From Solemya velum gill symbiont (lineage in GTDB: Bacteria > Pseudomonadota > Gammaproteobacteria > Chromatiales > Chromatiaceae): a stretch of DNA of 64,000 nucleotides. The position numbers were made by a program, and so were the translations under genes. The notes beneath the pieces are model-generated. The model did not search any database and was not told the DNA's origin. It saw nothing but the letters and a program-made list of their open reading frames with translations. The stretch covers positions 868,001 to 932,000 of the forward strand of contig NZ_JRAA01000001.1 in NCBI RefSeq assembly GCF_000787395.1. The letters run 5' to 3'. This document shows, piece by piece, positions 1 through 64,000 of this stretch. How positions within the stretch are numbered: position 1 is the first letter of the stretch; every line of letters begins with the position of its first letter.

Positions 1-2805
1 GATAGCTACCTGGAAGAATGGAAAAACTCGACAACTCACGCACACCTTGCTGCAGATCCCGACTTCAACTCTTCACTTGAGACGGTTCTTGCAGGCAGTG
101 AATACGTGCTCGCTCAACTGGAACGAAACCAGGCGCTGCTCGATGCCTTGATCGATGGAGAACTGATCCTCAAGCCTCGTTCCCAGCAACAGATGGACGA
201 CTCCCTTGCAGAGGCACTGTCTGAAGTAGACAGTGAAGATCAACTCAACCAGGTTCTCAGACAGTTTCGCCACCGCCACATGATTCACATCATCTGGCGC
301 GACCTCGGCATGTCGGCAGACCTCAATGAAACCCTTGAGTCGCTGTCAGCACTGGCTGATGTCTGCATACAGCAGGCCGCACGTGTTCATTACAAGTGGC
401 TCGTAGAGAAACATGGAGTCCCGCGTGACGAGAACGGAATACAGCAGCACCTGGTTGTCATCGGCATGGGCAAGCTTGGCGCCCGTGAACTCAACATGTC
501 CTCGGATATCGACCTGATCTACACCTATCCGCATCGAGGTCAGACCGATGGCGATCGCTCACTCGACAACGAGACTTTCTTCACCCGCCTGTGCCAAAAA
601 CTGACCCAGGCACTCAATAGCCAGACGATTGACGGCTTCGTCTTCCGTACCGATACACGCCTGCGCCCCTACGGCGATTCAGGCCCATTGGCGCCCAGTT
701 TTGATTTCATGGAGATCTACTACGAATCACAGGCACGTGAGTGGGAGCGCTACGCAATGATCAAGGCACGCATCATCTATTCAGAAGATGGTGCAGGCCA
801 GGAACTGATGACCATGCTCAGGCCTTTTGTCTATCGCCGCTATCTCGACTTCGGTGCAATCGAATCCCTGCGCAGTATGAAACAGATGATCAGCGACAAC
901 CTCAAAATGAAAGGTATGCGCGACAATGTCAAACTCGGCCCCGGTGGTATCAGGGAGATCGAATTTATCGGCCAGGTATTCCAGCTGATGCGCGGTGGAC
1001 GTGATCCGGAACTTCAGATTCGTCCTATCCAGCAGGTTCTCGAACGACTTGCCGAGAAAGAGCTGGTTCCTCATGCTGCTGCAGATGACCTGCTGCAGGC
1101 ATACCGTTTCCTGCGCCTGACCGAAAACCGCATCCAGGCGTGGCGCGACGAGCAGACACACCTGCTACCCGAAGACCAGGAGGGTTTGCAACGTCTCGCT
1201 ACCCTGATGCAGTTCGATTCGGTTTCTGCCTTTATCGAAACACTCTCCATGCATCGTAACCGCGTGCAGCAGCAATTCGAGGCACTCTTCAACGCAGACA
1301 CCACGGAAGAGGAACCGGAGGATGCACCCCTGGCGCGCCTGTGGCGTAATGCAATTGACGATGAGCAGCGCATCCCGCTGCTGGAATCAATCGGCTGTAA
1401 AGAGGCGCAGGCTGCCGACGACGCCATCAGAAAATTGCAGGAGAGTCGCACACTACACGCTGCCGGACCGCGCGGTAGCGACCTGATTGCTGAAATCGTC
1501 CCGCACATGCTGGGGTTGGCGCTGCCGCTCGAGAATTCAGCGGAAACGATTGAGCGACTGGGTCTCATCCTCGAAACAATTGCTCGCCGAACCACCTATC
1601 TTGCGCTGCTAAAGGAAAACATCTCGGCCATGCAGGGACTGGTCAAACTACTCTCTGCCAGCCCATGGTTCGTCCACTGGATCAGCCGCCAGCCGATTCT
1701 GCTCGACAGTCTCATCGATCCGCGTCAGCTGTATCAACCATTAACCAGGGCAGATCTGAAAGAGGAACTCGAACAACAGCTCGTCACGGTCAGCGGTGAC
1801 CTCGAACAGGAGATGGAGGTATTACGGCAGTTTGTCGCAACCAACCGTTTACGTGTTGCGGCTGCGGATGTCAGTGAAATCGTGCCGCTGATGATCGTCA
1901 GTGACTACCTCACCGAAATTGCCGAGGTCACACTTGAAGCCGCACTCGATCTCGCCTGGCGTGATATGACAGAACGTCACGGCAAACCCTCGGATACCGG
2001 TGACGGGTACGGATTCGTGATTATTGCCTACGGAAAACTTGGCGGCATTGAACTCGGCTATGGTTCGGATCTCGACCTGGTGTTTCTGCATAACTCCTCA
2101 CCCAACAGCATGACCGACGGCAAACGCCAACTGGCTGCCGAGAATTTCTATGCACGCCTTGCGCAACGCCTGATTCATATCATGACGACACGCACACCCT
2201 CTGGCCAACTCTACGAAATCGACATGCGCCTGCGCCCAAACGGCAACTCGGGGCTATTGGTCACTTCACTGTCGGCATTTGAAAAATATCAGCACAACAA
2301 TGCATGGACATGGGAGCACCAGGCACTGGTACGTGCCCGCCCGGTTGCCGGTGACCCCGGCCTGGTTGACTCTTTCGCCACGATTCGTCAAAAAATCCTT
2401 TGTGAAGAACGGGATGCCGACGCCTTGCGGGAAGAGGTCATCAAGATGCGCGAAAAAATGCGCGACAGCCTCGACAAAAGCAGTGACGACTGTTTTGACG
2501 TTAAGCAAGGGCGTGGAGGAATCACAGATATCGAGTTTATCGTGCAGCACATGATCCTGCGCTGGGCCAGCCAGCACCCTGAACTGTGCCAGTACAGCGA
2601 CAATATCCGTCAACTGGAGTCGCTGGATCATTCACAACTGCTTCCTGATCAATGGGGTGAGCGCCTCAGCGGCCTCTACCGTGCATTGCGGGCACATGCA
2701 CACCGCAGTGCGCTGATGGAAAAAAAGCCGATTGTCGGCATTGACCAACTGGCACAGGAGCGCAAGCTGGTTGCAGAGGCCTGGCAGCTCTTCATGCTGG
2801 AATAA
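1..2805 (+). CDS. glnE: Bifunctional glutamine synthetase adenylyltransferase/adenylyl-removing enzyme (5' truncated by window edge)
   Basis: The reading frame is open from base 1, so the first codons lie outside the window; 934 codons are present against about 950 in the family. GlnE adds AMP to, and removes it from, a tyrosine of glutamine synthetase in response to PII, setting nitrogen assimilation. Two nucleotidyltransferase domains are visible: GMGKLGARELN followed by SDIDLIY (about nt 462-525) in the N-terminal half, the de-adenylylating domain in the known enzyme, and AYGKLGGIELGYGSDLDLVF (about nt 2026-2090) in the C-terminal half, the adenylylating domain. Each keeps the metal-binding DxD. 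No frame damage is seen. The next gene on the same strand starts 91 bp downstream. Confidence 0.97.
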   Translation, partial: DSYLEEWKNSTTHAHLAADPDFNSSLETVLAGSEYVLAQLERNQALLDALIDGELILKPRSQQQMDDSLAEALSEVDSEDQLNQVLRQFRHRHMIHIIWRDLGMSADLNETLESLSALADVCIQQAARVHYKWLVEKHGVPRDENGIQQHLVVIGMGKLGARELNMSSDIDLIYTYPHRGQTDGDRSLDNETFFTRLCQKLTQALNSQTIDGFVFRTDTRLRPYGDSGPLAPSFDFMEIYYESQAREWERYAMIKARIIYSEDGAGQELMTMLRPFVYRRYLDFGAIESLRSMKQMISDNLKMKGMRDNVKLGPGGIREIEFIGQVFQLMRGGRDPELQIRPIQQVLERLAEKELVPHAAADDLLQAYRFLRLTENRIQAWRDEQTHLLPEDQEGLQRLATLMQFDSVSAFIETLSMHRNRVQQQFEALFNADTTEEEPEDAPLARLWRNAIDDEQRIPLLESIGCKEAQAADDAIRKLQESRTLHAAGPRGSDLIAEIVPHMLGLALPLENSAETIERLGLILETIARRTTYLALLKENISAMQGLVKLLSASPWFVHWISRQPILLDSLIDPRQLYQPLTRADLKEELEQQLVTVSGDLEQEMEVLRQFVATNRLRVAAADVSEIVPLMIVSDYLTEIAEVTLEAALDLAWRDMTERHGKPSDTGDGYGFVIIAYGKLGGIELGYGSDLDLVFLHNSSPNSMTDGKRQLAAENFYARLAQRLIHIMTTRTPSGQLYEIDMRLRPNGNSGLLVTSLSAFEKYQHNNAWTWEHQALVRARPVAGDPGLVDSFATIRQKILCEERDADALREEVIKMREKMRDSLDKSSDDCFDVKQGRGGITDIEFIVQHMILRWASQHPELCQYSDNIRQLESLDHSQLLPDQWGERLSGLYRALRAHAHRSALMEKKPIVGIDQLAQERKLVAEAWQLFMLE

Positions 2806-2896
2806 GAGAGTCTCACAAGAGGCCGGGAGAATGGGTTAGAATAGCCCCAATTTCTGACTCACGAACTCTATTCCACACGGAATCAGCGGAACCAAA

Positions 2897-3160
2897 ATGC
2901 ATTGCTGGATCTACAAAAGCAGCCGTAAGCAGGAGATGTACCTCTACCTTGCAGACCAGGATGGCTATGACGACCTGCCCGAACCCTTGCGGCAGGGCTT
3001 CGGTAAACCTTCACTGGTTATGAACCTTGAACTGGGTTCTGACAGAAAACTCGCACGTGTCGATGCCGGACAAGTTCTGGAGGCGCTGCGCGTACAGGGC
3101 TACTTCCTGCAGATGCCGCCTGATCTTGAACCTGATATGGATTATGGAGACCGCCCTTGA
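2897..3160 (+). CDS. YcgL domain-containing protein
   Basis: This 87-residue protein begins MHCWIYKSSRKQEMYLYL and matches the small YcgL family (DUF709-type) of gammaproteobacteria in length and in its opening motif, which is followed by the LPEPL and GYFLQMPP segments. Its biochemical role is not established. It overlaps the next gene by 4 nt (TTGA), so the two are probably translated together. A possible -10 element (TAGAAT, 2837-2842) lies in the gap after glnE. Confidence 0.88.
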   Translation: MHCWIYKSSRKQEMYLYLADQDGYDDLPEPLRQGFGKPSLVMNLELGSDRKLARVDAGQVLEALRVQGYFLQMPPDLEPDMDYGDRP

Positions 3161-3828
3161 GTCGCACTACCTGGCTGATTGTTGCCTTTTTTATCGTACT
3201 GGCGGCTGTCCTGATATTCAGCAGCGGACAGGATAGACCCCTTGAAACAACCACACGTACTGACTTGCCGTGGCTGATCACAACACATGACGATGGCAGC
3301 AGCACAGTGCTCGACATCCACCTCGGACATACGGATCTCAAGGGTACAGTCGATAAATTTGGCTCCCCTGAGGGCATTGCGCTGTTTGCGCAGGGTGAAA
3401 AGCCGGGTGCCCTGGAAGTCTATTTCGGTAAAGTCAGTTTTGGCCCGTTGACAGCCAAAGTCGTAGTCAACCTGGCAGCCTCTGATGACGAAAAGATCGC
3501 CATGCTGGAACGTGCCGTCTCAAGACAAGGCGCATCCGGCAGTGATGCCCGCTTTACACTCTCAGAAGAGGACCAGCAGAAGGCGATATCGCGGATTGTT
3601 GAGGCAATCACCTATATTCCGTCTTATGGTGGTCTCGAGGCAGACTTTTTCCGTGAGCGCCTTGGCGAACCGGCAGCATGGAAATTGGAAGACGAAGAGC
3701 GCGTACTCTGGTTTTACCCGGACAGGGGAGTGTCACTACTGCTCGACGCTGATGGAAAAGAGGTGTTTCAGTACGATCAGCCACGCAACTTTGTTCTCCC
3801 TGAAGGAACTGAGACAGGCAAAGAGTAA
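3157..3828 (+). CDS. Hypothetical single-pass membrane protein
   Basis: A 223-residue protein that I do not recognise. It would start at TTG, overlapping the ycgL stop codon by 4 nt. Residues about 5-22 (WLIVAFFIVLAAVLIF) form one N-terminal membrane anchor; the remainder is a soluble, presumably periplasmic domain of mixed composition ending in a charged tail (PEGTETGKE). There are no cysteines or recognisable catalytic motifs. Tight coupling to ycgL suggests co-expression. The stop codon is only 3 nt from the stop of the convergent gene on the minus strand. Confidence 0.75.
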   Translation: MSRTTWLIVAFFIVLAAVLIFSSGQDRPLETTTRTDLPWLITTHDDGSSTVLDIHLGHTDLKGTVDKFGSPEGIALFAQGEKPGALEVYFGKVSFGPLTAKVVVNLAASDDEKIAMLERAVSRQGASGSDARFTLSEEDQQKAISRIVEAITYIPSYGGLEADFFRERLGEPAAWKLEDEERVLWFYPDRGVSLLLDADGKEVFQYDQPRNFVLPEGTETGKE

Positions 3829-3831
3829 CTG

Positions 3832-4104
3832 TCAGCCGTTTCGAATCAGATTGTCCAGCTGTGCCATCGCTGCATCCCAGTCATCTCCCTGGTTCCCGTT
3901 CTGCGCCATCAACTCCATCAGCTGGTATGCAAATTGACGCTCCTCCTCCGACAGGTCGCGCAGCTTGTTTAGCTTGAAAAGACAGCCCGCCTGCTCATAT
4001 TGCATGGTAGAGGCCAATGCATAGAGCGTCAGCGTACCGGCCGAATGTGCACTATTCTGTGCCATGCTGACCAACTGCTGAAGTACGTCATTTGTTTCTG
4101 GCAT
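3832..4104 (-). CDS. Small conserved-type hypothetical protein
   Basis: A 90-residue, largely helical, acidic protein beginning MPETNDVLQQLVSMAQNSA. It has no signal peptide or membrane segment and one cysteine. The segment DLSEEERQFAYQLMELMA looks like an amphipathic helix. No family was recognised. It is a stand-alone minus-strand gene, convergent with the membrane protein gene at 3157-3828. Codon use and the clean start support a real gene, but no function can be given. Confidence 0.6.
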   Translation of the reverse strand: MPETNDVLQQLVSMAQNSAHSAGTLTLYALASTMQYEQAGCLFKLNKLRDLSEEERQFAYQLMELMAQNGNQGDDWDAAMAQLDNLIRNG

Positions 4105-4238
4105 ATGGGCTCCATGTACGCCTTATTGAAAGGGATGAAACAATCATAATACCGGCACAGCCCCGCTGAAAACAATTCATCCAAAAATCCTGTTACACTT
4201 GAACGAAATCATGTCAATTCTTTATGTTGGAGGAGAAT

Positions 4239-5471
4239 ATGGATTCAAAGCTGATTGCACTGGTGACTGCCATATCAACACTCACCGGTACAGCTGTAAT
4301 GGCCGCCGACTGTACCCTGCCTATGTCACAGGGCGAACAGCGCTATCATCAGGAACAGATGTCCCGCCTTTCCGGAAGCGCACGCCAGGCTTATAGCGAC
4401 GGACTCTACCCGCAACTGCGTCAACGTGCCGAGAACTGCGGCTGGTCACTACCCGAGCAGCCACCATGGAATGATTCTGCAGCTGCTGGTTCCACACCAC
4501 CGGGCAAGCCGAGCAAAGAACGTGCTGCAATGAGAGCCGAGATGGAAAAAGCACATGCGGACATGCGTTCACGCATGGAGCAGGCAAAAGCAGAAATGGA
4601 AGCACGCCGCCAACAACAGGCAAAGCAGCATGAAGAGATGAGAGAGCAGGTGCGCAAGGAGGCCGATCAGCTGAAGCAGGAAGCTGAGCAGCAACGTGCA
4701 CAGCATCAAGCTGAAGCAGAAGCGCGCCGCAAGCAAGCAGAGCAGCCGGCAGCACCTGAAGCCGCTTCAACTACCGCTGAAACCCCCGAAGCTGCAGCTG
4801 ATACAGCACAGCCACAAGCTGAACCTCAGCAGAGTAGCGTAGCAGCAAGTGCAGCTCCCGAAGCAGTGGCTCCAGAGACAACTGCCCCCGAGACTGCCGC
4901 CAGCACACCTGCCACAGAAGAAGCACCCAGCGCTGAAACCGCTCCGGCCGAGACAACACCAGCCGAGGGAAGAGATGCTCACAGAGCTGAAATGCAGGCA
5001 CGCATGAAGGCGCATCGTGAAGCCATGCAGAAACAGATGCGGGACCAGCATGCTGCCATGCGCAAGCGTATGGATGCCGCTATCGACAACCTGCCTTCAG
5101 CCCCCATGATGGAACAACCTCCGGCTCTTGCGAGCCAGCCAGAAGCTGACGCATCAAAAACACCTGCAAGTTCACAGCCACCACAACCTGCTCCGATGGC
5201 AATGCAGCCACCAGCGCAAGTTCAGCGCCCTGCCCCTGTGACAAGGCCGCCGGCAAGACCGGCTCAACGTCCTCGTCCTGCGCCAGTAGCAAGGCCAGAG
5301 CCAAGACCTGCTCCACGCCCACCAGCGTACAGGCAGCCACAGCAGCAGGACTACCGTTTCCGTCCTGCACCTGCAGGGCCTTATTATGGCCAGCCACCGG
5401 TGCCGTATGGTCAGCCACCAGCACCTTATGCCCAACCACAGGGACCCTATGCTCCACCGCCCCGCTGGTAA
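4239..5471 (+). CDS. Secreted Pro/Gln/Ala-rich coiled-coil protein
   Basis: The start is placed at 4239 because GGAGGA (4229-4234) lies just upstream; a start at 4224 would add five residues and lacks this site. The 410-residue product begins with a signal peptide (MDSKLIALVTAISTLTGTAV, cleavage likely after VMA). Next come a short domain with two cysteines (ADC...ENCGW), an E/K/Q/A-rich coiled coil (about nt 4520-4745), an Ala/Thr/Pro/Glu linker (about 4750-4970), a second short coiled coil rich in MRxxM steps (about 4985-5085), and a Pro/Arg/Gln tail ending in YGQPP/YAQP-type repeats. It resembles low-complexity periplasmic or cell-surface proteins. The function is unknown; it could bind envelope components or metals. 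Confidence 0.75.
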   Translation: MDSKLIALVTAISTLTGTAVMAADCTLPMSQGEQRYHQEQMSRLSGSARQAYSDGLYPQLRQRAENCGWSLPEQPPWNDSAAAGSTPPGKPSKERAAMRAEMEKAHADMRSRMEQAKAEMEARRQQQAKQHEEMREQVRKEADQLKQEAEQQRAQHQAEAEARRKQAEQPAAPEAASTTAETPEAAADTAQPQAEPQQSSVAASAAPEAVAPETTAPETAASTPATEEAPSAETAPAETTPAEGRDAHRAEMQARMKAHREAMQKQMRDQHAAMRKRMDAAIDNLPSAPMMEQPPALASQPEADASKTPASSQPPQPAPMAMQPPAQVQRPAPVTRPPARPAQRPRPAPVARPEPRPAPRPPAYRQPQQQDYRFRPAPAGPYYGQPPVPYGQPPAPYAQPQGPYAPPPRW

Positions 5472-5490
5472 GCATATTTCAGCAAACTAA

Positions 5491-5518
5491 AAAGCCGCGT
5501 TTAAACGCGGCTTTTTTT
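5491..5518 (+). terminator. Rho-independent terminator
   Basis: The palindrome AAAGCCGCGTTTAAACGCGG, completed by CTTT and followed by further T residues, lies 19 nt after the coiled-coil protein stop. It is symmetric, so it may also stop transcription arriving from the minus strand. Confidence 0.85.
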
Positions 5519-5532
5519 GAAGCCGGGTATTC

Positions 5533-6195
5533 CTACTTGCCATGTAAATACTCATGGTCACTGAAAGTAGATACCCACTCGGGCTTCAATCCCACCAGCA
5601 CCGTCATTATCCATCCATTCAGCACCGCCTCGGGAAACAGCATCAGAGGAATCCAGATAACAAACCCGTTCCACAATGACTCATATGGAACACCCGACAG
5701 AAACAACAGGCTTACAGTACACGCCGCGGCACTCATCATGGAAATGGCACCCGTAAAGAATGCATTAAAAAAGATATAGATAAAAAAGTGCTTCGGCAGC
5801 AGCGAGCGCACCAGTACCAGCAGAAACCAGGTCATCATCACCGGCACCAGAATGGAGACCAGGCTGGAGGGAAGAAATGCAAGCCACTCGCCTTGTTGTG
5901 TCAGGATCAGACCGGCAAGCACCAGGGAACCACCAATAATAGCGAACTGCTAGCCCACCATCAGGGTAAGGGAGGTCATTGCCGAGAGATGAAAGACCGC
6001 ACCGCCTTCAATTTCTGTTCCCAACATCCAGAGAAACAGCATGCCGACTAACGTGGCGAAATAGGTATTCGAATTTTCACGCACCATGAGTTTTTGCCAT
6101 GGGGCATAGCGAACAGCTGCGTAGAGCATCAGCAAGTAGAGCAAGCCGCAGGCGACAAGCAGTTGTGGAAGAAGCTGCTCACTGGATAGATACAT
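5533..6195 (-). pseudogene. CbiM-like energy-coupling-factor permease, interrupted by an in-frame TAG
   Basis: Two open segments in the same frame, 81 codons (6195-5953) and 139 codons (5949-5533), are separated by a single TAG at 5952-5950. Read through, they give a roughly 220-residue multi-pass membrane protein of the CbiM/COG3235 type, a family thought to act as substrate-binding membrane components of cobalt or nickel ECF transporters. Features include FHLSAMTSLTLMVG just before the stop and the SAAACTVSLLF and LFPEAVLNGW segments after it. There is no frameshift and the flanking codons look intact. A TGG-to-TAG change of a tryptophan is the simplest explanation (inference). No other cobalt-transport genes are adjacent. 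Confidence 0.8.
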
Positions 6196-6494
6196 ATATT
6201 TATTTTATCAGCAGACTCTGCAAAGCGTATTGAGATTATAGGTGAACGTTGATTATTAAAATGACTGATACCGGCCAATAGCGGTCATTGATTCAACTGT
6301 GCTATTTTTTTGTGTGACTTTCTGGCACATTGAGCAGTGACTATGCTTCTTTTTACCGTGTTAAGAAAAGGGAAAGCGCAGCAAGCAATTACTTGTTCCG
6401 TTGGTAAATATTTACTCATATGCCTACAAACCTTTTGTCCGGGATTCAAGCCACTGAGAACCTGTTTACATATGATATTGCTCCATTAATAGTT

Positions 6495-6500
6495 TATAAT
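6495..6500 (+). promoter_or_regulatory. -10 element of the riboswitch/porin transcript
   Basis: A perfect TATAAT lies about 8-12 nt before the aptamer. The nearest good -35 match, TTTACA at 6465-6470, is 24 nt away, too far for a standard sigma-70 spacing, so the -35 is weak or an activator is used. The rest of the 469-bp gap (6196-6464) holds no ORF or hairpin that I can support. Confidence 0.5.
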
Positions 6501-6507
6501 TTGCTTT

Positions 6508-6596
6508 ATGGTTAAGGGCAAACCCGCTCGAAAGACGGGGACGCAAAGCCACCGGCCTGTGATGAAATGATTATTTGGTAGCGGGGTTACCCAATT
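6508..6596 (+). ncRNA. Cyclic di-GMP-I (GEMM-I) riboswitch aptamer
   Basis: The sequence carries the conserved blocks of the Vc2-type c-di-GMP aptamer in order: AGGGCAAACC (6514-6523), a stem capped by CGAAAG (6529-6534), GGGACGCAAAGCC (6537-6549), ACCGGCCT (6551-6558), and GGTAGCGGGGTTACC (6578-6592). This class binds the second messenger c-di-GMP. It lies in the 5' leader of the porin gene, so the porin is very probably under c-di-GMP control. There is a single aptamer. The match is by eye to the known motif; a covariance-model search was not possible here. Confidence 0.93.
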
Positions 6597-6629
6597 GCAG
6601 TGAAACCTTGACTCAAGGCTCACTACAAT
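6594..6629 (+). promoter_or_regulatory. Expression-platform hairpin of the riboswitch
   Basis: Immediately after the aptamer, AGTGA (6599-6603) pairs with TCACT (6620-6624), enclosing CCTTG-ACT-CAAGG (6606-6618). No T-run follows, so this is not a classical intrinsic terminator. Control through Rho, or through access to the ribosome site GGGGAA (6651-6656), is more likely. This is inference from folding by eye. Confidence 0.5.
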
Positions 6630-6664
6630 TAAGGCTATTAATGCATTACAGGGGAAATAATACA

Positions 6665-7843
6665 ATGAAAAAGAGTCTACTTGCTGCCATGATCGCTGCT
6701 GTAGTTGCCGCTCCGGCAGCAAATGCAAGCGTTACAATTTATGGCAAGATCCATGCCTCCATCGATATGATTGACTATAGTCACAGTCGCGATACTATTG
6801 ACGATATTGATGCGTGGTACGTTGTCAGTCGAGCATCCCGCATCGGTTTCAAAGGCACCGAAGACCTCGGTAACGGCATGAGCCTCATCTGGAAAGCAGA
6901 AACTGGTTACGACATCACTGATGGGGATGCATGGGGTGGTGGCCGTAACGCCTATATAGGCCTTGCTGGCGACTGGGGTACTTTCCTCTACGGTAACCAC
7001 GATACCCCGCTGAAAATTTCTACCGGAAAACTCGATCTCTTCGGAGATCAGCTAGGTGATTACAACTGGTCAGCAGGGCCCGAGGGCGCACTGTTGGGTC
7101 CGGGATTTCATGATGTCCGTGCAGAAAATGCGATTGCCTACATTTCTCCGAACATGAACGGATTGACCTTTGCGGCGGCCATCGTTCCGGGTGAAGGACT
7201 GGACTACGATGTCCACGGGGGTGGTCCTGACTATACTGGTCCCCACACACAGAATGGTCTTGCCGATTCCTATTCTGTCGCTGCCATGTACAGCAACAAC
7301 GGGCTTCATCTCTCTGCCGGCTATGAGAACCTGATGGCAGGAACCTATTACGATACGCTCTTTAGTAAGATCAGTCCGTCACTCTCTTCTTTGGAACTCA
7401 TACTTAGAGAGCATGACGATGACATGCAGGTTTGGCGTGTGGGTGCTGGCTATACCATGAATGCTTTTACTGTTAATTTCGTTTATGAGAACCAGCAGTT
7501 TGATGATGTCGGAATCTGGAGAAGAAATTACAGTGTGATTAATCCACGTTCAGAATATGAGGCCGACGCTTGGCAGGTTTCCGCTGCTTATGATTTCGGC
7601 AACAATCGTATCAAGCTCGCTTACGGTGAGAACGATGCAGACGTTGTCACTGAAAGCGGTCCGATCAGCGGTAAGTCCCAGCACTGGACATTAGGGCTAG
7701 ATCACAAACTGAGTAAACGTACCATGGCATACGCTCAGTATGCTCACGCTGAATCCGATGCAGATTATGAAGCCGACGGACGAGATTATAGTATGGACGA
7801 GGAGACCTCCGGTTTTAGTATTGGCTTAGTCCATAGTTTCTAA
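6665..7843 (+). CDS. Outer-membrane porin (Gram-negative trimeric type)
   Basis: The start is set at ATG 6665, after GGGGAA (6651-6656), giving a 392-residue protein with a clear signal peptide (MKKSLLAAMIAAVVAAPAAN, cleavage after NAS or close by). The mature protein opens VTIYGKIHASIDM, the usual first strand of Porin_4/OmpC-like general porins. It continues as alternating amphipathic beta segments (RIGFKGTEDLGNGMSLIWKA, RNAYIGLAGDWGTFLYG) and ends in GLVHSF with the C-terminal phenylalanine needed for BamA-mediated insertion. It should form a 16-stranded channel for small solutes. The c-di-GMP aptamer in its leader is the notable part: few porins are known to be controlled this way. A strong terminator follows. 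Confidence 0.93.
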   Translation: MKKSLLAAMIAAVVAAPAANASVTIYGKIHASIDMIDYSHSRDTIDDIDAWYVVSRASRIGFKGTEDLGNGMSLIWKAETGYDITDGDAWGGGRNAYIGLAGDWGTFLYGNHDTPLKISTGKLDLFGDQLGDYNWSAGPEGALLGPGFHDVRAENAIAYISPNMNGLTFAAAIVPGEGLDYDVHGGGPDYTGPHTQNGLADSYSVAAMYSNNGLHLSAGYENLMAGTYYDTLFSKISPSLSSLELILREHDDDMQVWRVGAGYTMNAFTVNFVYENQQFDDVGIWRRNYSVINPRSEYEADAWQVSAAYDFGNNRIKLAYGENDADVVTESGPISGKSQHWTLGLDHKLSKRTMAYAQYAHAESDADYEADGRDYSMDEETSGFSIGLVHSF

Positions 7844-7870
7844 CTTGATGGATTCTACATAGATGTAAAG

Positions 7871-7894
7871 ACGGGACCTTCGGGTCCCGTTTTT
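7871..7894 (+). terminator. Rho-independent terminator after the porin
   Basis: ACGGGACC-TTCG-GGTCCCGT is an 8-bp stem with a UUCG-type tetraloop, followed by TTTT, 27 nt after the porin stop. The remaining bases up to 8010 show no gene. Confidence 0.9.
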
Positions 7895-8010
7895 CATGTT
7901 AACAAATGACCGCTGTGGGTCGGAAGCAGCCAATCAGGAGTGAGTTATTTAGAAATTAACTTAATTAACCGATTAGAGATTAGGTACTTTCCAGTATCCA
8001 ATCACATCAA

Positions 8011-8343
8011 TCACACGCACAGCCACAGCTCTCCGTCGCGGTTCTCCAATTTCAGCCCCTGTAACGACTGGCCTGCGCAAGGCCCCCTGATACAGAGCCC
8101 TGTTTGTACTTCAAACAGGGCCCCATGCAGGGAGCACTGGATATGGCAATTTTCACTATCAAGAAACTGGTCGGGCACCCATTCGAGATTGACGCCTGTA
8201 TGCGGACAACTATTCCGAAAGGCACTCACCGAACCGCCCTGGTGAATAATAAAAACCCCGGTTTCCTGATCATCTATATTGACACGGAAACCGCGACTGC
8301 CCGGATCAGGAACCTCCTCCAGCCTGCACAGAAAACGACTCAC
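8011..8343 (-). CDS. Rieske [2Fe-2S] ferredoxin-like protein
   Basis: This 110-residue protein is one Rieske domain. The cluster ligands are visible as CPHTGVNLEW in the first loop and CSLHGALFEVQTGLCIRGPC in the second, each with one Cys and one His, plus the usual second pair of cysteines. No membrane segment or signal is present, so it is probably a soluble cytoplasmic electron carrier of the small Rieske or dioxygenase-ferredoxin type. Its start overlaps the stop of the upstream chalcone-isomerase-like gene by 4 nt, indicating one transcript. No partner oxygenase or reductase is nearby. Confidence 0.9.
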   Translation of the reverse strand: MSRFLCRLEEVPDPGSRGFRVNIDDQETGVFIIHQGGSVSAFRNSCPHTGVNLEWVPDQFLDSENCHIQCSLHGALFEVQTGLCIRGPCAGQSLQGLKLENRDGELWLCV

Positions 8344-8894
8344 TTGCCAAGCATCGCCTTTTTAAGGTCACTGGTCACCGGCTTCTTGCCAAGCCAGATA
8401 CTTTTCAGTGCCCGGTTAAAATCAGCACCCTTGACGACACCTTTCGAAGTGCCATTGATCACGACCTCCGTGCCCTTGCCCGGAATGTAATCGATGGTGA
8501 CATGATCCCCTTCATGTAAATCGGGAAACATTGCGTTGAACTTGGCAATACGGGGTTTCAGCGATGCCAGCGTGGCAGCATCAAGATTCTTCTTCAGCCC
8601 TTCATTCCATGCAGCGACCGTCTTTTTCTTCTCGACTTTCGAGTAAATAAACTGCATGCCGATACGGCTCTCAACATCTGCATCAATCACAGCCTGTGCA
8701 TTGCTCTGTTTGTTCGCAAGATAGAGCGAACCAACGTATACCTTGACGATAAACTTGGAACGAACACCAGCACCATTCAGTGTAAGTGTCTCCCCGCCAA
8801 GTGTAATCTTGTCGCTAACCTCGACACCTGCAACCTCGATCGCCAACGCCGGCATTGCCAGGATCAACATAAGAAATAAACTTGTTATTCTCAT
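8340..8894 (-). CDS. Chalcone isomerase-like periplasmic protein
   Basis: A 184-residue protein with a signal peptide (MRITSLFLMLILAMPALA) followed by IEVAGVEVSDKITLGGETLTLNGAGVR and KFIVKVYVGSLYL. These are hallmarks of the bacterial chalcone_isomerase-like family (Chalcone_3). Members share the open-faced beta-sandwich fold but usually lack flavonoid chemistry; a fatty-acid or other ligand-binding role is suspected. It is the first gene of a two-gene minus-strand unit with the Rieske protein. It diverges from the HU gene, so the 125-bp gap 8895-9019 should hold both promoters. Confidence 0.87.
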   Translation of the reverse strand: MRITSLFLMLILAMPALAIEVAGVEVSDKITLGGETLTLNGAGVRSKFIVKVYVGSLYLANKQSNAQAVIDADVESRIGMQFIYSKVEKKKTVAAWNEGLKKNLDAATLASLKPRIAKFNAMFPDLHEGDHVTIDYIPGKGTEVVINGTSKGVVKGADFNRALKSIWLGKKPVTSDLKKAMLGK

Positions 8895-9019
8895 TTTTAC
8901 TACCCCTTTTTATATATATGTGCTTGCACTCTACATAATTTTGCTGTTAAGAGGAATAAACTGTGCTATTTTCCATATGCCAAACAATCTTTTATCTCTA
9001 AGTAGGAGGAGTCCTGAAG

Positions 9020-9409
9020 ATGGCCGCAAAAAAGAAAGCCGCAAAAAAGAAGAGTACAGCAAAAAAAGCTGCTCCAGCGAAGAAGCTCACAGCTATTCGC
9101 GCAAAGATGACAAAAGCACAGGTTGTTGATTCAATCGCTGCTGAGACTGGCATGACGAAGAAAGAGGTTGCCTCTGTATTCTCAAGCCTTGGTGAACTCA
9201 TTACCCGTCACATGAAGCGTAACGGTTCAGGTGAATTCCAGATCCCTGATACAGGCGTAAAAATTGCACGCGTGAAAAAGCCCAAGCGTAAGGCACGCAT
9301 GGGACGCAACCCGGCAACTGGCGAAAGCATCAAGATTGCTGCCAAGCCAGCACATACAGGCATCAAGGTTACCGCCCTCAAAGCACTGAAGGATACGGTT
9401 TCAGCCTGA
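9020..9409 (+). CDS. HU/IHF-family DNA-binding protein with Lys/Ala-rich N-terminal tail
   Basis: The start follows a strong AGGAGGAG site (9004-9011). Residues 1-25 are a histone H1-like tail of KKKAAKKK/AKKAAPAKK runs. The HU fold follows: helices KAQVVDSIAAETGMTKKEVASVF, then the beta arms with GEFQIPDTGVKIARV and the GRNPATGE turn typical of HU. At 129 residues it is longer than standard HU (about 90) because of the tail. It should bind and compact DNA; the tail probably adds sequence-independent affinity. It is monocistronic, ended by the hairpins that follow. Confidence 0.9.
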   Translation: MAAKKKAAKKKSTAKKAAPAKKLTAIRAKMTKAQVVDSIAAETGMTKKEVASVFSSLGELITRHMKRNGSGEFQIPDTGVKIARVKKPKRKARMGRNPATGESIKIAAKPAHTGIKVTALKALKDTVSA

Positions 9410-9460
9410 TCACTGTCACTTCTTCCGGTTGTTAACCGGTTGCAGTATGTGAAATAGATA

Positions 9461-9484
9461 AGGGACGCTAATGCGTCCCTTGTT
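9461..9484 (+). terminator. Hairpin terminator after the HU gene
   Basis: AGGGACGC-TAAT-GCGTCCCT is an 8-bp stem followed by TGTT. A smaller hairpin, CCGGTT-GTT-AACCGG, sits just before it at 9425-9439. The T-run is poor. The stem lies between convergent genes and could serve both strands. Confidence 0.65.
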
Positions 9485-9514
9485 CATTTACCCTTCGAGT
9501 AATTCCGATTCGAA

Positions 9515-10021
9515 TCACTCTCTGCGTAATAGCAGCGTCTTGCCTCTCTGTATCAGCGTCAGTCGTCTCAGAAAACTCATACCAAGGAGCACATCGTCAC
9601 CAAGTGAGGGCATCACTACTGCCGGCACCCGCTCAATAGTTATTCCACCGAGAGAGACTTCGTCGAGCAGTGTGGCATTGCCGTAAACGGTTCCGTTTGC
9701 TGTCTGCATTTGGCGCTGCGGGCCCAATTCAAGATCAAGCTTGCGTGCGAGTCTCTTGTCTATTGCAACAAAGGTCGCACCTGTATCCAACAGAAAACGA
9801 ACCTGTTGATCGTTGATCAAACCGTTCGCAACATAATGGCCAGCACGGTTCTGCTGCAACACGACCTGCAGCTTACCGTCAGCTCCATGTGTTGCCTGGG
9901 GTGAGGAGTTGGGATTTTCCTGCTTGTTCAGAAAGATTGATGCCGCCCAGGTCAGTACAAGCAACAGCCCGACCCAGGCTGTAATCGTCATACCGACACC
10001 GATTTTACGAGATTCACTCAT
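9515..10021 (-). CDS. Membrane-anchored retropepsin-like aspartic protease
   Basis: A 168-residue protein with an N-terminal membrane segment (ITAWVGLLLVLTWAASIFL, about residues 13-31) and a periplasmic clan AA domain. The catalytic motif LLDTGAT is present, followed by the flap-like NGTVYGNATLLDEVSLGGI and the second hydrophobic motif DDVLLGMSFL. This matches the TIGR02281 family of bacterial single-domain proteases, which must dimerise to form the active site. Substrates are unknown. The start codon abuts the end of the 232-bp inverted-repeat element, and no Shine-Dalgarno sequence is visible there. The element may have displaced the native leader. Confidence 0.87.
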   Translation of the reverse strand: MSESRKIGVGMTITAWVGLLLVLTWAASIFLNKQENPNSSPQATHGADGKLQVVLQQNRAGHYVANGLINDQQVRFLLDTGATFVAIDKRLARKLDLELGPQRQMQTANGTVYGNATLLDEVSLGGITIERVPAVVMPSLGDDVLLGMSFLRRLTLIQRGKTLLLRRE

Positions 10022-10252
10022 TAAGGAGCCTCTGATTAAGTCTGTACGAAGAGATTGCCGCCAGAATGCGTCAGTTCAAGGCTCGAATCGCACGTAATAG
10101 CAGCGCTATTGTTCAGCGCATCCCTGCGCTTCACCCCTTCGGGGCTAGCGCTAAGAACGCTCCAGGCGTTCTTTATGCGAAGATTTGTAACGCAGAAATG
10201 GCGCATTCTGGCGGCAAGATCAAAATTCATGACTTGATCAGAGGCTCCTTAA
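10021..10252. mobile_element. MITE-like element with terminal inverted repeats
   Basis: The ends are perfect inverted repeats of 16 bp (TTAAGGAGCCTCTGAT at 10021-10036, complement at 10237-10252). A second inner pair follows (TGCCGCCAGAATGCG at 10056-10070, complement at 10202-10216). The 130-bp centre has no coding capacity but several GC-rich palindromes (for example around CCCCTTCGGGG near 10134-10144). TTAA at both tips could be part of the repeat or a target duplication. No transposase is inside, so movement would need one elsewhere. It lies exactly between the retropepsin start and the MlaC-like gene end. Confidence 0.82.
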
Positions 10253-10297
10253 CATCCCTGTTCACCGTAGCGTGGCACCAGTCACAGGTGCTGCAGA

Positions 10298-10891
10298 TCA
10301 GCGCATCGCCTTGCGGAAATAGCTCCTGTAGTAGGCAATGGCGCTGGCACCGTTTCCAACCACGTCATACACTTTCCAGCCACCCTTTGTCTGGTGCATA
10401 CGAAAATCGATACGACCAGGGTAACGACCGGGATTATTCACCAGCGCTGAGACCATCACCTGTCCACGCCTGTTGCGACGCGGTGGAAGATAAGCCACAT
10501 CCTGGTTGTCATACATGGCGAGCTTCTCTGCGAGTGAGGCAAGAAACATCACTTCCATCTTTTTCGCAAGGCGGGCTTTCTGATCATCTTCCATGTAGCG
10601 GTATAGCGGACCTGCAGATGCCTGGCTCATGAATTCAAAGTCGAATCCGGGAGCGATCTTCTCTTCAAGATATGTACCGAGTTCAGCAATCGACGGGGCA
10701 CTGCGTAAAAACTGAATCAGCGTATCCAGTCCCTGCTTCAATTCTACTGCCGGATTTGCTGCAGCTTCACTCTTGGCTGAGGCAGGTACTGCTACCGGCG
10801 CTGTACTCTGTTCCGTTTTCGCCGCTTCGCCAGCCGAAGCGGCTGAAACGCTCAGCAGCGTGGCAACAGCAACTACATAGGTTAATTTCAC
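10298..10891 (-). CDS. MlaC/Ttg2D-like periplasmic lipid-binding protein
   Basis: A 197-residue protein starting at GTG, with AGGAG 7 nt upstream and a signal peptide (MKLTYVVAVATLLSVSAASA). A low-complexity linker precedes a domain with FEFMSQASAGPLYRYMEDDQKARLAKKMEVMFLASLAEKL and GRIDFRMHQTKGGWKVYDVV, the pattern of MlaC/Ttg2D (toluene tolerance) proteins. These carry phospholipids between the outer membrane and the inner-membrane Mla ABC complex. No mlaD, mlaE or mlaF genes are adjacent, so it is either a stand-alone paralogue or works with a distant complex. It diverges from dusB. Confidence 0.87.
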   Translation of the reverse strand: MKLTYVVAVATLLSVSAASAGEAAKTEQSTAPVAVPASAKSEAAANPAVELKQGLDTLIQFLRSAPSIAELGTYLEEKIAPGFDFEFMSQASAGPLYRYMEDDQKARLAKKMEVMFLASLAEKLAMYDNQDVAYLPPRRNRRGQVMVSALVNNPGRYPGRIDFRMHQTKGGWKVYDVVGNGASAIAYYRSYFRKAMR

Positions 10892-11034
10892 AATCTACTC
10901 CTGTGGTTCTGTTTTAATTATCAACAGACATGATACCCAATGGTCGCGATTCAGCACAGCACTTCCGAAAAGCGGTAAAAAGGCGTAGCATTACAGGCTT
11001 CAAAAAAATTAAATAGAAACCTGCAAATCAACTG

Positions 11035-12039
11035 ATGCAGATCGGCTCCCATCGCTTTGACAAACCGCTGATACTGGCCCCCATGGCCGGCGTAACGGAT
11101 CGGCCATTTCGCCAGCTGTGCCGCCGCCTGGGTGCGGATCTGGCTGTCTCCGAAATGGTAACTGCCGATACCAGCCTGTGGGGAAGCAAAAAAACGCTCA
11201 GCCGTCTCAACCATGCTGGCGAGCAGGGGCCAAGATGGGTGCAGATCGTCGGCGCCGATCCGGACAAAATGGCACAGGCCGCGCGTATCAATGCTGATCT
11301 TGGCGCAGACATCATCGACATCAATATGGGTTGTCCGGCTAAAAAAGTCTGCAAGGTTGCAGCCGGCTCGGCACTGATGCGGGATGAACTGCTGGCTGGA
11401 AAAATTCTGGAGGCCGTCGTTGGCGCCAGCGAACAGCCGGTAACACTAAAGATTCGCACGGGCTGGGATCACAGCAGCAAGAATGCAGAACAGATTGCCC
11501 GTATCGCCGAAACGGCAGGCATCACGGCACTGAGTATTCATGGTCGTACCCGTGCTGACAAGTTTGCAGGCGAAGCCGAATACTCCACCATCCGCAAGGT
11601 CAAGCAATGCGTGGGCATCCCGGTCATCGCTAATGGTGATATCGATTCACCACAAAAGGCTCGCAAGGTACTTGAGGAGACGCAGGCCGATGCACTGATG
11701 ATCGGGCGCGCCGCACAGGGCAGACCCTGGGTCTTTGGCGAAATGCGCCATTTTCTTGATACAGGGCAAGAACTGCCACCAATGCCGACTGATAAAATAG
11801 CAGCCTTCCTGCTCGAACACCTCGAAGAGCTCTACAGCTTTTATGGTGCAGAGCACGGCGTGCGTATCGCACGCAAGCACATCGGCTGGTACAGCAGAAG
11901 CCAGCAAGATGCAGGACGTTTTCGTGATGCCGTCTTTAAAACAACATCACCGGCAGACCAGAAAAGAGTGGTCCAAGAATATTTCAATAACATCGGGCAA
12001 CAGACCCGAGTCCTGAAGGGAGCAGCTCGCGCAGCATGA
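11035..12039 (+). CDS. dusB: tRNA dihydrouridine synthase B
   Basis: A 334-residue flavoenzyme that reduces uridine to dihydrouridine in the tRNA D-loop. It begins MQIGSHRFDKPLILAPMAGVTD, the FMN-binding start of the DUS TIM barrel. The catalytic Cys100 sits in INMGCPAKKVC. SIHGRTR, VIANGDI and MIGRAAQGRPW are the usual FMN and substrate segments. It is the first gene of the conserved dusB-fis operon and overlaps fis by 4 nt (ATGA). The 143-bp divergent gap before it should hold the promoter. Confidence 0.97.
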   Translation: MQIGSHRFDKPLILAPMAGVTDRPFRQLCRRLGADLAVSEMVTADTSLWGSKKTLSRLNHAGEQGPRWVQIVGADPDKMAQAARINADLGADIIDINMGCPAKKVCKVAAGSALMRDELLAGKILEAVVGASEQPVTLKIRTGWDHSSKNAEQIARIAETAGITALSIHGRTRADKFAGEAEYSTIRKVKQCVGIPVIANGDIDSPQKARKVLEETQADALMIGRAAQGRPWVFGEMRHFLDTGQELPPMPTDKIAAFLLEHLEELYSFYGAEHGVRIARKHIGWYSRSQQDAGRFRDAVFKTTSPADQKRVVQEYFNNIGQQTRVLKGAARAA

Positions 12040-12329
12040 AAAAAAGCGTTATAAAAGAAACCAACACCCGTTCATTCTTCTCGGTACCCAAGGAGGCTGA
12101 CGGTGAACCACTCAGCCAGTGCGTCAGGCGCGCTGTTGACGACTACTTTTCGCACCTTAATGGCCATGATGCCGACGGGCTTTACACGCTCGTACTGCGT
12201 GAAATTGAAAAGCCCCTGCTCGAATCCGTGATGGAGCAGACACGAGGCAACCAGAGCCGTGCAGCACAGGTTCTTGGTATGAGCCGTAGTACCCTGAGGA
12301 AGAAGCTTCATACCTATTCTATCGATTAA
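12036..12329 (+). CDS. fis: Nucleoid-associated regulator Fis
   Basis: A 97-residue protein with the Fis C-terminal helix-turn-helix (LLESVMEQTRGNQSRAAQVLGMSRSTLRKKL). Fis bends DNA and activates rRNA and tRNA promoters in fast growth. The usual N-terminal dimer region is present. Translation is coupled to dusB through the 4-nt overlap, as in other gammaproteobacteria. purH starts 30 nt later, so read-through into the purine genes is plausible. Confidence 0.97.
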   Translation: MKKSVIKETNTRSFFSVPKEADGEPLSQCVRRAVDDYFSHLNGHDADGLYTLVLREIEKPLLESVMEQTRGNQSRAAQVLGMSRSTLRKKLHTYSID

Positions 12330-12359
12330 TCAAAATTCAAGATCCAAGGGACAACACCA

Positions 12360-13928
12360 ATGTCAAACAAGATGACACGTGCACTAATCAGTGTTTCCGA
12401 TAAAACCGGCATTGTCGAATTTGCCCAGGCGCTGCACCAGCGTGGCATAGAGATTCTCTCGACAGGTGGTACCGCCAAACTGCTGGCTGATAATGGCGTA
12501 CCGGTCATCGAGGTTGGTGATTACACCGGCTTTCCTGAAATGATGGATGGCCGCGTCAAGACGCTGCACCCGAAAGTCCACGGCGGCATACTTGGTCGCC
12601 GCGGCACCGATGAGAAGGTGATGGAGGAGCATGGCATTCCCCCGATCGATCTAATTTGCGTCAATCTTTACCCTTTTGAAGAGACCATCGCCAAACCTGA
12701 TTGTGACCTGCCGACCGCCATCGAGAACATCGACATCGGTGGCCCGACCATGCTGCGTGCAGCCGCAAAAAATCACACCGCCGTGACTGTTATTGTCGAC
12801 AGTGTCGATTATCAGCGCGTACTCGAGGAAGTCGATGCCGAAGGAAATACCTCGCATGAAACCCGTTTCGACCTGGCAGTGAAAACATTCGAACACACGG
12901 CCCGCTACGATGGCCTCATCGCCAATCATCTCGGTTCAATTGTCGAGAACGGAGAAGCCGGTGGCCTGCCACGCACATTCAACGTGCAGTTCAGCAAGGC
13001 GCAGGGCATGCGCTATGGTGAAAATCCGCACCAGAATGCTGCTTTCTATATTTCGCCAAATCAGCAGGACGCCAGCATCTCGACTTCGCGCCAGCTGCAG
13101 GGCAAGGAACTCTCATTCAATAATATTGCCGACACGGATGCGGCCCTCGAGTGCGTCAAGCAGTTCCCGCTGGCGACAGACGGCCCCGCCTGCGTCATCG
13201 TCAAGCACGCCAACCCTTGCGGTGTTGCCATCGGTACAAGCCAGCTTGAGGCGTATGACCGCGCTTATACGACTGATCCAGAGTCCGCATTCGGCGGTAT
13301 TATCGCCTTCAACGGCGAGCTTGATGCCGAAACCGCCACAGCCATCGTTGATCGACAGTTTGTCGAGGTCATTATCGCGCCATCTGTTTCCGCGGCAGCC
13401 CTTGAAGTGGTTGCAGCAAAAAAGAACGTACGCCTGCTCGAGTGTGGCACATGGGACGAGAGCGCTGCACGACTCGACTACAAACGCGTCAACGGCGGCC
13501 TGCTGGTTCAGGATGCCGACCTGCTGCTGCATAACGAACTCAAGGTCGTCACCAAGCGTGAGCCGACCGAGGAAGAGTGGCGCGACCTGCTGTTCAGCTG
13601 GAAAGTCGCCAAGTTCGTCAAATCAAATGCCATTGTCTATGGCAGCAAGCTGATGACTATCGGTGTTGGTGCCGGACAGATGAGTCGAGTCAATTCGGCA
13701 CGTATAGCCGGCATCAAGGCAGCGTACGCCGATCTTGAGGTTATGGGGTCAGTGATGGCATCCGACGCATTTTTCCCCTTCCGTGACGGTATCGACTCCG
13801 CTGCGGAAGCGGGCATTGCCGCGGTTATCGAGCCCGGCGGTTCGATGCGTGACGATGAAGTCATTGCCGCAGCTGATGAACATGGCATGGCGATGGTATT
13901 CACTGGCATGCGCCATTTCCGCCATTAA
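12360..13928 (+). CDS. purH: Bifunctional AICAR transformylase/IMP cyclohydrolase
   Basis: A 522-residue enzyme for the last two steps of IMP synthesis. The N-terminal MGS-like cyclohydrolase domain starts [19 protein letters not shown] and contains [30 protein letters not shown] and the YPFE segment. The C-terminal transformylase domain holds [29 protein letters not shown] and [11 protein letters not shown]. Length and motifs are complete. It sits between fis and purD, the standard gammaproteobacterial order. Confidence 0.98.
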
Positions 13929-14037
13929 GAAAACAGGGCTGCCCTATGCTGCGGGGCAACATCCACTTTTAGTGACGCATTTGTCTGTTGACAGTACAAT
14001 GCGGTGAAAATCATTTTCAGAATTCAGGAAGTACACA

Positions 14038-15330
14038 ATGAATATTCTCATTATCGGCTCAGGTGGTCGTGAGCACGCTTTGGCGTGGAAGGCCGCACAA
14101 TCGCCACTGGCAGACACAGTTTTCGTCGCCCCGGGCAATGCAGGCACTGCACTTGAATCCAAAATAGAGAATGTTGATCTTGGCGTCAGCGATACAGAAG
14201 AACTGGTTCGCTTCGCCCTCAGTAACAAGGTCGGCCTGACAATCATTGGTCCGGAAGCACCACTTGTCGACGGTATCGTTGACTCGTTCCAGACAGCCGG
14301 ACTGAAATGCTTCGGTCCCTCGCACTCTGCCGCAAGGCTCGAAGGCTCCAAGGCTTTTGCCAAGGATTTCCTTGCTCGCCACCAGATACCGACAGCTGAT
14401 TACGAGGTCTTCAGTGACCTGGACAAGGCTCTCGCTTACCTGGGCGAAAAAGGCGCGCCGATCGTCATCAAGGCTGACGGTCTTGCTGCAGGCAAGGGCG
14501 TTATCGTTGCCATGACGCTCGAGGAGGCCGAAGAAGCCGTCCGTGACATGCTTGCAGACAACGCCTTCGGCGAAGCGGGCAGCCGAGTCGTTATCGAAGA
14601 GTATCTCGATGGTGAAGAGGCAAGTTTCATTGTCATGTCTGACGGCAGTAATATACTGCCGATGGCCACCAGCCAGGATCACAAGCGCGTTGGTGAAGGC
14701 GATACAGGCCTGAATACCGGCGGTATGGGCGCTTATTCACCTGCACCCGTGGTCACAGACGAAATTTACAAAGAGATCATGGAAGACGTCATCGCGCCAA
14801 CCGTCATGGGAATGCTTAAAGATGGCTACCCCTACTCAGGTTTCCTCTATGCAGGCCTGATGATCATGGCAGACGGCACCCCCAAGGTGATCGAATACAA
14901 CTGCCGCTTCGGTGATCCTGAAACGCAGCCGATCATGATGCGCATGGAATCCGATCTTGTTGCACACTGCCTCGCCGCTACAGAAGGCGAACTCGACAAG
15001 GAGACCACCAAGTGGCATCCGCAGGCAGCTCTTGGCGTTGTTATTGCCGCACAGAATTATCCGGGCAATGTACAGGGCGGCGATATCATTTCAGGCCTTC
15101 CTCAAGAGGAAGAGTCCGGACGCAAGGTTTTCCATGCCGGCACCAAGCTTGATGAAGATGGCAACGTGGTGACTGCTGGTGGCAGGGTGCTGTGTGCAAC
15201 TGCACTCGGAGAGAATGTCACCGAGGCGCAAGAGCGTGCCTACAAGCTTGCCGAGACCATCAGCTGGGAAGGCAGCTTTTATCGCAAGGATATCGGCTAC
15301 AGGGCTGTTGAGCGCGAAAAGCAGTCCTGA
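14038..15330 (+). CDS. purD: Phosphoribosylamine-glycine ligase
   Basis: A 430-residue ATP-grasp enzyme that joins glycine to phosphoribosylamine, the second step of purine synthesis. It opens MNILIIGSGGREHALAWKAA (the GGREHA motif) and carries IVIKADGLAAGKGVIVA in the ATP-grasp domain, NTGGMGAYSPAP, and YNCRFGDPETQP near the metal site. It follows purH by 109 bp. A GC-rich terminator lies downstream. Confidence 0.98.
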   Translation: MNILIIGSGGREHALAWKAAQSPLADTVFVAPGNAGTALESKIENVDLGVSDTEELVRFALSNKVGLTIIGPEAPLVDGIVDSFQTAGLKCFGPSHSAARLEGSKAFAKDFLARHQIPTADYEVFSDLDKALAYLGEKGAPIVIKADGLAAGKGVIVAMTLEEAEEAVRDMLADNAFGEAGSRVVIEEYLDGEEASFIVMSDGSNILPMATSQDHKRVGEGDTGLNTGGMGAYSPAPVVTDEIYKEIMEDVIAPTVMGMLKDGYPYSGFLYAGLMIMADGTPKVIEYNCRFGDPETQPIMMRMESDLVAHCLAATEGELDKETTKWHPQAALGVVIAAQNYPGNVQGGDIISGLPQEEESGRKVFHAGTKLDEDGNVVTAGGRVLCATALGENVTEAQERAYKLAETISWEGSFYRKDIGYRAVEREKQS

Positions 15331-15344
15331 CCCATAGGTTCTCG

Positions 15345-15370
15345 TCATGCCGGCCTTGAGCCGGCATCCA
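15345..15370. repeat. REP-like palindrome
   Basis: ATGCCGGCCTTGAGCCGGCA, 18 nt after the purD stop, is a compact palindrome preceded by TCTCGTC. It resembles the short intergenic GC-rich palindromes common between proteobacterial genes. Only one copy was seen in this window, so its family status is a guess. Confidence 0.45.
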
Positions 15371-15393
15371 TGGCGATGTGCACTGGTTTGGAT

Positions 15394-15420
15394 AAACCCC
15401 GGGCTTGACCCGGGGTTTTT
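15394..15420 (+). terminator. Rho-independent terminator of the purine operon
   Basis: AAACCCCGGG-CTTGA-CCCGGGGTTT is a near-perfect stem, followed by TT (15419-15420). It ends transcription from dusB-fis-purH-purD about 65 nt after the stop. Confidence 0.85.
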
Positions 15421-15543
15421 ATACAGAGCGAAAAGAACTCACGATCTTCGATCGCTCAAACAGCTTTCGCTTATTCCTTTGATGCCCTGTGTCTCGCACG
15501 GGCGCCACTGACGGAGAGTTCTCTGATATGCATGGGCCAGCTA

Positions 15544-16071
15544 TTAGGTTTTTAGCCTGAACCCCTTCAGCTTCGCCAGTTTCGGTGCAATCACAACTTG
15601 GCAATAAGGCTGTTGTTGATGATTGTCGTAGTAATCCTGGTGGTACCCTTCAGCATCGTAGAACTCCTCCAGCTGAACTGCTTCGGTGACAATTGGCCGC
15701 TTCCATACGCCTGATGCCTCAAGTGCACCGATCTTTTTCGCCGCAATGCGTTGCTGATCTTCATCCGCATACAGAATGACCGACCGATACCGGGTGCCAA
15801 TATCCGCACCCTGCCGGTTGAGACTTGTCGGATCATGAATGGCGAAGAAAACCTCCAACAGGGTTGCATAGTCGATGACATCGCTGTCAAATTCGACCTG
15901 TACCACTTCCGCATGTCCGGTGGTTTCATCGCATACCTGCTCATAAGAGGGGTTTGGCGTGTGTCCGCCTGCGTAACCCGACTTGACTGAAATGACTCCG
16001 TCAATCCGCGTAAAGACCGCCTCCAGGCACCAGAAGCAGCCGCCACCCAAGGTCGCTATTTGTTTCGACAT
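15544..16071 (-). CDS. msrA: Peptide-methionine (S)-S-oxide reductase
   Basis: A 175-residue enzyme repairing oxidised methionine. The active-site motif GGGCFWCLEAVF is near the N-terminus, with the catalytic Cys in GCFW. GYAGGHTPNPSYEQVCDETTGHAEVVQVEFD and FFAIHDPTSLNRQGADIGTRYRS are the standard substrate-binding segments. The C-terminus lacks an attached MsrB domain. It is monocistronic and diverges from ybeY across an 84-bp gap. In many relatives phoH/ybeZ stands before ybeY, so msrA replaces that arrangement here. Confidence 0.97.
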   Translation of the reverse strand: MSKQIATLGGGCFWCLEAVFTRIDGVISVKSGYAGGHTPNPSYEQVCDETTGHAEVVQVEFDSDVIDYATLLEVFFAIHDPTSLNRQGADIGTRYRSVILYADEDQQRIAAKKIGALEASGVWKRPIVTEAVQLEEFYDAEGYHQDYYDNHQQQPYCQVVIAPKLAKLKGFRLKT

Positions 16072-16155
16072 CCGTTCACCAGGGCTATCGTTAAGATGAA
16101 TTGTCAGTATAGAATGACCGAATATTGAATAACCACCCTGTCAGTTCAGAGGATT

Positions 16156-16614
16156 ATGCTGCACATCAACCTGCAGGTTGTTACTGATGCGCCAAACCTG
16201 CCCAACAGCAATACATTGCAGAAATGGGCTGAAGCCGCCATGCAAGGCGACGAGGAACTCTCCCTGGTTGTACGCATCGTCAATGAGGAGGAGAGCGAGG
16301 CACTTAACAGCAGCTACCGAAACAAGCACAAACCCACGAATGTGCTCTCATTTCCGTTCGAGGCGCCTGCGGGCATCGAGGAGCCGCATCTTGGCGACCT
16401 GGTCATATGCGCCCCGGTACTCGAAAAGGAAGCAAGAGAACAAAAAAAGCCTCTCGAGACGCACTGGGCGCATATAATTGTCCACGGGGTCTTGCATCTG
16501 CAGGGCCTTGACCATCAAAATGATGCTGAAGCTGAAGAAATGGAATCACTGGAGCGACAGATTCTTGCCCACCTGGGCTATCCTGACCCCTATGCAACAA
16601 CAGAACCCTCATGA
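16156..16614 (+). CDS. ybeY: Endoribonuclease YbeY (16S rRNA maturation)
   Basis: A 152-residue metalloprotein with the zinc-binding motif HGVLHLQGLDH (H-x3-H-x5-H) preceded by THWAHIIVHG, and the conserved RNKHKPTNVLSFPFE and LGDLVICAP segments. YbeY trims the 3' end of 16S rRNA and takes part in late ribosome quality control. It overlaps the CorC-like gene by 4 nt, starting the ybeY-corC-lnt unit. The usual upstream ybeZ is absent. Confidence 0.96.
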   Translation: MLHINLQVVTDAPNLPNSNTLQKWAEAAMQGDEELSLVVRIVNEEESEALNSSYRNKHKPTNVLSFPFEAPAGIEEPHLGDLVICAPVLEKEAREQKKPLETHWAHIIVHGVLHLQGLDHQNDAEAEEMESLERQILAHLGYPDPYATTEPS

Positions 16615-17468
16615 AAAACGAAGAACCACCAAGTAGCAGCGGTTCGCTGCGCAGCTGGTTGAAAAACCTGTTTCAGCCACGCGGAAGTGAACCGCAAAAT
16701 CGTGATCAACTTGTTGCCCTGATCCGCGAGGCCAACCGCAGCGCCATACTCGACGCGGACGGTCAGGCCATGATCGAGGGTGTATTGTCGGTCTCTGACC
16801 TGCGCGTACGTGACATCATGCTGCCCAGGGCAGATGTGGTCATGGTCGGGCGCGATGATCGCCTTGAGGATGTACTCCCGGTAGTCATCGAATCGGCTCA
16901 CTCGCGTTTCCCCGTGATTGGTGATGACAGGGGTGAGGTGGTCGGCATTATCCTTGCCAAGGACCTGTTGCAGTACTGTGGTGATAACGGCGATAAGTTC
17001 CGCATGCGTGATGTTCTGCGCAGCGCGGTATTCGTACCCGAAAGCAAGCGTCTCAACGTACTGCTCAAGGAGTTCCGTACCAGTCGCAACCACATGGCGG
17101 TTGTGATTGATGAATATGGCGCTGCCGCTGGCATGGTGACAATCGAGGATGTACTTGAGCAGATTGTTGGTGAAATCGAGGATGAGCATGATTTTGATGA
17201 GGGCGCCATGATAATGCAGCGCTCCGAGTATGAGTACACCACCAAGGCGCATCTCGATATCGAAGACTTTAATCACTATTTCGATGCCTCTCTCAGTGAT
17301 GACGAGTTCGACACCATTGGCGGCCTCGTGACACACACATTAGGACACCTGCCAAAACGTGGTGAGTCTGTCACCATTGATCGTTTCGAGTTTCGCGTGA
17401 TTCGCGCAGACAGCCGCCGTATCCGGCTACTGTCGATCCACCTGCCGGATAACACTCCAGAGAGCTAA
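16611..17468 (+). CDS. corC: CorC/HlyC-type transporter-associated CBS protein
   Basis: A 285-residue cytoplasmic protein. It has two CBS domains (about residues 65-190, with VRDIMLPRADVVMVG and RFPVIGDDRGEVVGIILAKDLL, then HMAVVIDEYGAAAGMVTIEDVLEQIVGEIEDEHD) and a C-terminal CorC_HlyC domain (GGLVTHTLGHLPKRGESV). This family is linked to magnesium or cobalt efflux. Genetic coupling to ybeY and lnt is standard. There are no membrane segments. Confidence 0.92.
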   Translation: MKNEEPPSSSGSLRSWLKNLFQPRGSEPQNRDQLVALIREANRSAILDADGQAMIEGVLSVSDLRVRDIMLPRADVVMVGRDDRLEDVLPVVIESAHSRFPVIGDDRGEVVGIILAKDLLQYCGDNGDKFRMRDVLRSAVFVPESKRLNVLLKEFRTSRNHMAVVIDEYGAAAGMVTIEDVLEQIVGEIEDEHDFDEGAMIMQRSEYEYTTKAHLDIEDFNHYFDASLSDDEFDTIGGLVTHTLGHLPKRGESVTIDRFEFRVIRADSRRIRLLSIHLPDNTPES

Positions 17469-17477
17469 TCCGGGCTA

Positions 17478-18950
17478 ATGAAGCACGACAAGATTGTTGC
17501 CCTGCTGGCAGGAGCTGCTACCAGCTTCTCATTTGCACCCTATGAGCTCTGGTGGCTTGCCATTCTTGCGCCTGCATTCTGGCTAGCGATCACGCTCGAC
17601 AAGACTCCCGAACAGGCCTTCAGAAGAGGCTGGCTGTTTGGTGTCGGCCTGATGACTCCCGGTCTCTACTGGGTGCATCACAGCATGAGCGCCTACGCAG
17701 ACACCCCCTACGCAATTGCTGTCGCCGTTGCATTGCTCCTTGCCCTGACGATGGCACTCTACTATGGCCTTGCAGGGCATCTGTCCGCACGCTGGACGCT
17801 GAGCCATTCGTCACGGGCGCGCCTGCTCATGATGGTTGCCCTGTTTGGCCTGGGAGAATGGTTGCGCAGCTGGCTTTTCAGCGGCTTTCCCTGGTTACTG
17901 CTTGGCTATAGCCAAATCGATACCCCGCTCGGAGCCTATGCACCTGTTGGCGGTGTGTGGCTCGTGTCACTGCTCACAATGGTTTGTGCGGCACTGCTGG
18001 TCAGCATGACACGCCCCGGCGTCACGCCACGCTCCATCAGCATTCTCCTCCTGCTTGCCATCGGTGCTGGCGGATACCAGCTGTCAGGGGTGCAATGGAC
18101 ACACAAGAAAGGGGATCCGATACGCGTCAGCATGATCCAGGGCAATATCCCGCAGGATGAGAAATGGCTGCCTGAAAATCGTTTACCGACGCTTGCGTTC
18201 TATTCCGACACAACGCTTGAACTGCTCGACTCTGAACTGGTCATCTGGCCGGAAAGCGCGATTCCGGATTTTCTTTTCAGTGTTGAAAGAGAGCTCATCG
18301 AACCACTCAATGCCAAGCTGGTGGAGTCATCAACAACGCTTGTCACAGGCGTGCTGACCTACCCCGCCGAGGCAACCTATTACAACACCATTTTAGCCAC
18401 CGGGCGCGAACGGCACTTTTACCATAAACGTCACCTGGTGCCATTTGGCGAGTATTTCCCGCTTGGCTGGTTATGGAAAGGCTGGATAAGTGGTCTTGCA
18501 ACCATGGGTGAGGACTTCAGTGAAGGTCAGGCACAACGCCCGTTGATGCAAGTCGGGAGCCACCTTGCTGGTGTCTCCATCTGCTACGAGATTATTTTTC
18601 CTGAAGAGGTGCGTGAGTCACTGCCAGATGCCGATTTTCTCATCAACCTGAGTAATGACGGCTGGTTTGGCACCACCAGCGGGCCTCTGCAGCACTACCA
18701 GATGGCGCGCATGCGCTCACTGGAAAACGGGCGCATGACGCTGCGCTCGACCAATACCGGCGTTACAGCTGTGATCGGTCTTGACGGACAAACCATCAAA
18801 CAGTTGCCCCAATTTACACGCGGTGTATTAACGGCCGAGGTGCAGCCTTACCAGGGTATGACACCCTACTCGAGGTTTGGCATCTACCCTGCAGCTGCAC
18901 TCGTCCTGTTATTGTTGCTGGCAGCCCGCTTGTCAGGCCGCGGCAATTAA
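17478..18950 (+). CDS. lnt: Apolipoprotein N-acyltransferase
   Basis: A 490-residue inner-membrane enzyme that adds the third acyl chain to lipoproteins. The N-terminal half has several membrane helices starting at IVALLAGAATSFSFAPYELWWLAILAPAFWL. The nitrilase domain holds the Glu-Lys-Cys triad in VIWPESAIPDF, YHKRHLVPFGEY and GVSICYEIIFPEEV. A last membrane helix (AALVLLLLLAARL) closes the protein. It starts 9 nt after the corC stop. Its stop directly abuts the convergent ppk2 stop. Confidence 0.97.
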   Translation: MKHDKIVALLAGAATSFSFAPYELWWLAILAPAFWLAITLDKTPEQAFRRGWLFGVGLMTPGLYWVHHSMSAYADTPYAIAVAVALLLALTMALYYGLAGHLSARWTLSHSSRARLLMMVALFGLGEWLRSWLFSGFPWLLLGYSQIDTPLGAYAPVGGVWLVSLLTMVCAALLVSMTRPGVTPRSISILLLLAIGAGGYQLSGVQWTHKKGDPIRVSMIQGNIPQDEKWLPENRLPTLAFYSDTTLELLDSELVIWPESAIPDFLFSVERELIEPLNAKLVESSTTLVTGVLTYPAEATYYNTILATGRERHFYHKRHLVPFGEYFPLGWLWKGWISGLATMGEDFSEGQAQRPLMQVGSHLAGVSICYEIIFPEEVRESLPDADFLINLSNDGWFGTTSGPLQHYQMARMRSLENGRMTLRSTNTGVTAVIGLDGQTIKQLPQFTRGVLTAEVQPYQGMTPYSRFGIYPAAALVLLLLLAARLSGRGN

Positions 18951-19838
18951 TCAGCCGACGAAGTGACCACTTCTGAGTCTCTCGGCTTCCATTGACTCCA
19001 CTTCGCGTGCACCCGAAATAACAATATTCGGATCAGGCACAAAATCGAGTTCCCTGTTGCCTCGCTGGTAGGGCACGGCGTTCAGGATCACACGCATTGC
19101 ATTGAGGCGCGCAGCAAACTTGTCATTCGAGCGAATCACGGTCCATGGCGCATGGTTGGTATGCGTCTTTTTCAGCATCTCGTACTTCTGGTTTGTGAAG
19201 TCATCCCAGCGCTCCTGCGCCTGCAGATCGACCTCGCTCAATTTCCACTGACGCAGAGGATCTGTCTTGCGACGTTCGAAACGGCGCGCCTGTTCATCCT
19301 TGGTGACACTGAAGTAGAGTTTGACGAGAATTGTGCCCTGCCTCACCAGGTCCTTCTCAAAACCGGTGACACCACGCATGAAGTTTGCGTACTCCTCGGG
19401 CGTACAGAAACCGAAGATAGGCTCAACCACGGCGCGGTTATACCAGCTGCGGTCAAACAGTACGACTTCGCCACCACGTGGGAACTGGGCAACGTAGCGC
19501 TGAAAAAACCACTGGCTGCGCTGGTTCTCGGTTGGCTTGCCGAGGGCAACAACACGATTGTGTTTCTCGTTCATGTAGCGGGTCACACGACGAATCGTGC
19601 CGCCCTTGCCGGAGGCGTCACGCCCCTCGAACAGAATGATCATGCGGCGCCCGGTTTCCTCGAGATATTTCTGCATCAGAATCAGCTCGGCCTGGTAGGG
19701 CTTGAGTGACTGCTCCTCGCGCCTGCGCTTAAGCGCTTTCTTCGCCGCTTTCTTCAGATTTTGCTCTGCGTTCTTTGCCTCTTCATAGGCAGCAAGCAGC
19801 TCTTCCGGTGTCATCTGCTGACCATTTACTTCAATCAT
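18951..19838 (-). CDS. ppk2: Polyphosphate kinase 2
   Basis: A start at MIEVNGQQMTPEELL (19838) fits the family better than the longer frame to 19892, which adds 18 unrelated residues. The product is about 295 residues, a single PPK2 domain with Walker A FEGRDASGKGGTIRR, the Walker B-like VLFDRSWYNRAVVEP, and the lid segment RRFERRKTDPLRQWKLS. PPK2 phosphorylates nucleotides from polyphosphate, usually running in the NTP-making direction. A lysine-rich coiled helix precedes the kinase core. The gene stands alone, convergent with lnt. Confidence 0.93.
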   Translation of the reverse strand: MIEVNGQQMTPEELLAAYEEAKNAEQNLKKAAKKALKRRREEQSLKPYQAELILMQKYLEETGRRMIILFEGRDASGKGGTIRRVTRYMNEKHNRVVALGKPTENQRSQWFFQRYVAQFPRGGEVVLFDRSWYNRAVVEPIFGFCTPEEYANFMRGVTGFEKDLVRQGTILVKLYFSVTKDEQARRFERRKTDPLRQWKLSEVDLQAQERWDDFTNQKYEMLKKTHTNHAPWTVIRSNDKFAARLNAMRVILNAVPYQRGNRELDFVPDPNIVISGAREVESMEAERLRSGHFVG

Positions 19839-19951
19839 TTTGTCTATCGATCCTGAATTTAGGTTAACAAGATGAATTATCTCACATGACAATTGTGCAT
19901 TGCGTGATATTAATCAACGATTTGGATAGATTTGATGTGCGGGTGGAGCTG

Positions 19952-20275
19952 CTAAAAAACCCACGCCAGCATGAGCCAGATAAAAATGAAAAAGGTGAAA
20001 AAACCACCAATCATGTACTGCACTTCACCGATCAATCCGTCACCCGCAGCGACTGCGAGAACGATCATTACCACGAGGGTGACAAAAAAGGCGATGACAG
20101 CGGCATCCTTGAGCCCAAGCCCGGTATTCAAGTCAGCGACAGCGACGATCTCACCAAGTGCAGGCAGCATCATAATTGCAGCGCCAACAAGCATCAGTAC
20201 CAAGACGATCAATGCGATGGCGGTCTTGCGAGAATCGTTTTGGTCTCTGTTGTCTGTATCACCAAGCACGATCAA
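19952..20275 (-). CDS. Small three-helix membrane protein
   Basis: A 107-residue protein with a hydrophilic N-terminus (MIVLGDTDNRDQNDSRK) and three predicted membrane helices (TAIALIVLVLMLVGAAIMML, AAVIAFFVTLVVMIVLAVAAG, YMIGGFFTFFIFIWLMLAWVF). No family was recognised. It begins 9 nt after the PH-domain gene on the same strand, so the two are likely co-transcribed and may act together in the membrane. Confidence 0.7.
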   Translation of the reverse strand: MIVLGDTDNRDQNDSRKTAIALIVLVLMLVGAAIMMLPALGEIVAVADLNTGLGLKDAAVIAFFVTLVVMIVLAVAAGDGLIGEVQYMIGGFFTFFIFIWLMLAWVF

Positions 20276-20284
20276 TTCCCCGTA

Positions 20285-20707
20285 TCAGGTTAAATCACGA
20301 ATTTTGTGCGGATCAGGCATGCCCTTGGCAACAAATTCCGGTGTATCACCAGCAGTATAGACTTCGATTGTGCCTGAGCCCATGATGCGATCCAGAAATG
20401 TCTGCTTGACCTTGACCGTTCTGACGCTGCTGATATTGATCTCCGCGTTACTCTTGCTCAGCAAGCCCTCTTCATAGTGAATTTCGGTATCCGTTACCAC
20501 CAGCTTGGAAGCCTTGTTTTTCACATACCATGTCAGCAGGATGATTACTCCGGCACCCACAAGTCCGAGTGACAGGACAGCCTTGTAGATTGGCACCTCG
20601 ACAATAATGCCAAGTGCAATCCCCAAAGGAAACAGCAACAGGGTAATGATAAATCCGATCGGATTGGTCTTGAACATGGTTGGGTGTTCTGAGTAGAGCA
20701 CGTTCAT
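20285..20707 (-). CDS. PH-domain (DUF304-type) membrane protein
   Basis: A 140-residue protein. Two hydrophobic helices (residues about 16-36 and 42-60) are followed by a bacterial PH-like domain with KLVVTDTEIHYEEGLLSKSNAEINISSVRTVKVKQTFLDRIMGSGTIEVYTAG. The RTV..Q..LDRIMGSGTIEV core is characteristic of bPH2/DUF304 proteins. The function is unknown; such domains often bind membranes or partner proteins. It is the first gene of a two-gene unit. Confidence 0.85.
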   Translation of the reverse strand: MNVLYSEHPTMFKTNPIGFIITLLLFPLGIALGIIVEVPIYKAVLSLGLVGAGVIILLTWYVKNKASKLVVTDTEIHYEEGLLSKSNAEINISSVRTVKVKQTFLDRIMGSGTIEVYTAGDTPEFVAKGMPDPHKIRDLT

Positions 20708-20769
20708 TTTTGCTATTCCCTTTTTACAGATGATGAAATCAGTTTAGCACAACTTTTTTACGACTTGTG

Positions 20770-21873
20770 CTACTCCCCAGCCTCTACAGTGTCTGACAAC
20801 AGCGCATCAAAAATCGCCGCTCGCCATGAGGATTCTGCATGCAGACTATCACCACTCATCAGCTTGATCAGCTGGCTGCGCGAGGCGATCATGCCCGGCG
20901 CAATGCTGTCGCGCGTGGCAATCGATTGCAGCTGCGACTCCAGTTCTGCGAGACGTCTCTTCTGTTCACCACTGAGGCGCGGTCTCGGCGCCTCATGAAT
21001 CCAGCTGGAGTCGGGTAACTGCCGCACTTCCGCGGCAATTTGCAGCAGTTTTTTTGCATAACGCTCAAGCTGTCGCTGTGCACTCTTGTCGATCGCCAGC
21101 AGCTCCTTGACGCTCTGTGGTTGCTGCTGGGCATACTCAAGCAGAAAGCCATCTCCCAGAACCCACTTACGCGGTAAATCCTTTTTAATCGCCATCTCTT
21201 CACGCCATGCCGTGAGTTGCTGCAACAAGGTCAACTGTTGTGCATTGAGGCGATTACGCCCCTTGATCTTCAACCATGCATCCTGCGGATGAACCCGATG
21301 CAGCGACTCACTCTCGAGTAACTCCATCTCCTCGCGCATCCACGCGTGTCTCTGCAGACGTGTCAATTCAGCATCAAGATGCTGATAGAGCTTCCACAGC
21401 CAGGTTACATCAGCGTAGGCATAGTCGAGCTGCTTCTCACTCAATGGACGTCCGCACCAGTTGCTGCGCGTTGCGTCTTTTGGCAAGACGGTACCGAAAA
21501 CCGCCTCGACCAGGCGTGCATAGCCGCTCTGTTCTCCTGCACCGACAAGGTCTGCCGCCACCTGGGAGTCAAACAGCGGTTGCGGAACCTCTCCCCACAC
21601 GTGCAGCAAGAGTTCAAGATCCTGGCGTGCCGAGTGGAACACCTTGAGGCGGCTTCTGTCACACACAAAATCCTTCAAAGGCGCAAGCGCATTGATCGTC
21701 AGTACATCGACAGCCACAGCTTCATCCTGCCAGCACATCTGTAACAGGCAGAGTTTCGGGTAGTAAGTGCGCTCACGAAAAAACTCGGTATCGACAGTGA
21801 TAATATCGGCATCCTGCCAGCGCTTTAGCAGCGCTTCGAGCTGCGTATCCGTTTCAATCAGTTGATGGGGCAT
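20770..21873 (-). CDS. rnd: Ribonuclease D
   Basis: A 367-residue 3'-5' exonuclease for tRNA and small RNA 3' maturation. DEDDy motifs: Exo I VDTEFFRERTYYPKLCLLQM, Exo II FHSARQDLELL, Exo III LDYAYADVTWLWKLY. A helical HRDC domain follows (LNAQQLTLLQQLTAWREEMA...). It diverges from mpl across 56 bp. Confidence 0.96.
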   Translation of the reverse strand: MPHQLIETDTQLEALLKRWQDADIITVDTEFFRERTYYPKLCLLQMCWQDEAVAVDVLTINALAPLKDFVCDRSRLKVFHSARQDLELLLHVWGEVPQPLFDSQVAADLVGAGEQSGYARLVEAVFGTVLPKDATRSNWCGRPLSEKQLDYAYADVTWLWKLYQHLDAELTRLQRHAWMREEMELLESESLHRVHPQDAWLKIKGRNRLNAQQLTLLQQLTAWREEMAIKKDLPRKWVLGDGFLLEYAQQQPQSVKELLAIDKSAQRQLERYAKKLLQIAAEVRQLPDSSWIHEAPRPRLSGEQKRRLAELESQLQSIATRDSIAPGMIASRSQLIKLMSGDSLHAESSWRAAIFDALLSDTVEAGE

Positions 21874-21929
21874 TGGTTAGCTTCGAATTCAAATGTATGA
21901 TGCCATGATACACATTTAGAATAACCAAC

Positions 21930-23291
21930 ATGCACATACATATTCTGGGAATCTGTGGCACCTTCATGGGTGGCATCGCCCTGCTGGCGCAGCAGGCGGG
22001 GCACCGCGTGACAGGTTCCGACGCCCATGTCTATCCACCCATGAGCGACCAGCTGGAAGATGCCGGCATCTCGCTTATGAGCGGTTACGAGGCGGAACAC
22101 CTGAAACCAGCTCCCGACATGGTCGTGGTCGGCAATGCCATGACGCGAGGCAACCCGGCGATTGAGTACATGCTTGATGCAGGACTGCGCTACACATCTG
22201 GCCCCCAGTGGCTCGCCGAACAGATTCTCAGTGACCGCTGGGTCATCGCTGCTGCAGGCACCCATGGCAAAACCACTACCAGCGGCATGATTGCCTGGAT
22301 CCTGGAAGATGCAGGCCTCAACCCCGGCTTTTTGATTGGCGGCGTACCGAAAAATTTCGGCCTCTCGGCACACCTGGGTGATGCACCTTTCTTCGTTGTC
22401 GAGGCGGATGAGTACGATACGGCCTTCTTCGACAAGCGTTCCAAGTTCGTGCATTACCGCCCACGTACCACTGTACTCAACAACCTTGAATTCGATCATG
22501 CAGACATCTTTGATGACCTGCCGATGATTCAGCGCCAGTTTCACCACCTTGTACGTACTGTGCCCGGCAATGGCCTGCTGATCGCACCGGCGGATGACCA
22601 GCCACTGAAAGAAGTGTTGGAGATGGGATGCTGGACACCGCTCGAAACACTCGGCCCTGATGGCAACTGGCAGGCCGAATTGCTCGAAGCCGACGGCAGT
22701 CGCTTCCACGTCAGTATCGACGGAACCGAAGTGGGAATCGTTGATTGGGATCTCACCGGCGATCATAATGTTCGCAATGCGCTCGCATCTATTGCCGCCG
22801 CCCGTCATGCAGGTGTTCCGGCATCAGTCGCAGTCGAGGCGCTTGGCAAGTTTGAGAACGTCAAACGCCGTATGGAGTTGCGTGGCGAGGTTGATGGCAT
22901 TCGCCTCTATGATGACTTCGCTCATCACCCGACAGCAATTGAGACCACGCTGACGGGATTACGCAAACAGGTCGGAGATTCACGCATCATCGCAGTGCTC
23001 GAACCACGTTCGAATACCATGCGCATGGGTATTCATGCAGAATCATTACCGGCCTCACTGCAGCAGGCTGACCGCGCCCTGGTCTACTCGCCTGCATCTC
23101 TTGAATGGGATGCAGAGAGTGTTTTCAGACCACTCGGTGAAAAGGCTGAAGTCTGCTCAGAAAGTGAAAAGATTGTCGACCTGCTGAAACAGGAAGCGAA
23201 AGCAGGAGACACAATCCTGGTCATGAGTAACGGTGGTTTCGAAAATATCCACCAGCGCATTCTCGATGCACTGAATGAACGAGGAGGTTAA
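21930..23291 (+). CDS. mpl: UDP-N-acetylmuramate:L-Ala-gamma-D-Glu-meso-DAP ligase
   Basis: A 453-residue Mur-ligase family enzyme that re-attaches recycled murein tripeptide to UDP-MurNAc. It opens [20 protein letters not shown], typical of Mpl rather than MurC. The ATP loop is [41 protein letters not shown] and [14 protein letters not shown] are diagnostic Mpl segments. An AGGAGG at the gene's tail (23282-23287) serves the next gene, which starts 2 nt after the mpl stop. Confidence 0.97.
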
Positions 23292-23293
23292 CC

Positions 23294-23908
23294 ATGGAGA
23301 CTATTGATGACGGCCCCATAGCTCTTGCCTGGACAGGCGCATCGGGTGCCGCCTATGGCCTGCGTCTGCTGGAAGAACTGCTCGCTGCGGATCGCGAAGT
23401 CTACCTGCTCTACTCACAAGCGGCGCAGATCGTCATGCAGATGGAAGCAGGGCTGGAACTGCCATCACGTGCAGCTGATGCTCAACAGGTGCTGTGTGAC
23501 CATTTCAATACCAGCGATGACCAACTCTCGGTATTTGGTCGCCAGCAGTGGATGGCGCCCGTTGCCAGCGGATCCAATCCACCGGCCGCCATGGTGATCT
23601 GTCCCTGCACCACTGGCAGGCTTGGCAGCATTGCCAATGGCATCAGTAATGATCTGATCGACCGCAGTGCTGATGTCATGCTCAAAGAGCGTCGCTCCCT
23701 GATACTGGTCGTCAGGGAGACACCCTTCTCGGAAATTCATATAGAAAATATGCTGAAGCTATCACGTGCTGGAGCAACCATCATGCCTGCCAATCCAGGC
23801 TTCTATAGCAATCCGAAAACCGTCAACGAGGTGGTGGATTTCATGGTGTCACGCATCCTTGACCACCTTGGCATTGAGAACTGGCTCAGCCAGCGTTGGG
23901 GGGACTGA
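23294..23908 (+). CDS. ubiX: Flavin prenyltransferase UbiX
   Basis: A 204-residue enzyme that makes prenyl-FMN, the cofactor of UbiD-type decarboxylases in ubiquinone synthesis. It contains [21 protein letters not shown] (Rossmann-like FMN site), [47 protein letters not shown] and a [20 protein letters not shown] segment. It follows mpl without a gap, and its stop overlaps the next start by one base. No ubiD is in the window. Confidence 0.95.
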
Positions 23909-24255
23909 TGTCGCGAATCGGTGATGTATTCAATTTCCTCTACGGCCCGCCGCTAAGATTCCTGGCGTGGATTGCTGAAACCTACACCAGCAACCGTAAT
24001 CGCGTCAAAAGCATCAAGGAGAACCCGCGTATCGCCGGGTTAATCCGTAATGCCGCGATTATCATCCTGCTGTTATGGGCCCTGATATGGGTTTTTGCAC
24101 CTGACGAGTACCGTGACCGCCTGACCGAGGAGTTCAAGGCTCAGTTCGGGAAATACAGCGCAGACTCTCAAGATTCGCCTTCACAGACTCCAGCACAGCA
24201 GGAGTCTCAACCGGCTGCGACTCAATCATTACAAACAGACCAAGAACGTCGTTGA
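23908..24255 (+). CDS. Small single-pass membrane protein of unknown function
   Basis: The start is placed at 23908 (TGATG overlap with the ubiX stop). The 115-residue product has a basic N-terminal half, one membrane helix (NAAIIILLLWALIWVFAP, about residues 49-66) and a Ser/Gln/Thr-rich tail. No family was recognised. Its last 122 bp lie antisense inside the 3' end of the DedA/PAP2 gene, an unusually long convergent overlap. The coding reality of the tail is therefore less certain than that of the N-terminal part. Confidence 0.6.
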   Translation: MSRIGDVFNFLYGPPLRFLAWIAETYTSNRNRVKSIKENPRIAGLIRNAAIIILLLWALIWVFAPDEYRDRLTEEFKAQFGKYSADSQDSPSQTPAQQESQPAATQSLQTDQERR

Positions 24256-26062
24256 TCTTCTCCTGCATCATATGCCCTGCATAGACCGGGCAATCGCCAA
24301 GCACCGTGTCGGTCTTCCACAGGCGTACAATCAAGCGCCGATCATCAACCTGCCTGATCATCTGCACCCCTGGTAACTGGCCCTTGTAGACTTTTGGTGG
24401 TGGAGGCAACTCGGTCCCCGGTGCATCCGTCAGGAGATAGCGCAGAAAATCTGTTGCGCCTGTTGCTTCAGTAGGCCGCCAGCCCATGGATTCGAGGGCT
24501 GAAGCAGCCGTGTGCGGATCAGCCGCAACCCGCAGCGTGAATTGCTCGATAGATGTTAACGTCCGTCTCGCCATCGGCAATGGCACACCTGCATGCCAAT
24601 CATCCATCGTCAGACTGTCAACAGTGGCCAGCGGCCGGTAATCGGCAACACGCTGTTCGTGGCTACTATTCACATACCAGAAGAGTGTCAGGACCAGGAC
24701 AAGTATGACACCGGAAATAACAGCCTTCTCCTGTAGCGGCGGATGGGGGTGGTGTCGCCATGCAAGGCCAAGCACAGAAATCCACAACAGTCCCAGAACC
24801 CATCCGGCGATGACATCTGAAAACCAGTGCACACCAAGATAGAGCCGCGAAAAACCAATCAAAAGAACCAGTACGATGGTCACCGCATAAACCAGCCAGC
24901 GCCGTTCCTGGGGCAGACGCGTGGCCAACAGCACCGCAAGAAAACCGTAAATCACAGTGGCGTGGACTGCATGCCCCGATGGAAACGACCAGTTCGTTAA
25001 AGCGGCATTGGGTGGTCGCGCAACCTGCAAACCCGCTTTCAACAGCCATGGCGCTGCAAACGCGAACACAACAGCGGCCAGCCAGTGCCATGCAGTGGGT
25101 CTGTGCTGTATAAACAGCAGGATAAACACGGTCGCAGACAACCAGCCCAGCAGCCAGCCATCTCCCAGGGTTGTGATCAGCACCATGATGCTGTCACCCG
25201 TCGGGTAACGCAGGGCACTGGTCGCGTTATGAATATACTGATCGAGGACACCAAAACCGGTATCGCCAAATACCAGGGTCATCAGTAGTGCCAGTGCAAA
25301 AACAGAAATGAAAATAAAGGCAGCCATGATCGACAGACCTTTCGATTCAGGGTGTTGCGGGTCGGCCAATGCTGCCGCAATACGCCTTGGCAGGCTGTCA
25401 CCCTCTGAAAACGCCAGTAGTAATTGCAACCAGCAGTTTGCCAGCGGTTGTATCCAGATAAACAGACGGTGCAGCAACCAGAGGGAAAGCCACAGGATGG
25501 CGACCAGTGAAAGCATCAGTACAACAAGATGGAAGGCAACCTGTGAGGCCAACTCAAGCGATGCACCTATGGCGATACCCGGAAGCAGGTAAGCAAATGC
25601 CCAGCCTATAGCAGAGAGGATATTGGCCACAAGGTAGCGCCCTACCTGCATCTGCAGCATTCCCGCCACTAGCGGAATTACCGCTCTTACCGGCCCAAAA
25701 AAACGACCAATTGCGACACTCTTCCCGCCCCAGCGCTTAAAGTAGACAACGCCCTGATCAAGTAACTCCGTGTGCTTGCTGAAGGGCCACATATTGCACA
25801 GGTCTTCGCGGTAACGGGCACCAAGATAGAAACTCAGTGCATCACCGAGCACTGCACCGGCAAAAGCGGCAAAATAGATAGGCCAGAAATCAACCACACC
25901 GGCACCGACCAGCGCACCGGCTGCAAACATCATGACAACACCCGGCACGATCATGCCGATGATCGCCAGCGACTCGCTGAAGGCGACAAGAAAAACAAGC
26001 ACACCGGCCCAGGTCGGATTAGCGCTGACCCAGGTAATCAGGGCATTAAACCACTCCATCAT
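24134..26062 (-). CDS. DedA-PAP2-LssY triple-domain membrane protein
   Basis: A 642-residue protein fusing three domains. Residues about 1-200 are DedA-like (FSESLAIIGMIVPGVVMMFAAGAL, DALSFYLGARYRE, GRFFGPVRAVIPLVAGM). Residues about 230-430 are a PAP2 phosphatase with the KAGLQVARPP, SFPSGHAVHA and SRLYLGVHWFSDVIAGW motifs, complete for catalysis. Residues about 450-640 are a soluble LssY C-terminal-like domain. DedA proteins flip phospholipids or undecaprenyl phosphate and PAP2 domains dephosphorylate lipid pyrophosphates, so a role in lipid-carrier recycling is a fair inference. The 3' end overlaps the convergent small gene by 122 bp. Confidence 0.92.
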   Translation of the reverse strand: MMEWFNALITWVSANPTWAGVLVFLVAFSESLAIIGMIVPGVVMMFAAGALVGAGVVDFWPIYFAAFAGAVLGDALSFYLGARYREDLCNMWPFSKHTELLDQGVVYFKRWGGKSVAIGRFFGPVRAVIPLVAGMLQMQVGRYLVANILSAIGWAFAYLLPGIAIGASLELASQVAFHLVVLMLSLVAILWLSLWLLHRLFIWIQPLANCWLQLLLAFSEGDSLPRRIAAALADPQHPESKGLSIMAAFIFISVFALALLMTLVFGDTGFGVLDQYIHNATSALRYPTGDSIMVLITTLGDGWLLGWLSATVFILLFIQHRPTAWHWLAAVVFAFAAPWLLKAGLQVARPPNAALTNWSFPSGHAVHATVIYGFLAVLLATRLPQERRWLVYAVTIVLVLLIGFSRLYLGVHWFSDVIAGWVLGLLWISVLGLAWRHHPHPPLQEKAVISGVILVLVLTLFWYVNSSHEQRVADYRPLATVDSLTMDDWHAGVPLPMARRTLTSIEQFTLRVAADPHTAASALESMGWRPTEATGATDFLRYLLTDAPGTELPPPPKVYKGQLPGVQMIRQVDDRRLIVRLWKTDTVLGDCPVYAGHMMQEKINDVLGLFVMIESQPVETPAVLESVKANLESLRCISRTEP

Positions 26063-26089
26063 GAGCGCGGCCCGCTATTCATTTTGCAG

Positions 26090-27385
26090 TCAGGCAAGCG
26101 CCTGGAAAACTTCCTCGGCTGTCTTCACTGTCTGCCTGATATCGTCTGCAGTGTGGGCAGAAGAGACAAAGCCAGCCTCGAATGCAGATGGTGCAAGGTA
26201 AACGCCGCGATCCAGCATCGCGTGGAAGAATGCCCTGAACCTGTCCTGGTCACAGGCTGTCGACTGGGCAAAGTTGCTAACAGTCTCAGCCTCGGTAAAG
26301 AAGAGCCCGAACATGCCGCCAACCTGGTTGGTGGTTAATGGCACACCGGCAGAGTCTGCGAGCATTTGTATACCCTCGACCAGCCCGGTAGTTGCAGCAG
26401 TGAGATTGTCGAAAAAACCGTCAGCCGAAATCAGCTCCAGTGTTTTGAGACCAGCAGCCATGGCAACCGGATTGCCTGACAGGGTACCTGCCTGGTATAC
26501 AGGACCAAGTGGTGCAATCTTTTCCATGATGTCGCGTCGACCACCAAAGGCGCCAACGGGCATACCGCCGCCAATCACCTTGCCGAGTGTGGTGAGGTCA
26601 GGCTTGATGTCGTAGAGTCCCTGCACACCGCCGAGAGCAACACGGAAACCTGTCATTACCTCGTCAAAAATCAGTACTGCACCTGAGTTGTCACACACCT
26701 CGCGCAGGGTTTCGAGAAAACCGGGCAGCGGAGGAATACAGTTCATGTTGCCTGCTACCGGCTCGACGATAATACAGGCGATCTGGTCACCGATTTGTGC
26801 GAAGGTGTCGCGCACCTGGTCGGCATCATTGTAATCCAGCGTCAATGTATGCTCTGCAAGTGAAGCAGGCACGCCCGGAGACGAAGGCTCACCCAAGGTT
26901 AGTGCGCCTGAACCTGCTTTTACCAGCAGTGAATCAGAATGGCCGTGATAACAGCCCTCGAACTTGGCGATTTTGTCACGACCGGTAAAACCGCGTGCAA
27001 GACGAATCGCACTCATGGTCGCCTCGGTGCCTGATGAGACCATGCGTACCATATCCATCGACGGTACCAGTTCACACACCCGTTCAGCCATCTGCGTTTC
27101 AATCTCGGTCGGTGCACCGAATGAGAGTCCGTTGGAAACCGTATCAACCACAGCCTTGATCACGTCCGGATGTGCATGACCGAGAATCATCGGGCCCCAT
27201 GAGCCGACATAATCGATATACCGATTGCCATCAGCATCGAACACATAGGCACCTTCTGCCTTCTCAAAAAATACCGGGTTGCCGCCAACGCCTTTGAATG
27301 CGCGCACGGGCGAATTAACGCCGCCTGGAATATGTTGCTGTGCGCCGGCAAAAAGCTTGCTCGACTGCTGGTGGGAATAACTCAT
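26090..27385 (-). CDS. hemL: Glutamate-1-semialdehyde 2,1-aminomutase
   Basis: A 431-residue PLP enzyme making 5-aminolevulinate in the C5 tetrapyrrole pathway. It carries [65 protein letters not shown] and the PLP-lysine segment [19 protein letters not shown]. It is the last gene of thiD-thiE-hemL, overlapping thiE by 4 nt. Confidence 0.98.
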
Positions 27386-28011
27386 TTAAACGACTCCGAA
27401 AATAATGCGCTGAAAGACTCACTGGCACGACGAACATCGTCCTGCCCGAATACACCGTGGATAACGGCGAGCAGATCAGCACCTGCTTCAATTAATGTAG
27501 CGCCATTCTGCGCAGTTATGCCGCCGATGGCAACCACCGGCACCTCTAAATGCTGTTTTGCGCTGCGCAACAACTCGATCTCTGCCTTCGCTGCCTGCGG
27601 CTTGGTCTGCGAGGGAAAAAAACGCCCAAAGGCGACATACGAGGCCCCACGTGCTTCCATTTCCAGTGCGCATTCAAGATTGTTGTAGCAGGATATGCCG
27701 ATTATCGCCTCGTCACCCAGCAGCTCACGCGCCTCTTCATAGGGTATATCATCACGCCCGAGATGGACGCCATCGGCACCGCTCTCCCGTGCCAGCTCGA
27801 CGTCGTCATTGACCAGCAACAGCGCCTCTGCCGAATGACACAGCGGGCGCAACAGCTCAAGTTCAGTGAGAGCATTATCACGGTCTGCCCGCTTGTTGCG
27901 ATACTGCACTACTGTGGCACCGCCCAGTAGCGCCGCTTCCACATCGTAGAAGAGATCCTGCGACAAACCCGGATCCGTAATTACGTAGAGCCCACGTCTG
28001 ATTTCCATCAC
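27382..28011 (-). CDS. thiE: Thiamine-phosphate synthase
   Basis: A 209-residue TIM-barrel enzyme joining the pyrimidine and thiazole moieties of thiamine. Motifs: [82 protein letters not shown] and [10 protein letters not shown]. It overlaps its neighbours by 4 nt on each side. No TPP riboswitch was seen before the unit. Confidence 0.97.
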
Positions 28012-28823
28012 TGTGCCCCCCCTGCCCGCCCCGGAATCAACTGTCCGCTACCAATGCGATAGCCCCGCTGCAGGGCATCATAGGCAAAAGCCTGTGCCAG
28101 GCCGAGCGCCATTTTCAATGGCATTCCACGTGCAATAAATGCAGCAATAGCTGATGCCAGCGTACAGCCGGAGCCATGGTATTCACCCGGCAATCGCTGC
28201 CATTGCCACGACTCACTCTCAGCATCATTAGAGTGCCAGCTATGCACGATTTCATCACCATCCTCGTGCGAACCCGTCAGCAGAAGATTATTGACTCCTG
28301 TTGCGAGTAAATTATCAGCTGCCCGCAACAGGTCATCAGAACCACCAAGACGGCGTGCCTCAATCGTATTTGGTGTAAGCAAAAAACAGCGCGGCAAGAG
28401 CGCCGATACAATTGCCTCTTGCAAAGCCTTGCTGCCAGCCTCACCACCACCACCTGCGGCAAGTACAGGATCAAACACCACCGGCACACCTTCTAGTTGA
28501 TCAAGCATGGTCATTACCGCAGCCAGCGCATCAAATGAGCCGAGCATACCGATCTTGACTACATCGATAGTGATATCTGCATGAATGGCATCAAACTGGC
28601 GCAGCATGATGGATGGATCAACAGGTTCAAGCGCCGACATGGAAGATGTGTCCTGCACTGTCAGTGCAGTAATCAGCGTCAATGGGTGAGAACCGAGTGC
28701 CGAGATCGTCTCAATATCCGCAGAGATACCTGCACCACCGCCAGCATCATGACCACCTATCGCAAGCACAGTTGCTCGTCGCGCTGCTGTGATCTCTTCA
28801 CTCTGTTGACTCATATCCTGCAT
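28008..28823 (-). CDS. thiD: Hydroxymethylpyrimidine/phosphomethylpyrimidine kinase
   Basis: A 271-residue ribokinase-fold kinase that phosphorylates HMP twice for thiamine synthesis. It begins with a short variable tail, then VLAIGGHDAGGGAGISADIETISALG, FDPVLAAGGGG, LLTPNTIEARRL and the anion-hole motif GEYHGSGCTLASAIAAFIARG. It heads the thiD-thiE-hemL unit. Just upstream the accessory stretch begins. Confidence 0.96.
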   Translation of the reverse strand: MQDMSQQSEEITAARRATVLAIGGHDAGGGAGISADIETISALGSHPLTLITALTVQDTSSMSALEPVDPSIMLRQFDAIHADITIDVVKIGMLGSFDALAAVMTMLDQLEGVPVVFDPVLAAGGGGEAGSKALQEAIVSALLPRCFLLTPNTIEARRLGGSDDLLRAADNLLATGVNNLLLTGSHEDGDEIVHSWHSNDAESESWQWQRLPGEYHGSGCTLASAIAAFIARGMPLKMALGLAQAFAYDALQRGYRIGSGQLIPGRAGGAQ

Positions 28824-29035
28824 GCCGGGCTTTTCCTTTGTCTTAATTAGACATCATGGAAGCCCATGAGGAAATTTTCAAGGCGCGGGAGGCCATTTAG
28901 GCTCAGGAGGACCTTACTGAAGTGTCGAAGGCCCAGCCTACCCCGGAATATTCTTTCTGGCACGTCCGGGCTTTATCCTCAATATGAAAAACAAATTATA
29001 TGCAGTAGAGTTAAGGTATTGCTTCAAAACGTAAT
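28824..29035. other. Intergenic stretch with no supported gene
   Basis: From the thiD start to the first interspersed repeat I see no convincing gene. A short plus-strand frame (28856 onward, MEAHEEIFKAREAI, then a TAG at about 28898 and a further open run) could be a decayed fragment, but it matches nothing I know. The alternative frame 28866-29255 is arginine-rich in its first half and looks like a shadow joined to the remnant described next. Confidence 0.4.
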
Positions 29036-29105
29036 GGGGGCCAGTGGAAAAATACTCAAGGCTCCATTAAAGCATGATGAAAATAGTTTTTACTCTGACC
29101 CCAAA
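29036..29105 (+). repeat. Interspersed repeat, copy 1
   Basis: A ~70-bp unit starting GGGGCCAGTGG and ending ACTCTGACCCC, so its tips are imperfect inverted repeats (GGGNCAG/CTGACCC). Its last 28 bp (29078-29105) are identical to 29996-30023. The GGGTCAG...CTGACCC tips resemble sequences that often flank REP-type (RAYT/Y1 transposase) elements; no such transposase is in the window. Confidence 0.75.
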
Positions 29106-29255
29106 TATCACACTTCCCCTGTTAGAAATGTAATATTTAATGCTGGTAAAACCAGCCGCATTAATGTCGCTGATTTCATGTCTGACTTAGCCGTAAAATC
29201 AGAGCTATGGAATGAATGGAAAGGAAAAATGCCAGTCATCTACGATCGTGTATAA
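29106..29255 (+). pseudogene. 3' remnant of an NmrA-like NAD(P)-binding protein gene
   Basis: The frame encodes NVIFNAGKTSRINVADFMSDL followed by VKSELWNEWKGKMPVIYDRV and a stop. The TSRxxVADFM element and the short conserved tail are typical of the C-terminal end of NmrA/SDR-like NAD(P)H-binding proteins. The N-terminal nucleotide-binding part is missing; repeat copy 1 is immediately upstream and runs into the frame. It is most likely a gene truncated by the repeat or by a deletion next to it. Confidence 0.55.
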
Positions 29256-29302
29256 CAAGGCACCCGCATAGCGGGCGGGACGTAATAACAAAAAGTTGAC
29301 TT

Positions 29303-29935
29303 ATGGAAATACTAAGATACAAGCGTAAACATGTTACTTCTTCATCAATTGTGGCATTTGTGTTGTTACTTGTTTTAATGACTCAGGCTCATGGCGATGT
29401 GGACAAGTGCATCAAGCTCTATAATGAAGCCAGCTATCAGCAGGCATTTGAACCCTGTAACAGTGCAGCTGAAAACGGCCATGCTCAGGCACAAACCATA
29501 CTGGGCGAGTTTTACGATGACCAAGGGGAAGTGGAAAAGGCTCGCTTCTGGTGGGAACAGGCGTCCAGCTCTGGCTACTTACCGGCGCGTAATCTGCTTG
29601 CGCAGAAACATTATTATGGCGGCTCTGTATTAGGAAAAGAAAAAGGCTGGCAGCAAAGTTACAGCAAAGCCATGTCGATATGGAAGGAAGATGCTTTTAT
29701 GGGTGTTGCAACGGCACAGTTCATGGTGGGTGAAATGTACCTGACAGGAAAAGGCATGGAGCCAAACCTGGCAGAAGGCTGGGCCTGGATGAAACTGGCT
29801 AGTAATAATGGTTATAAGCTTGCCGATGACCTTCTATATGAATTTAAGCATCAAATTACGGCGGCTCAACATGAGGCAGCAGTTTTAAAATTGAAGGAAT
29901 ATGAAAAAATCATAAAAGGCAGGAATTCAGAATAA
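29303..29935 (+). CDS. Secreted Sel1-repeat protein
   Basis: A 210-residue protein with a signal peptide (hydrophobic SSSIVAFVLLLVLMTQAHG). At least two Sel1-like repeats follow (AAENGHAQAQTILGEFYDDQGEVEKARFWWEQA, and ATAQFMVGEMYLTGKGMEPNLAEGWAWMKLASNNGY). Sel1 solenoids bind protein partners. It stands alone between copies 1 and 2 of the interspersed repeat, like a small cassette. A partner cannot be named. Confidence 0.85.
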   Translation: MEILRYKRKHVTSSSIVAFVLLLVLMTQAHGDVDKCIKLYNEASYQQAFEPCNSAAENGHAQAQTILGEFYDDQGEVEKARFWWEQASSSGYLPARNLLAQKHYYGGSVLGKEKGWQQSYSKAMSIWKEDAFMGVATAQFMVGEMYLTGKGMEPNLAEGWAWMKLASNNGYKLADDLLYEFKHQITAAQHEAAVLKLKEYEKIIKGRNSE

Positions 29936-29945
29936 TTGGATAATT

Positions 29946-30023
29946 AGGGTCAGTGCAATAATGCCCGCACCACTCAAGACGCCAATATAGTAAGGTGAAA
30001 ATAGTTTTTACTCTGACCCCAAA
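29946..30023 (+). repeat. Interspersed repeat, copy 2
   Basis: A 78-bp unit beginning AGGGTCAGTGCAATAATGCC and ending in ACTCTGACCCCAAA. The last 28 bp are identical to copy 1. It lies 10 nt after the Sel1 gene and 48 nt before the cation-efflux gene. Confidence 0.8.
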
Positions 30024-30071
30024 CGTTCCAAACATTTCCAAATATCTTGGGTTGCAATAGAGGTTCTTCGA

Positions 30072-30686
30072 ATGAGTGGTTGTTGTGACAATGAATGTTC
30101 TATAGATGCTCTTCGTGCAAAGCAACGAGGAACTCTTCTGATTGTTCTTGGTATCAACGCAGTCATGTTTCTGGTTATTGTGAGTGCAGCATTGTATAGC
30201 CGTTCAACAGCACTGCTTGCCGATAGTTTTGACAACATGGGAGATGCCCTGACATACGGACTTAGCCTGTATGTCGTTTCGCGAAGCAATAGCGCTAAAG
30301 CCAAGGTAGCCTTATTTAAAGGCTTACTTATTTTCTTGGCAGCAATCATTGTGTTGTCTCAAGTCATTTACAGGTTATACATTCCAAGCACCCCTGTTTT
30401 TGAAGTCATGGGTGCATTTAGTATTATCAGTCTTGCTGCAAATTCCGTTTGTTTCTATTTACTTTGGAAGCACCGCGACGAAGATGTCAATATGAGTTCA
30501 GTGTGGGAATGCTCACGCAATGACATCGCATCCAATCTTTCGGTGCTGATTGCAGCTGGAGCAGTTTGGCTAACCGGCACAGGGTGGCCCGATATCGTAG
30601 TCGCGTTAGGTCTTGCTTTTCTTTTATTGCGTTCGGCGTATCGTGTAATTTCTTCGGCATGGGAAGAACTTCATGTTGCAACCTAA
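30072..30686 (+). CDS. Short cation-diffusion-facilitator-type transporter
   Basis: A 204-residue membrane protein of the cation efflux family with about six helices and no C-terminal cytoplasmic domain (classical CDFs are about 300 residues). LLADSFDNMGDALTYG carries the first metal-site aspartates. The second site reads CSRND where canonical members have HxxxD. An MSGCCDNECSIDAL N-terminus adds three cysteines that could bind metal. It probably exports a divalent metal; which one cannot be told. It is isolated between repeat copies 2 and 3. Confidence 0.85.
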   Translation: MSGCCDNECSIDALRAKQRGTLLIVLGINAVMFLVIVSAALYSRSTALLADSFDNMGDALTYGLSLYVVSRSNSAKAKVALFKGLLIFLAAIIVLSQVIYRLYIPSTPVFEVMGAFSIISLAANSVCFYLLWKHRDEDVNMSSVWECSRNDIASNLSVLIAAGAVWLTGTGWPDIVVALGLAFLLLRSAYRVISSAWEELHVAT

Positions 30687-30710
30687 CAATGCGCTCGTTC
30701 AGATGCGTTA

Positions 30711-30787
30711 TTGGGATCAGAGAAAAACACCTGCGACTTAATGCACCATTGTAGTATGGTGGAAACAGTTTTCACTCTCACACCGCA
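30711..30787 (+). repeat. Interspersed repeat, copy 3 (degenerate)
   Basis: It aligns with copy 2 along its length: GGATCAG at the left and TGGTGGAAACAGTTTTCACT toward the right. About 21 of the last 28 positions match copies 1 and 2. It lies 24 nt after the cation-efflux gene and 43 nt before the SRPBCC gene, so each of two genes is followed by a copy. Confidence 0.65.
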
Positions 30788-30830
30788 TGTTCCGTTTGAT
30801 GGCAAACAGATGCCATAGGGATTGTTAGAT

Positions 30831-31274
30831 ATGGTCGATATCATTCATCGAGTAGGGATTGCAGCTTCGGCTGACGAAGTTTACAGCGCCCTGACAACCA
30901 ATGAAGGACTGGCCAAGTGGTGGACAACTGATACCACTGGTGCAGGGAATGTTGGTTCAATTATCAAGTTCAGGTTTGATGGTGGCGGGCCGGATTTCGA
31001 AGTTGCAGAGCTTCAACCAGATTCAGTAGTACGCTGGAAACACTCAGGTGAAATGCCTGGTCCATGGATGGGTACAGAAGTATCATTCCATTTGTCTCGT
31101 GGTGATAATCAAACGTACGTACTCTTCTCACATTCCAATTGGAAAGAGCCATCAGATTTTATGGGGCACTGCAGTACCAAATGGGCTGTATTCTTGCTAA
31201 GCCTTAAAGAGGCGTTAGAGAAGGGAGAAGGCAAACCCTTTCCTAATGACATTCATATTGATCACGATGAATAA
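30831..31274 (+). CDS. SRPBCC (AHSA1-like) domain protein
   Basis: Start chosen at ATG 30831, since the longer frame begins at a TTG three codons earlier with no better ribosome site. The 147-residue product fits the START/Bet v1-like AHSA1 group: HRVGIAASADEVYSALTTNEGLAKWWT, GSIIKFRF, VVRWKHSGE and the C-terminal SLKEALEKGEG helix. Such proteins hold hydrophobic ligands or act as chaperone cofactors. No partner is adjacent. Confidence 0.85.
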   Translation: MVDIIHRVGIAASADEVYSALTTNEGLAKWWTTDTTGAGNVGSIIKFRFDGGGPDFEVAELQPDSVVRWKHSGEMPGPWMGTEVSFHLSRGDNQTYVLFSHSNWKEPSDFMGHCSTKWAVFLLSLKEALEKGEGKPFPNDIHIDHDE

Positions 31275-31390
31275 ACTGTCATATCCCTACTTCTTCAACT
31301 ACAACCCTTTGAGGGAGACGGACTTACTGCCGATACGGGCCACCTGTTCTCTTTGACCTTATGCGTATTTGATTATGGAGTACCGACTCA

Positions 31391-31639
31391 ATGACAAATG
31401 TAGAAACAATTACTGAATTTCTGGGCTGGTGTACCGTTTTGAACCTTGGGATTCTCACATTCTCAACCGTCATGCTTATAACAAATGTAGGCGACTGGCC
31501 GAAAGGAATTCACAGCAAGCTATTTGGAGTCCAGAAAGAAGGTCTGGATGCGATGTACTTTAATTTCCTGGCCAACTACAAATTGGCAATATTTATTTTT
31601 AACTTGGTTCCTTATTTAGCACTAAAGATAATGGAATGA
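31391..31639 (+). CDS. DUF6868-type small membrane protein
   Basis: An 82-residue protein with two membrane helices (TEFLGWCTVLNLGILTFSTVMLI and YKLAIFIFNLVPYLALKIM) around a short loop. It matches in layout the small DUF6868 family; no role is known. It is followed 6 nt later by the DoxX gene, probably as one transcript. Confidence 0.75.
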   Translation: MTNVETITEFLGWCTVLNLGILTFSTVMLITNVGDWPKGIHSKLFGVQKEGLDAMYFNFLANYKLAIFIFNLVPYLALKIME

Positions 31640-31645
31640 TTCTCA

Positions 31646-32005
31646 ATGAATATCCGCATCGTTACCTACATTCTCGTTTTAGTATTCGCCCTTTCGGGTG
31701 GTGCAAAGCTCGCGGCTTTGCCTTTTGAGGTTGAAGCGTTCGCGCGTTGGGGATACACGCCCAGTTTCATGTATCTCACGGGCATACTTGAAGTTGCAGG
31801 CGCAGCTGGCTTGCTCATTCCGCGGTTGTCCGCACTTGCGTCTGCCTGTCTTGCTATCCTGATGATCGGAGCTATCGGCACTCACGCCATTCACAGCGAA
31901 TGGCCAATGTTCGCAGTCGCCGTTGCTATTTTCTGTTTTGCCACGTGGCGTGGCTGGTTTGGGCGTTGCGATATCGCCCAGCTCTTTTCCGGATCTCGTG
32001 CGTAA
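31646..32005 (+). CDS. DoxX family membrane protein
   Basis: A 119-residue protein with four helices and the DoxX pattern SGGAKLAALPFEVEAFARWGYTPSFMYLTGILEVAGAAGLLIPRL. DoxX-like proteins are associated with quinone-linked redox reactions and oxidative stress, but most are uncharacterised. It lies directly behind the DUF6868 gene. Confidence 0.85.
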   Translation: MNIRIVTYILVLVFALSGGAKLAALPFEVEAFARWGYTPSFMYLTGILEVAGAAGLLIPRLSALASACLAILMIGAIGTHAIHSEWPMFAVAVAIFCFATWRGWFGRCDIAQLFSGSRA

Positions 32006-32189
32006 CGCGTCATTGAGAAACGTCATCCATATATTTTAGCCAGAGCAACTGCGGTATAATTGCATCTGACCCAGAAGTGGTTACTCGACACAACAGGTAA
32101 GTTCCTCTCCCCCGCACACTGATTTGCAGAGGATGCAGAGAAATTTGTGCTAACCGGTTTTTTCATACACTCAACATCAAGATTCTATT

Positions 32190-32696
32190 ATGTCCACCTT
32201 TCCATCTGAACAAAGCTGTTACTTTTGCAGAGTCTCTAACGGCGAAACTGATCCCTTTATTTTTGAGAACAGATCATTCCTCAGTGTCTTTGATACCAAC
32301 CCGGTTAACCCGGGTCATGCATTGATCATCCCAAGAAGGCATGTCGACTCAATCTTTCATCTGAATGAAATGGAAGAGGCGGATTATTTTGATGCGATCA
32401 AGGGAGTCAAAAGCGTTATCGAAACAACTGACATGACAGATCTCTATGAAAACATGCTTCACAGGGATTACCTGAAAGACCTCCCCAAGGGCCACATAGA
32501 AACAGTGTTACAACTGCCTTTTCTGGGAGACAAGCCTAATGCATACACTGTCGGCAATAACGATGGCAGAGAAGCAGGAAGAAGCATAGACCATTTACAT
32601 GTCATTCTTTTGCCGCGTTATAAAGGAGATGTGGAAAACCCAAGAGGTGGTATACGTAACGTGATTCCGTGCAGGGCTAATTACCAAAGAAGGTAA
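32190..32696 (+). CDS. HIT-family nucleotide-binding protein with altered triad
   Basis: A 168-residue protein with CYFCRVSNGE, the HIT core NPGHALIIPRRHVDSIFHLNEMEEADYF and the triad region SIDHLHVILLPRYKGD. The family motif is HxHxH; here it reads H135-L-H137-V-I139, so the last histidine is replaced by isoleucine while the nucleophilic middle one remains. Members hydrolyse or transfer nucleotide monophosphates. A possible -10 (TATAAT, 32055-32060) lies in the 184-bp gap upstream. The gene is single. Confidence 0.85.
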   Translation: MSTFPSEQSCYFCRVSNGETDPFIFENRSFLSVFDTNPVNPGHALIIPRRHVDSIFHLNEMEEADYFDAIKGVKSVIETTDMTDLYENMLHRDYLKDLPKGHIETVLQLPFLGDKPNAYTVGNNDGREAGRSIDHLHVILLPRYKGDVENPRGGIRNVIPCRANYQRR

Positions 32697-32721
32697 ATGT
32701 AGAAACTGCTTCAGGAAATAA

Positions 32722-33384
32722 TCAGAGCGCCATTGCCAGCATGGCATCAATATCGCTGATGATAATTTCACCGCGATTAGTAACGAGCAGACCCTGCTTT
32801 TGCCAACGAGACAAATGACGGGAAACAATTTCTCTGGCTGTTCCAAGCTCTATGGCCAGTTCAGATTGTTTGATTTTTACAACCTGATCATTACCCATTT
32901 TTTCAATCAGCAATCCGGCCAGGCGATTCTCCACCGGAACAAATGCATGATTGGCAAATCGTTCTATAACCTGCTTAAAGCGGGAACCAATATTATTGAA
33001 GATCCAGTGCTGAAATTCACTGGAGCTATCCATCCACTGTTGAAACTGTTCCTTTTCCGTCCAGCAAAGCCATCCATCAGTCTCCGCAGACGTGATGTAG
33101 CTAAAGTTCTCATCATTGATCAGATTAATCAGTGAGTGAATACATAACTGACCCGGTTCAATCCGGTAAAGCAACAGACTCCGTCCCTGATCATTTTGTA
33201 GTTGCACCCGAATCGCCCCTTGGCCTAACAAGACAAAACGATTACAAGGCTGACCCGGCTTGAATAAAGTATCACCCGCCTTGAAAGCCTGCTTTTTCCA
33301 ATTGTGGTCATCTAACCCGGGAAACTTGGCAGCAGCAGGAAAGACGTCAGATAGAATGTGTTGTTCGGCCTGTTTTAGTTCCAT
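32722..33384 (-). CDS. Crp/Fnr-family transcriptional regulator
   Basis: A 220-residue regulator with an N-terminal cyclic-nucleotide-binding-type beta barrel (FKAGDTLFKPGQPCNRFVLLGQGAIRVQL...GRSLLLYRIEPGQLC) and a C-terminal winged helix (VVKIKQSELAIELGTAREIVSRHLSRWQKQGLL). It lacks an Fnr-type N-terminal cysteine cluster, and its cAMP-contact residues are not obvious, so the effector is unknown. It lies downstream of the small secreted peptide gene on the same strand. TGTGA-type palindromes near that gene make local regulation plausible. Confidence 0.92.
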   Translation of the reverse strand: MELKQAEQHILSDVFPAAAKFPGLDDHNWKKQAFKAGDTLFKPGQPCNRFVLLGQGAIRVQLQNDQGRSLLLYRIEPGQLCIHSLINLINDENFSYITSAETDGWLCWTEKEQFQQWMDSSSEFQHWIFNNIGSRFKQVIERFANHAFVPVENRLAGLLIEKMGNDQVVKIKQSELAIELGTAREIVSRHLSRWQKQGLLVTNRGEIIISDIDAMLAMAL

Positions 33385-33419
33385 TCGGTTTTATCGCTAC
33401 ACTGCAAAGTGCGGCGATC

Positions 33420-33448
33420 AGGATAATGACTGGATTGTTCATTATCCT
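33420..33448. promoter_or_regulatory. Inverted repeat upstream of the Crp/Fnr gene
   Basis: AGGATAATGA and TCATTATCCT form a perfect 10-bp inverted repeat with a 9-nt spacer, 36-64 nt before the regulator start. A second, CATTGAT (33456-33462) with ATCAATG (33472-33478), lies just upstream. Either could be an operator or an mRNA hairpin. Confidence 0.45.
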
Positions 33449-33496
33449 ATCAAATCATTGATAAGTACTTGATCAATGTCAGAATAACAGAACCTA

Positions 33497-33517
33497 CCTC
33501 ACCCGGCTTGGGTGAGG
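33497..33517. terminator. Strong hairpin between the peptide and regulator genes
   Basis: CCTCACCC-GGCTT-GGGTGAGG is a perfect 8-bp stem. A smaller stem (CCCG-AAAC-CGGG, 33542-33553) followed on the minus strand by five T residues precedes it, close to the peptide stop. Together they probably end or attenuate the peptide transcript before the regulator gene. Confidence 0.5.
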
Positions 33518-33566
33518 GCTGTATCAAGTGTGATGTAAAAACCCGAAACCGGGATTCTATGAATTA

Positions 33567-33818
33567 TCAGATCTCGAAACCTTCAGGCCAAGCCATACCG
33601 TCTGCAACAGTGACGCTTTCCTCTTGGGCCACATTAGATGTCGTGCTGAAGCCATATGGCCAATCCATACCGTCAGACACTTCAGTTTCAGTACTCTCTA
33701 CTGCTGAATTTGCAGTGAAGCCATTGGGCCAATCCATACCGTCAGCCAATTCTGAAGCATGTAGTTGTGAAGCACTAACCAGTGCCACTAAAGCCAGTGA
33801 TGTAACCAATGTTTTCAT
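33567..33818 (-). CDS. Secreted 83-residue peptide with three DGMxWPxGF repeats
   Basis: The start is set at MKTLVTSLALVALVSASQ (33818); the longer frame to 33890 adds a hydrophilic leader that would hide the signal peptide. After a likely cleavage at LHA/S (residue 21) the mature ~62 residues contain three copies of one motif: DGMDWPNGF (26-34), DGMDWPYGF (49-57) and DGMAWPEGF (73-81), spaced 23 and 24 residues. The spacers are Ser/Thr/Val/Glu-rich and differ from each other. There are no cysteines. I recognise no family. It could be a structural repeat protein, a precursor of short released peptides, or a binding protein. No modifying enzyme or dedicated transporter is adjacent. Confidence 0.8.
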   Translation of the reverse strand: MKTLVTSLALVALVSASQLHASELADGMDWPNGFTANSAVESTETEVSDGMDWPYGFSTTSNVAQEESVTVADGMAWPEGFEI

Positions 33819-33849
33819 GATCTTTATCTCATTAATTTCGGATGCCTGC

Positions 33850-33881
33850 AGTATAGTGAGCAGCAAATAAAAGTCATGTGA
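33850..33881 (-). promoter_or_regulatory. Predicted sigma-70 promoter of the repeat-peptide gene
   Basis: On the minus strand the -10 TATACT (33855-33850) is preceded, at a 16-bp spacing, by ATGACT (33877-33872) as a -35. This puts the transcript start near 33843 and leaves a leader of about 25 nt. The -35 is weak, as expected for an activated promoter. Confidence 0.5.
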
Positions 33882-33920
33882 CTTAGTCACTTAGAAAAGA
33901 AGTTATGTGATATGGTCACA
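33877..33920. promoter_or_regulatory. Pair of Crp/Fnr-like palindromes
   Basis: TGTGA-CTTAG-TCACT (33877-33891) and TGTGA-TATGG-TCACA (33906-33920) are two inverted repeats with a 5-bp centre, 29 bp apart. The first is centred at about -41 from the predicted start of the peptide transcript, the classical position for a Crp/Fnr activator contacting polymerase. The centre is one base shorter than the E. coli CRP site (N6). They lie in the divergent gap shared with the VF530 gene. Confidence 0.55.
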
Positions 33921-33963
33921 CCTGTCAGCCTTCAGCCATTACATACATTGAGCGGGTAGCAAT

Positions 33964-34410
33964 ATGAATAATGAGATTAATTACACGAATAATCCGCTAC
34001 ACGGCGTGGGGCTGAAACAACTACTCACAGAAATCGTTGATCATTACGGTTTTGAAATTTTATTTGCCTACTTGAACATCAATTGTTTCAAAACAAGGCC
34101 AAGCATAGAATCCAGCATGAAGTTTCTGAAGAAAACGGATTGGGCGCGTGAAAAAGTTGAAAACTTTTATTTGTACCAGTTTAAAAACTTACCCCGGGCC
34201 TCTTTTGAGCAGTATTCACTACCTCCAAGGGAACGAATCATTCCGGATGATCAATCACCCGGCGAGCCAGCCAAGCTAAGCCTGGAAGATGCTGAACACT
34301 TGCAGGAAAAACGAGAAGCCAGGTCAACTGAACGAGATCATGGAAAAAGAGATCACATGAAAAAGGATATTGATCCCTGGGCAAATCGGAAAAGAAAATC
34401 AAAATACTGA
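33964..34410 (+). CDS. VF530 (DUF2132) family DNA-binding protein with long tail
   Basis: A 148-residue protein. Residues 8-75 match the VF530 fold: [62 protein letters not shown]. Family members are about 75-90 residues; here about 70 extra residues form a charged tail ending [14 protein letters not shown]530 from Vibrio was described as a DNA-binding fold. It diverges from the repeat-peptide gene. Confidence 0.85.
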
Positions 34411-34473
34411 AGCATCATTCACTCCACCACTGCCCGTTAACACAAAATAATCTCTCACAAAGGAATTGAGTCA

Positions 34474-35133
34474 ATGTCAAAACTGACTTTAGTCATCGGA
34501 AACAAAAACTACTCATCCTGCTCGTTAAGACCCTGGGTTTTTATGAAGCATTACCAGGTTGTTTTTGAAGAGAAGAGAATAGCGCTCTTTACCGATACAA
34601 CAACGGATGAGCTATCAATATACAACTCAGATTTTAAGGTTCCGATATTGAAAGAGAATGAGTTTGAGGTTTGGGATTCACTATCAATTCTTGAATATGT
34701 TTCTGAGCAATATCTATCCGGTCAGGGCTGGCCTGCTGATGCAAATGCTCGAGCGGTTGCCCGGTCAATCAGCACCGAAATGCATTCCAGCTTTTTCAAT
34801 GTGAGAAATGAACTGCCAATGAACTGTCGCAAGGAGTTCAATGGTATCAAGCTGTCCGAAGGCGCGGTAAGTGAGATAGAACGAATAAAGGAACTATGGA
34901 GACGATGCCGAAGTGAATATGGCAGCGGGGGCGAATGGCTGTTTGGAAAATACTCCATCGCTGATGCCATGTTTGCCCCCGTCGCCCTTAGATTCAATGG
35001 CTACAATATTCAACTGGATGGAATTGAAAAGGAATATGTGAATAGCGTGTTAGCGCATCCGGCCATTGTCGAGTGGATAGAGGCGGCCAAGCTGGAAACT
35101 GAAGTGATTACGGAAGATGAAATTGATGTTTAG
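34474..35133 (+). CDS. Glutathione S-transferase family protein
   Basis: A 219-residue protein with the thioredoxin-fold N-terminus LTLVIGNKNYSSCSLRPWVFMKH, where the Ser-Ser-Cys-Ser segment holds the catalytic serine region, then FKVPILKENEFEVWDSLSILEYV (glutathione-binding cis-Pro and SI motif). A helical C-domain with YSIADAMFAPVALRFNGY follows. The substrate is unknown. Codon use is AT-richer than the flanking core genes. Confidence 0.9.
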   Translation: MSKLTLVIGNKNYSSCSLRPWVFMKHYQVVFEEKRIALFTDTTTDELSIYNSDFKVPILKENEFEVWDSLSILEYVSEQYLSGQGWPADANARAVARSISTEMHSSFFNVRNELPMNCRKEFNGIKLSEGAVSEIERIKELWRRCRSEYGSGGEWLFGKYSIADAMFAPVALRFNGYNIQLDGIEKEYVNSVLAHPAIVEWIEAAKLETEVITEDEIDV

Positions 35134-35168
35134 CCAACAAACTTCAAGAACCATGAGGGAAATCAAAC

Positions 35169-35477
35169 ATGCTTGAGTTGAGACCAACATGCGAACACTG
35201 CAACAAGGCATTGCCACCGAATTCAACGGAAGCAATGATTTGCTCATTTGAGTGCACCTTCTGTAAGGGTTGTGCAGATGACGTTCTGGAAAACGTTTGC
35301 CCCAATTGCGGTGGTGGATTCACTCCAAGGCCAATAAGACCCAAGAATAATTTAAAGGATGAGAATTTTCTCGGTGAAAGTCCTGCCACGGACAAGATCA
35401 CATATAAACCAGTAGACACAAAGGAACATCAAGCTTTTGCAAAAGAGATCAAAACGATCCCACCTGAAGAACGATAG
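35169..35477 (+). CDS. DUF1272 zinc-ribbon-like protein
   Basis: A 102-residue protein beginning MLELRPTCEHCNKALPPNS. Cysteine pairs CEHC, CSFECTFCKGC and CPNCGGGF suggest a bound zinc. This matches the DUF1272 family, here with about 30 extra C-terminal residues. No role is known. It follows the GST gene by 35 nt. Confidence 0.87.
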   Translation: MLELRPTCEHCNKALPPNSTEAMICSFECTFCKGCADDVLENVCPNCGGGFTPRPIRPKNNLKDENFLGESPATDKITYKPVDTKEHQAFAKEIKTIPPEER

Positions 35478-35533
35478 TTTCATCCATACATAACCAGCTT
35501 CTCGCACATACATAACTTACAAGCTCACAACAA

Positions 35534-36075
35534 ATGACCCCAAGCGACATCATCGACTACTGGTATTCTGACAGGATAAAAAAACCTGGTTTTCCTCCAC
35601 CCCGGAACTGGACCTGGAAATTAAGGCCCGTTACGAGAAAACCTGGCATCTGGCTAAAAACGATGCACTTGATAGCTGGAGAGAATCAGCTGAGGGCTGC
35701 CTGGCTTTAGTAATCATTCTGGATCAATTCCCGCTCAATATGTTCAGAGGTGATCCACGCAGTTTTGAAACAGAAAGTAAAGCCATTGAGATCTCAAAAC
35801 TTGCTATCAATAAAGGCTTCGACAAGGAGCTAACACAAGAAGCCCTGCCCTTTCTTATCATGCCTTTAATGCACAGTGAAAATATTCAAGACCAGGAGTT
35901 ATCCGTCAGGCTCTTCAAACAGCATAACCTGGCAGACAATCTCCGCTTTGCCGAGCATCATCGTGACTTAATCAGGAAATTTGGCCGCTTCCCGCATAGA
36001 AATAAAACTCTTGGTCGGGAAAGCACCGAAGAAGAAAAGCAGTATCTACAATCTAAAAATGCTTTTACGGGCTGA
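35534..36075 (+). pseudogene. DUF924 family gene with a frameshift
   Basis: ATG 35534 starts MTPSDIIDYWYSDRIKK in one frame. After a run of seven A (35578-35584) the reading frame is lost; adding one A restores TWFSSTPELDLEIKARYEKTW and then ALVIILDQFPLNMFRGDPRSF, the DUF924 core, through to the stop at 36075. The combined product is about 181 residues, a normal family length. The shift could be real, a phase-variable homopolymer, or a sequencing error. Confidence 0.8.
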
Positions 36076-36175
36076 ATCAATACAACCCAATAGCACCAAA
36101 CGCTATATATCCTGATCTTTTCTCTTGCCTTAATCGGTTAGAATGTAAGCCAACAAACTATTGATCAAGGCAACC

Positions 36176-36982
36176 ATGGCACATACCCCCCGAAAACGTT
36201 TCGGGCAAAACTTCTTGCATGACCAGGGCGTCATCCAGCGTATTGTCACCGCGGTGAATCCGCAGGCTGACCAGCACCTGGTTGAGATTGGCCCCGGTGA
36301 AGCTGCCATCACGCGTCTTCTGGTGAAAGAGTGCAGGCACCTTGATGTCATTGAGATCGACCGCGATCTTGCTCCACTGGTTGCCGATACATGTGGTAAT
36401 CCCGACAATCTCACCGTGCACAATGCCGATGCCCTCAAATTTGATTTCTGCTCACTTGCCACGTCGGGAAAACTTCGCGTTGTCGGTAACCTGCCCTACA
36501 ACATCTCAACCCCGTTGCTGTTCCACCTGCTTGAACAGGCAGACTGCGTTGCGGATCTTCACGTGATGCTGCAGAAAGAGGTCGTTGAGCGTATTGCCGC
36601 TCCACATGGCAACAAAAGCTACGGCAGGCTCTCGGTGGCAATCCAGACTCGCTGCAGGGTGCAGCCACTCTTTACCATTGGGCCGGGTGCCTTCAGGCCT
36701 CCGCCAAAGATTGATTCTGCTGTTGTCCGACTGGTTCCAGACGCTGACAAAATTGCGGCAATCAAAGACCCGGTTCTATTCAACCGGGTGCTCGTCAGCG
36801 CCTTCAGCATGCGACGCAAAACGTTACGCAACGCCTTGAAAAAGGTTGCCGACGCCACAACATTGGAGTCTTGCGGCATTGATCCCTCTTTGCGAGCCGA
36901 ACAGATTCCGGTCGAGGCCTTTGTCAGCCTGGCAAACTGTCTCGCCACTAAAACAAATACAGATACGACTGAAAATGAGTAA
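36176..36982 (+). CDS. rsmA: 16S rRNA dimethyladenosine transferase
   Basis: Start at MAHTPRKRFGQNFLHDQGV (36176); the frame extends 5 codons further without need. The 268-residue enzyme dimethylates two adenosines near the 16S 3' end. It has the SAM motif LVEIGPGEAAITRLL, VIEIDRDLAP, the catalytic VVGNLPYNISTPLLFHLL and the C-terminal helical domain. It overlaps lon by 8 nt. The frequent neighbours pdxA and apaG are not here. Confidence 0.96.
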   Translation: MAHTPRKRFGQNFLHDQGVIQRIVTAVNPQADQHLVEIGPGEAAITRLLVKECRHLDVIEIDRDLAPLVADTCGNPDNLTVHNADALKFDFCSLATSGKLRVVGNLPYNISTPLLFHLLEQADCVADLHVMLQKEVVERIAAPHGNKSYGRLSVAIQTRCRVQPLFTIGPGAFRPPPKIDSAVVRLVPDADKIAAIKDPVLFNRVLVSAFSMRRKTLRNALKKVADATTLESCGIDPSLRAEQIPVEAFVSLANCLATKTNTDTTENE

Positions 36983-39374
36983 AAAGAAGAAGAACAACGA
37001 AAACGAAAATACCGAGAACACCCTGCTGGCGCGTGCAGACGAATTCCTGCCGACCAGCATCCACTTGCTGCCGATTGCCGCACGCCCCTTCTTTCCCGGC
37101 CAGGCGGTACCGCTATTGGTAGATGAGGAGTTCTGGAACGACACCATCGCCGCTGTCGCTGAAACGCCGCACAAGATGATTGGCCTGGTGCTCAGTGATG
37201 CCGACATGTCAGAAGAGAGCAAACCGGATGATTTACGCAGCATAGGCACAGTCGGCCGCATCCATCGCGCAGAATCCGTCGACGGCAGCCTGCAAGTGCT
37301 GGTCGAGTGCATCAAGCGTTTTAATATTGTCAGGTTGCTGACCTCCGAAGCGCCTTTCATGGCCGAGGTTGAGTACCTCAAGGAGCACAAGGGACAGGCG
37401 AATGAGGATGTCAAATCCTATGCGCTGGCGATTATCAACACCATCAAGGAGCTGCTGCCGCTGAATCCGCTCTACGCCGAAGAGCTGCGCATGTTCCTCG
37501 ACCGATTCGGACCGGATGACCCCGAGCACCTGGCCGATTTTGCCGCCAGCCTGACTGCCTCCGAGCCGCGTGAACTGCAGGAGATTCTCGAAACACGCTC
37601 ACTGCTGCCACGCATGAAAAAGGTCATGAACCTGCTGCACAAAGAGCTACAGCTGGCCAAGACACAGCATCGCATCAGGGAGTCTGTCGAGAAGCGCATG
37701 GACAAGAACCAGCGTGAATTTTTCCTGCGCGAACAACTCAAATCGATTCAGTCGGAACTCGGTATCGAAAAAGATGACCGTACCGCAGAACTCGATACCT
37801 TTCGCGAACGTATCGAGTCACTGCAGCTGACAGAACAGGCTTCGAAACGTCTCGATGAAGAGATGAACAAACTCTCTATTCTCGAAGTCGGCTCACCTGA
37901 ATACGCCCTGACACGTAACTATATCGACTGGATCACCCTGCTGCCGTGGGGCAAGGAGTCCGCAGACCACCTTGACCTCGACCTGGCACGCAAGACCCTC
38001 GACAAAGACCACTATGGTCTCGACGAGGTCAAGGAACGCATCATCGAGTTTCTTGCTGTCGGCATCATGAAGGGTGAAATCAACGGCTCAATTATCCTGC
38101 TGGTCGGCCCGCCCGGCGTGGGCAAGACCTCAATTGGCAAATCAATTGCCGAAGCACTTGGACGCAGCTTCTACCGCCTGTCGGTCGGCGGCATTCGTGA
38201 CGAGGCAGAGATCAAGGGACACAGGCGCACATACATCGGCGCCATGCCGGGCAAATTTATCCAGGCGATGAAAGAGGTGGAGACCAGCAACCCGGTCATC
38301 ATGCTCGACGAAATCGACAAGATTGGTGCCTCCTACCAGGGCGATCCTGCATCGGCGCTGCTTGAAGTACTCGATCCTGAACAGAACAGCGACTTTCTCG
38401 ATCACTATCTCGATCTGCGCTTCGACCTCTCAAAGGCGCTTTTCATTTGCACTGCGAATCAACTCGATACGATTCCCGGACCACTGCTCGACCGCATGGA
38501 GACAATTCCATTGTCAGGCTATATCGCCGAGGAAAAACTGCAGATTGCACGCAAGTACCTTGTGCCCAGGCAGCTCAAACGCGCCGGTATCAAGCGCAAC
38601 CAGCTGAAGATTGGCACCCCGGCACTACGCGCCATCATCGACGGCTATGCACGTGACGCAGGTGTGCGCCGTCTCGAAAAGCAGATCGGCAAGATCGTGC
38701 GCAAGGCTGCTGTCAAGATTCTCGGCAAGGCGAAAACACCCATCACGGTTAATCGTGAAAATATTGAAACCTGGCTCGGTTCGAAATTTTTTACTGACGA
38801 ACGCAAGCTGCAGGGCATAGGCATTGTCACCGGTCTCGCATGGACATCCATGGGCGGCGCCACCCTGAGCATCGAGGCAGTGCATACACACAGCTTCAAC
38901 CGCGGCCTGAAACTGACCGGCCAGCTTGGCGACGTCATGCAGGAGTCAGCCGAGATTGCGTATGGCTATATTGTCAGCCATGCACATGAATACCCGATTG
39001 AAGAGGACTTCTTCAGTAACGCCTTCATTCACCTGCATGTACCCGCCGGCGCTACCCCCAAGGACGGACCCTCTGCAGGCATCACCATGGCCACTGCCCT
39101 GCTGTCACTGGCACTTGGCAAGAAACCGGCACGCAATATTGCCATGACTGGTGAACTAACCCTTACCGGACAGGTATTCCCGGTCGGCGGTATCCGTGAA
39201 AAAGTGATCGCTGCACGCCGTTCCGGTATTCGTGAGCTGATTTTGCCTATCGACAACCAGGGCGACTACGAAGAGATACCTGAACATATTCGCAAGGGTA
39301 TCAAGGTGCATTTTGCCGAGAACTATACGGACGTGGCGGCTATCCTTTTTCCAATGAGAAAAAAACACCACTGA
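36975..39374 (+). CDS. lon: ATP-dependent protease LonA
   Basis: The start MSKKKKNNENENTEN at 36975 gives 799 residues; the frame open from 36846 lies inside rsmA. Domains: an N-terminal substrate-binding LON domain (LLPIAARPFFPGQAVPLLVDEE), an AAA+ module with Walker A GPPGVGKTSIGKS (about residue 378) and Walker B VIMLDEIDKI, and a protease domain with the Ser700/Lys743 dyad (PKDGPSAGIT, GGIREKVIAARR). Lon degrades misfolded and regulatory proteins. It is coupled to rsmA by the overlap, and no terminator is obvious after it. Confidence 0.97.
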   Translation: MSKKKKNNENENTENTLLARADEFLPTSIHLLPIAARPFFPGQAVPLLVDEEFWNDTIAAVAETPHKMIGLVLSDADMSEESKPDDLRSIGTVGRIHRAESVDGSLQVLVECIKRFNIVRLLTSEAPFMAEVEYLKEHKGQANEDVKSYALAIINTIKELLPLNPLYAEELRMFLDRFGPDDPEHLADFAASLTASEPRELQEILETRSLLPRMKKVMNLLHKELQLAKTQHRIRESVEKRMDKNQREFFLREQLKSIQSELGIEKDDRTAELDTFRERIESLQLTEQASKRLDEEMNKLSILEVGSPEYALTRNYIDWITLLPWGKESADHLDLDLARKTLDKDHYGLDEVKERIIEFLAVGIMKGEINGSIILLVGPPGVGKTSIGKSIAEALGRSFYRLSVGGIRDEAEIKGHRRTYIGAMPGKFIQAMKEVETSNPVIMLDEIDKIGASYQGDPASALLEVLDPEQNSDFLDHYLDLRFDLSKALFICTANQLDTIPGPLLDRMETIPLSGYIAEEKLQIARKYLVPRQLKRAGIKRNQLKIGTPALRAIIDGYARDAGVRRLEKQIGKIVRKAAVKILGKAKTPITVNRENIETWLGSKFFTDERKLQGIGIVTGLAWTSMGGATLSIEAVHTHSFNRGLKLTGQLGDVMQESAEIAYGYIVSHAHEYPIEEDFFSNAFIHLHVPAGATPKDGPSAGITMATALLSLALGKKPARNIAMTGELTLTGQVFPVGGIREKVIAARRSGIRELILPIDNQGDYEEIPEHIRKGIKVHFAENYTDVAAILFPMRKKHH

Positions 39375-39441
39375 CAAGCCCGGCTTGCTACTCCTGCCTG
39401 AAGCAGACAAATCATTGCATCTGCTCAGCGGGAATCCGGCT

Positions 39442-40119
39442 TCAAGAGTTGGTCGACTTGATATCAAAAGAGACCGACTTGCCTGATCGCAATACATCTG
39501 GCAATTCGGTTTCATATTGATCTGCATAGACCTCATCAACAAGTTCAGATAACTGTTGCAGTTCATTTCTTATGGCAAGTCTCGACAAAGGATGCGGTTC
39601 ACCATTCCCTGCCTCTATTTTTTCAGTTTTATTACTCAATACCATCCCGCAATCCAGGTGATCATCAATATCATTCGCTATCCTTATCGCCAGGATTTTT
39701 CTTTCTAACTCCCCCAGGCTTGTACTAGTTCCCAGAAGCTTTGTCACAACCGAGAGATCCCAGGGCAGCTTGCTATACCCGGCAATGGCCCCCTCTACTC
39801 TCTTGCCGAATTTTTGTGCAATGAACTTTCTACGTTTCTCTGTAATGCCCTTCTCTCCATCAAGAAAATCCCCCTGCAGATAAACAGCGTGTAATAAACC
39901 AGCAATAACAACATCAGGAGGAAAATCACAAACGGCCAGTACACTCGCCGTTCCTACCAGGTGGCTGACAAAGGGCTTTCCACTGCTACGAAAACGGCAT
40001 GGAAACAGCTCCATGGCAAGCTCGTAAGCCGCGCGCGCTGCTTTCAGCTCTCTATCTGACCATCGGCACGCAATCAATTGCCGATAGAGCTGAAGGTTTG
40101 TCTGTGCGATGGATATCAT
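39442..40119 (-). CDS. HD/RelA-SpoT-like helical protein (DUF6817-type)
   Basis: A 225-residue helical protein with FPCRFRSSGKPFVSHLVGTASVLAVCDFPPDVVIAGLLHAVYLQGDF. This follows the layout of RelA/SpoT hydrolase N-termini, but the expected HD pair reads HA (LLHAVY), so phosphohydrolase activity is doubtful. A later DDHLDCG segment could add metal ligands. It diverges from the glycosyltransferase gene across 113 bp, which suggests shared control; surface-polysaccharide loci often contain such proteins. Confidence 0.6.
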   Translation of the reverse strand: MISIAQTNLQLYRQLIACRWSDRELKAARAAYELAMELFPCRFRSSGKPFVSHLVGTASVLAVCDFPPDVVIAGLLHAVYLQGDFLDGEKGITEKRRKFIAQKFGKRVEGAIAGYSKLPWDLSVVTKLLGTSTSLGELERKILAIRIANDIDDHLDCGMVLSNKTEKIEAGNGEPHPLSRLAIRNELQQLSELVDEVYADQYETELPDVLRSGKSVSFDIKSTNS

Positions 40120-40232
40120 CTTTGTCTTATAATCTTGATTGGTTCAGTTTGACTATTGAATGTAAATTTAACACACAGACAAGTTACCAGGCCGTAATCC
40201 ATAATCGGAAATTATTCAAAGGGACGCCCAGA

Positions 40233-42017
40233 ATGGAAGTTAGCATCATCGTTTCACCAAGGGAACGGTTTACATCGATCATCGTATCGTTACAGTCGCT
40301 GTTCGCTACTATTCCTGCAGATATTCCTGTCATCGTCGTGGAAGGATGCTCACCGGAGAGTGTCTGTGAACAACTCAAGGAATTGCAGGAGCAGCGCCCA
40401 TTTGAGTGGATCAGAACCGATTACTTCATCACTCCCCAGGAGGCCCGTAATATCGGCTTCGACATGGTGCAGACAGAACTCGTTGTCTTTACCGACAATG
40501 ATATTCACTATCAGACCGGCTGGCTTGAAGCGCTGATAAGCAACAGGGAACAGTATGATAGCGACCTGGTAGCACCGCTCATCTGCATCGGCCCGCCCGA
40601 GGCTAGCATTATTCATCATGCCGGCGGCCGCCTTGTGATCAAGAAAGAGAAGGGAAGCAAGCCCCATGTCACCGAGCGACACAGGCTGATGGACAGGCCC
40701 ATTGCTGAGCTATCTGACATCATGGCTCCGAACGAAAATGAAATTGTTGAATTTCACTGCTTCCTTGCAAGAAGCGATTACATACGCCGTGTTGGCCCCA
40801 TGGATGAACGCCTCATCACGAGAGAACAAATCGACTTCGGCCTGAGATCAAAAATTGCCGGATGCAAGGTCACTTTCGAGAAGAGTGCTGTTGTCACCTA
40901 CATGGCCAAGGTTCCATTCGAAGAGGTCGACCTGCCCTACATGGTATTTCGATGGTCAGACGAACTTGCCACCCGGTCGCTGCAGGCATTTACAGGCACA
41001 TGGGAAATTGAAACCGAAACCGAAAGGGTATTGAATCGCTGGATCAGGCCTCACCGTTTCAGGGCATTCAGCAGTGCATTTCCCAAGCAACTTGAACAGC
41101 TTGGGCGTGAAAACTTTATCAAGTACGTTGCCTCACCAAAAACACGCAAGTATATCGCCAGTGCCTTTGCCACACGAACGAAAATACCCGACACACGTTT
41201 TCCCCAGGGACCTGGGCCGAAGAAAATCAGTCTTTTTTTCGACGATGTTGCCAGTCAGGATGAACCGGATAGCACAGCACCAGGCTGGATCAGGCATTCA
41301 GACAAGCCAATGATCATCGGAGGCATGGCAACAATGCCATCCCGGATGCACACGCTATGGCCTGCGATCGCCTCGATCCTTCCCCAACTTGACCGTCTTT
41401 ATCTCTTTTTTGACCGTTTCGATAAACTGCCATCGATTCGACATCCGAAGATCATTTATCTCACTTCGCAGAGCTTTGGTGATCACAGGGCAAACGGTAA
41501 ATTCCTGGGAATGCTATTCGCTGGTGATGGCGACTATTACTTCTCTCTTGATGACGACATTCTCTATCCCCGGGATTATGTCGAACGAATGACAGATTTT
41601 CTGCAACGCGGCAATAACGCCTTTATTGCTGGAGTTCATGGGGCAAGACTAAAAACTGATATCAAGCATTACCTCACCGACAGGGATGTTGCCAATAGAA
41701 GAATGGCCATTGCCACTGAAAGCAGTGTTCACATACTCGGCACCTGTACTACGGCATTTAACACTGACACACTCAGACTTGACGTACGACGCTGGAAACA
41801 TCGCAATATGGTTGACCTGACATTTGCACTCATATGTACAGAGCGTGGAATTCCGCTGAAAATCATTTCCAGGGAAGAGAACTGGGTCGGCAGCCAGGAA
41901 GAGAACCAGTCAGACAGCATCTTCAGTGAACTGCAGAAAGATGACACCGTACAAACCACGATGGCAAAAGCGCTGCAGCAGTTCCATACAAACAATCCTG
42001 AAAGAGAACAGCAGTAG
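40233..42017 (+). CDS. Two-domain glycosyltransferase (GT2-like)
   Basis: Start at MEVSIIVSPRERFTSIIVSL (40233). The 594-residue protein has an N-terminal GT2 domain with the metal motif TDNDIHY (D87-D89) and EARNIGFDMVQTELVVFTD. A second GT-A-like domain in the C-terminal half begins PMIIGGMATMPSRMHTLWPAIASIL and carries SLDDDILYP (D440-D442). The donor and acceptor are unknown. There is no membrane segment. It is not in a polysaccharide operon; sdaA follows 65 nt later. Confidence 0.85.
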   Translation: MEVSIIVSPRERFTSIIVSLQSLFATIPADIPVIVVEGCSPESVCEQLKELQEQRPFEWIRTDYFITPQEARNIGFDMVQTELVVFTDNDIHYQTGWLEALISNREQYDSDLVAPLICIGPPEASIIHHAGGRLVIKKEKGSKPHVTERHRLMDRPIAELSDIMAPNENEIVEFHCFLARSDYIRRVGPMDERLITREQIDFGLRSKIAGCKVTFEKSAVVTYMAKVPFEEVDLPYMVFRWSDELATRSLQAFTGTWEIETETERVLNRWIRPHRFRAFSSAFPKQLEQLGRENFIKYVASPKTRKYIASAFATRTKIPDTRFPQGPGPKKISLFFDDVASQDEPDSTAPGWIRHSDKPMIIGGMATMPSRMHTLWPAIASILPQLDRLYLFFDRFDKLPSIRHPKIIYLTSQSFGDHRANGKFLGMLFAGDGDYYFSLDDDILYPRDYVERMTDFLQRGNNAFIAGVHGARLKTDIKHYLTDRDVANRRMAIATESSVHILGTCTTAFNTDTLRLDVRRWKHRNMVDLTFALICTERGIPLKIISREENWVGSQEENQSDSIFSELQKDDTVQTTMAKALQQFHTNNPEREQQ

Positions 42018-42082
42018 TCCCGGGAACAAACCCCTGAACTTGGCCAGTTGATCTTCAGCGAGGTCTGATATACAAGTAACTC

Positions 42083-43462
42083 ATGTTTATCAGCGTTCTG
42101 GAACTCTTCAAAGTTGGTATCGGGCCCTCAAGCTCGCATACACTCGGCCCCATGCTGGCTGCAAATAATTTTATCAGTCAGGTCGGTGAGTACCTTCAGG
42201 CACGCGGGCAATCGAAAGATCTCTCCCTGCGCTGTACTCTCAAGGGATCGCTTGCCTACACGGGAAAAGGACACGCAACCGACCGTGCAGTGACACTCGG
42301 ACTGCATGGTTATACAGCGAAAGAGTTGGCCGGTCAGGATATTGAATCATTGCTGGAAACCATATCGCAAAGAGACAATATCTCCATCGGAGAGAATCAG
42401 CTTGTCAGTTTCAATCCACAACAGGATATTATTTTTGACCGCGGGGCCCCTCTGCCGCAGCATCCAAACGGGATGGTATTAGAGTTGCTTGATGCATCAG
42501 GAGAAAGCCTGCTTTCTGAAACCTTCTTCTCTATCGGCGGCGGTTTTATCTCCACACTTGCCGATATCGGTCAAGTCGTCGCCCCGCTCAAGTTGCGATC
42601 TGCATCAAACTGTCCCTACCCGTTCGACTCCGCAAATTCAATGCTGCAGATGTCCAACGACAGTGGCATCACCATTGCGGAAATGAAGCAGGCCAATGAA
42701 CTGCAACAGATTGGTGGGGAGGCGCTCCTGAGCGGCCTCGACTCCATTTGGGAAGCGATGCAAACTTGCATCGAAAACGGATTGAAGAGTGAAGGCACCC
42801 TCCCCGGTGGCCTCAACCTGACAAGGCGAGCAAAAGCGTTGCATCAGAAACTCTTGAAGGAGCAACAAACAGCATCAGTCAACGACTGGCTATGCGCCTA
42901 TGCAATGGCAGTCAACGAGGAGAATGCTGCCGGGCACATGGTTGTGACAGCTCCGACAAATGGCGCTGCCGGCGTCATACCTGCGGTGCTTTATCATCTT
43001 ATGAAACACGAAAACGGCAATAGCGACCAGATCCGTGAATTCCTCCTTACTGCCAGCGCTATCGGCGGTATCATCAAGCACAACAGCTCAATATCCGGTG
43101 CCGAAGTCGGTTGCCAGGGCGAAGTGGGATCGGCAGCAGCAATGGCTGCGGCGGGACTCTGTGCCGTACGCGGAGGAAGTGCCGAACAGGTAGAAAATGC
43201 CGCCGAAATCGCCCTTGAACACCACCTCGGCATGACCTGCGACCCGGTTCAGGGACTCGTACAAGTTCCCTGCATCGAACGCAATGGTTTCGGTGCAATT
43301 AAGGCACACGCTGCCGCCTCGTTGGCCATGCATGGTAGCGGTGAACACTTCATGCCTTTAGACAACTGTATCGCTGCGATGAAACAGACTGGGCTGGAGA
43401 TGTCCGAAAAGTTCAAGGAGACATCGCTTGGCGGGCTCGCTGTCAGCGTTACAGAGTGTTAA
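42083..43462 (+). CDS. sdaA: L-serine ammonia-lyase (single chain)
   Basis: A 459-residue iron-sulfur enzyme deaminating serine to pyruvate. It opens [27 protein letters not shown]. The cluster cysteines are in [33 protein letters not shown] and DNCI near the C-terminus. [16 protein letters not shown] is the other signature. The tautomerase gene follows 46 nt later. Confidence 0.97.
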
Positions 43463-43508
43463 TGCCAACCAACGAATCAATCAAACAAACAGACAGGAGC
43501 ATTAATCA

Positions 43509-43715
43509 ATGCCATTAATCAACATCAAGATTACCAACGACGGTGTAACCAAAGAGCAGAAGCAGCAGTTAATTGAGGGAGCCACTCAACTGATGGTCGA
43601 TGTTCTCAACAAGAATCCGGCCACCACCATGGTGATCATTGATGAAGTTGATACGGATAACTGGGGAATAGGCACCAGGCAGGTAACAGATCTGCGCAAG
43701 GAGAGCGGCTCCTGA
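43509..43715 (+). CDS. 4-oxalocrotonate tautomerase family protein
   Basis: A 68-residue protein starting MPLINIKITNDGVTKEQKQQLIEGATQLM, with the catalytic proline exposed once Met is removed. Members catalyse keto-enol shifts of 2-hydroxymuconate-like acids. No aromatic-degradation genes surround it. Its position behind sdaA suggests co-transcription. Confidence 0.9.
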   Translation: MPLINIKITNDGVTKEQKQQLIEGATQLMVDVLNKNPATTMVIIDEVDTDNWGIGTRQVTDLRKESGS

Positions 43716-43731
43716 ATACCTCCACGTTAGA

Positions 43732-44991
43732 TCAGGACGACTCCGTCAATTGGCGGAGCATCTCGACCACCTCATCAGCATCCCACTCAAAAGCTCCAAA
43801 CACGGCATATTGAATCTTGTGCTCACGATCGAGTACAAAGGTTGTCGGGAACGCATAGCCGTTCCAGCTTTTAAATGCTTCTGCTTCAGGATCAAGCAAT
43901 ACCGGAAAATCGACTGGCTTATCCTTCAGGAAGGCCTGTATATCGGCTGTACTCTCACCAACATCAATACTGACCACTTCCAGGCCATCAGCTTGCATCA
44001 GTTCTCGTAAACGCTCAAGCGATGGAATCTCCTCGACACAGGGCGGACACCAGGTTGCCCAGAAATTGAGTACCACGACCTTGTTTTTCAATTGAGCCAG
44101 GTCAAACTGATTGCCTTGCATATCAGCCAGTTTCAGCGCGAGTTCGGGCTGTTCACCAACATAGGGCTTAAGTAAGGTGCTGCTGGCTGCCTGTTTCACA
44201 GGTGCAGATAGTTCAGGCAAGACTGGAACAGAAGCATAATTTACGGGTGTCACACTCAATAGCTGTATCGCCTTGTTCAGCATTGCCGGCAGGCGGGATG
44301 TCAGTTCAATCTCTTGTGGTTCGGTATCATCCAATGGGCGCAAGTGAAAGCCGTCGGCAACCCCCTTCAGTTGATGCAGATACACCTGTGCACCACCCTC
44401 TTCCAGGGCAGAAACAACGCTATTGATACGCCAGTGTTGTGCTGTATTGGCAGGCTGAAATAGATAGACAGGCGCATTTGTCGCGCGTGCAACCGGAATA
44501 AAGACCGCTTCCTCACCACCTTGTGGTGTACCAACATAGAGTTTTGGACTGACCAGAATTGCGCCGCCTAACTGCTCCTTTTGCACCCCGCTCATTTGCC
44601 ACAAACGAATCGCTTCAAGCGTCTTGGGGGCCATGCGTCCGGACACAAAAACATACAGCTGTTTCTTGCTCGTCGACTGGGCTTCCTGCATCAGTTCCAG
44701 CAATACTTCAGGCGGCAGCGCATTGAGTGAATAGCGGCCTTGAGGAATGAAATAGCCACTATGCAGATCAGGCATCCACACCTCTATTCCTGATTCAGCC
44801 AAACCCTGTGCGACTGCAAGCTGTCTTGGCGACATGCCAAATTCAGATGGTAGCCAAAGCATGACACGCTCACCAGCAGCAGCGACATGCTCAACCGGAA
44901 TTTCAGTGCCATCCTGCAATTCAACCAGTCTCTCTTCTGCAAACACGGAGAGTGGCAAGAAGAAGAGGAGGAGCAAAATAATAATTTTCAT
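43732..44991 (-). CDS. Periplasmic hydrolase-like/TlpA thioredoxin fusion
   Basis: A 419-residue secreted protein with a signal peptide (IIILLLLFFLPLSVFA). Residues about 20-260 resemble an alpha/beta-hydrolase scaffold (RVMLWLPSEFGMSPRQLAVAQGLAESGIEVWMPDLHSGYF), with only a degenerate nucleophile elbow (FVSGR). Residues about 280-415 are a ResA/TlpA-like thioredoxin domain with the redox motif FWATWCPPCVEEIPS and the cis-Pro segment YAFPTTFVLD. TlpA-like domains reduce disulfides in cytochrome c maturation and related tasks. The fusion is unusual. It converges on the tautomerase gene. Confidence 0.85.
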   Translation of the reverse strand: MKIIILLLLFFLPLSVFAEERLVELQDGTEIPVEHVAAAGERVMLWLPSEFGMSPRQLAVAQGLAESGIEVWMPDLHSGYFIPQGRYSLNALPPEVLLELMQEAQSTSKKQLYVFVSGRMAPKTLEAIRLWQMSGVQKEQLGGAILVSPKLYVGTPQGGEEAVFIPVARATNAPVYLFQPANTAQHWRINSVVSALEEGGAQVYLHQLKGVADGFHLRPLDDTEPQEIELTSRLPAMLNKAIQLLSVTPVNYASVPVLPELSAPVKQAASSTLLKPYVGEQPELALKLADMQGNQFDLAQLKNKVVVLNFWATWCPPCVEEIPSLERLRELMQADGLEVVSIDVGESTADIQAFLKDKPVDFPVLLDPEAEAFKSWNGYAFPTTFVLDREHKIQYAVFGAFEWDADEVVEMLRQLTESS

Positions 44992-45186
44992 ATCGAAATA
45001 AGTAGCCCTGCAGCTATTCCTTCAGTTTTGGCTAGGCACGGTAGAGGCGTGGAGTCGCCGTCAGCGTGACTGATTATTAATAACTTTAACTTTTTGAAAA
45101 GTTTTTTACGGTGTCTAAGCAAATAATCAAGGAATCTTAACAAATTCTTTACGTTACTCTGCCCTGATTAATCAAGAAAATAACAG

Positions 45187-46146
45187 TCAGGGTGTGTCGA
45201 TGTTGCGTACGCTTCCTGGTGGCACACCAAATTCCCGCTTGAATGCCCTGCAGAATGCAGCTTCGGATTGATACCCAAGACGTTCGGCGAGAACCGCGAG
45301 GGTATCCGATGTCTCTTTGAGTTGAGCACGGGCGAGTTGCATACGCCAGTGTGTGAGGTAGCGCATGGCAGACTCACCCACCAGGTTAGTGAACCGAGCA
45401 GAGAAGCCAGAGCGCGACATACCCACCTCCTTGGCTAACAAGGCAACTGTCCATCCCTTTTCGGGCTCCCGTTGAATTGCAGCAAGCGCCCTTCCCACTT
45501 GAGCGTCGCGCAAGGCAGCAAGCCATCCCCGTTCTGCTTCGGGTGCCGAGTCGATCCACGATCGGATTGCCTGGATGATGAGAATATCGGCCAAATGCGT
45601 GATGACAGTTTCACCACCCGGCCTCAGGTCCCTGGCTTCACGGGCAATAAAACGAAGTGTGCTATGCAACCAGCTGTCCTCATCATCTGCCCAGCTGTTG
45701 ATATGCAACACCTTGGGTAACAGTGAAATCAGTTTCTGGCCCGCGACATGGTCAAAGCGTACGACACAGCAGGTAATGTGAGTTGATTCACCGGCACCAC
45801 CGTAACGCATGATCTCGTAACGATCACTGACCTTCTCAACCGGTATATCGAACAGCGGCACAGCATCCTCTTCCGGACCACTGCGGATGCAGTGGCCGTT
45901 GCCATGCGGAACAAGCACTAGGCTGCCTTGTTGCAACAAACGGGGCTCCTCGCCTTTAACCTCAATCCAGCAATGACCCGCCGTGACAATATGAAACATC
46001 ATGCATCCATCAAATGAAGGCAGGTCCACTCCCCAGGGAGCAGTTAATTCAGAACGACAATACAGGGTGCCTGTGAGCCGGAGCAGGTGCAGGGTTTCAC
46101 CAAGAGGGTCGGTGAATTCAGGGATCTTTGTGATGGTACGTGTCAT
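45187..46146 (-). CDS. AraC-family regulator with cupin_6 sensor domain
   Basis: Start at MTRTITKIPEF (46146); the longer frame adds 35 unlikely residues. The 319-residue protein has an N-terminal cupin_6 domain (GTLYCRSELTAPWGVDLPSFDGCMMFHIVTAGHCWIEV) and two C-terminal helix-turn-helix units (WTVALLAKEVGMSRSGFSARFTNLVGESAMRYLTHWRMQLA, LAERLGYQSEAAFCRAFKREFGVPPG). It diverges from the NmrA-like gene, which such regulators typically control. Confidence 0.92.
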   Translation of the reverse strand: MTRTITKIPEFTDPLGETLHLLRLTGTLYCRSELTAPWGVDLPSFDGCMMFHIVTAGHCWIEVKGEEPRLLQQGSLVLVPHGNGHCIRSGPEEDAVPLFDIPVEKVSDRYEIMRYGGAGESTHITCCVVRFDHVAGQKLISLLPKVLHINSWADDEDSWLHSTLRFIAREARDLRPGGETVITHLADILIIQAIRSWIDSAPEAERGWLAALRDAQVGRALAAIQREPEKGWTVALLAKEVGMSRSGFSARFTNLVGESAMRYLTHWRMQLARAQLKETSDTLAVLAERLGYQSEAAFCRAFKREFGVPPGSVRNIDTP

Positions 46147-46319
46147 GGCTTGTATGCTGCCATGAAAATATACCCATAGTCCATACACTCTGGACGAAAG
46201 GTAAAGATAAATAGACAGATAGTGATTGTTGATCCAGTAAACATGCGCCATATTTATATCCGAGTCGAGCCTACGGTTCGTTTAAATCAAAAAATCAACC
46301 AGCACAGGAGATAGATATC

Positions 46320-47165
46320 ATGAAAAACTCACCCATTCTAATTATTGGTAAGAACGGTAAGACAGGTGCGCGAGTTAATCAGCGTCTGCAAGACCTTGGC
46401 TATACGACGCGCGCTGTTTCCAGATCAACCAACCCATCATTTGATTGGGAGAATCGCGCGTCATGGGCACCTGTGATTAAAGGCACTCGCAGTGCATACG
46501 TCACCTATCAACCGGATCTTGCAGTACCTGATGCCGAAGCAGATATTAAGGAATTAGTAAAAGCCGCCCGCGAAAACGGTTTGGAACACATCGTTCTTCT
46601 TTCCGGTCGAGGCGAAAAAGGGGCTCAACTCGCTGAAAAAGTACTTCAGGAGAGCGGCATTTCATGGAATATCGTCAGGTGCAGCTGGTTTTGCCAGAAC
46701 TTCAGCGAAAGCTTTATGTTGGAGGGTATTTTGGACGGTGAATTAGTCTTGCCTGCAGCCGACACCGTTGAGCCTTTTGTTGACGCTGATGACATTGCAG
46801 ATGTTGCAGTTTCGCTATTAACCGACCCCGGCCATCGTAATAAACTGTTTGAACTCACTGGCCCACGCGCTCTCAATTTTGCTCAATGCATCAAGGAGAT
46901 TTCCGAGGCACTGGGGCGTCCTTTGAAATACACCACTGTGCCAATCGATGACTACGTCACCTCTTTACGCAAACAGGGCGTACCAGAAGAGCTGCAATGG
47001 TTACTGCATGAGTTGTTCACCGTGGTATTTGATGGCAGAAACTGCAATGTGATGTCAGGTGTTGAAGAAGCACTTGGCCGACCGGCTACCGACTTCAAAA
47101 CCTATGTACAGAAGACAATCGAGTCTGGCGTATGGGACGTTGAGCTGCAGAAGCAATCTGCATAA
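46320..47165 (+). CDS. NmrA-like NAD(P)H-binding protein
   Basis: A 281-residue Rossmann protein starting SPILIIGKNGKTGARVNQRLQDLGY (the GxxGxxG-type NAD(P) loop, here GKNGKTG). EPFVDADDIADVAVSLL and a C-terminal substrate region follow. It belongs to the NmrA/SDR-like group, either redox sensors or quinone/ester reductases. It is divergent from the AraC-type regulator and followed 66 nt later by a DUF4345 protein, a frequent small-cluster arrangement. Confidence 0.9.
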   Translation: MKNSPILIIGKNGKTGARVNQRLQDLGYTTRAVSRSTNPSFDWENRASWAPVIKGTRSAYVTYQPDLAVPDAEADIKELVKAARENGLEHIVLLSGRGEKGAQLAEKVLQESGISWNIVRCSWFCQNFSESFMLEGILDGELVLPAADTVEPFVDADDIADVAVSLLTDPGHRNKLFELTGPRALNFAQCIKEISEALGRPLKYTTVPIDDYVTSLRKQGVPEELQWLLHELFTVVFDGRNCNVMSGVEEALGRPATDFKTYVQKTIESGVWDVELQKQSA

Positions 47166-47231
47166 ATTTTTTCGGTGCACATACCTGTGAATGTGCAGAG
47201 ACTCACCTGTTAAACAGAGGAGCAAATAAAC

Positions 47232-47639
47232 ATGAAAAACTCAAAAGTGCTTAAATCGATATTAATACTCTCTGGCCTGCTTGCATCTGGAATAGGAGTA
47301 GCAATACTTTTTGCTCCGCAAGCATTCTACGCAACAAATGGCATAGAGCTTGGTGGCAACATCAGTTTGCTTAATGAAATAAGAGCACCTGGTGGAGCAT
47401 TGTTGGCAAGTGGAATATTGATAATATCAGGTGCTTTCGCTGAAAAACTGCGCCTTACCGCCGTAGTGGTTTCCACTTTACTGTACCTATCCTATGGCTT
47501 ATCCCGGGTTATCAGCATAGCCATCGATGGAATACCGGCCGAGGGGCTTGTACAGGCAGCTATTTTAGAAATAATAATTGGACTGACTTGTGTTTTCGCT
47601 CTCGTAAAATACCTGGGAAAGCAGAAGGAATTGGCGTGA
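47232..47639 (+). CDS. DUF4345-type membrane protein
   Basis: A 135-residue protein with four membrane helices (ILILSGLLASGIGVAILFAP, GGALLASGILIISGAFA, AVVVSTLLYLSYGLSRVISIA, AAILEIIIGLTCVFALVKYL). The APQAFY and NEIRAPGGALLASG segments match the DUF4345 layout. No role is known. It probably shares a transcript with the NmrA-like gene. Confidence 0.8.
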   Translation: MKNSKVLKSILILSGLLASGIGVAILFAPQAFYATNGIELGGNISLLNEIRAPGGALLASGILIISGAFAEKLRLTAVVVSTLLYLSYGLSRVISIAIDGIPAEGLVQAAILEIIIGLTCVFALVKYLGKQKELA

Positions 47640-47681
47640 ATGCTTCTGCTGTTTTTGACATTTTGACTTGCCATGTACAAC

Positions 47682-47711
47682 AAGAAGGCCCTGTATTAAC
47701 AGGGCCTTCTT
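47682..47711. terminator. Bidirectional hairpin terminator
   Basis: AAGAAGGCCCTGT-ATTA-ACAGGGCCTTCTT, a 13-bp stem counting the T-A closing pairs, separates the DUF4345 gene from the convergent small gene and overlaps the latter's stop. Confidence 0.85.
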
Positions 47712-47982
47712 ACCTTGATACCAGGTTGTTCTTTTCCAGAACCCGATGAATTTTCTTGCTGGCTCTTGTCAGCTTCTCGATATCACGAAAGTTTGGCGTT
47801 TCCCCGTTATGCAGGCGTCCTTCCCACTCCGTTATCTCTATATCTATAAATTCAAGGAGTTTCTTGGGGCAACCGTAACGACACTCATCCGCGCACAATG
47901 TCTGTTCATCCAGTGCAAAGGGAAAGCTATCCTTTACCTGCCGGATGATGTCATGCATAACAGTGGTCGTTGACGGCTTCAT
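47710..47982 (-). CDS. Small cysteine-containing hypothetical protein
   Basis: A 90-residue protein with a central cluster LCADECRYGCPKKLLEFIDIEITEWEGRL. The C-x4-C-x3-C pattern could bind a metal or a cluster. No membrane segment or signal is present. I recognise no family. It is a single gene convergent with DUF4345; the 209-bp gap upstream leads to the efflux operon. Confidence 0.65.
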   Translation of the reverse strand: MKPSTTTVMHDIIRQVKDSFPFALDEQTLCADECRYGCPKKLLEFIDIEITEWEGRLHNGETPNFRDIEKLTRASKKIHRVLEKNNLVSR

Positions 47983-48161
47983 GAAACAGCGCTCTCTTGC
48001 TTAACAATTTTTAGACCTTATTCAGCCATATTCAACAGAATACAATGTAATACACAAAATGTCGCCACTACCATTCCTGCGTCGTCAGAAAACCACTTGT
48101 AAGCGGTAAAACTCACCATTCGGAATTAAGGAGTTGAAAACGGAGACTAACGCCAATGAAC

Positions 48162-48180
48162 TATACTCAAATGTAGTATA
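48162..48180. promoter_or_regulatory. Inverted repeat before the efflux operon
   Basis: TATACT (48162-48167) and AGTATA (48175-48180) form a 6-bp inverted repeat immediately before the ATPase start. It could be an operator of a TetR- or MerR-type regulator, none of which is adjacent. The rest of 47983-48161 shows no gene. Confidence 0.3.
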
Positions 48181-48191
48181 TGGAGCATCTA

Positions 48192-48923
48192 ATGGCACAG
48201 CAGGCACAACACGAACATGAGCCGCTAAACGAGGGGGTTGTGTTCCATGTTCACGACGTCACCAAGGTCTACCAGATGGGTGAAGTTGCTGTACATGCCC
48301 TGCGCGGCATCGACCTTGACCTCTTTCGCGGTGAATTCACCGTACTGCTCGGGGCATCGGGTAGTGGCAAGTCGACCCTGCTCAACATACTTGGTGGATT
48401 GGACACCCCAACCGATGGTCATGTGCTCTACGGCAGTCGAGACCTCACCCGCGCCAGCGAGCACGAATTGACCGAGTACCGGCGCTTTCATGTCGGCTTC
48501 GTGTTCCAGTTCTACAATTTAATCCCCAGCCTCACCGCACGCGAAAACGTGGCAGTGGTAACCGAAATCGCACGCGAACCGATGTCCCCTGAAGAGGCCC
48601 TTGGCCTGGTGGAGCTGGCGGATCGTCTCGACCACTTTCCGGCCCAGCTCTCCGGTGGCGAGCAACAACGGGTCGCCATCGCCAAGCAACCCGATGTGCT
48701 GCTGTGCGACGAGCCCACCGGTGCGCTCGACTCACAGACCGGTATCGTGGTGCTGGAAGCACTGCAACGGGTCAATCAGGAGATGGGCACCACCACCGCG
48801 GTGATCACCCACAATGCCGGTATTGCACAGATGGCCGACCGGGTTATTCACCTGGCAGACGGTCACATCACCGAGGTGAACACCAATGCCACCCGCCTCG
48901 AACCCCACGAACTGACCTGGTGA
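48192..48923 (+). CDS. MacB/LolD-type ABC transporter ATPase with a 4-residue deletion
   Basis: Start chosen at 48192, which has GGAG 6 nt upstream; ATG 48180 has no ribosome site. The 243-residue ATPase has Walker [13 protein letters not shown], signature LSGGEQQ and Walker [13 protein letters not shown]. Between signature and Walker B the sequence runs RVAIA (residues 160-164) directly into KQPDV. Relatives have RVAIARAxAKxPDV, so about four residues appear lost. GCCATCGCC remains once; a deletion between two such repeats would explain it. Activity is doubtful. It leads the damaged efflux operon. Confidence 0.85.
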
Positions 48924-48930
48924 AGCGGCG

Positions 48931-50000
48931 ATGAGAGCGATCGACAAAAAGCTGTGGCGGGAATTGTGGGCAATGCGGATGCAGGCGCTCGCTATCGCCA
49001 TGGTGATCGTCGGCGGTGTCGGCATCTTCATCATGTCGCTCAGTACCCTCGACTCCCTGTTTCAAACCCGTGAAAACTACTACCGCGACCACCACTTTGC
49101 CCATGTGTTCGCCTCGCTCAAACGCGCGCCGCTAGCGGTGGCCAAGCGCATTGAGGCAATCCCGGGGGTCGACAAGGTAGAGACACGGGTAGTGGCCTAC
49201 GTCAATCTCGATGTGGAGGGTTTCGACGGTCCGGTCAGCGGCCACCTGCTCTCCCTGCCAGATCACAGCCGTGGCTTGCTCAACCAGCTCTACCTGCGTA
49301 ATGGTCGTCTGTTCGAGCCGGGACACGACAACGAAATCATCATCAGCGAAGAGTTTGCCAATGCCCATGGCCTTCAATCTGGCGACAAGCTACATGCCAC
49401 CATTAACGGTCGGCGCAAGGCGCTTACCGTTGTGGGGCATGGCTATCGCCGGAATACATATACCAAATCGCACCGGGGGCCATGTTTCCCGACTATAAGC
49501 GTTACGGTGTGATGTGGATGGCGCGCAAGCCCCTGGCCAGCGCCTATGACATGAGTGGCGCCTTTAACAACGTCTCGCTCACCCTTACCCAAGGGGCCAA
49601 TGAGCAGGATGTGATCGACCGCCTCGATGACATCCTCAAGGATTACGGTGGTATCGGCGCCTATGCACGCAAGGACCAGCTTTCCAACCGTTTCCTCTCC
49701 GAGGAGCTGAAACAGCAGAAGACAATTGCAACCATCTTTCCCATCATCTTCTTCGGTGTTGCCGCCTTCCTGCTCACCCTGGTGGCAATTCCGCTGGGAC
49801 TGTTGCTGGGTTACGGCCTTTGCGCCTTCATGGCATTTCAGTTCGACACCGACCTCTACCGCATCCCGCTGGTGCTGGGCATTAATGTCTACGCCTTTGC
49901 CGCGCTGGTGGTGATCGCTTCTTCCATCATCTCCGCCATCATGATCTGGCGTAACCTCGCCCACCTCGATATGGTGGCCGTACTCAAGACCAAGGAATAA
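48931..50000 (+). pseudogene. FtsX-like ABC permease, frameshifted and internally deleted
   Basis: An N-terminal membrane helix (MRMQALAIAMVIVGGVGIFIMSL) and MacB-type periplasmic part read in one frame to about nt 49440 (ALTVVG). The homologous continuation LSPEYIYQIAPGAMFPDYKRYG then appears in another frame, a net loss of one base. Further on, FPIIFFGVAAFLLT joins directly to LVAIPLGLLLGYGLCAFMAFQ near nt 49780. In intact relatives (about 780 residues) these belong to the first and last membrane bundles, so some 370 residues are missing. The gene cannot make a working permease. Confidence 0.82.
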
Positions 50001-50004
50001 CACC

Positions 50005-51210
50005 ATGCCTATGCTCTTGCGCAAACATCCTCTCATTACCTTCATCGCCGTGGTCATCGCCCTGTTGCTAACCTGGGGCTTCTGGCCGCAACCGATCATG
50101 GTTGAGGCCAAGCCGGCAACACGCGCACCGCTCACCATCACTATCGAGGAGGAGGGACGCACCCGCGTTATCGACCGTTATGTCATCGCCGCCCCGGTAG
50201 ACGGGGTAACCTGTCGTGTACAGCTCGATGTCGGTGACCCGGTAGAACAGGGTCAGCAACTGCTCAGTATTACGCCAATGGCCTCGCAGGTTCTCGACCC
50301 ACGCAGCCGCGCCCAGGCCAGGGCCAAGGTTGAGGCGGCTGAGTCGGCACTGCGTGCCACCGAGGAGAAGGCCCGTGCCGCGGCAGCCGCTGAACAGTTG
50401 GCGAGTAAGGAGTTGGCCCGCCTCACCCCTCTTCTGCAACAGGGGGCGATCTCAAAAGAGACCTTCGACAAGACACAAACCAGTGCCAGTACCACCAGGG
50501 CCAACAAGCGCTCCGCCGATTTCAGTGTGGAGGTCGCCAGTTATGAGCTGGAGGCAGCACGCAGCGTGCTGGAATACAGCAGCGAAAGCGACCTCGACAA
50601 TCCGGAACTGGTAGCGGTGCACTCACCGATTAATGGTCGTATTCTCAAGGTCGACCACGAGTGTGCCGGACCTGTACGCACCGGCGAGCCACTGCTGGAA
50701 GTGGGCGATCCCTCTGCGCTGGAAGTAGAGGTAGATGTACTCTCTGCCGATGCGGTGAAGGTCAAGCCAGGGATGAGAGTATTGTTCGACCGCTGGGGTG
50801 GTGAAGGGGTACTGGAGGGTCGGGTACGCATCGTAGAGCCAGTCGGCTTTACCAAGGTCTCCGCCCTGGGGGTAGAGGAGCAGCGGGTACTGATCATCTC
50901 CGACTTCACCTCCTCTGCCGCCCAATGGCAACGCCTGGGTGACGGCTACCGCGTCGAGGCACGTTTTATCCTCTGGCACCAGGATAGTGTACTGCAGGTG
51001 CCCGCCAGCAGCCTGTTCCGCTATCGTGATGGTTGGGCACTGTTTGTGGTGGAAAACGGTCATGCCAAGCGCAGAGTCGTGAAGCTTGGCAAACGCAACG
51101 GTCTGGTCGCCCAGATCGATGAGGGGGTAAAGTTGGGAGAGAACGTCATCAACCACCCCAGTGATGAGGTAGACGATGGTAAGCGGGTAACCATTCGCAT
51201 TATTGATTAA
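50005..51210 (+). CDS. HlyD/MacA-type periplasmic adaptor
   Basis: A 401-residue membrane-fusion protein: one N-terminal anchor (PLITFIAVVIALLLTWGFWP), a lipoyl-like half (YVIAAPVDGVTCRVQLDVGDPVEQGQQLL), a long alpha-helical hairpin (about residues 95-195, Ala/Glu/Arg-rich) and VAVHSPINGRILKV closing the lipoyl domain, then beta-barrel and membrane-proximal regions. The frame is intact although its permease and ATPase are damaged. It begins 4 nt after the permease stop. Confidence 0.92.
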   Translation: MPMLLRKHPLITFIAVVIALLLTWGFWPQPIMVEAKPATRAPLTITIEEEGRTRVIDRYVIAAPVDGVTCRVQLDVGDPVEQGQQLLSITPMASQVLDPRSRAQARAKVEAAESALRATEEKARAAAAAEQLASKELARLTPLLQQGAISKETFDKTQTSASTTRANKRSADFSVEVASYELEAARSVLEYSSESDLDNPELVAVHSPINGRILKVDHECAGPVRTGEPLLEVGDPSALEVEVDVLSADAVKVKPGMRVLFDRWGGEGVLEGRVRIVEPVGFTKVSALGVEEQRVLIISDFTSSAAQWQRLGDGYRVEARFILWHQDSVLQVPASSLFRYRDGWALFVVENGHAKRRVVKLGKRNGLVAQIDEGVKLGENVINHPSDEVDDGKRVTIRIID

Positions 51211-51243
51211 TCGACATGAGACTTATGGGCCTCTACAAACAAA

Positions 51244-51270
51244 AAGGCTCTGTATAAACAGAGCCTTATT
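51244..51270. terminator. Hairpin terminator between the efflux operon and ssb
   Basis: AAGGCTCTGT-ATAA-ACAGAGCCTT is a 10-bp stem followed by ATTT; the other strand has AAAAA. It sits between convergent units. Confidence 0.8.
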
Positions 51271-51305
51271 TGCAGTTTCTTTACGAATACTGTCTAAGGT
51301 ACCCG

Positions 51306-51776
51306 CTAGAATGGAATATCGTCATCAAAATCCGCTGGTGGCGGCTCGCTCTGCTGAGAGAAACCGTTGTCGTTGGACTGCTGCTGCCTGGCTGGTGCGC
51401 CACCACCTCCGCCGCCACCCATCGGTGCGGAACCTCCGCGGCTGTCGAGCATCTGCATCTGGTCAGCAACAATCTCCGTGGTGTAACGATCCTGTCCGTT
51501 GTTGTCCTGCCACTTCCGCGTCTGCAGGCGTCCCTCGATATAGACTTTTGAGCCTTTCTTGAGATACTCACCGGCGATCTCGCCAAGACGACGGAACATC
51601 ACCACCCGGTGCCACTCGGTCTTCTCCTGCTGCTCTCCGGTATTCTTGTCTTTCCAGGTTTCGCTGGTTGCCAAAGTGATATTTGCCACGGCATTGCCGT
51701 TGGGCATGTAGCGGACATCCGGGTCTTTCCCGAGATTGCCTACCAGGATGACTTTATTTACTCCACGCTGAGCCAT
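51306..51776 (-). CDS. ssb: Single-stranded DNA-binding protein
   Basis: A 156-residue SSB: OB fold starting [39 protein letters not shown], a Gly/Gln/Pro-rich linker with a run of seven glycines, and the acidic tip DFDDDIPF that recruits replication and repair proteins. It lies behind the YajR-like gene as in other gammaproteobacteria, where ssb, this MFS gene and uvrA cluster. Confidence 0.98.
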
Positions 51777-51809
51777 TTCGCTCTCCTCCAGTTATCTATT
51801 CTGTTCAGT

Positions 51810-53183
51810 TTATGCGGAAGCCTCTTCAGCTTCCAGACTTATTGTATCGAGTTGCCTGCTGTTGACCTTCAGGTAAGCGACAGACTCTTCTGTTACAAGC
51901 ACCACTTCCTCGACGCCTTCAATTGCATTGAGGCGCTGCTCATAGGCCTGCAGATCGTTGGTTCCATCAGGAATTTTCAGCATGCGTGTTTTAAGTAATG
52001 GCGCCTGCATTCCGGCAGCTGCCAGCAGCCAGACGCTGACTGCGATTGCGCCGAACAACATAACGCCCTGCGCACCATGGTGACTGAAAACCCAGCCGCC
52101 AACAAGGCCGCCAAGAAATGCACCAAAAAACTGTGATGTCGAGTAGACCCCCATCGCAGTGCCCTTGCTACTGGCCGGCGCAATTCTCGAGATTAGTGAC
52201 GGCAGGGTCGCCTCCAACAGGTTAAATGCCGCAAAGTAGAGCAGCAGCCAGCCCACCAGCCCCCACAGGCTCTCGGCCATCAATCCCAGTCCTGCCTGTG
52301 CGATCGCCAGCGAAGCAACAGCTCCGAGAAACACGGGTTTCATCTTGTTGCGGCGCTCGGCAATGATAATGAATGGAACCATCATGGCAATGGAGACCAG
52401 CAACACCGGCAGGTAGACCATCCAGTGATCGACGACGGCAAGCCCACCACTATCACGCAGCATCAGCGGATAGGAGATAAACAGCGATGTCATCACCATG
52501 TGCAGCACAAAGATACCGAAATCAAGGCGCAACAGGCCCGTATTTGACAGCACCCGTCCAAACTGGCCGGGCACAGACTCGGCATCACGGTGCACACTAC
52601 TTTTTGCCGGTGTCGGGACAAACAGCGCGAGGATGCCGATGCCTGCAAGCGCAAGCACTGCCGTCAGCCAGAAGATACCTGAAACACCGATCCATGCACC
52701 CAGTAGCGGCCCGGCAACCAGCGACAGAGCAAAGGAGAATCCGATACTCATTCCAATAATCGCCATCGCCTTGGTTCTGTGCGTCTCACGCGTCAGGTCG
52801 GCTGCTAGCGCCATAACAGCCGCAGCGATTGCGCCACTGCCCTGGATAGCACGGCCGATAATGACTGTGATTATCGAATCGCCATTTGCCGCAACCACGC
52901 TGCCGATGGCAAACAGCAACAAACCGCCAATGATCACAGGCTTGCGCCCGATACGGTCCGACAACATACCAAAAGGAATTTGGAAGAGCGCCTGGGTGAG
53001 GCCGTAGATTCCGATGGCAAGACCGATCAGGACCGGTGTCACACCGTCAAGATTGCCGGCATAAATGGCAAAAACGGGCATTATCAGAAAGAGCCCAAAC
53101 ATGCGCAGTGCGAAAATACCGGCCAGCGAAACTGCTGCCTTTTTCTCCGTCGCTGACATACTTGGCGATGTGGAAGACGCCAT
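51810..53183 (-). CDS. MFS transporter, YajR-like with C-terminal YAM domain
   Basis: Start chosen at MASSTSPSMSATEKK (53183); the longer frame extends into the uvrA promoter region. The 457-residue protein has twelve helices with motif A GMLSDRIGRKPVIIGG and a soluble ferredoxin-like C-terminus (about residues 390-450: NDLQAYEQRLNAIEGVEEVVLVTEESVAYLKVNSRQLD). This matches the YAM domain of E. coli YajR in position and length. The substrate is unknown. It diverges from uvrA. Confidence 0.9.
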   Translation of the reverse strand: MASSTSPSMSATEKKAAVSLAGIFALRMFGLFLIMPVFAIYAGNLDGVTPVLIGLAIGIYGLTQALFQIPFGMLSDRIGRKPVIIGGLLLFAIGSVVAANGDSIITVIIGRAIQGSGAIAAAVMALAADLTRETHRTKAMAIIGMSIGFSFALSLVAGPLLGAWIGVSGIFWLTAVLALAGIGILALFVPTPAKSSVHRDAESVPGQFGRVLSNTGLLRLDFGIFVLHMVMTSLFISYPLMLRDSGGLAVVDHWMVYLPVLLVSIAMMVPFIIIAERRNKMKPVFLGAVASLAIAQAGLGLMAESLWGLVGWLLLYFAAFNLLEATLPSLISRIAPASSKGTAMGVYSTSQFFGAFLGGLVGGWVFSHHGAQGVMLFGAIAVSVWLLAAAGMQAPLLKTRMLKIPDGTNDLQAYEQRLNAIEGVEEVVLVTEESVAYLKVNSRQLDTISLEAEEASA

Positions 53184-53272
53184 TATCTGAAAGACCCTTT
53201 GCCCGTTATCCGTCAAACGTCGTATAGTACCTGATTCGGCCCAATTTCGCTGTGATAACAATTCTCTAAATC

Positions 53273-56101
53273 ATGGAAACTATCCATATACAGGGTGCAC
53301 GCACCCACAATCTGAAGAACATTTCGCTGCAGCTCCCTCGTGACAAGCTGATTGTCATAACAGGTCTCTCCGGCTCCGGCAAATCTTCACTCGCCTTCGA
53401 CACGATTTATGCAGAGGGACAGCGCCGTTACGTCGAGTCACTGTCGGCCTATGCGCGCCAGTTCCTGTCGATGATGGAGAAGCCGGATATTGACCATATC
53501 GAGGGGCTTTCACCGGCAATCTCGATCGAGCAGAAAACCACCAGCCATAACCCACGCTCCACGGTCGGTACCATCACCGAAATTCACGACTACCTGCGAC
53601 TGCTGTTTGCACGTGCCGGAACACCCATGTGTCCGGATCACAAGTTGACCCTCGAGGCACAGACAGTCAGCCAGATGGTCGACCAGGTGCTGGCACTGCC
53701 TGAAGGTGACAAGCTGATGCTGCTGGCGCCAGTGATCTCCGAGCGCAAGGGTGAATACCACAAGCTGCTTGGTGAATTGCATGCGCAGGGCTTCCTGCGT
53801 GCACGCATCGATGGCGATATCTTCGAACTTGATGATCCACCCGAACTGGAGCTGCACAAGAAACACAGCATTGATGTTGTCATCGACCGCTTCAAGGTTC
53901 GTGATGACCTGCAGCAGCGTCTCGCCGAATCATTTGAAACTGCGCTCAACCTGGCTGGCGGCGTGGCCCACGTGGCGTGGATGGATGAACCGGAAAAGGA
54001 TGATCTCACCTTCTCCGCCAATTTTGCATGCCCCACCTGCGGCTACAGTATCGAGGAACTCGAGCCGCGCCTCTTCTCATTCAACAACCCGGTTGGCGCC
54101 TGTCCGACATGCGACGGTCTCGGCGTTGAGCAGTTTTTCGATCCGGGCAAGATCATCTCCAATGAAGAGTTGAGCCTCGCCGGCGGTGCTATCAGGGGCT
54201 GGGACAGGCGCAGCAGCTACTACTTCCAACTGCTGAGAGCAGTTGCTGACTGGGCCGGCTTTGATCTCGAAACACCCTGGAATGAACTCACCAGCAAGAA
54301 CCAGAAACTGGTGCTGCACGGTACGGCAGGCAAGCAGATCGCCTTTACCTGGCGAAACGAACGCGGTCGCTCGGTGACCAAGAAACAGCCGTTCGAGGGC
54401 ATCATCAACAACATCAAGCGGCGCTATCATGAAACCGAGTCCAACTCGGTTCGCGAGGAGCTCGCCAAGTTCGTCTCGACACAATCCTGTCCTGACTGTC
54501 ACGGTAGCCGTCTCAACACGGCGGCACGCAATGTCTTTGTTGGAGACCTTAGCCTGCCCGACATCACGGTGATGCCGATAGACCAGGCGCTTGATTTTGC
54601 TAAAAGCCTCAAATTACCCGGCAAAAGAGGTGAAATTGCGTCTAAAGTCATTAAAGAGATCGATCAGAGGCTATCTTTCCTGGTCAATGTCGGCCTCAAC
54701 TACTTGTCTCTAGACCGTAGTGCAGAGACACTTTCCGGTGGTGAAGCACAGCGCATTCGCCTCGCAAGCCAGATCGGTGCCGGCCTTGTCGGCGTCATGT
54801 ATGTACTCGACGAACCCTCAATCGGCCTGCACCAACGTGACAATGAACGCCTTCTAAATACCCTCAATTACCTGCGAGACCTTGGAAATACGGTTATCGT
54901 CGTCGAACATGACGAGGACGCCATACGTGCCGCCGACCATGTTCTCGATATCGGCCCCGGTGCCGGAGTGCACGGCGGGCAGATCGTCGCCCAGGGTACG
55001 GCTGATGAAATTGCGGCCACCGAGGAGTCACTCACCGGACAGTATCTCAGCGGAAAGAAATGCATCGAGGTACCATCTCAGCGCACTCCCATGGATCCGG
55101 AGCGCAAGCTCGTTATCAATGGGGCAACCGGCAACAATCTCAAGCGGGTCTCGCTGGAGATTCCTGTCGGCCTGCTGACCTGTGTTACCGGCGTCTCCGG
55201 TTCGGGCAAATCGACCCTGATCAATGACACCCTCTATCCACTCGCGGCAACTGAACTCAACAAAGCCACCACGCTGACTGCTGCCGCCCACGAAGAGATC
55301 GACGGACTGCAACATTTCGACAAGGTCGTTGATATCGACCAGAGCCCGATTGGTCGTACACCACGATCCAACCCGGCAACCTACACAGGCATTTTCACCC
55401 CGGTGCGTGAACTGTTTGCTGGCACACCCGAATCACGTGCCCGCGGTTACACACCGGGACGCTTCTCCTTTAACGTCAAGGGCGGACGTTGCGAAGCCTG
55501 CGCCGGTGACGGTGTCATCAAGGTAGAGATGCATTTCCTCCCCGACATGTACGTGCAGTGCGACACCTGCAAGGGCAAGCGTTACAACCGCGAGACCCTT
55601 GATATTCGATACAAGGGCAAGACCATCGACGAAGTACTCGCCATGACCATTGAGGAAGGCCTGGAGTTTTTCGACGCAGTGCCAGCCATCAAGCGCAAGC
55701 TGCAGACACTTATGGATGTCGGCCTTTCGTATATCCAGCTGGGCCAGAATGCAACAACCCTGTCGGGTGGCGAGGCACAGCGCGTCAAGCTCTCACGAGA
55801 ACTTTCCAAGCGCGATACCGGCAACACGCTCTACATTCTCGATGAGCCGACAACAGGACTGCACTTTCATGACGTCAAGCACCTGCTTGCCGTACTGCAC
55901 AGGCTGCGCGACCACGGCAATACCGTGGTTGTCATTGAGCACAACCTCGATGTCATCAAGACGGCCGACTGGATTGTTGATCTCGGACCCGAGGGCGGCA
56001 ACCTGGGCGGTGAAATTGTCGCTGCCGGCACGCCTGAGCAACTTGCACAGATGGCAGACAAATCACATACCGGCCACTTTATCGCCAGGATTCTTCAATG
56101 A
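53273..56101 (+). CDS. uvrA: UvrABC excinuclease subunit A
   Basis: A 942-residue damage-recognition ATPase of nucleotide excision repair. Two ABC modules are complete: [28 protein letters not shown] and [17 protein letters not shown], with signatures [16 protein letters not shown] and [15 protein letters not shown]. Zinc fingers are visible as [32 protein letters not shown] and [29 protein letters not shown]. It overlaps the RluA-family gene by 4 nt. The region before it should hold an SOS promoter, but no LexA box was confirmed. Confidence 0.98.
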
Positions 56102-56955
56102 ATTCACCTGACAAGGCACCGGTAAAAATCGAAAAGCATATCCAGGTCGAGAGCAGTGAGGCAGATGCAGTCACGCTGCTTGCCGATGCCAGTGGCCTGT
56201 CAAAACAGGCGATCAAGAAAGTCATGGCAAGTGGTGCAGTCTGGCACACGCGTGGCAAGCAGACACATCGCATCCGGCGTGCAAAAAAAGCGCTCGTGGC
56301 GGGAGATGAACTACACCTCTACTATGACGAGGCCATCCTTGCACAACAGCCAGCACAAGCAGAATTGATTGCAGACGAGACCAGCTTCAGTATCTGGTTC
56401 AAACCTCGCGGCATGTTCAGCCAGGGATCAAAATGGGGTGACCACTGCAGCATCGATCGCCATGTCGAGACGCGTATGCAGCGCCCTGCCTTTATCGTCC
56501 ACCGTCTCGATCGACATGCCAGCGGATTGATGATCATTGCGCACAGTAAAAAAATTGCCGCCGCATTCGCGAAACTGTTCCGCGAGCGCAAAATCGACAA
56601 GCGTTACGAAGCGATCGTGAGTGGACGATTCCCCGAGATGCTAACGATGGATACCCCGGTCGATTACAAGGCCGCAGTCAGTCATGCGCGCCTTCTCAAC
56701 TATGATTCAGAAAGTGACAGATCACTGCTGGAGATTAATATCGAGACAGGCAGAAAACACCAGATCAGGCAGCATCTTGCAGAGGCCGGATTTCCGATCA
56801 TCGGGGATCGGCTCTATGGAAAGGCCGATGAAAAAGAGGGAGACCTGCAACTGCTTTCAAGTGCGCTCGCTTTTGCCTCACCTGCGGATGGTGAGTTCAA
56901 GAATTACAGAATCGCCCCGGGGGCGGGACTCCTACAACAACACCACACCCCGTAG
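56098..56955 (+). CDS. RluA-family pseudouridine synthase
   Basis: A 285-residue enzyme: an S4-like N-terminal part ([23 protein letters not shown]) then the catalytic domain with [27 protein letters not shown] (catalytic Asp in HRLDR), KRYEAIV and [27 protein letters not shown]. It isomerises uridines in rRNA or tRNA; the exact target cannot be told from motifs. It is coupled to uvrA by a 4-nt overlap. Confidence 0.93.
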
Positions 56956-56970
56956 GAACTGAGCCCTCAT

Positions 56971-56995
56971 GGCCGCCAGGATGGCGGCCGCTTTT
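56971..56995 (+). terminator. GC-rich terminator after the pseudouridine synthase
   Basis: GGCCGCC-AGGAT-GGCGGCC, a 7-bp stem, is followed by GCTTTT 16 nt after the stop. The 60-bp gap beyond it is empty. Confidence 0.65.
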
Positions 56996-57055
56996 GTGCG
57001 TCCCTGCACGGCAGAAATGCCATTTTTGCAGGAGCAATAATCGGCCCGCGATCCA

Positions 57056-57724
57056 TCAGAGCACGCCCTTCAATTCAACCATCGAATCAATCACAAGGTC
57101 AGGATCGTAGTTACGGATATCCTCACCGTGGTTGTAACCGTAGCTCATGCAGATGATTTGAAAACCTGCCGCACGTGCAGCCTTGATGTCACTGATTGAG
57201 TCTCCCAGCATCAATGCATTAGCGGGCTCAATGCCAAAAAACTCTGCGGCATGCAGCAAAGGCATGGGATCTGGTTTCTTCTTTGCCAGCGTGTCACCAC
57301 AAATAGTCACTTCGAAACGATCGGCAATTCCCAGGTCAGCCAGCAGAGGAAGAGTGAACTGCTCCGCCTTGTTGGTGACACAACCGAGACGGTAGCCCGC
57401 ACTCTTCATGTACTCGAGCCCCTCGGCAACACCGTCATAGAGGCTTGAGCGCTTCGAGGTGTTTTCGGCATAGAGATCGAGAAAGATCGGGTATGCTTTT
57501 TCAAAATCCTCATCCGCCGGCTCACCAACAAGACGGCCTACCAGCGCACGGCGCACAAGACGCTCAACACCGTTGCCGACCCAGTCACGCACCTTTTCGC
57601 TGCCGTGCGGGGGGCGTCCAATCTGCTGCATCATTTCGTCTACGCAGTAAGCCAGGTCAGGAACACTGTCGACCAGGGTGCCGTCGACATCGATGAGGAT
57701 CATTTCAGGTTTTGTAATTGCCAT
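57056..57724 (-). CDS. gph: Phosphoglycolate phosphatase
   Basis: A 222-residue HAD phosphatase removing 2-phosphoglycolate. HAD motif I LIDVDGTLVDSVPDLAYCVDEMM, motif II VTNK, motif III KKPDPMPLLHAAEFF and motif IV LMLGDSISDIKAARAAGF are all present, with the cap domain GNGVERLVRRAL. The rpe-gph order is classic. Confidence 0.95.
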   Translation of the reverse strand: MAITKPEMILIDVDGTLVDSVPDLAYCVDEMMQQIGRPPHGSEKVRDWVGNGVERLVRRALVGRLVGEPADEDFEKAYPIFLDLYAENTSKRSSLYDGVAEGLEYMKSAGYRLGCVTNKAEQFTLPLLADLGIADRFEVTICGDTLAKKKPDPMPLLHAAEFFGIEPANALMLGDSISDIKAARAAGFQIICMSYGYNHGEDIRNYDPDLVIDSMVELKGVL

Positions 57725-57747
57725 ATCAGATTCGCCATTTTGACGTG

Positions 57748-57777
57748 AAAAACAAAGCGCCCGCTATTGCGGGCGCT
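57748..57777 (-). terminator. Terminator between rpe and gph
   Basis: On the minus strand AGCGCCCGC-AATA-GCGGGCGCT is a 9-bp stem followed by TTGTTTTT. It follows rpe by 20 nt, so gph may be read at a lower level or from its own promoter. Confidence 0.75.
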
Positions 57778-57797
57778 GTACAGGATTAGCGTGCCTG

Positions 57798-58490
57798 TCA
57801 GACAGTCGCCATCGCGTCACGCATCTGCTTGATGATAGTGTCGTAACGGTTCGGATCTTCATCGTTACCAAAAGCAAAAAGACCGGAGCCGGAAACGAAG
57901 GTATCTGCACCAGCAGCCTTGATCTCGGCGATGTTGTCAACCTTGACGCCGCCATCGATTTCGAGACGGATATCACGGCCCGAATCATCAATCATCTTGC
58001 GTACGATGCGCAGCTTGTCGAGTGCTGACGGAATAAAGCTCTGGCCGCCGAAACCCGGGTTAACTGACATCAGCAGGATCATGTCGACCTTGTCCATCAC
58101 GTATTCAAGATGAGAGAGCGAAGTGCTCGGGTTGAATACGAGACCTGATTTACAGCCACTTTCCCGAATCAGTGAGAGCGAACGATCAACGTGCTCAGAC
58201 GCTTCCGGATGGAAAGTGATGTAGCTGGCACCCGCCTTGGCAAAATCGGGAATGATTCGATCAACCGGCTTGACCATCAGGTGCACATCAATAGGAGCGG
58301 TGATGCCATGATTACGCAGCGCGTCACACACCAGCGGGCCAATAGTCAGGTTAGGTACATAGTGGTTATCCATTACGTCGAAATGGATCACGTCGGCACC
58401 GGCGTTGAGTATATCGACACACTCGGGACCCAGCTTGGCGAAGTCTGCCGACAGGATCGACGGTGCAATAAAATCAGTTTGTCTGGCCAT
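57798..58490 (-). CDS. rpe: Ribulose-phosphate 3-epimerase
   Basis: A 230-residue TIM-barrel enzyme of the pentose phosphate pathway. It carries [60 protein letters not shown] and the phosphate-binding [11 protein letters not shown] and VSGSGLF. The catalytic aspartates (VMDNH, EIDGG) are in place. The 232-bp gap upstream ends the clcA-like region. Confidence 0.97.
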
Positions 58491-58638
58491 TTTCTTTTAT
58501 CTCCAGTTTTCTCATTCCACTCAAGAGCAGATAAATATTCAGCATGGCACTTTACCGTATGCAAAAAGCTGCTGAAACATCCCTAAAGGGGGGTATGCTG
58601 AAACAGCCCGGGGAAACTAACAAGCCATTGATTACAAT

Positions 58639-58661
58639 GGAGTTATCTGAGAAATAACTCC
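58639..58661 (+). repeat. Isolated hairpin upstream of rpe
   Basis: GGAGTTAT-CTGAGAA-ATAACTCC is a perfect 8-bp stem within the 232-bp gap between rpe and the ClC gene. There is no T-run. A weaker stem (AGGC...GCCT, 58689-58702) next to an A-run may terminate the ClC transcript on the minus strand. Confidence 0.45.
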
Positions 58662-58722
58662 GTTTGAATGCAAAAAGGCACTGAAAAAAGGCGATCCTGC
58701 CTGAAAGATTGATCCAAAAAAC

Positions 58723-60465
58723 CTAGCGATAAGCAGATTCGATCATGTCACGCGTCAGAATGCCATAGATCCTTGGAACACCAGTCACACTGTCACTTTC
58801 CACGTAGAGCGCCTCGGCGACTTGTGTATCAAGTTTCTCCAGCGCTTCCTGCAGGGTCGCACGTGATGAGACAGCCGTGGCATCGAATCGCTGCCCGGGT
58901 ATATCGAGCAAATCAATAGTTGCTTCCTCCACCGGGTCGCTATTTGCCTCCTCCTTCTCACCAATAACACCGGCAAGATCAACTGCTCGCAGCAGAACTG
59001 CACTGCCATCATCCTTCTCCACCAGTAACCATACTGGTTTGTCTTGCAGTAACTGCTGCGCCTCGCCGACCTTGATCTGCTGACGCGTTCTACTGAAATC
59101 TGTCGACATGGCACTGACAACACCAAGACGTCGCAAAGCCTGTCGTACCGGGTTTTGATCGATGTCGAGCCCCGCCGCCTTCATCATGGTGATAAAAATC
59201 GACTCCTGACCGAATACTTCGCTCGCGGTCATGGAAGCAATCACGATCGCAAGCATGCCCGGCATGATAATTCCCGGCGCATGCGTCAGTTCCATCATTG
59301 CGGTCAACGCTGCAAGTGGCGCCTGCAAGGTGGCCCCCATCATGGCACCCATGCCAAGCAGCGGCAGGAATCCCGGCACCACATCCATACCGGCCGAAAC
59401 AGCAAGCGCTTCACAGGCAGCGCCCAGGGCAGCACCGATGAAAAGAGATGGCCCGATAATGCCACCGGGTATGCCCAGGCCAATCACGGCCGAGGTTGCA
59501 AGCAACTTGCCAAGCACCAGCAATAGCGCCAGCTGTAGCAGGGTCTCACCACCAAACAACTGGTTGACCGTGTCATAGCCAACACCCATGGTCTGCGGCA
59601 ACAGCCACGCGAACGGCAGCATGACGAAACCCGCGATCAACATGCGTTGCCACATCTCCAGTCGCTTGGCACGCCCTGCAACCAGCTTGACCAGCAGGAT
59701 CATCAGCGTTGCAAGCGCACCGGCAATCAGTCCGAGCAATATGACCATGGGCACATCTGTCAGCGACGTCAGCGACAGTGGTTGAATGGTAAAAGCAGGA
59801 GCATTTCCAAAGGCAGCAATCGAAACCAGGGTTGCACTTGCCGCGGCAAGAACGACTGGTATGAAGCTCGCAATCGTGTATTCCATCACCACAACTTCAA
59901 GGGCAAAAATCACCCCGGCCAGTGGTGTATTAAAAGAGGCGGCAATACCGGCGGCGGTTCCACAGGCAACCAGTGTACGAATACTGTTGTTGGGCAGCCG
60001 CAGCTTCTGCCCGAAGAGACTGCTGGCAGCAGCGCCCAGAAAGACGTGTGGACCCTCGCGCCCAACCGAGTGACCGCTGACGATAGCAATAGTAGCGCCA
60101 AAAAACTGCATCAGGAATCCACGCAGGCTGTGATGGCCCTGGTGATAATTCATGCGCTCGATGACACGAGCCACACCCAGTACGCGCACACCCTTGCCAA
60201 ACCTGACATAGAGGATTGCCAGTAAAACAGCACCAAGCAATGGCAGCACCAGGCGATACTGCAGCGACACCGCTTCGAAATCTTCTTCAGAACCTGAGGG
60301 CGACCAGAAAGCTGCCAACTCCTCAACCAACAGGCGGAAGGCGATAATCACCAGGCCTGAAAGAACGCCTGCAATGACAGCCAGCACGGCAAGATGCAAC
60401 AACGCATCATGTCTCGCCAGGCGCAGGCGCGCCTCTTCAGACTGTTTTTGCCACCATGGCGTCAT
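58723..60465 (-). CDS. ClC-family chloride channel/antiporter with CBS tail
   Basis: A 580-residue ClC protein. Ion-path motifs: SVGREGPHVFLGAAASSLFG (GREGP) and GLGIPGGIIGPSLFIGAALG. About 10-12 membrane helices fill residues 20-440. The C-terminal third is a cytoplasmic CBS-type pair. The gating glutamate is present in GREGPH. It moves chloride, possibly in exchange for protons. It is single, behind the phoU terminator. Confidence 0.93.
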   Translation of the reverse strand: MTPWWQKQSEEARLRLARHDALLHLAVLAVIAGVLSGLVIIAFRLLVEELAAFWSPSGSEEDFEAVSLQYRLVLPLLGAVLLAILYVRFGKGVRVLGVARVIERMNYHQGHHSLRGFLMQFFGATIAIVSGHSVGREGPHVFLGAAASSLFGQKLRLPNNSIRTLVACGTAAGIAASFNTPLAGVIFALEVVVMEYTIASFIPVVLAAASATLVSIAAFGNAPAFTIQPLSLTSLTDVPMVILLGLIAGALATLMILLVKLVAGRAKRLEMWQRMLIAGFVMLPFAWLLPQTMGVGYDTVNQLFGGETLLQLALLLVLGKLLATSAVIGLGIPGGIIGPSLFIGAALGAACEALAVSAGMDVVPGFLPLLGMGAMMGATLQAPLAALTAMMELTHAPGIIMPGMLAIVIASMTASEVFGQESIFITMMKAAGLDIDQNPVRQALRRLGVVSAMSTDFSRTRQQIKVGEAQQLLQDKPVWLLVEKDDGSAVLLRAVDLAGVIGEKEEANSDPVEEATIDLLDIPGQRFDATAVSSRATLQEALEKLDTQVAEALYVESDSVTGVPRIYGILTRDMIESAYR

Positions 60466-60518
60466 AGATTGGCCCGATTCTGTTGAGAGTCCTCATGATA
60501 TCACCAGCAAGAGGTGAC

Positions 60519-60553
60519 AAAAAAGAAAACCCCGGAAGCAAGGCAACCGGGGT
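60519..60553 (-). terminator. Terminator of the pst-phoU operon
   Basis: On the minus strand ACCCCGG-(11 nt)-CCGGGGT is followed by TTTCTTTTTT, 32 nt after the phoU stop. Confidence 0.8.
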
Positions 60554-60584
60554 GACTATTGATCAATAACTACTGACTGCCTGG

Positions 60585-61307
60585 TCAGTCGGTATGCATC
60601 TCCTGCAGAAGGCGTTCAGTTGTTTCGTGGCGAACATCCTTGCCCTTGATCATGTAAACCATGTAACGGGCGATATTCTTCGAGTGGCCACCAACACGTT
60701 CAAGTGCACGCAGTGCCAGGACGATATCAACTGCGTAACCAACACTGCGGGAGTCTTCCATGATGAATGTCGACAGGCGACGGATCGCTGAACGGAACTG
60801 GTCTATCAGGTCGAGGCCCATCTCAACCACTTCACCCGCACTATCAAGGTCACGGTTATCGAATGAGTCGATCGCTTTCTCGATCATCTCGTCAACATAA
60901 CGGCTCATCGTGTAGATATCGGAGAGCATGTGCTGATTCGGCGGATTGCGATCACCGTCATAGAACTGAATTGTCAAACGTGCCACACGCCGTGCCTGGT
61001 CACCGATACGTTCGAGATCGGAAACAATCTTTCCTGCCGTCATGATTTCGCGCAGATCCCTCGCCATTGGCTGGCGTTTTGCGATCACGCGAATGATCTC
61101 TTCATCGGCCTGCAAATCGAGCTTGTTGACCTCCATATCGCGCAGAATCACCTCGCGTGCCATTTCCACGTCTTCATTTTTGAGCGACGCAGCTGCGTCA
61201 TGAATCTGCAGGCGTACAAGCTTGGTGATACTGCGAATCAGGTGCCGCAGCTGATCAAGCTCCACGTTATAGGCACGTACTGTGTGCTGGTTACTCTGTT
61301 CGTTCAT
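60585..61307 (-). CDS. phoU: Phosphate signalling protein PhoU
   Basis: A 240-residue protein with two three-helix PhoU repeats (AYNVELDQLRHLIRSITKLVRLQIHDAAASL and the later MSRYVDEMIEKAIDSFDNRDLDSAGEVV). Metal-site segments KIVSDLERIGDQARRVAR and LRALERVGGHSKNIARYMVYMIKG are present. It damps PhoR/PhoB signalling when phosphate is plentiful. It is the last gene of the operon, 16 nt after pstB. Confidence 0.96.
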   Translation of the reverse strand: MNEQSNQHTVRAYNVELDQLRHLIRSITKLVRLQIHDAAASLKNEDVEMAREVILRDMEVNKLDLQADEEIIRVIAKRQPMARDLREIMTAGKIVSDLERIGDQARRVARLTIQFYDGDRNPPNQHMLSDIYTMSRYVDEMIEKAIDSFDNRDLDSAGEVVEMGLDLIDQFRSAIRRLSTFIMEDSRSVGYAVDIVLALRALERVGGHSKNIARYMVYMIKGKDVRHETTERLLQEMHTD

Positions 61308-61323
61308 TGACTCATCTCCTCGA

Positions 61324-62196
61324 TCAACCGAAACGGCCCGTTATATAGTCTTCTGTGAGTTTATGTTGCGGGTTAGTGAAAATGTCGTCGGTCTCACCCA
61401 CTTCGACAAGGTAGCCAAGATGAAAATAGGCCGTACGTTGCGACACACGTGCCGCCTGCTGCATTGAGTGAGTGACGATAGCAATGGTGTAGTTTTTACG
61501 TAACTCATCGATCAGCTCCTCTATTTTTGCCGTGGCAATTGGATCAAGCGCCGAACAGGGCTCATCCATCAGGATCACCTCGGGTGATACCGCAATGGCT
61601 CGCGCTATACAGAGACGCTGCTGCTGACCACCGGAGAGACCGGTTCCCGGGGTATCGAGACGATCTTTAACCTCGCCCCACAGACCGGCCTTGCGCAGAC
61701 TGGTCTCGACGACTTCATCCATGTCGGTCTTGCTCGCAGCCAAACCATGGATTCGCGGACCGTAGGCGACATTCTCGTAAATGGATTTGGGAAACGGATT
61801 GGGTTTCTGAAAAACCATACCGACACGGGCACGCAGCAACACCACGTCCATCTGCTTGTTGTAGATATCTTCCTCGTCTAGCTGGATATCTCCCTCCACA
61901 CGACAGATGTCGATTGTGTCATTCATGCGGTTAAGGCAACGCAAAAAGGTCGACTTACCGCAGCCCGAAGGACCGATCATCGACAGCACCTCGTTACGCC
62001 CGAGATCAACGCTGACATCGATGATCGCATGCTTCTCGGCATAAAAGACATCGACATTTTTCGCTGCCATACAAGGGTCATCGCTGGTTACCTTGCCGAC
62101 AGTACCATCGAAGCCTGACTTCTCAAAAGCGGCAAATTGATCCAACTCTTCCTCGGCCGGCAAGACAGCGGGCTCAACTGGTTTGTTCACATTCAT
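61324..62196 (-). CDS. pstB: Phosphate ABC transporter ATPase
   Basis: Start at [21 protein letters not shown] (62196), since the frame to 62268 overlaps pstA coding sequence. The 290-residue protein has an about 45-residue extension before the core, then Walker [20 protein letters not shown], signature [17 protein letters not shown] and Walker [23 protein letters not shown], all diagnostic of PstB. Confidence 0.96.
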
Positions 62197-62221
62197 ATCC
62201 TCAATATCACGATATTGGTGC

Positions 62222-64000
62222 TTACCAACGGCGTTCAAATTTCTTGCGCAACAAGACTGCCAAAGCATTCATGGTGATCAGGAATACAAGCAGCACGATG
62301 ATTGCAGCAGATGTTCTTTCCACAAAGGCGCGTTCCGGGCTGTCAGCCCACAGGTAGATCTGTACTGGCAGCACGGTTGACGGGTCAAATGCACTGCCCG
62401 GAATATCGACGATGAAGGCAACCATGCCGATCATCAGCAGCGGTGCTGTTTCACCCAGCGCCTGTGCCATGCCAATAATGGAGCCGGTCAGCATGCCCGG
62501 CATAGCGAGTGGCAACACATGATGAAAAATTGTCTGCATGCGTGATGCACCCATACCCAGTGCCGCCTCGCGAATCGACGGCGGCACCGATTTGAGAGCA
62601 GCGCGACTGGCGATAATGATGGTCGGCAAGGTCATCAGTGTCAGCACCACGCCACCGACAACAGGTGCTGATCGCGGCATGCCGAAAAAGTTGATGAACA
62701 CGGCAAGGCCTAGCAGGCCAAATACAATCGATGGCACAGCCGCAAGGTTGTTGATGTTGACCTCGATGAGGTCACTCCACCTGTTCTTGGGCGCGAACTC
62801 CTCGAGATAAATGGCTGTAGCGACGCCGATCGGGAACGACAATAACAGGGTCACCACCAGGGTATAGAAAGAGCCCATCAGCGCACCGGCAATACCAGAC
62901 TGTTCAGGCTCACGTGAATCACCATGGGTAAAGAAAGGCACGTTGAACTTGCTCTCTATCATGCCTTTGCTCTTGAGGATTTCCGCCCAGGCAATCGACC
63001 TGTCAGAGAAGCGGCGATCCTGCTCTGGTGTCTGTATACTCAGGATTTCCCACTCCCCCGGCTGCAGTGGGGTTGTCTCTTTCAGGGCGACTAGAGATTC
63101 TCCATTGATGATATCAGCAGAGAGGCTGGCCACCTTGACAACACCGCCATGCATCTTGATCAAGAGGCTGGCAGATTCCGGAGTCTGTTGAAGTATGCCA
63201 TCAGGAATATCCAGTGTTGCCTGGATCGAAGCGACACGCTTCTCGAGTGCATCAATCTCGCTCTGCAGGGAAGCGATGCGTCCCTCGAGGTCTTGAATAA
63301 CCTCCGAGATTCGTTCAATTGACTTTACATGTCCGTAATTCGTTGCTTCGTCGAGGAGCTGTCTCTGGTTTTCGAGATCATCCTTGACGCTCTGCTGCCT
63401 TGACTTGACCCGGCTGATACGACGATCACCCTGTCGAATAACCTCTTCGGCACTGGCCCGGGCTATCTCTACCAGCCCGGTAAACTGGCCACGACTCTGA
63501 ATGAGAACCTTTCCATCCGTCACGGTGACAGTCGCTTCTGCATCAGGGGTGCGTTTTTCGACATCAGAGACATAGCCCTTCATGTACATGTCGACTTCGT
63601 CGTCGGCAAGCAACCACAGTGTTTTCGTCTGGCCGATCAGGGAGTGATCATTCACGACCATCGCCTGCAGGTCGTAACCAGCTCCACTGCTGACAATCCG
63701 GTAGAGTTTCCGCTTGATTTTGCGCCCCTTCACATCAGGGAACTGATCTCTCATCACTTTCTTGATCAGGCCACTATAGTTGGCACCGGCAATCACTTTC
63801 GGATCGCGGTCGCCCTTGGGATCGATCATTTCCTCGGAAAAGGTAATCGGCAATTCGATATAGGACTGGGTAAATGCCGAGTAGCCCTTCGAAATTATGT
63901 TGTAGAAGAGCAGGAATACGAACGCCAGGCCGATGAAGATAGCCGACAGCCCGATCAAGCGAAAATGACGCTCCTTGCGATAGCGCCTGGGCAGCGTTTT
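62222..64000 (-). CDS. pstA: Phosphate ABC transporter permease with long periplasmic insert (5' truncated by window edge)
   Basis: The frame stays open to the window end (reading [20 protein letters not shown]...), so the true start lies beyond 64000. It encodes at least 592 residues, about twice a standard PstA. After one N-terminal membrane helix comes a DUF3333-like periplasmic region of about 320 residues with a coiled coil ([55 protein letters not shown]). Then the normal PstA permease core follows ([78 protein letters not shown]-like). The pstS and pstC genes are presumably just outside the window. Confidence 0.94.

What the first reader, a model, noticed from the sequence alone, without database searches (positions are those of the whole stretch)
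33567..33818. Undescribed secreted peptide with three DGMxWPxGF motifs
The sequence directly shows an 83-residue protein with a signal peptide and three near-identical nonapeptides (DGMDWPNGF, DGMDWPYGF, DGMAWPEGF) at residues 26, 49 and 73. The spacers are unlike each other, so the motif itself is under selection or was recently triplicated. The DNA of copies 2 and 3 is identical over 19 bases around GGCCAATCCATACCGTC. I know of no named family with this motif. The repeat arrangement would suit a precursor from which short peptides are cut, a repetitive binding protein, or a host or neighbour-directed factor. No YcaO, radical-SAM, lanthionine or dedicated protease/transporter gene lies nearby, which argues against a standard RiPP.
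Basis: partly seen in the sequence, partly recalled or inferred. Interest (0 to 1): 0.85.

Follow-up and report, generated by a model that had tools for sequence, protein, structure and literature searches.

The report
Regulated secreted protein with triple motif
A clam-gill sulfur bacterium carries a gene for a small exported protein with the same nine-residue motif three times, whose promoter holds two binding sites of a kind that, in other bacteria, goes with relatives of its neighbour-encoded regulator; the protein family is undescribed and its job is unknown.

Summary
On the minus strand, 33818-33567, lies an 83-aa protein with a Sec-type signal peptide and the motifs DGMDWPNGF, DGMDWPYGF and DGMAWPEGF. 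It is a real, conserved gene. The Solemya elarraichensis symbiont has all three motifs (66% identity; dN/dS 0.24 overall, 0.07 in the motifs). A third copy, frameshifted in its assembly, lies in a gammaproteobacterium of another family. Pfam, NCBIfam, PHROGs and PDB have no match. In all three genomes a Crp/Fnr gene lies just downstream on the same strand.

New here: the peptide promoter carries two conserved 13-bp palindromes, GTGAC-N3-GTCAC, at about -70 and -41 (22 nt before the -10 TATACT). The same palindrome lies beside 14 of 26 homologues of this Crp/Fnr protein in other bacteria (1.2 expected). In 13 of these it precedes a small YgaP-like membrane protein, with a -10 at the same offset in 12. 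The neighbouring Crp/Fnr protein is therefore most likely the direct class II activator of the peptide gene: a known kind of module with a new exported output. A sulfide or redox signal is plausible but inferred. The molecular role is open; no standard RiPP.

The parts
33567..33818 (-). Gene for the 83-aa triple-motif exported protein (P0001)
   Evidence: Translation; intact homologue 66% identical in S. elarraichensis symbiont, dN/dS 0.24
33756..33818 (-). Signal-peptide-like N-terminus, residues 1-21 (MKTLVTSLALVALVSASQLHA), no lipobox cysteine
   Evidence: Read from sequence; no dedicated signal-peptide predictor was available
33717..33743 (-). Motif copy 1, DGMDWPNGF
33648..33674 (-). Motif copy 2, DGMDWPYGF
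33576..33602 (-). Motif copy 3, DGMAWPEGF, two residues before the C-terminus
33850..33855 (-). Predicted -10 element TATACT of the peptide promoter, present in all three homologous loci
33878..33890 (-). Operator B, GTGACTAAGTCAC, centred at about -41 (22 nt before the -10)
33907..33919 (-). Operator A, GTGACCATATCAC, centred at about -70
33537..33556 (-). Short intrinsic-terminator-like hairpin (CCCG-GTTT-CGGG-TTTTT) after the peptide gene; counterparts in the other two loci
   Evidence: Folds; sequences; not listed by the stricter scan
32722..33384 (-). Crp/Fnr-family regulator gene, 220 aa, with recognition helix AREIVSRHL
   Evidence: Pfam; PDB relatives; alignment
33469..33482 (-). Possible FNR-like box CTGACATTGATCAA upstream of the regulator gene, by hand count at -41.5 from GATAAT (33441-33446); conserved in S. 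elarraichensis but not clearly in the third genome
   Evidence: Read from sequence

Best explanation
This is a two-gene unit: a Crp/Fnr-family activator and its dedicated target, a small acidic exported protein. The regulator dimer binds GTGAC-N3-GTCAC palindromes centred at about -41 and -70 and activates the peptide gene from a class II promoter; a terminator after the gene suggests a single-gene transcript. The protein goes through the Sec route, loses its signal peptide and becomes a roughly 62-residue, net -13, probably disordered chain carrying three evenly spaced DGMDWPxGF modules. Most likely these act together as a multivalent ligand or scaffold for a partner in the periplasm or outside the cell, under conditions the regulator senses; by analogy with its relatives these are probably redox or reduced-sulfur conditions. 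Shown computationally: gene, motif conservation, operators, promoter geometry, link between operator and regulator subfamily. Inferred: actual binding, activation, export, the signal, the multivalent function.
For: Gene under purifying selection, motifs most strongly. Crp/Fnr gene adjacent downstream, same strand, in three genomes of two families, with different outer neighbours. Both palindromes, their spacing and the -10 conserved in all three. The operator was derived from this promoter and then tested on 26 loci of homologous Crp/Fnr genes: GTGA-N5-TCAC 14 times, 1.2 expected and at most 3 in 100 randomised sets, other spacings 0-4. Thirteen of these precede a small YgaP-like ORF (5 of 5 tested hit PF11127), and a -10-like nAnnnT lies exactly 22 nt away in 12 of 13, against at most 1 at any other offset. 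Recognition helix R-E-x-x-S-R resembles CRP's, fitting GTGA half-sites. In this genome the ten strict palindromes were all examined: apart from the one here they lie within or appear to lie within coding sequence. Sulfur/redox hint: homologues lie beside SoxYZ, a rhodanese-fused disulfide oxidoreductase and cytochrome bd, and a DUF2892 (YgaP-like) gene rose about 10-fold during H2S oxidation in Azospira suillum (PMC5358917).
Against: No expression, binding or secretion data. The regulator gene is frameshifted in the S. elarraichensis draft and, with the peptide gene, in the third genome; assembly error or decay cannot be told apart here. In the third genome the -10 lies 21, not 22, nt from the operator. 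The second cysteine of the subfamily's conserved C-x-LTT-x-C stretch is missing in this regulator, so its signal may differ. The single-sequence structure model is uninformative (mean pLDDT 55.6). The multivalent role rests on anatomy alone.
Confidence: 0.6

Rival explanations
1. A precursor that is cut after export to release three copies of a DGMDWPxGF nonapeptide acting as a signal, an antagonist of neighbours, or a host-directed peptide.
For: Motifs nearly identical, spacers variable; each motif is preceded by a small residue (A/S) in the Solemya copies and the last ends two residues before the C-terminus.
Against: No Lys/Arg in the mature protein, hence no dibasic sites; no dedicated protease or transporter among the neighbours examined, the nearby Lon-like ORF being presumably cytosolic; spacers also partly conserved between the two Solemya symbionts.
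Confidence: 0.2
2. A ribosomally made, enzymatically modified peptide (RiPP), for example with Trp-centred cross-links.
For: Repeated Trp-Pro core.
Against: Sec-type signal peptide instead of a cytosolic leader; no radical-SAM, YcaO, lanthionine or ABC-exporter hit among the ten neighbouring proteins scanned.
Confidence: 0.04
3. The operators belong to another transcription factor and the adjacent Crp/Fnr gene is a bystander.
For: The five-base spacing differs from the usual CRP spacing of six (established knowledge); no regulator-target pair was shown by experiment.
Against: The same palindrome is strongly enriched beside homologues of this regulator in ten other genera.
Confidence: 0.12
4. 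A chance or decaying open reading frame without function.
For: Very narrow distribution: three genomes among roughly a thousand sampled; frameshifted in the third.
Against: dN/dS 0.24, motifs 0.07; conserved promoter, start region and terminator.
Confidence: 0.04

Closest known systems
YgaP-like_TM (PF11127, DUF2892) genes behind a GTGAC-N3-GTCAC promoter next to a Crp/Fnr gene
   Same: Same operator, same 22-nt distance to the -10, same adjacency to a homologous regulator, small output gene
   Different: Output there is a small membrane protein; here an exported acidic protein with no visible sequence relation to it
Crp/Fnr regulators of the 3dv8 kind
   Same: Best solved relative, E 2.9e-15; shared recognition helix
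   Different: Only about 30-42% identity to most relatives found; second cysteine of the C-x-LTT-x-C stretch lost; no known ligand
WGxxGxxG family protein (NF041742)
   Same: Weak similarity over residues 1-53
   Different: E 0.06, 13.9 bits against a cut-off of 35: not a member

Membership tests
Crp/Fnr family (neighbouring regulator) | cNMP-binding-like domain plus Crp-type HTH | tested here: met
   PF00027 44.2 bits and PF13545 47.9 bits, both above cut-off
cAMP receptor protein CRP proper | NCBIfam equivalog score for CRP | tested here: not met
   42.3 bits against 266
Class II Crp-type promoter | Operator centred near -41, overlapping the -35 region | tested here: met
   22 nt from operator to -10; same in 12 of 13 promoters from other genera; the transcription start itself is not measured
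Sec-exported protein | Cleavable N-terminal signal peptide | tested here: inconclusive
   Judged by eye from sequence; no predictor available
RiPP precursor | Adjacent maturation enzyme | tested here: not met
   None among ten neighbours scanned; the rest of the genome was not searched
Multi-copy peptide precursor | Conserved cleavage sites flanking each copy | tested here: inconclusive
   No dibasic sites; only a weak A/S before each motif
Any Pfam, NCBIfam or PHROGs family (peptide) | Score over curated cut-off or E below 0.001 | tested here: not met
   Best E values 0.047, 0.06 and 0.2

The most novel reading that the evidence does not exclude
The protein is the founding member of a new class of exported multi-motif signal, switched on by a sulfur- or redox-sensing Crp/Fnr regulator and used by sulfur-oxidising bacteria, symbionts included, to act on neighbours or on the host.
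Probability: 0.12. Interest if true: 0.8.

Novelty: new variant of a known kind. Interest (0 to 1): 0.5.

Why it matters
It gives an unannotated exported protein family a concrete, testable regulator and promoter, and it proposes an operator (GTGAC-N3-GTCAC at -41) for a widespread Crp/Fnr subfamily for which I found no published site in the papers searched. If the regulator senses sulfide or redox state, the module would link such sensing to an exported product in a chemosynthetic symbiont.

Tried and rejected
Weak CBM_2, PDGLE, WGxxGxxG, glycanase and PapC similarities (E 0.047 to 0.35) were dismissed as chance. Weak peptide hits in G008, G178 and G509 were looked at and rejected: none carries the motif. 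Five viral contigs with one motif-like stretch lack the triple arrangement. No match in plasmids or with the alignment in viral contigs. Further regulon members in this genome were sought by scanning for the palindrome: the other sites are single and lie in coding sequence, with three or four not clearly assignable. The genome's own YgaP-like genes carry no such operator just upstream. The structure model is not usable, so no fold search was run.

Full report
The thing itself. Minus-strand bases 33818-33567 encode MKTLVTSLALVALVSASQLHASELADGMDWPNGFTANSAVESTETEVSDGMDWPYGFSTTSNVAQEESVTVADGMAWPEGFEI. The mature chain has no Cys, Lys, Arg or His and a net charge of -13. In 2000 shuffles no pair of 9-mers came near the observed likeness.

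Where it comes from. The same-genus genome holding a homologue is the Solemya elarraichensis gill symbiont, and the window's 2.70-Mb genome matches in size the published Solemya velum symbiont (PMC4287430). That the window is from the S. velum symbiont is an inference from size and kinship, not a stated fact.

Relatives. Searches with the protein or its alignment covered relatives, class, order and phylum samples with overlaps. Only three genomes hold the protein: this one, S. elarraichensis, and G090, an unnamed bacterium of the same class but another family. The S. elarraichensis copy is intact with the same motif spacing. The G090 copy has motif 1 and part of motif 2 in one frame and motif 3 in another; its Crp/Fnr gene is also frameshifted. 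For alignment A2 I wrote the G090 copy across the frameshift with X at the unreadable positions.

Selection. Between the two Solemya symbionts dN/dS is 0.24 for the gene, 0.07 for the motifs, 0.35 for the spacers and 0.41 for the signal region. The synonymous distance in the motifs is near saturation and the gene is short, so these ratios are rough.

Surroundings. Downstream on the same strand is a Crp/Fnr gene, in all three genomes. In the window the order is HIT, crp, peptide, VF530; in S. elarraichensis the HIT gene lies on the other side of the pair; in G090 the pair lies by a TonB and a TonB-receptor gene. The pair thus stays together while its neighbours change.

Promoter. Aligning the upstream DNA of the three loci shows two conserved palindromes, GTGACCATRTCAC and GTGACTMAGTCAC, a conserved TATACT, and a similar stretch before the start codon. 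Operator B ends 22 nt before the -10 in both Solemya loci and 21 nt in G090. In the window the full operator-plus-promoter pattern occurs without mismatch only here. A short hairpin followed by T follows the gene in all three; the tool's terminator scan, with a stricter stem rule, did not list the one in the window.

Independent test of the operator. I took the palindrome from this promoter and asked whether it occurs near other homologues of the regulator. In 26 loci of homologues with roughly 30-42% identity, GTGA-N5-TCAC occurs 14 times in 87 kb, against 1.2 expected; other spacings occur 0 to 4 times. Thirteen lie downstream of the regulator gene, mostly right at its 3' end, and precede a roughly 60-76-aa ORF (one is written as 95 aa from an earlier start codon); the five scanned are all PF11127, YgaP-like, and the other eight look alike by eye. 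At offset 22 from the site, 12 of 13 have nAnnnT, against at most one at any other offset. The 13 come from ten genera, so they are not all independent. This is the main reason for assigning the window's palindromes to its Crp/Fnr neighbour.

How it probably works. The regulator's recognition helix, AREIVSRHL, has the Arg, Glu and Arg spacing of CRP, which by established knowledge reads GTGA. A dimer at -41 would contact RNA polymerase as a class II activator, helped by a second dimer at -70. The signal is unknown. Neighbours of the homologues include SoxYZ, a rhodanese-fused pyridine nucleotide-disulfide oxidoreductase and cytochrome bd, and a DUF2892 transcript rose about 10-fold under H2S oxidation in Azospira suillum (PMC5358917); whether that gene has this operator was not tested. 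A sulfide or redox cue is therefore a lead only.

What the protein does. Three conserved aromatic modules on a presumably flexible acidic chain fit a multivalent ligand or scaffold. A cut precursor is possible but lacks clear cleavage sites. Nothing here shows a host-directed role. I put the regulatory unit at about 0.75 and the multivalent reading at about 0.5 within it; the confidence of 0.6 is for the statement as worded, with its inferred steps marked.

Novelty. The exported protein is an undescribed family; the control circuit is a known kind of module with a different output. Hence 'new variant of a known kind'.

Noticed in passing
L032 (S. elarraichensis) 6307-6968: The Crp/Fnr gene is split by a frameshift in this draft assembly although its predicted target's promoter is fully conserved; error or decay not resolved.
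   Followed up: partly
L030, L129, L133 (G090): A repeated coding-like stretch (CFGHQAQANSKNLTRPFMP...) recurs at several places of the G090 genome, once fused to an unrelated ORF; looks like a dispersed repeat.
   Followed up: no
window 28000-36000: Lower G+C (0.44-0.47 against about 0.53 around it) over the stretch that holds the pair and several small genes whose order differs in S. elarraichensis; possibly an accessory segment.
   Followed up: no
L057 (G000 contig C6, 7.8 kb): ORFs on this short contig do not look bacterial; it may be host DNA in the assembly.
   Followed up: no
window 33430-33485: Upstream of the Crp/Fnr gene an FNR-like box sits at -41.5 of a GATAAT by hand count, conserved in S. 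elarraichensis; the regulator may itself be under oxygen or NO control.
   Followed up: partly

Follow-up and report, generated by a model that had tools for sequence, protein, structure and literature searches.

In the sulfur-oxidising gill symbiont of Solemya velum two palindromes with an odd-sized centre precede a gene for a secreted repeat peptide, within a window (the whole stretch of DNA that was analysed) of 64 kb. Comparison with related sequences makes it quite probable that both are operators of the Crp/Fnr-family regulator encoded downstream of this gene, with class II activation of the peptide promoter and a sulfur switch as the best explanation. Crp/Fnr operators are taught as even-centred, and a whole, little-studied branch of the family, with members in many sulfur-associated bacteria, appears to use an odd centre. 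For the many regulators annotated just as 'Crp/Fnr family' this would supply an operator motif and a likely regulon tied to sulfur genes. A further gain, in the setting of an animal symbiosis, is a candidate for a sulfur-responsive promoter, namely that of a secreted peptide specific to the symbionts.

The peptide promoter and its surroundings

The features considered are these:
33906-33920: upstream N5 palindrome TGTGATATGGTCACA, centre 33913, at about -70 of the peptide transcript, read from the sequence
33878-33890: promoter-proximal N5 palindrome GTGACTTAGTCAC, centre 33884, at about -41 of the peptide transcript, read from the sequence
33850-33855, minus strand: -10 hexamer of the peptide promoter (TATACT), which the proximal 13-mer precedes by 22 bp
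33567-33818, minus strand: secreted repeat-peptide gene, 83 aa, with a signal peptide recognized by eye and then three copies of DGMxWPxGF
33536-33554, minus strand: terminator-like hairpin CCCG-GTTT-CGGG followed by T5, 3' of the peptide gene, by sequence
33456-33478: inverted repeat ahead of the regulator gene, CATTGAT-N9-ATCAATG, which the S. elarraichensis symbiont conserves (locus L030)
33421-33447: inverted repeat ahead of the regulator gene, GGATAATGA-N9-TCATTATCC, conserved in part in L030
32722-33384, minus strand: Crp/Fnr-family regulator gene, 220 aa, with recognition helix TAREIVSR and conserved Cys47 and Cys81

The sequence-only reading had placed two TGTGA-N5-TCAC palindromes in the divergent gap of 145 bp between the start codons of the peptide and VF530 genes (33819-33963), and direct inspection of the sequence agrees. 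The pattern has 4 strand-wise matches in the 64-kb window against 0.68 expected, a number reached in 1 of 100 shuffles, and 3 of the 4 are these two sites. Moreover, they are the only places within the window where GTGAYNNNRTCAC occurs free of mismatches. Followed along the peptide strand, the promoter runs TGTGACCATATCACA, 15 bases, GTGACTAAGTCAC, 22 bases, TATACT, the two palindrome centres being 29 bp apart. The putative transcript start at 33843/4 was taken about 7 nt beyond TATACT, and with this predicted start the sequence has the geometry of a class II activator promoter, namely a centre near -41 and a fixed distance to the -10. The -35 is poor (ATGACT, 16-bp spacing), and as judged from the letters the layout is of the activator-dependent type. 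The spacer between GTGA and TCAC is N5 and not the N6 of the even-centred CRP/FNR operators.

The regulator gene lies just downstream of the peptide gene as had been described, starting 182 bp beyond it. The hairpin that follows the peptide gene suggests that the peptide is transcribed alone; it has a short stem (fewer than 5 pairs), is absent from a consensus terminator scan and has a stronger counterpart in a genome of another family (G120, below). The two further inverted repeats reported ahead of the regulator gene do exist at 33421-33447 and 33456-33478. They cannot be counted as further N5 operators, as neither has the form GTGAC-N3-GTCAC and both their sequence and their spacing differ. 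Maybe they represent a second layer of control. No indication of autoregulation through N5 sites was seen in the window. The peptide also gave CBM_2 and WGxxGxxG matches, which were weak, under the cut-off and probably due to chance.

Conservation of the promoter in related genomes

Clear orthologues of the peptide were found in 2 of 141 other genomes, namely the symbiont of S. elarraichensis (G001, same genus; E 8.9e-33) and G120, a genome of the same class and another family (locus L020; E 1.9e-13). Five more matches at E 0.01-0.06 were treated as chance. Searching with the DNA pattern of the repeat gave 2 of 369 class genomes, the symbiont's own (G000) and G120, which we presume may be the S. 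pervernicosa symbiont. The assembly of the latter symbiont was built from Nanopore plus Illumina reads, and the hosts S. velum and S. elarraichensis split about 129 million years ago, both according to an extract of PMC7473567. The nearest named relative is the S. elarraichensis gill symbiont, with 94% identity in the best regulator segment.

A comparison of the palindromes in relatives had been proposed beforehand, and both N5 sites as well as the -10 TATACT turned out to be conserved in all three peptide promoters (S. velum, L030 and L020). The alignment of these promoters retains TGTGACCAT-TCACA, CTAAGTGACT-AGTCAC, ACTTTT and CTATACT. The centre-to-centre spacing is 29 bp in the window, 29 bp in L030 and 30 bp in G120, and the distance from the proximal 13-mer to the -10 is 22, 22 and 21 bp, respectively. 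The divergent VF530 gene had also been taken as part of the regulated unit. This is not supported: in L030 a HIT-domain gene separates VF530 from the peptide, and the peptide promoter of G120 has no VF530 gene next to it. Since VF530 is not kept in the relatives and the sites are, the palindromes belong to the peptide.

The reading frame of the regulator is broken in the assemblies of both relatives that share the promoter. In L030 the break is at about 1759; in L020 the frames of both regulator and peptide are broken (at about 780-860 and 1480-1510). These broken regulator frames could be sequencing errors, or the gene could have decayed once control of the promoter had passed to something else.

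The regulator and its branch

The regulator belongs to the Crp/Fnr superfamily (PF00027, 44.2 bits, cut-off 27.5; PF13545, 47.9 bits, cut-off 27). It is neither CRP proper (NF008732, 42.3 bits against a cut-off of 266, with the loop of the cAMP pocket replaced in alignments) nor FNR proper (NF008365, 20.4 bits against 228, with no cysteine before Cys47). In an alignment of 14 relatives Cys81 (window numbering) is invariant and Cys47 nearly so, and the helix is TAREVVSR or a close variant. Regarding a thiol-based sulfur sensor, what is observed in the sequence is this conservation of Cys47 and Cys81. Distant relatives (about 30-43% identity) carry the same N5 palindrome directly 3' of some of the regulator genes.

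Three sets of relatives were compared. For the class set, 369 genomes were searched with the regulator alignment and 109 matched at E 1e-40; the loci used were the 30 given by the search plus another 80 stretches, with some 25 places of lowest score left out. For the phylum set, 64 of 398 genomes matched at E 1e-60, and 29 loci besides the window were used, of 65 places listed. The plasmid set consisted of 8 of 25 plasmid records. This is a non-random sample of bacteria, with the family f207 dominating the phylum set, and the pooled 165 distinct regulators represent the subfamily of the downstream gene plus a few strays (e.g. the FNR-like L002 and L003).

For the pooled 165 regulators, the 150 bp that follow the stop codon contain GTGA-N5-TCAC 57 times, against a combined 3 for the spacers N2-N4 and N6-N9. 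In flanks of 300 bp (71 kb), 118 distinct class regulators with the Cys motif have 39 GTGA-N5-TCAC, the other spacers from N0 to N12 totalling 16, of which 7 are N6. Beside ten class regulators without the Cys pattern there were 4 N5 against 2 other spacers. The 29 phylum loci gave 15 N5 against 2 others, both N9, and the 8 named plasmid loci 5 N5 against 0 others within 300 bp. No N5 site was found in the flanks of 30 FNR genes (18.4 kb, approximate flanks, 3 loci being clipped at contig ends). Farther out, at 400-1500 bp (327 kb), N5 is still the commonest spacer, with 25 against 1-10 for each of the others. The unusual centre pointed out by the sequence-only reading is thus, by these flank counts, a recurrent feature of the downstream regulator's branch. 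Its proposal of an activator site of Crp/Fnr type, centred about -41 in the peptide promoter, likewise gains from the recurrence of sites of the same kind beside this branch, and it is likely that a Crp/Fnr branch marked by two conserved cysteines uses the N5 palindrome as its operator.

An exact GTGAYNNNRTCAC lies no more than 300 bp after the stop codon in 58 of the 165 regulators, and 107 have no exact neighbouring N5 site. All 58 N5 loci keep Arg184, Glu185 and Arg189, which are CRP-like recognition residues, as well as Cys81; Cys47 is kept in 50. Sorted by helix, exact downstream sites in the class set accompany 28 of 68 regulators with [TSA]ARE, 4 of 13 with [TS]SRE, 6 of 24 unclassified and none of 23 with TTRE. 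When one mismatch was allowed, the class-set loci with a site rose only from 40 to 62 of 128. Among the closest kin of the window (L027-L029) L028 alone has an N5 site beside the regulator, and in L027 an N5 site lies inside a neighbouring coding gene. The site of L028 (4115-4127) is placed 25 bp after the stop codon of this close relative's regulator, with TACACT 21 bp further on, and is followed by a small putative membrane ORF without a Pfam match.

At 22 of the 58 sites the regulator's own TGA stop codon falls inside the GTGA half-site (offset -4; e.g. L006, L007, L065, L228 and L241). The end of the coding sequence is there fused with the putative operator of the next gene. Another arrangement was seen in L102 (G168:C1:944128-951187), in which N5 palindromes lie between three tandem regulator paralogues, following one stop codon and preceding the next gene, as if the paralogues controlled one another. 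The N6 sites of the class set are found upstream of TTRE, TSRE or CTRE relatives in 6 of 7 cases and downstream of a TSRE relative in the remaining one, which may mean that the even centre is used by a sister group. Relatives with other helices and an even-centred GTGA-N6-TCAC, mostly upstream of the regulator, are L013, L058, L094, L105, L123, L130 and L136. A switch of centre length inside one regulator family is possible.

The N5-operator branch was defined by a helix [TS]ARE[VI][VI]SR, Cys81 and an N5 site 20-23 bp before a -10. The window shows TAREIVSR, Cys81 and an offset of 22, with its N5 site preceding the peptide gene, whereas in most branch members the site follows the regulator. 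In a FastTree tree of 162 regulators the N5 loci are clustered (32 changes against 49 when shuffled) and yet do not form one clade; the window was labelled N5 by hand, its sites exceeding the 350-bp limit applied to the others. The row of the window was flagged among the long branches, and the limits of the N5 branch are therefore loose. A 4-row alignment yielded an AlphaFold model of the regulator (pLDDT 62) that was too poor for use.

Promoter geometry elsewhere

The distance to the -10 also recurs. A TANNNT follows the 13-mer after exactly 22 bp at 19 of 38 class sites and at 12 of 20 phylum and plasmid sites. At 20-23 bp it is present at 22 of 38 and 15 of 20, respectively, while shuffles gave means of 2.3 and 1.75 with a maximum of 8 each. 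Counted on the opposite side of the class sites, TANNNT reaches at most 3 at any one offset.

The full form (site, 22 bp, TANNNT) without mismatch is found once each in G000 and G001, at the peptide promoter; G120 has no such match owing to its spacing of 21. When one mismatch was tolerated, full-form matches numbered 16, 9 and 16 in G000, G001 and G120, against 9, 6 and 9 for the control, and on these counts weaker sites are indistinguishable from chance. In the 2.7 Mb of G000, TGTGAYNNNRTCAC has 7 strand-wise matches and the reversed control pattern 6. A genome-wide N5 regulon in G000 was considered and rejected, 3 of these 7 matches being the peptide promoter. The remaining four comprise three beneath open frames of at least 93 aa and one (L046) outside such a frame.

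Likely target genes elsewhere and the link to sulfur

The usual target elsewhere would be a YgaP-like (DUF2892) membrane protein. In 49 of the 58 N5 loci, against 28 of the 107 others, a YgaP-like (PF11127) ORF follows on the same strand at a distance of up to 900 bp; three of these ORFs were checked against Pfam. The order of regulator and then DUF2892/YgaP-like gene is present in Azospirillum oryzae, Ruegeria sp. TM1040, Thiothrix subterranea, Paracoccus marcusii, Pseudosulfitobacter pseudonitzschiae and Chelativorans, and several of these loci add YeeE/YedE thiosulfate transporters, an MBL-fold hydrolase or a sulfur transferase. Thioclava has MBL-fold and sulfur transferase genes and no annotated DUF2892. 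The exact site stands ahead of a DUF2892 or MBL-fold gene in 7 of 8 named stretches, that of Thiothrix having one mismatch. The site of Azospirillum lipoferum remains 100 bp ahead of DUF2892, even though two unrelated genes separate this gene from the regulator. A DUF2892 transcript of Azospira suillum is among the most abundant and about 10-fold up during sulfide oxidation, and the mutant shows a mild effect only, as given in an extract of PMC5358917.

The window has no DUF2892 gene beside the regulator. Moreover, no N5 site lies near the DUF2892 genes of G000 (two, on C3 and C5), G001 and G120, and those of G000 were accordingly rejected as targets. The sulfur link in this organism therefore rests on kinship, and as far as the sequences indicate, the usual DUF2892 target is either lost in the Solemya genomes or never was one.

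Proposed mechanism and alternative explanations

As the palindromes match the landing site that recurs beside the regulator's branch, the peptide is probably switched on by the adjacent regulator. A dimer would bind GTGAC-N3-GTCAC with its half-sites 1 bp closer than in CRP/FNR sites. Dimers would be placed at -41 and -70, the proximal one activating through a class II contact with RNA polymerase and the second one raising activation. The inducer would most likely be sulfide or sulfane sulfur read by Cys47 and Cys81, as inferred from the sulfur target genes elsewhere and the life style of the organism. In Solemya symbionts this sulfur switch would drive a symbiont-specific secreted repeat peptide. 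The centre spacing of 29-30 bp, a non-integer number of helical turns, counts against this explanation, as do the broken regulator frames of L030 and G120 and the many regulators of the branch that have no exact N5 site next to them.

It can tentatively be proposed, as a possibility on which we place somewhat less than even trust, that a widespread Crp/Fnr cysteine sulfur sensor, with an N5 operator often over its own stop codon and normally a YgaP-like target, has been re-dedicated to the Solemya peptide. This peptide would be restricted to Solemya symbionts and one genome of another family, which is perhaps a Solemya symbiont too. If the sensor reading is true, host sulfide would trigger an exported signal or protectant.

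The same palindromes could be repressor operators, the dimer blocking the -35 region until a signal releases it. The centre at -41 does overlie the -35 hexamer, and the known sulfide sensors BigR, SqrR and SoxR are repressors in the extracts of the literature consulted. However, the fixed 22-bp distance to the -10 and the poor -35 (ATGACT) are what class II activation needs and a repressor needs no fixed distance, so repression is unlikely. That another Crp/Fnr protein of the cell binds the sites, the adjacent regulator being incidental or decaying, would account for their persistence in L030 and G120 despite the broken regulator frame, and G000 does have two further homologues. Both of these match the FNR model (one above and one below the cut-off), their helices AVETVSR and RHESVCR are without the conserved TAREVVSR form, and N5 sites track the window regulator's own branch and are missing from the 30 FNR-gene flanks, which renders this quite improbable.

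The location in a divergent gap would also allow the palindromes to serve the VF530 gene, or both genes. This is very improbable given that L030 and G120 have a different gene across the gap and nevertheless retain the sites and their distances to the peptide. Finally, short motifs do arise by chance, as the 7 matches of TGTGAYNNNRTCAC against 6 of its control illustrate, but chance palindromes are contradicted by the conservation of both sites in three of three genomes together with the N5 enrichment, and are hardly credible here.

Comparison with known systems

With CRP and its class II promoters the system shares the TGTGA half-site, the Arg-Glu...Arg recognition residues and a centre near -41. 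It differs in having a spacer of 5 where CRP has 6, and in the score of the regulator, some 42 bits against the CRP-model cut-off of 266. Moreover, by alignment the regulator has Cys81 and its neighbours where CRP has what we take to be the cAMP-phosphate loop. The FNR/ANR-type proteins have in common with the regulator the superfamily, the Ser before the last Arg of the recognition helix and activation from near -41. FNR sites are TTGAT-N4-ATCAA, in contrast with GTGAC-N3-GTCAC here, and the regulator is without the N-terminal cysteine cluster.

BigR, SqrR, SoxR and YgaV are sulfide or sulfane-sulfur sensors in which sensing is cysteine-based. In the extracts consulted they likewise control sulfur transferase, dioxygenase and similar sulfur genes; they are however ArsR-family repressors of unrelated fold, whereas the regulator of the window is a Crp/Fnr protein placed as an activator. 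HcpR of Desulfovibrio and clostridia resembles it in its CRP-like signals and the kept Arg180, its sites also coming from comparative genomics, and differs in its targets hcp and frdX and in a second published consensus, TTGACC-NN-GGTCAA, which is even-centred (PMC545781, extract). No description of the N5 operator or of the regulator branch was found in the literature searched, in which 'CRP/FNR' slash spellings were probably missed; the CRP/FNR motif survey of Matsui 2013, which lies outside that literature, may already contain the motif. The best sequence match of the regulator in the PDB is the Crp/Fnr structure 3dv8 (E 2.9e-15), with cysteines at both positions as in the window. This is possibly an orphan structure that the N5 regulator branch might explain.
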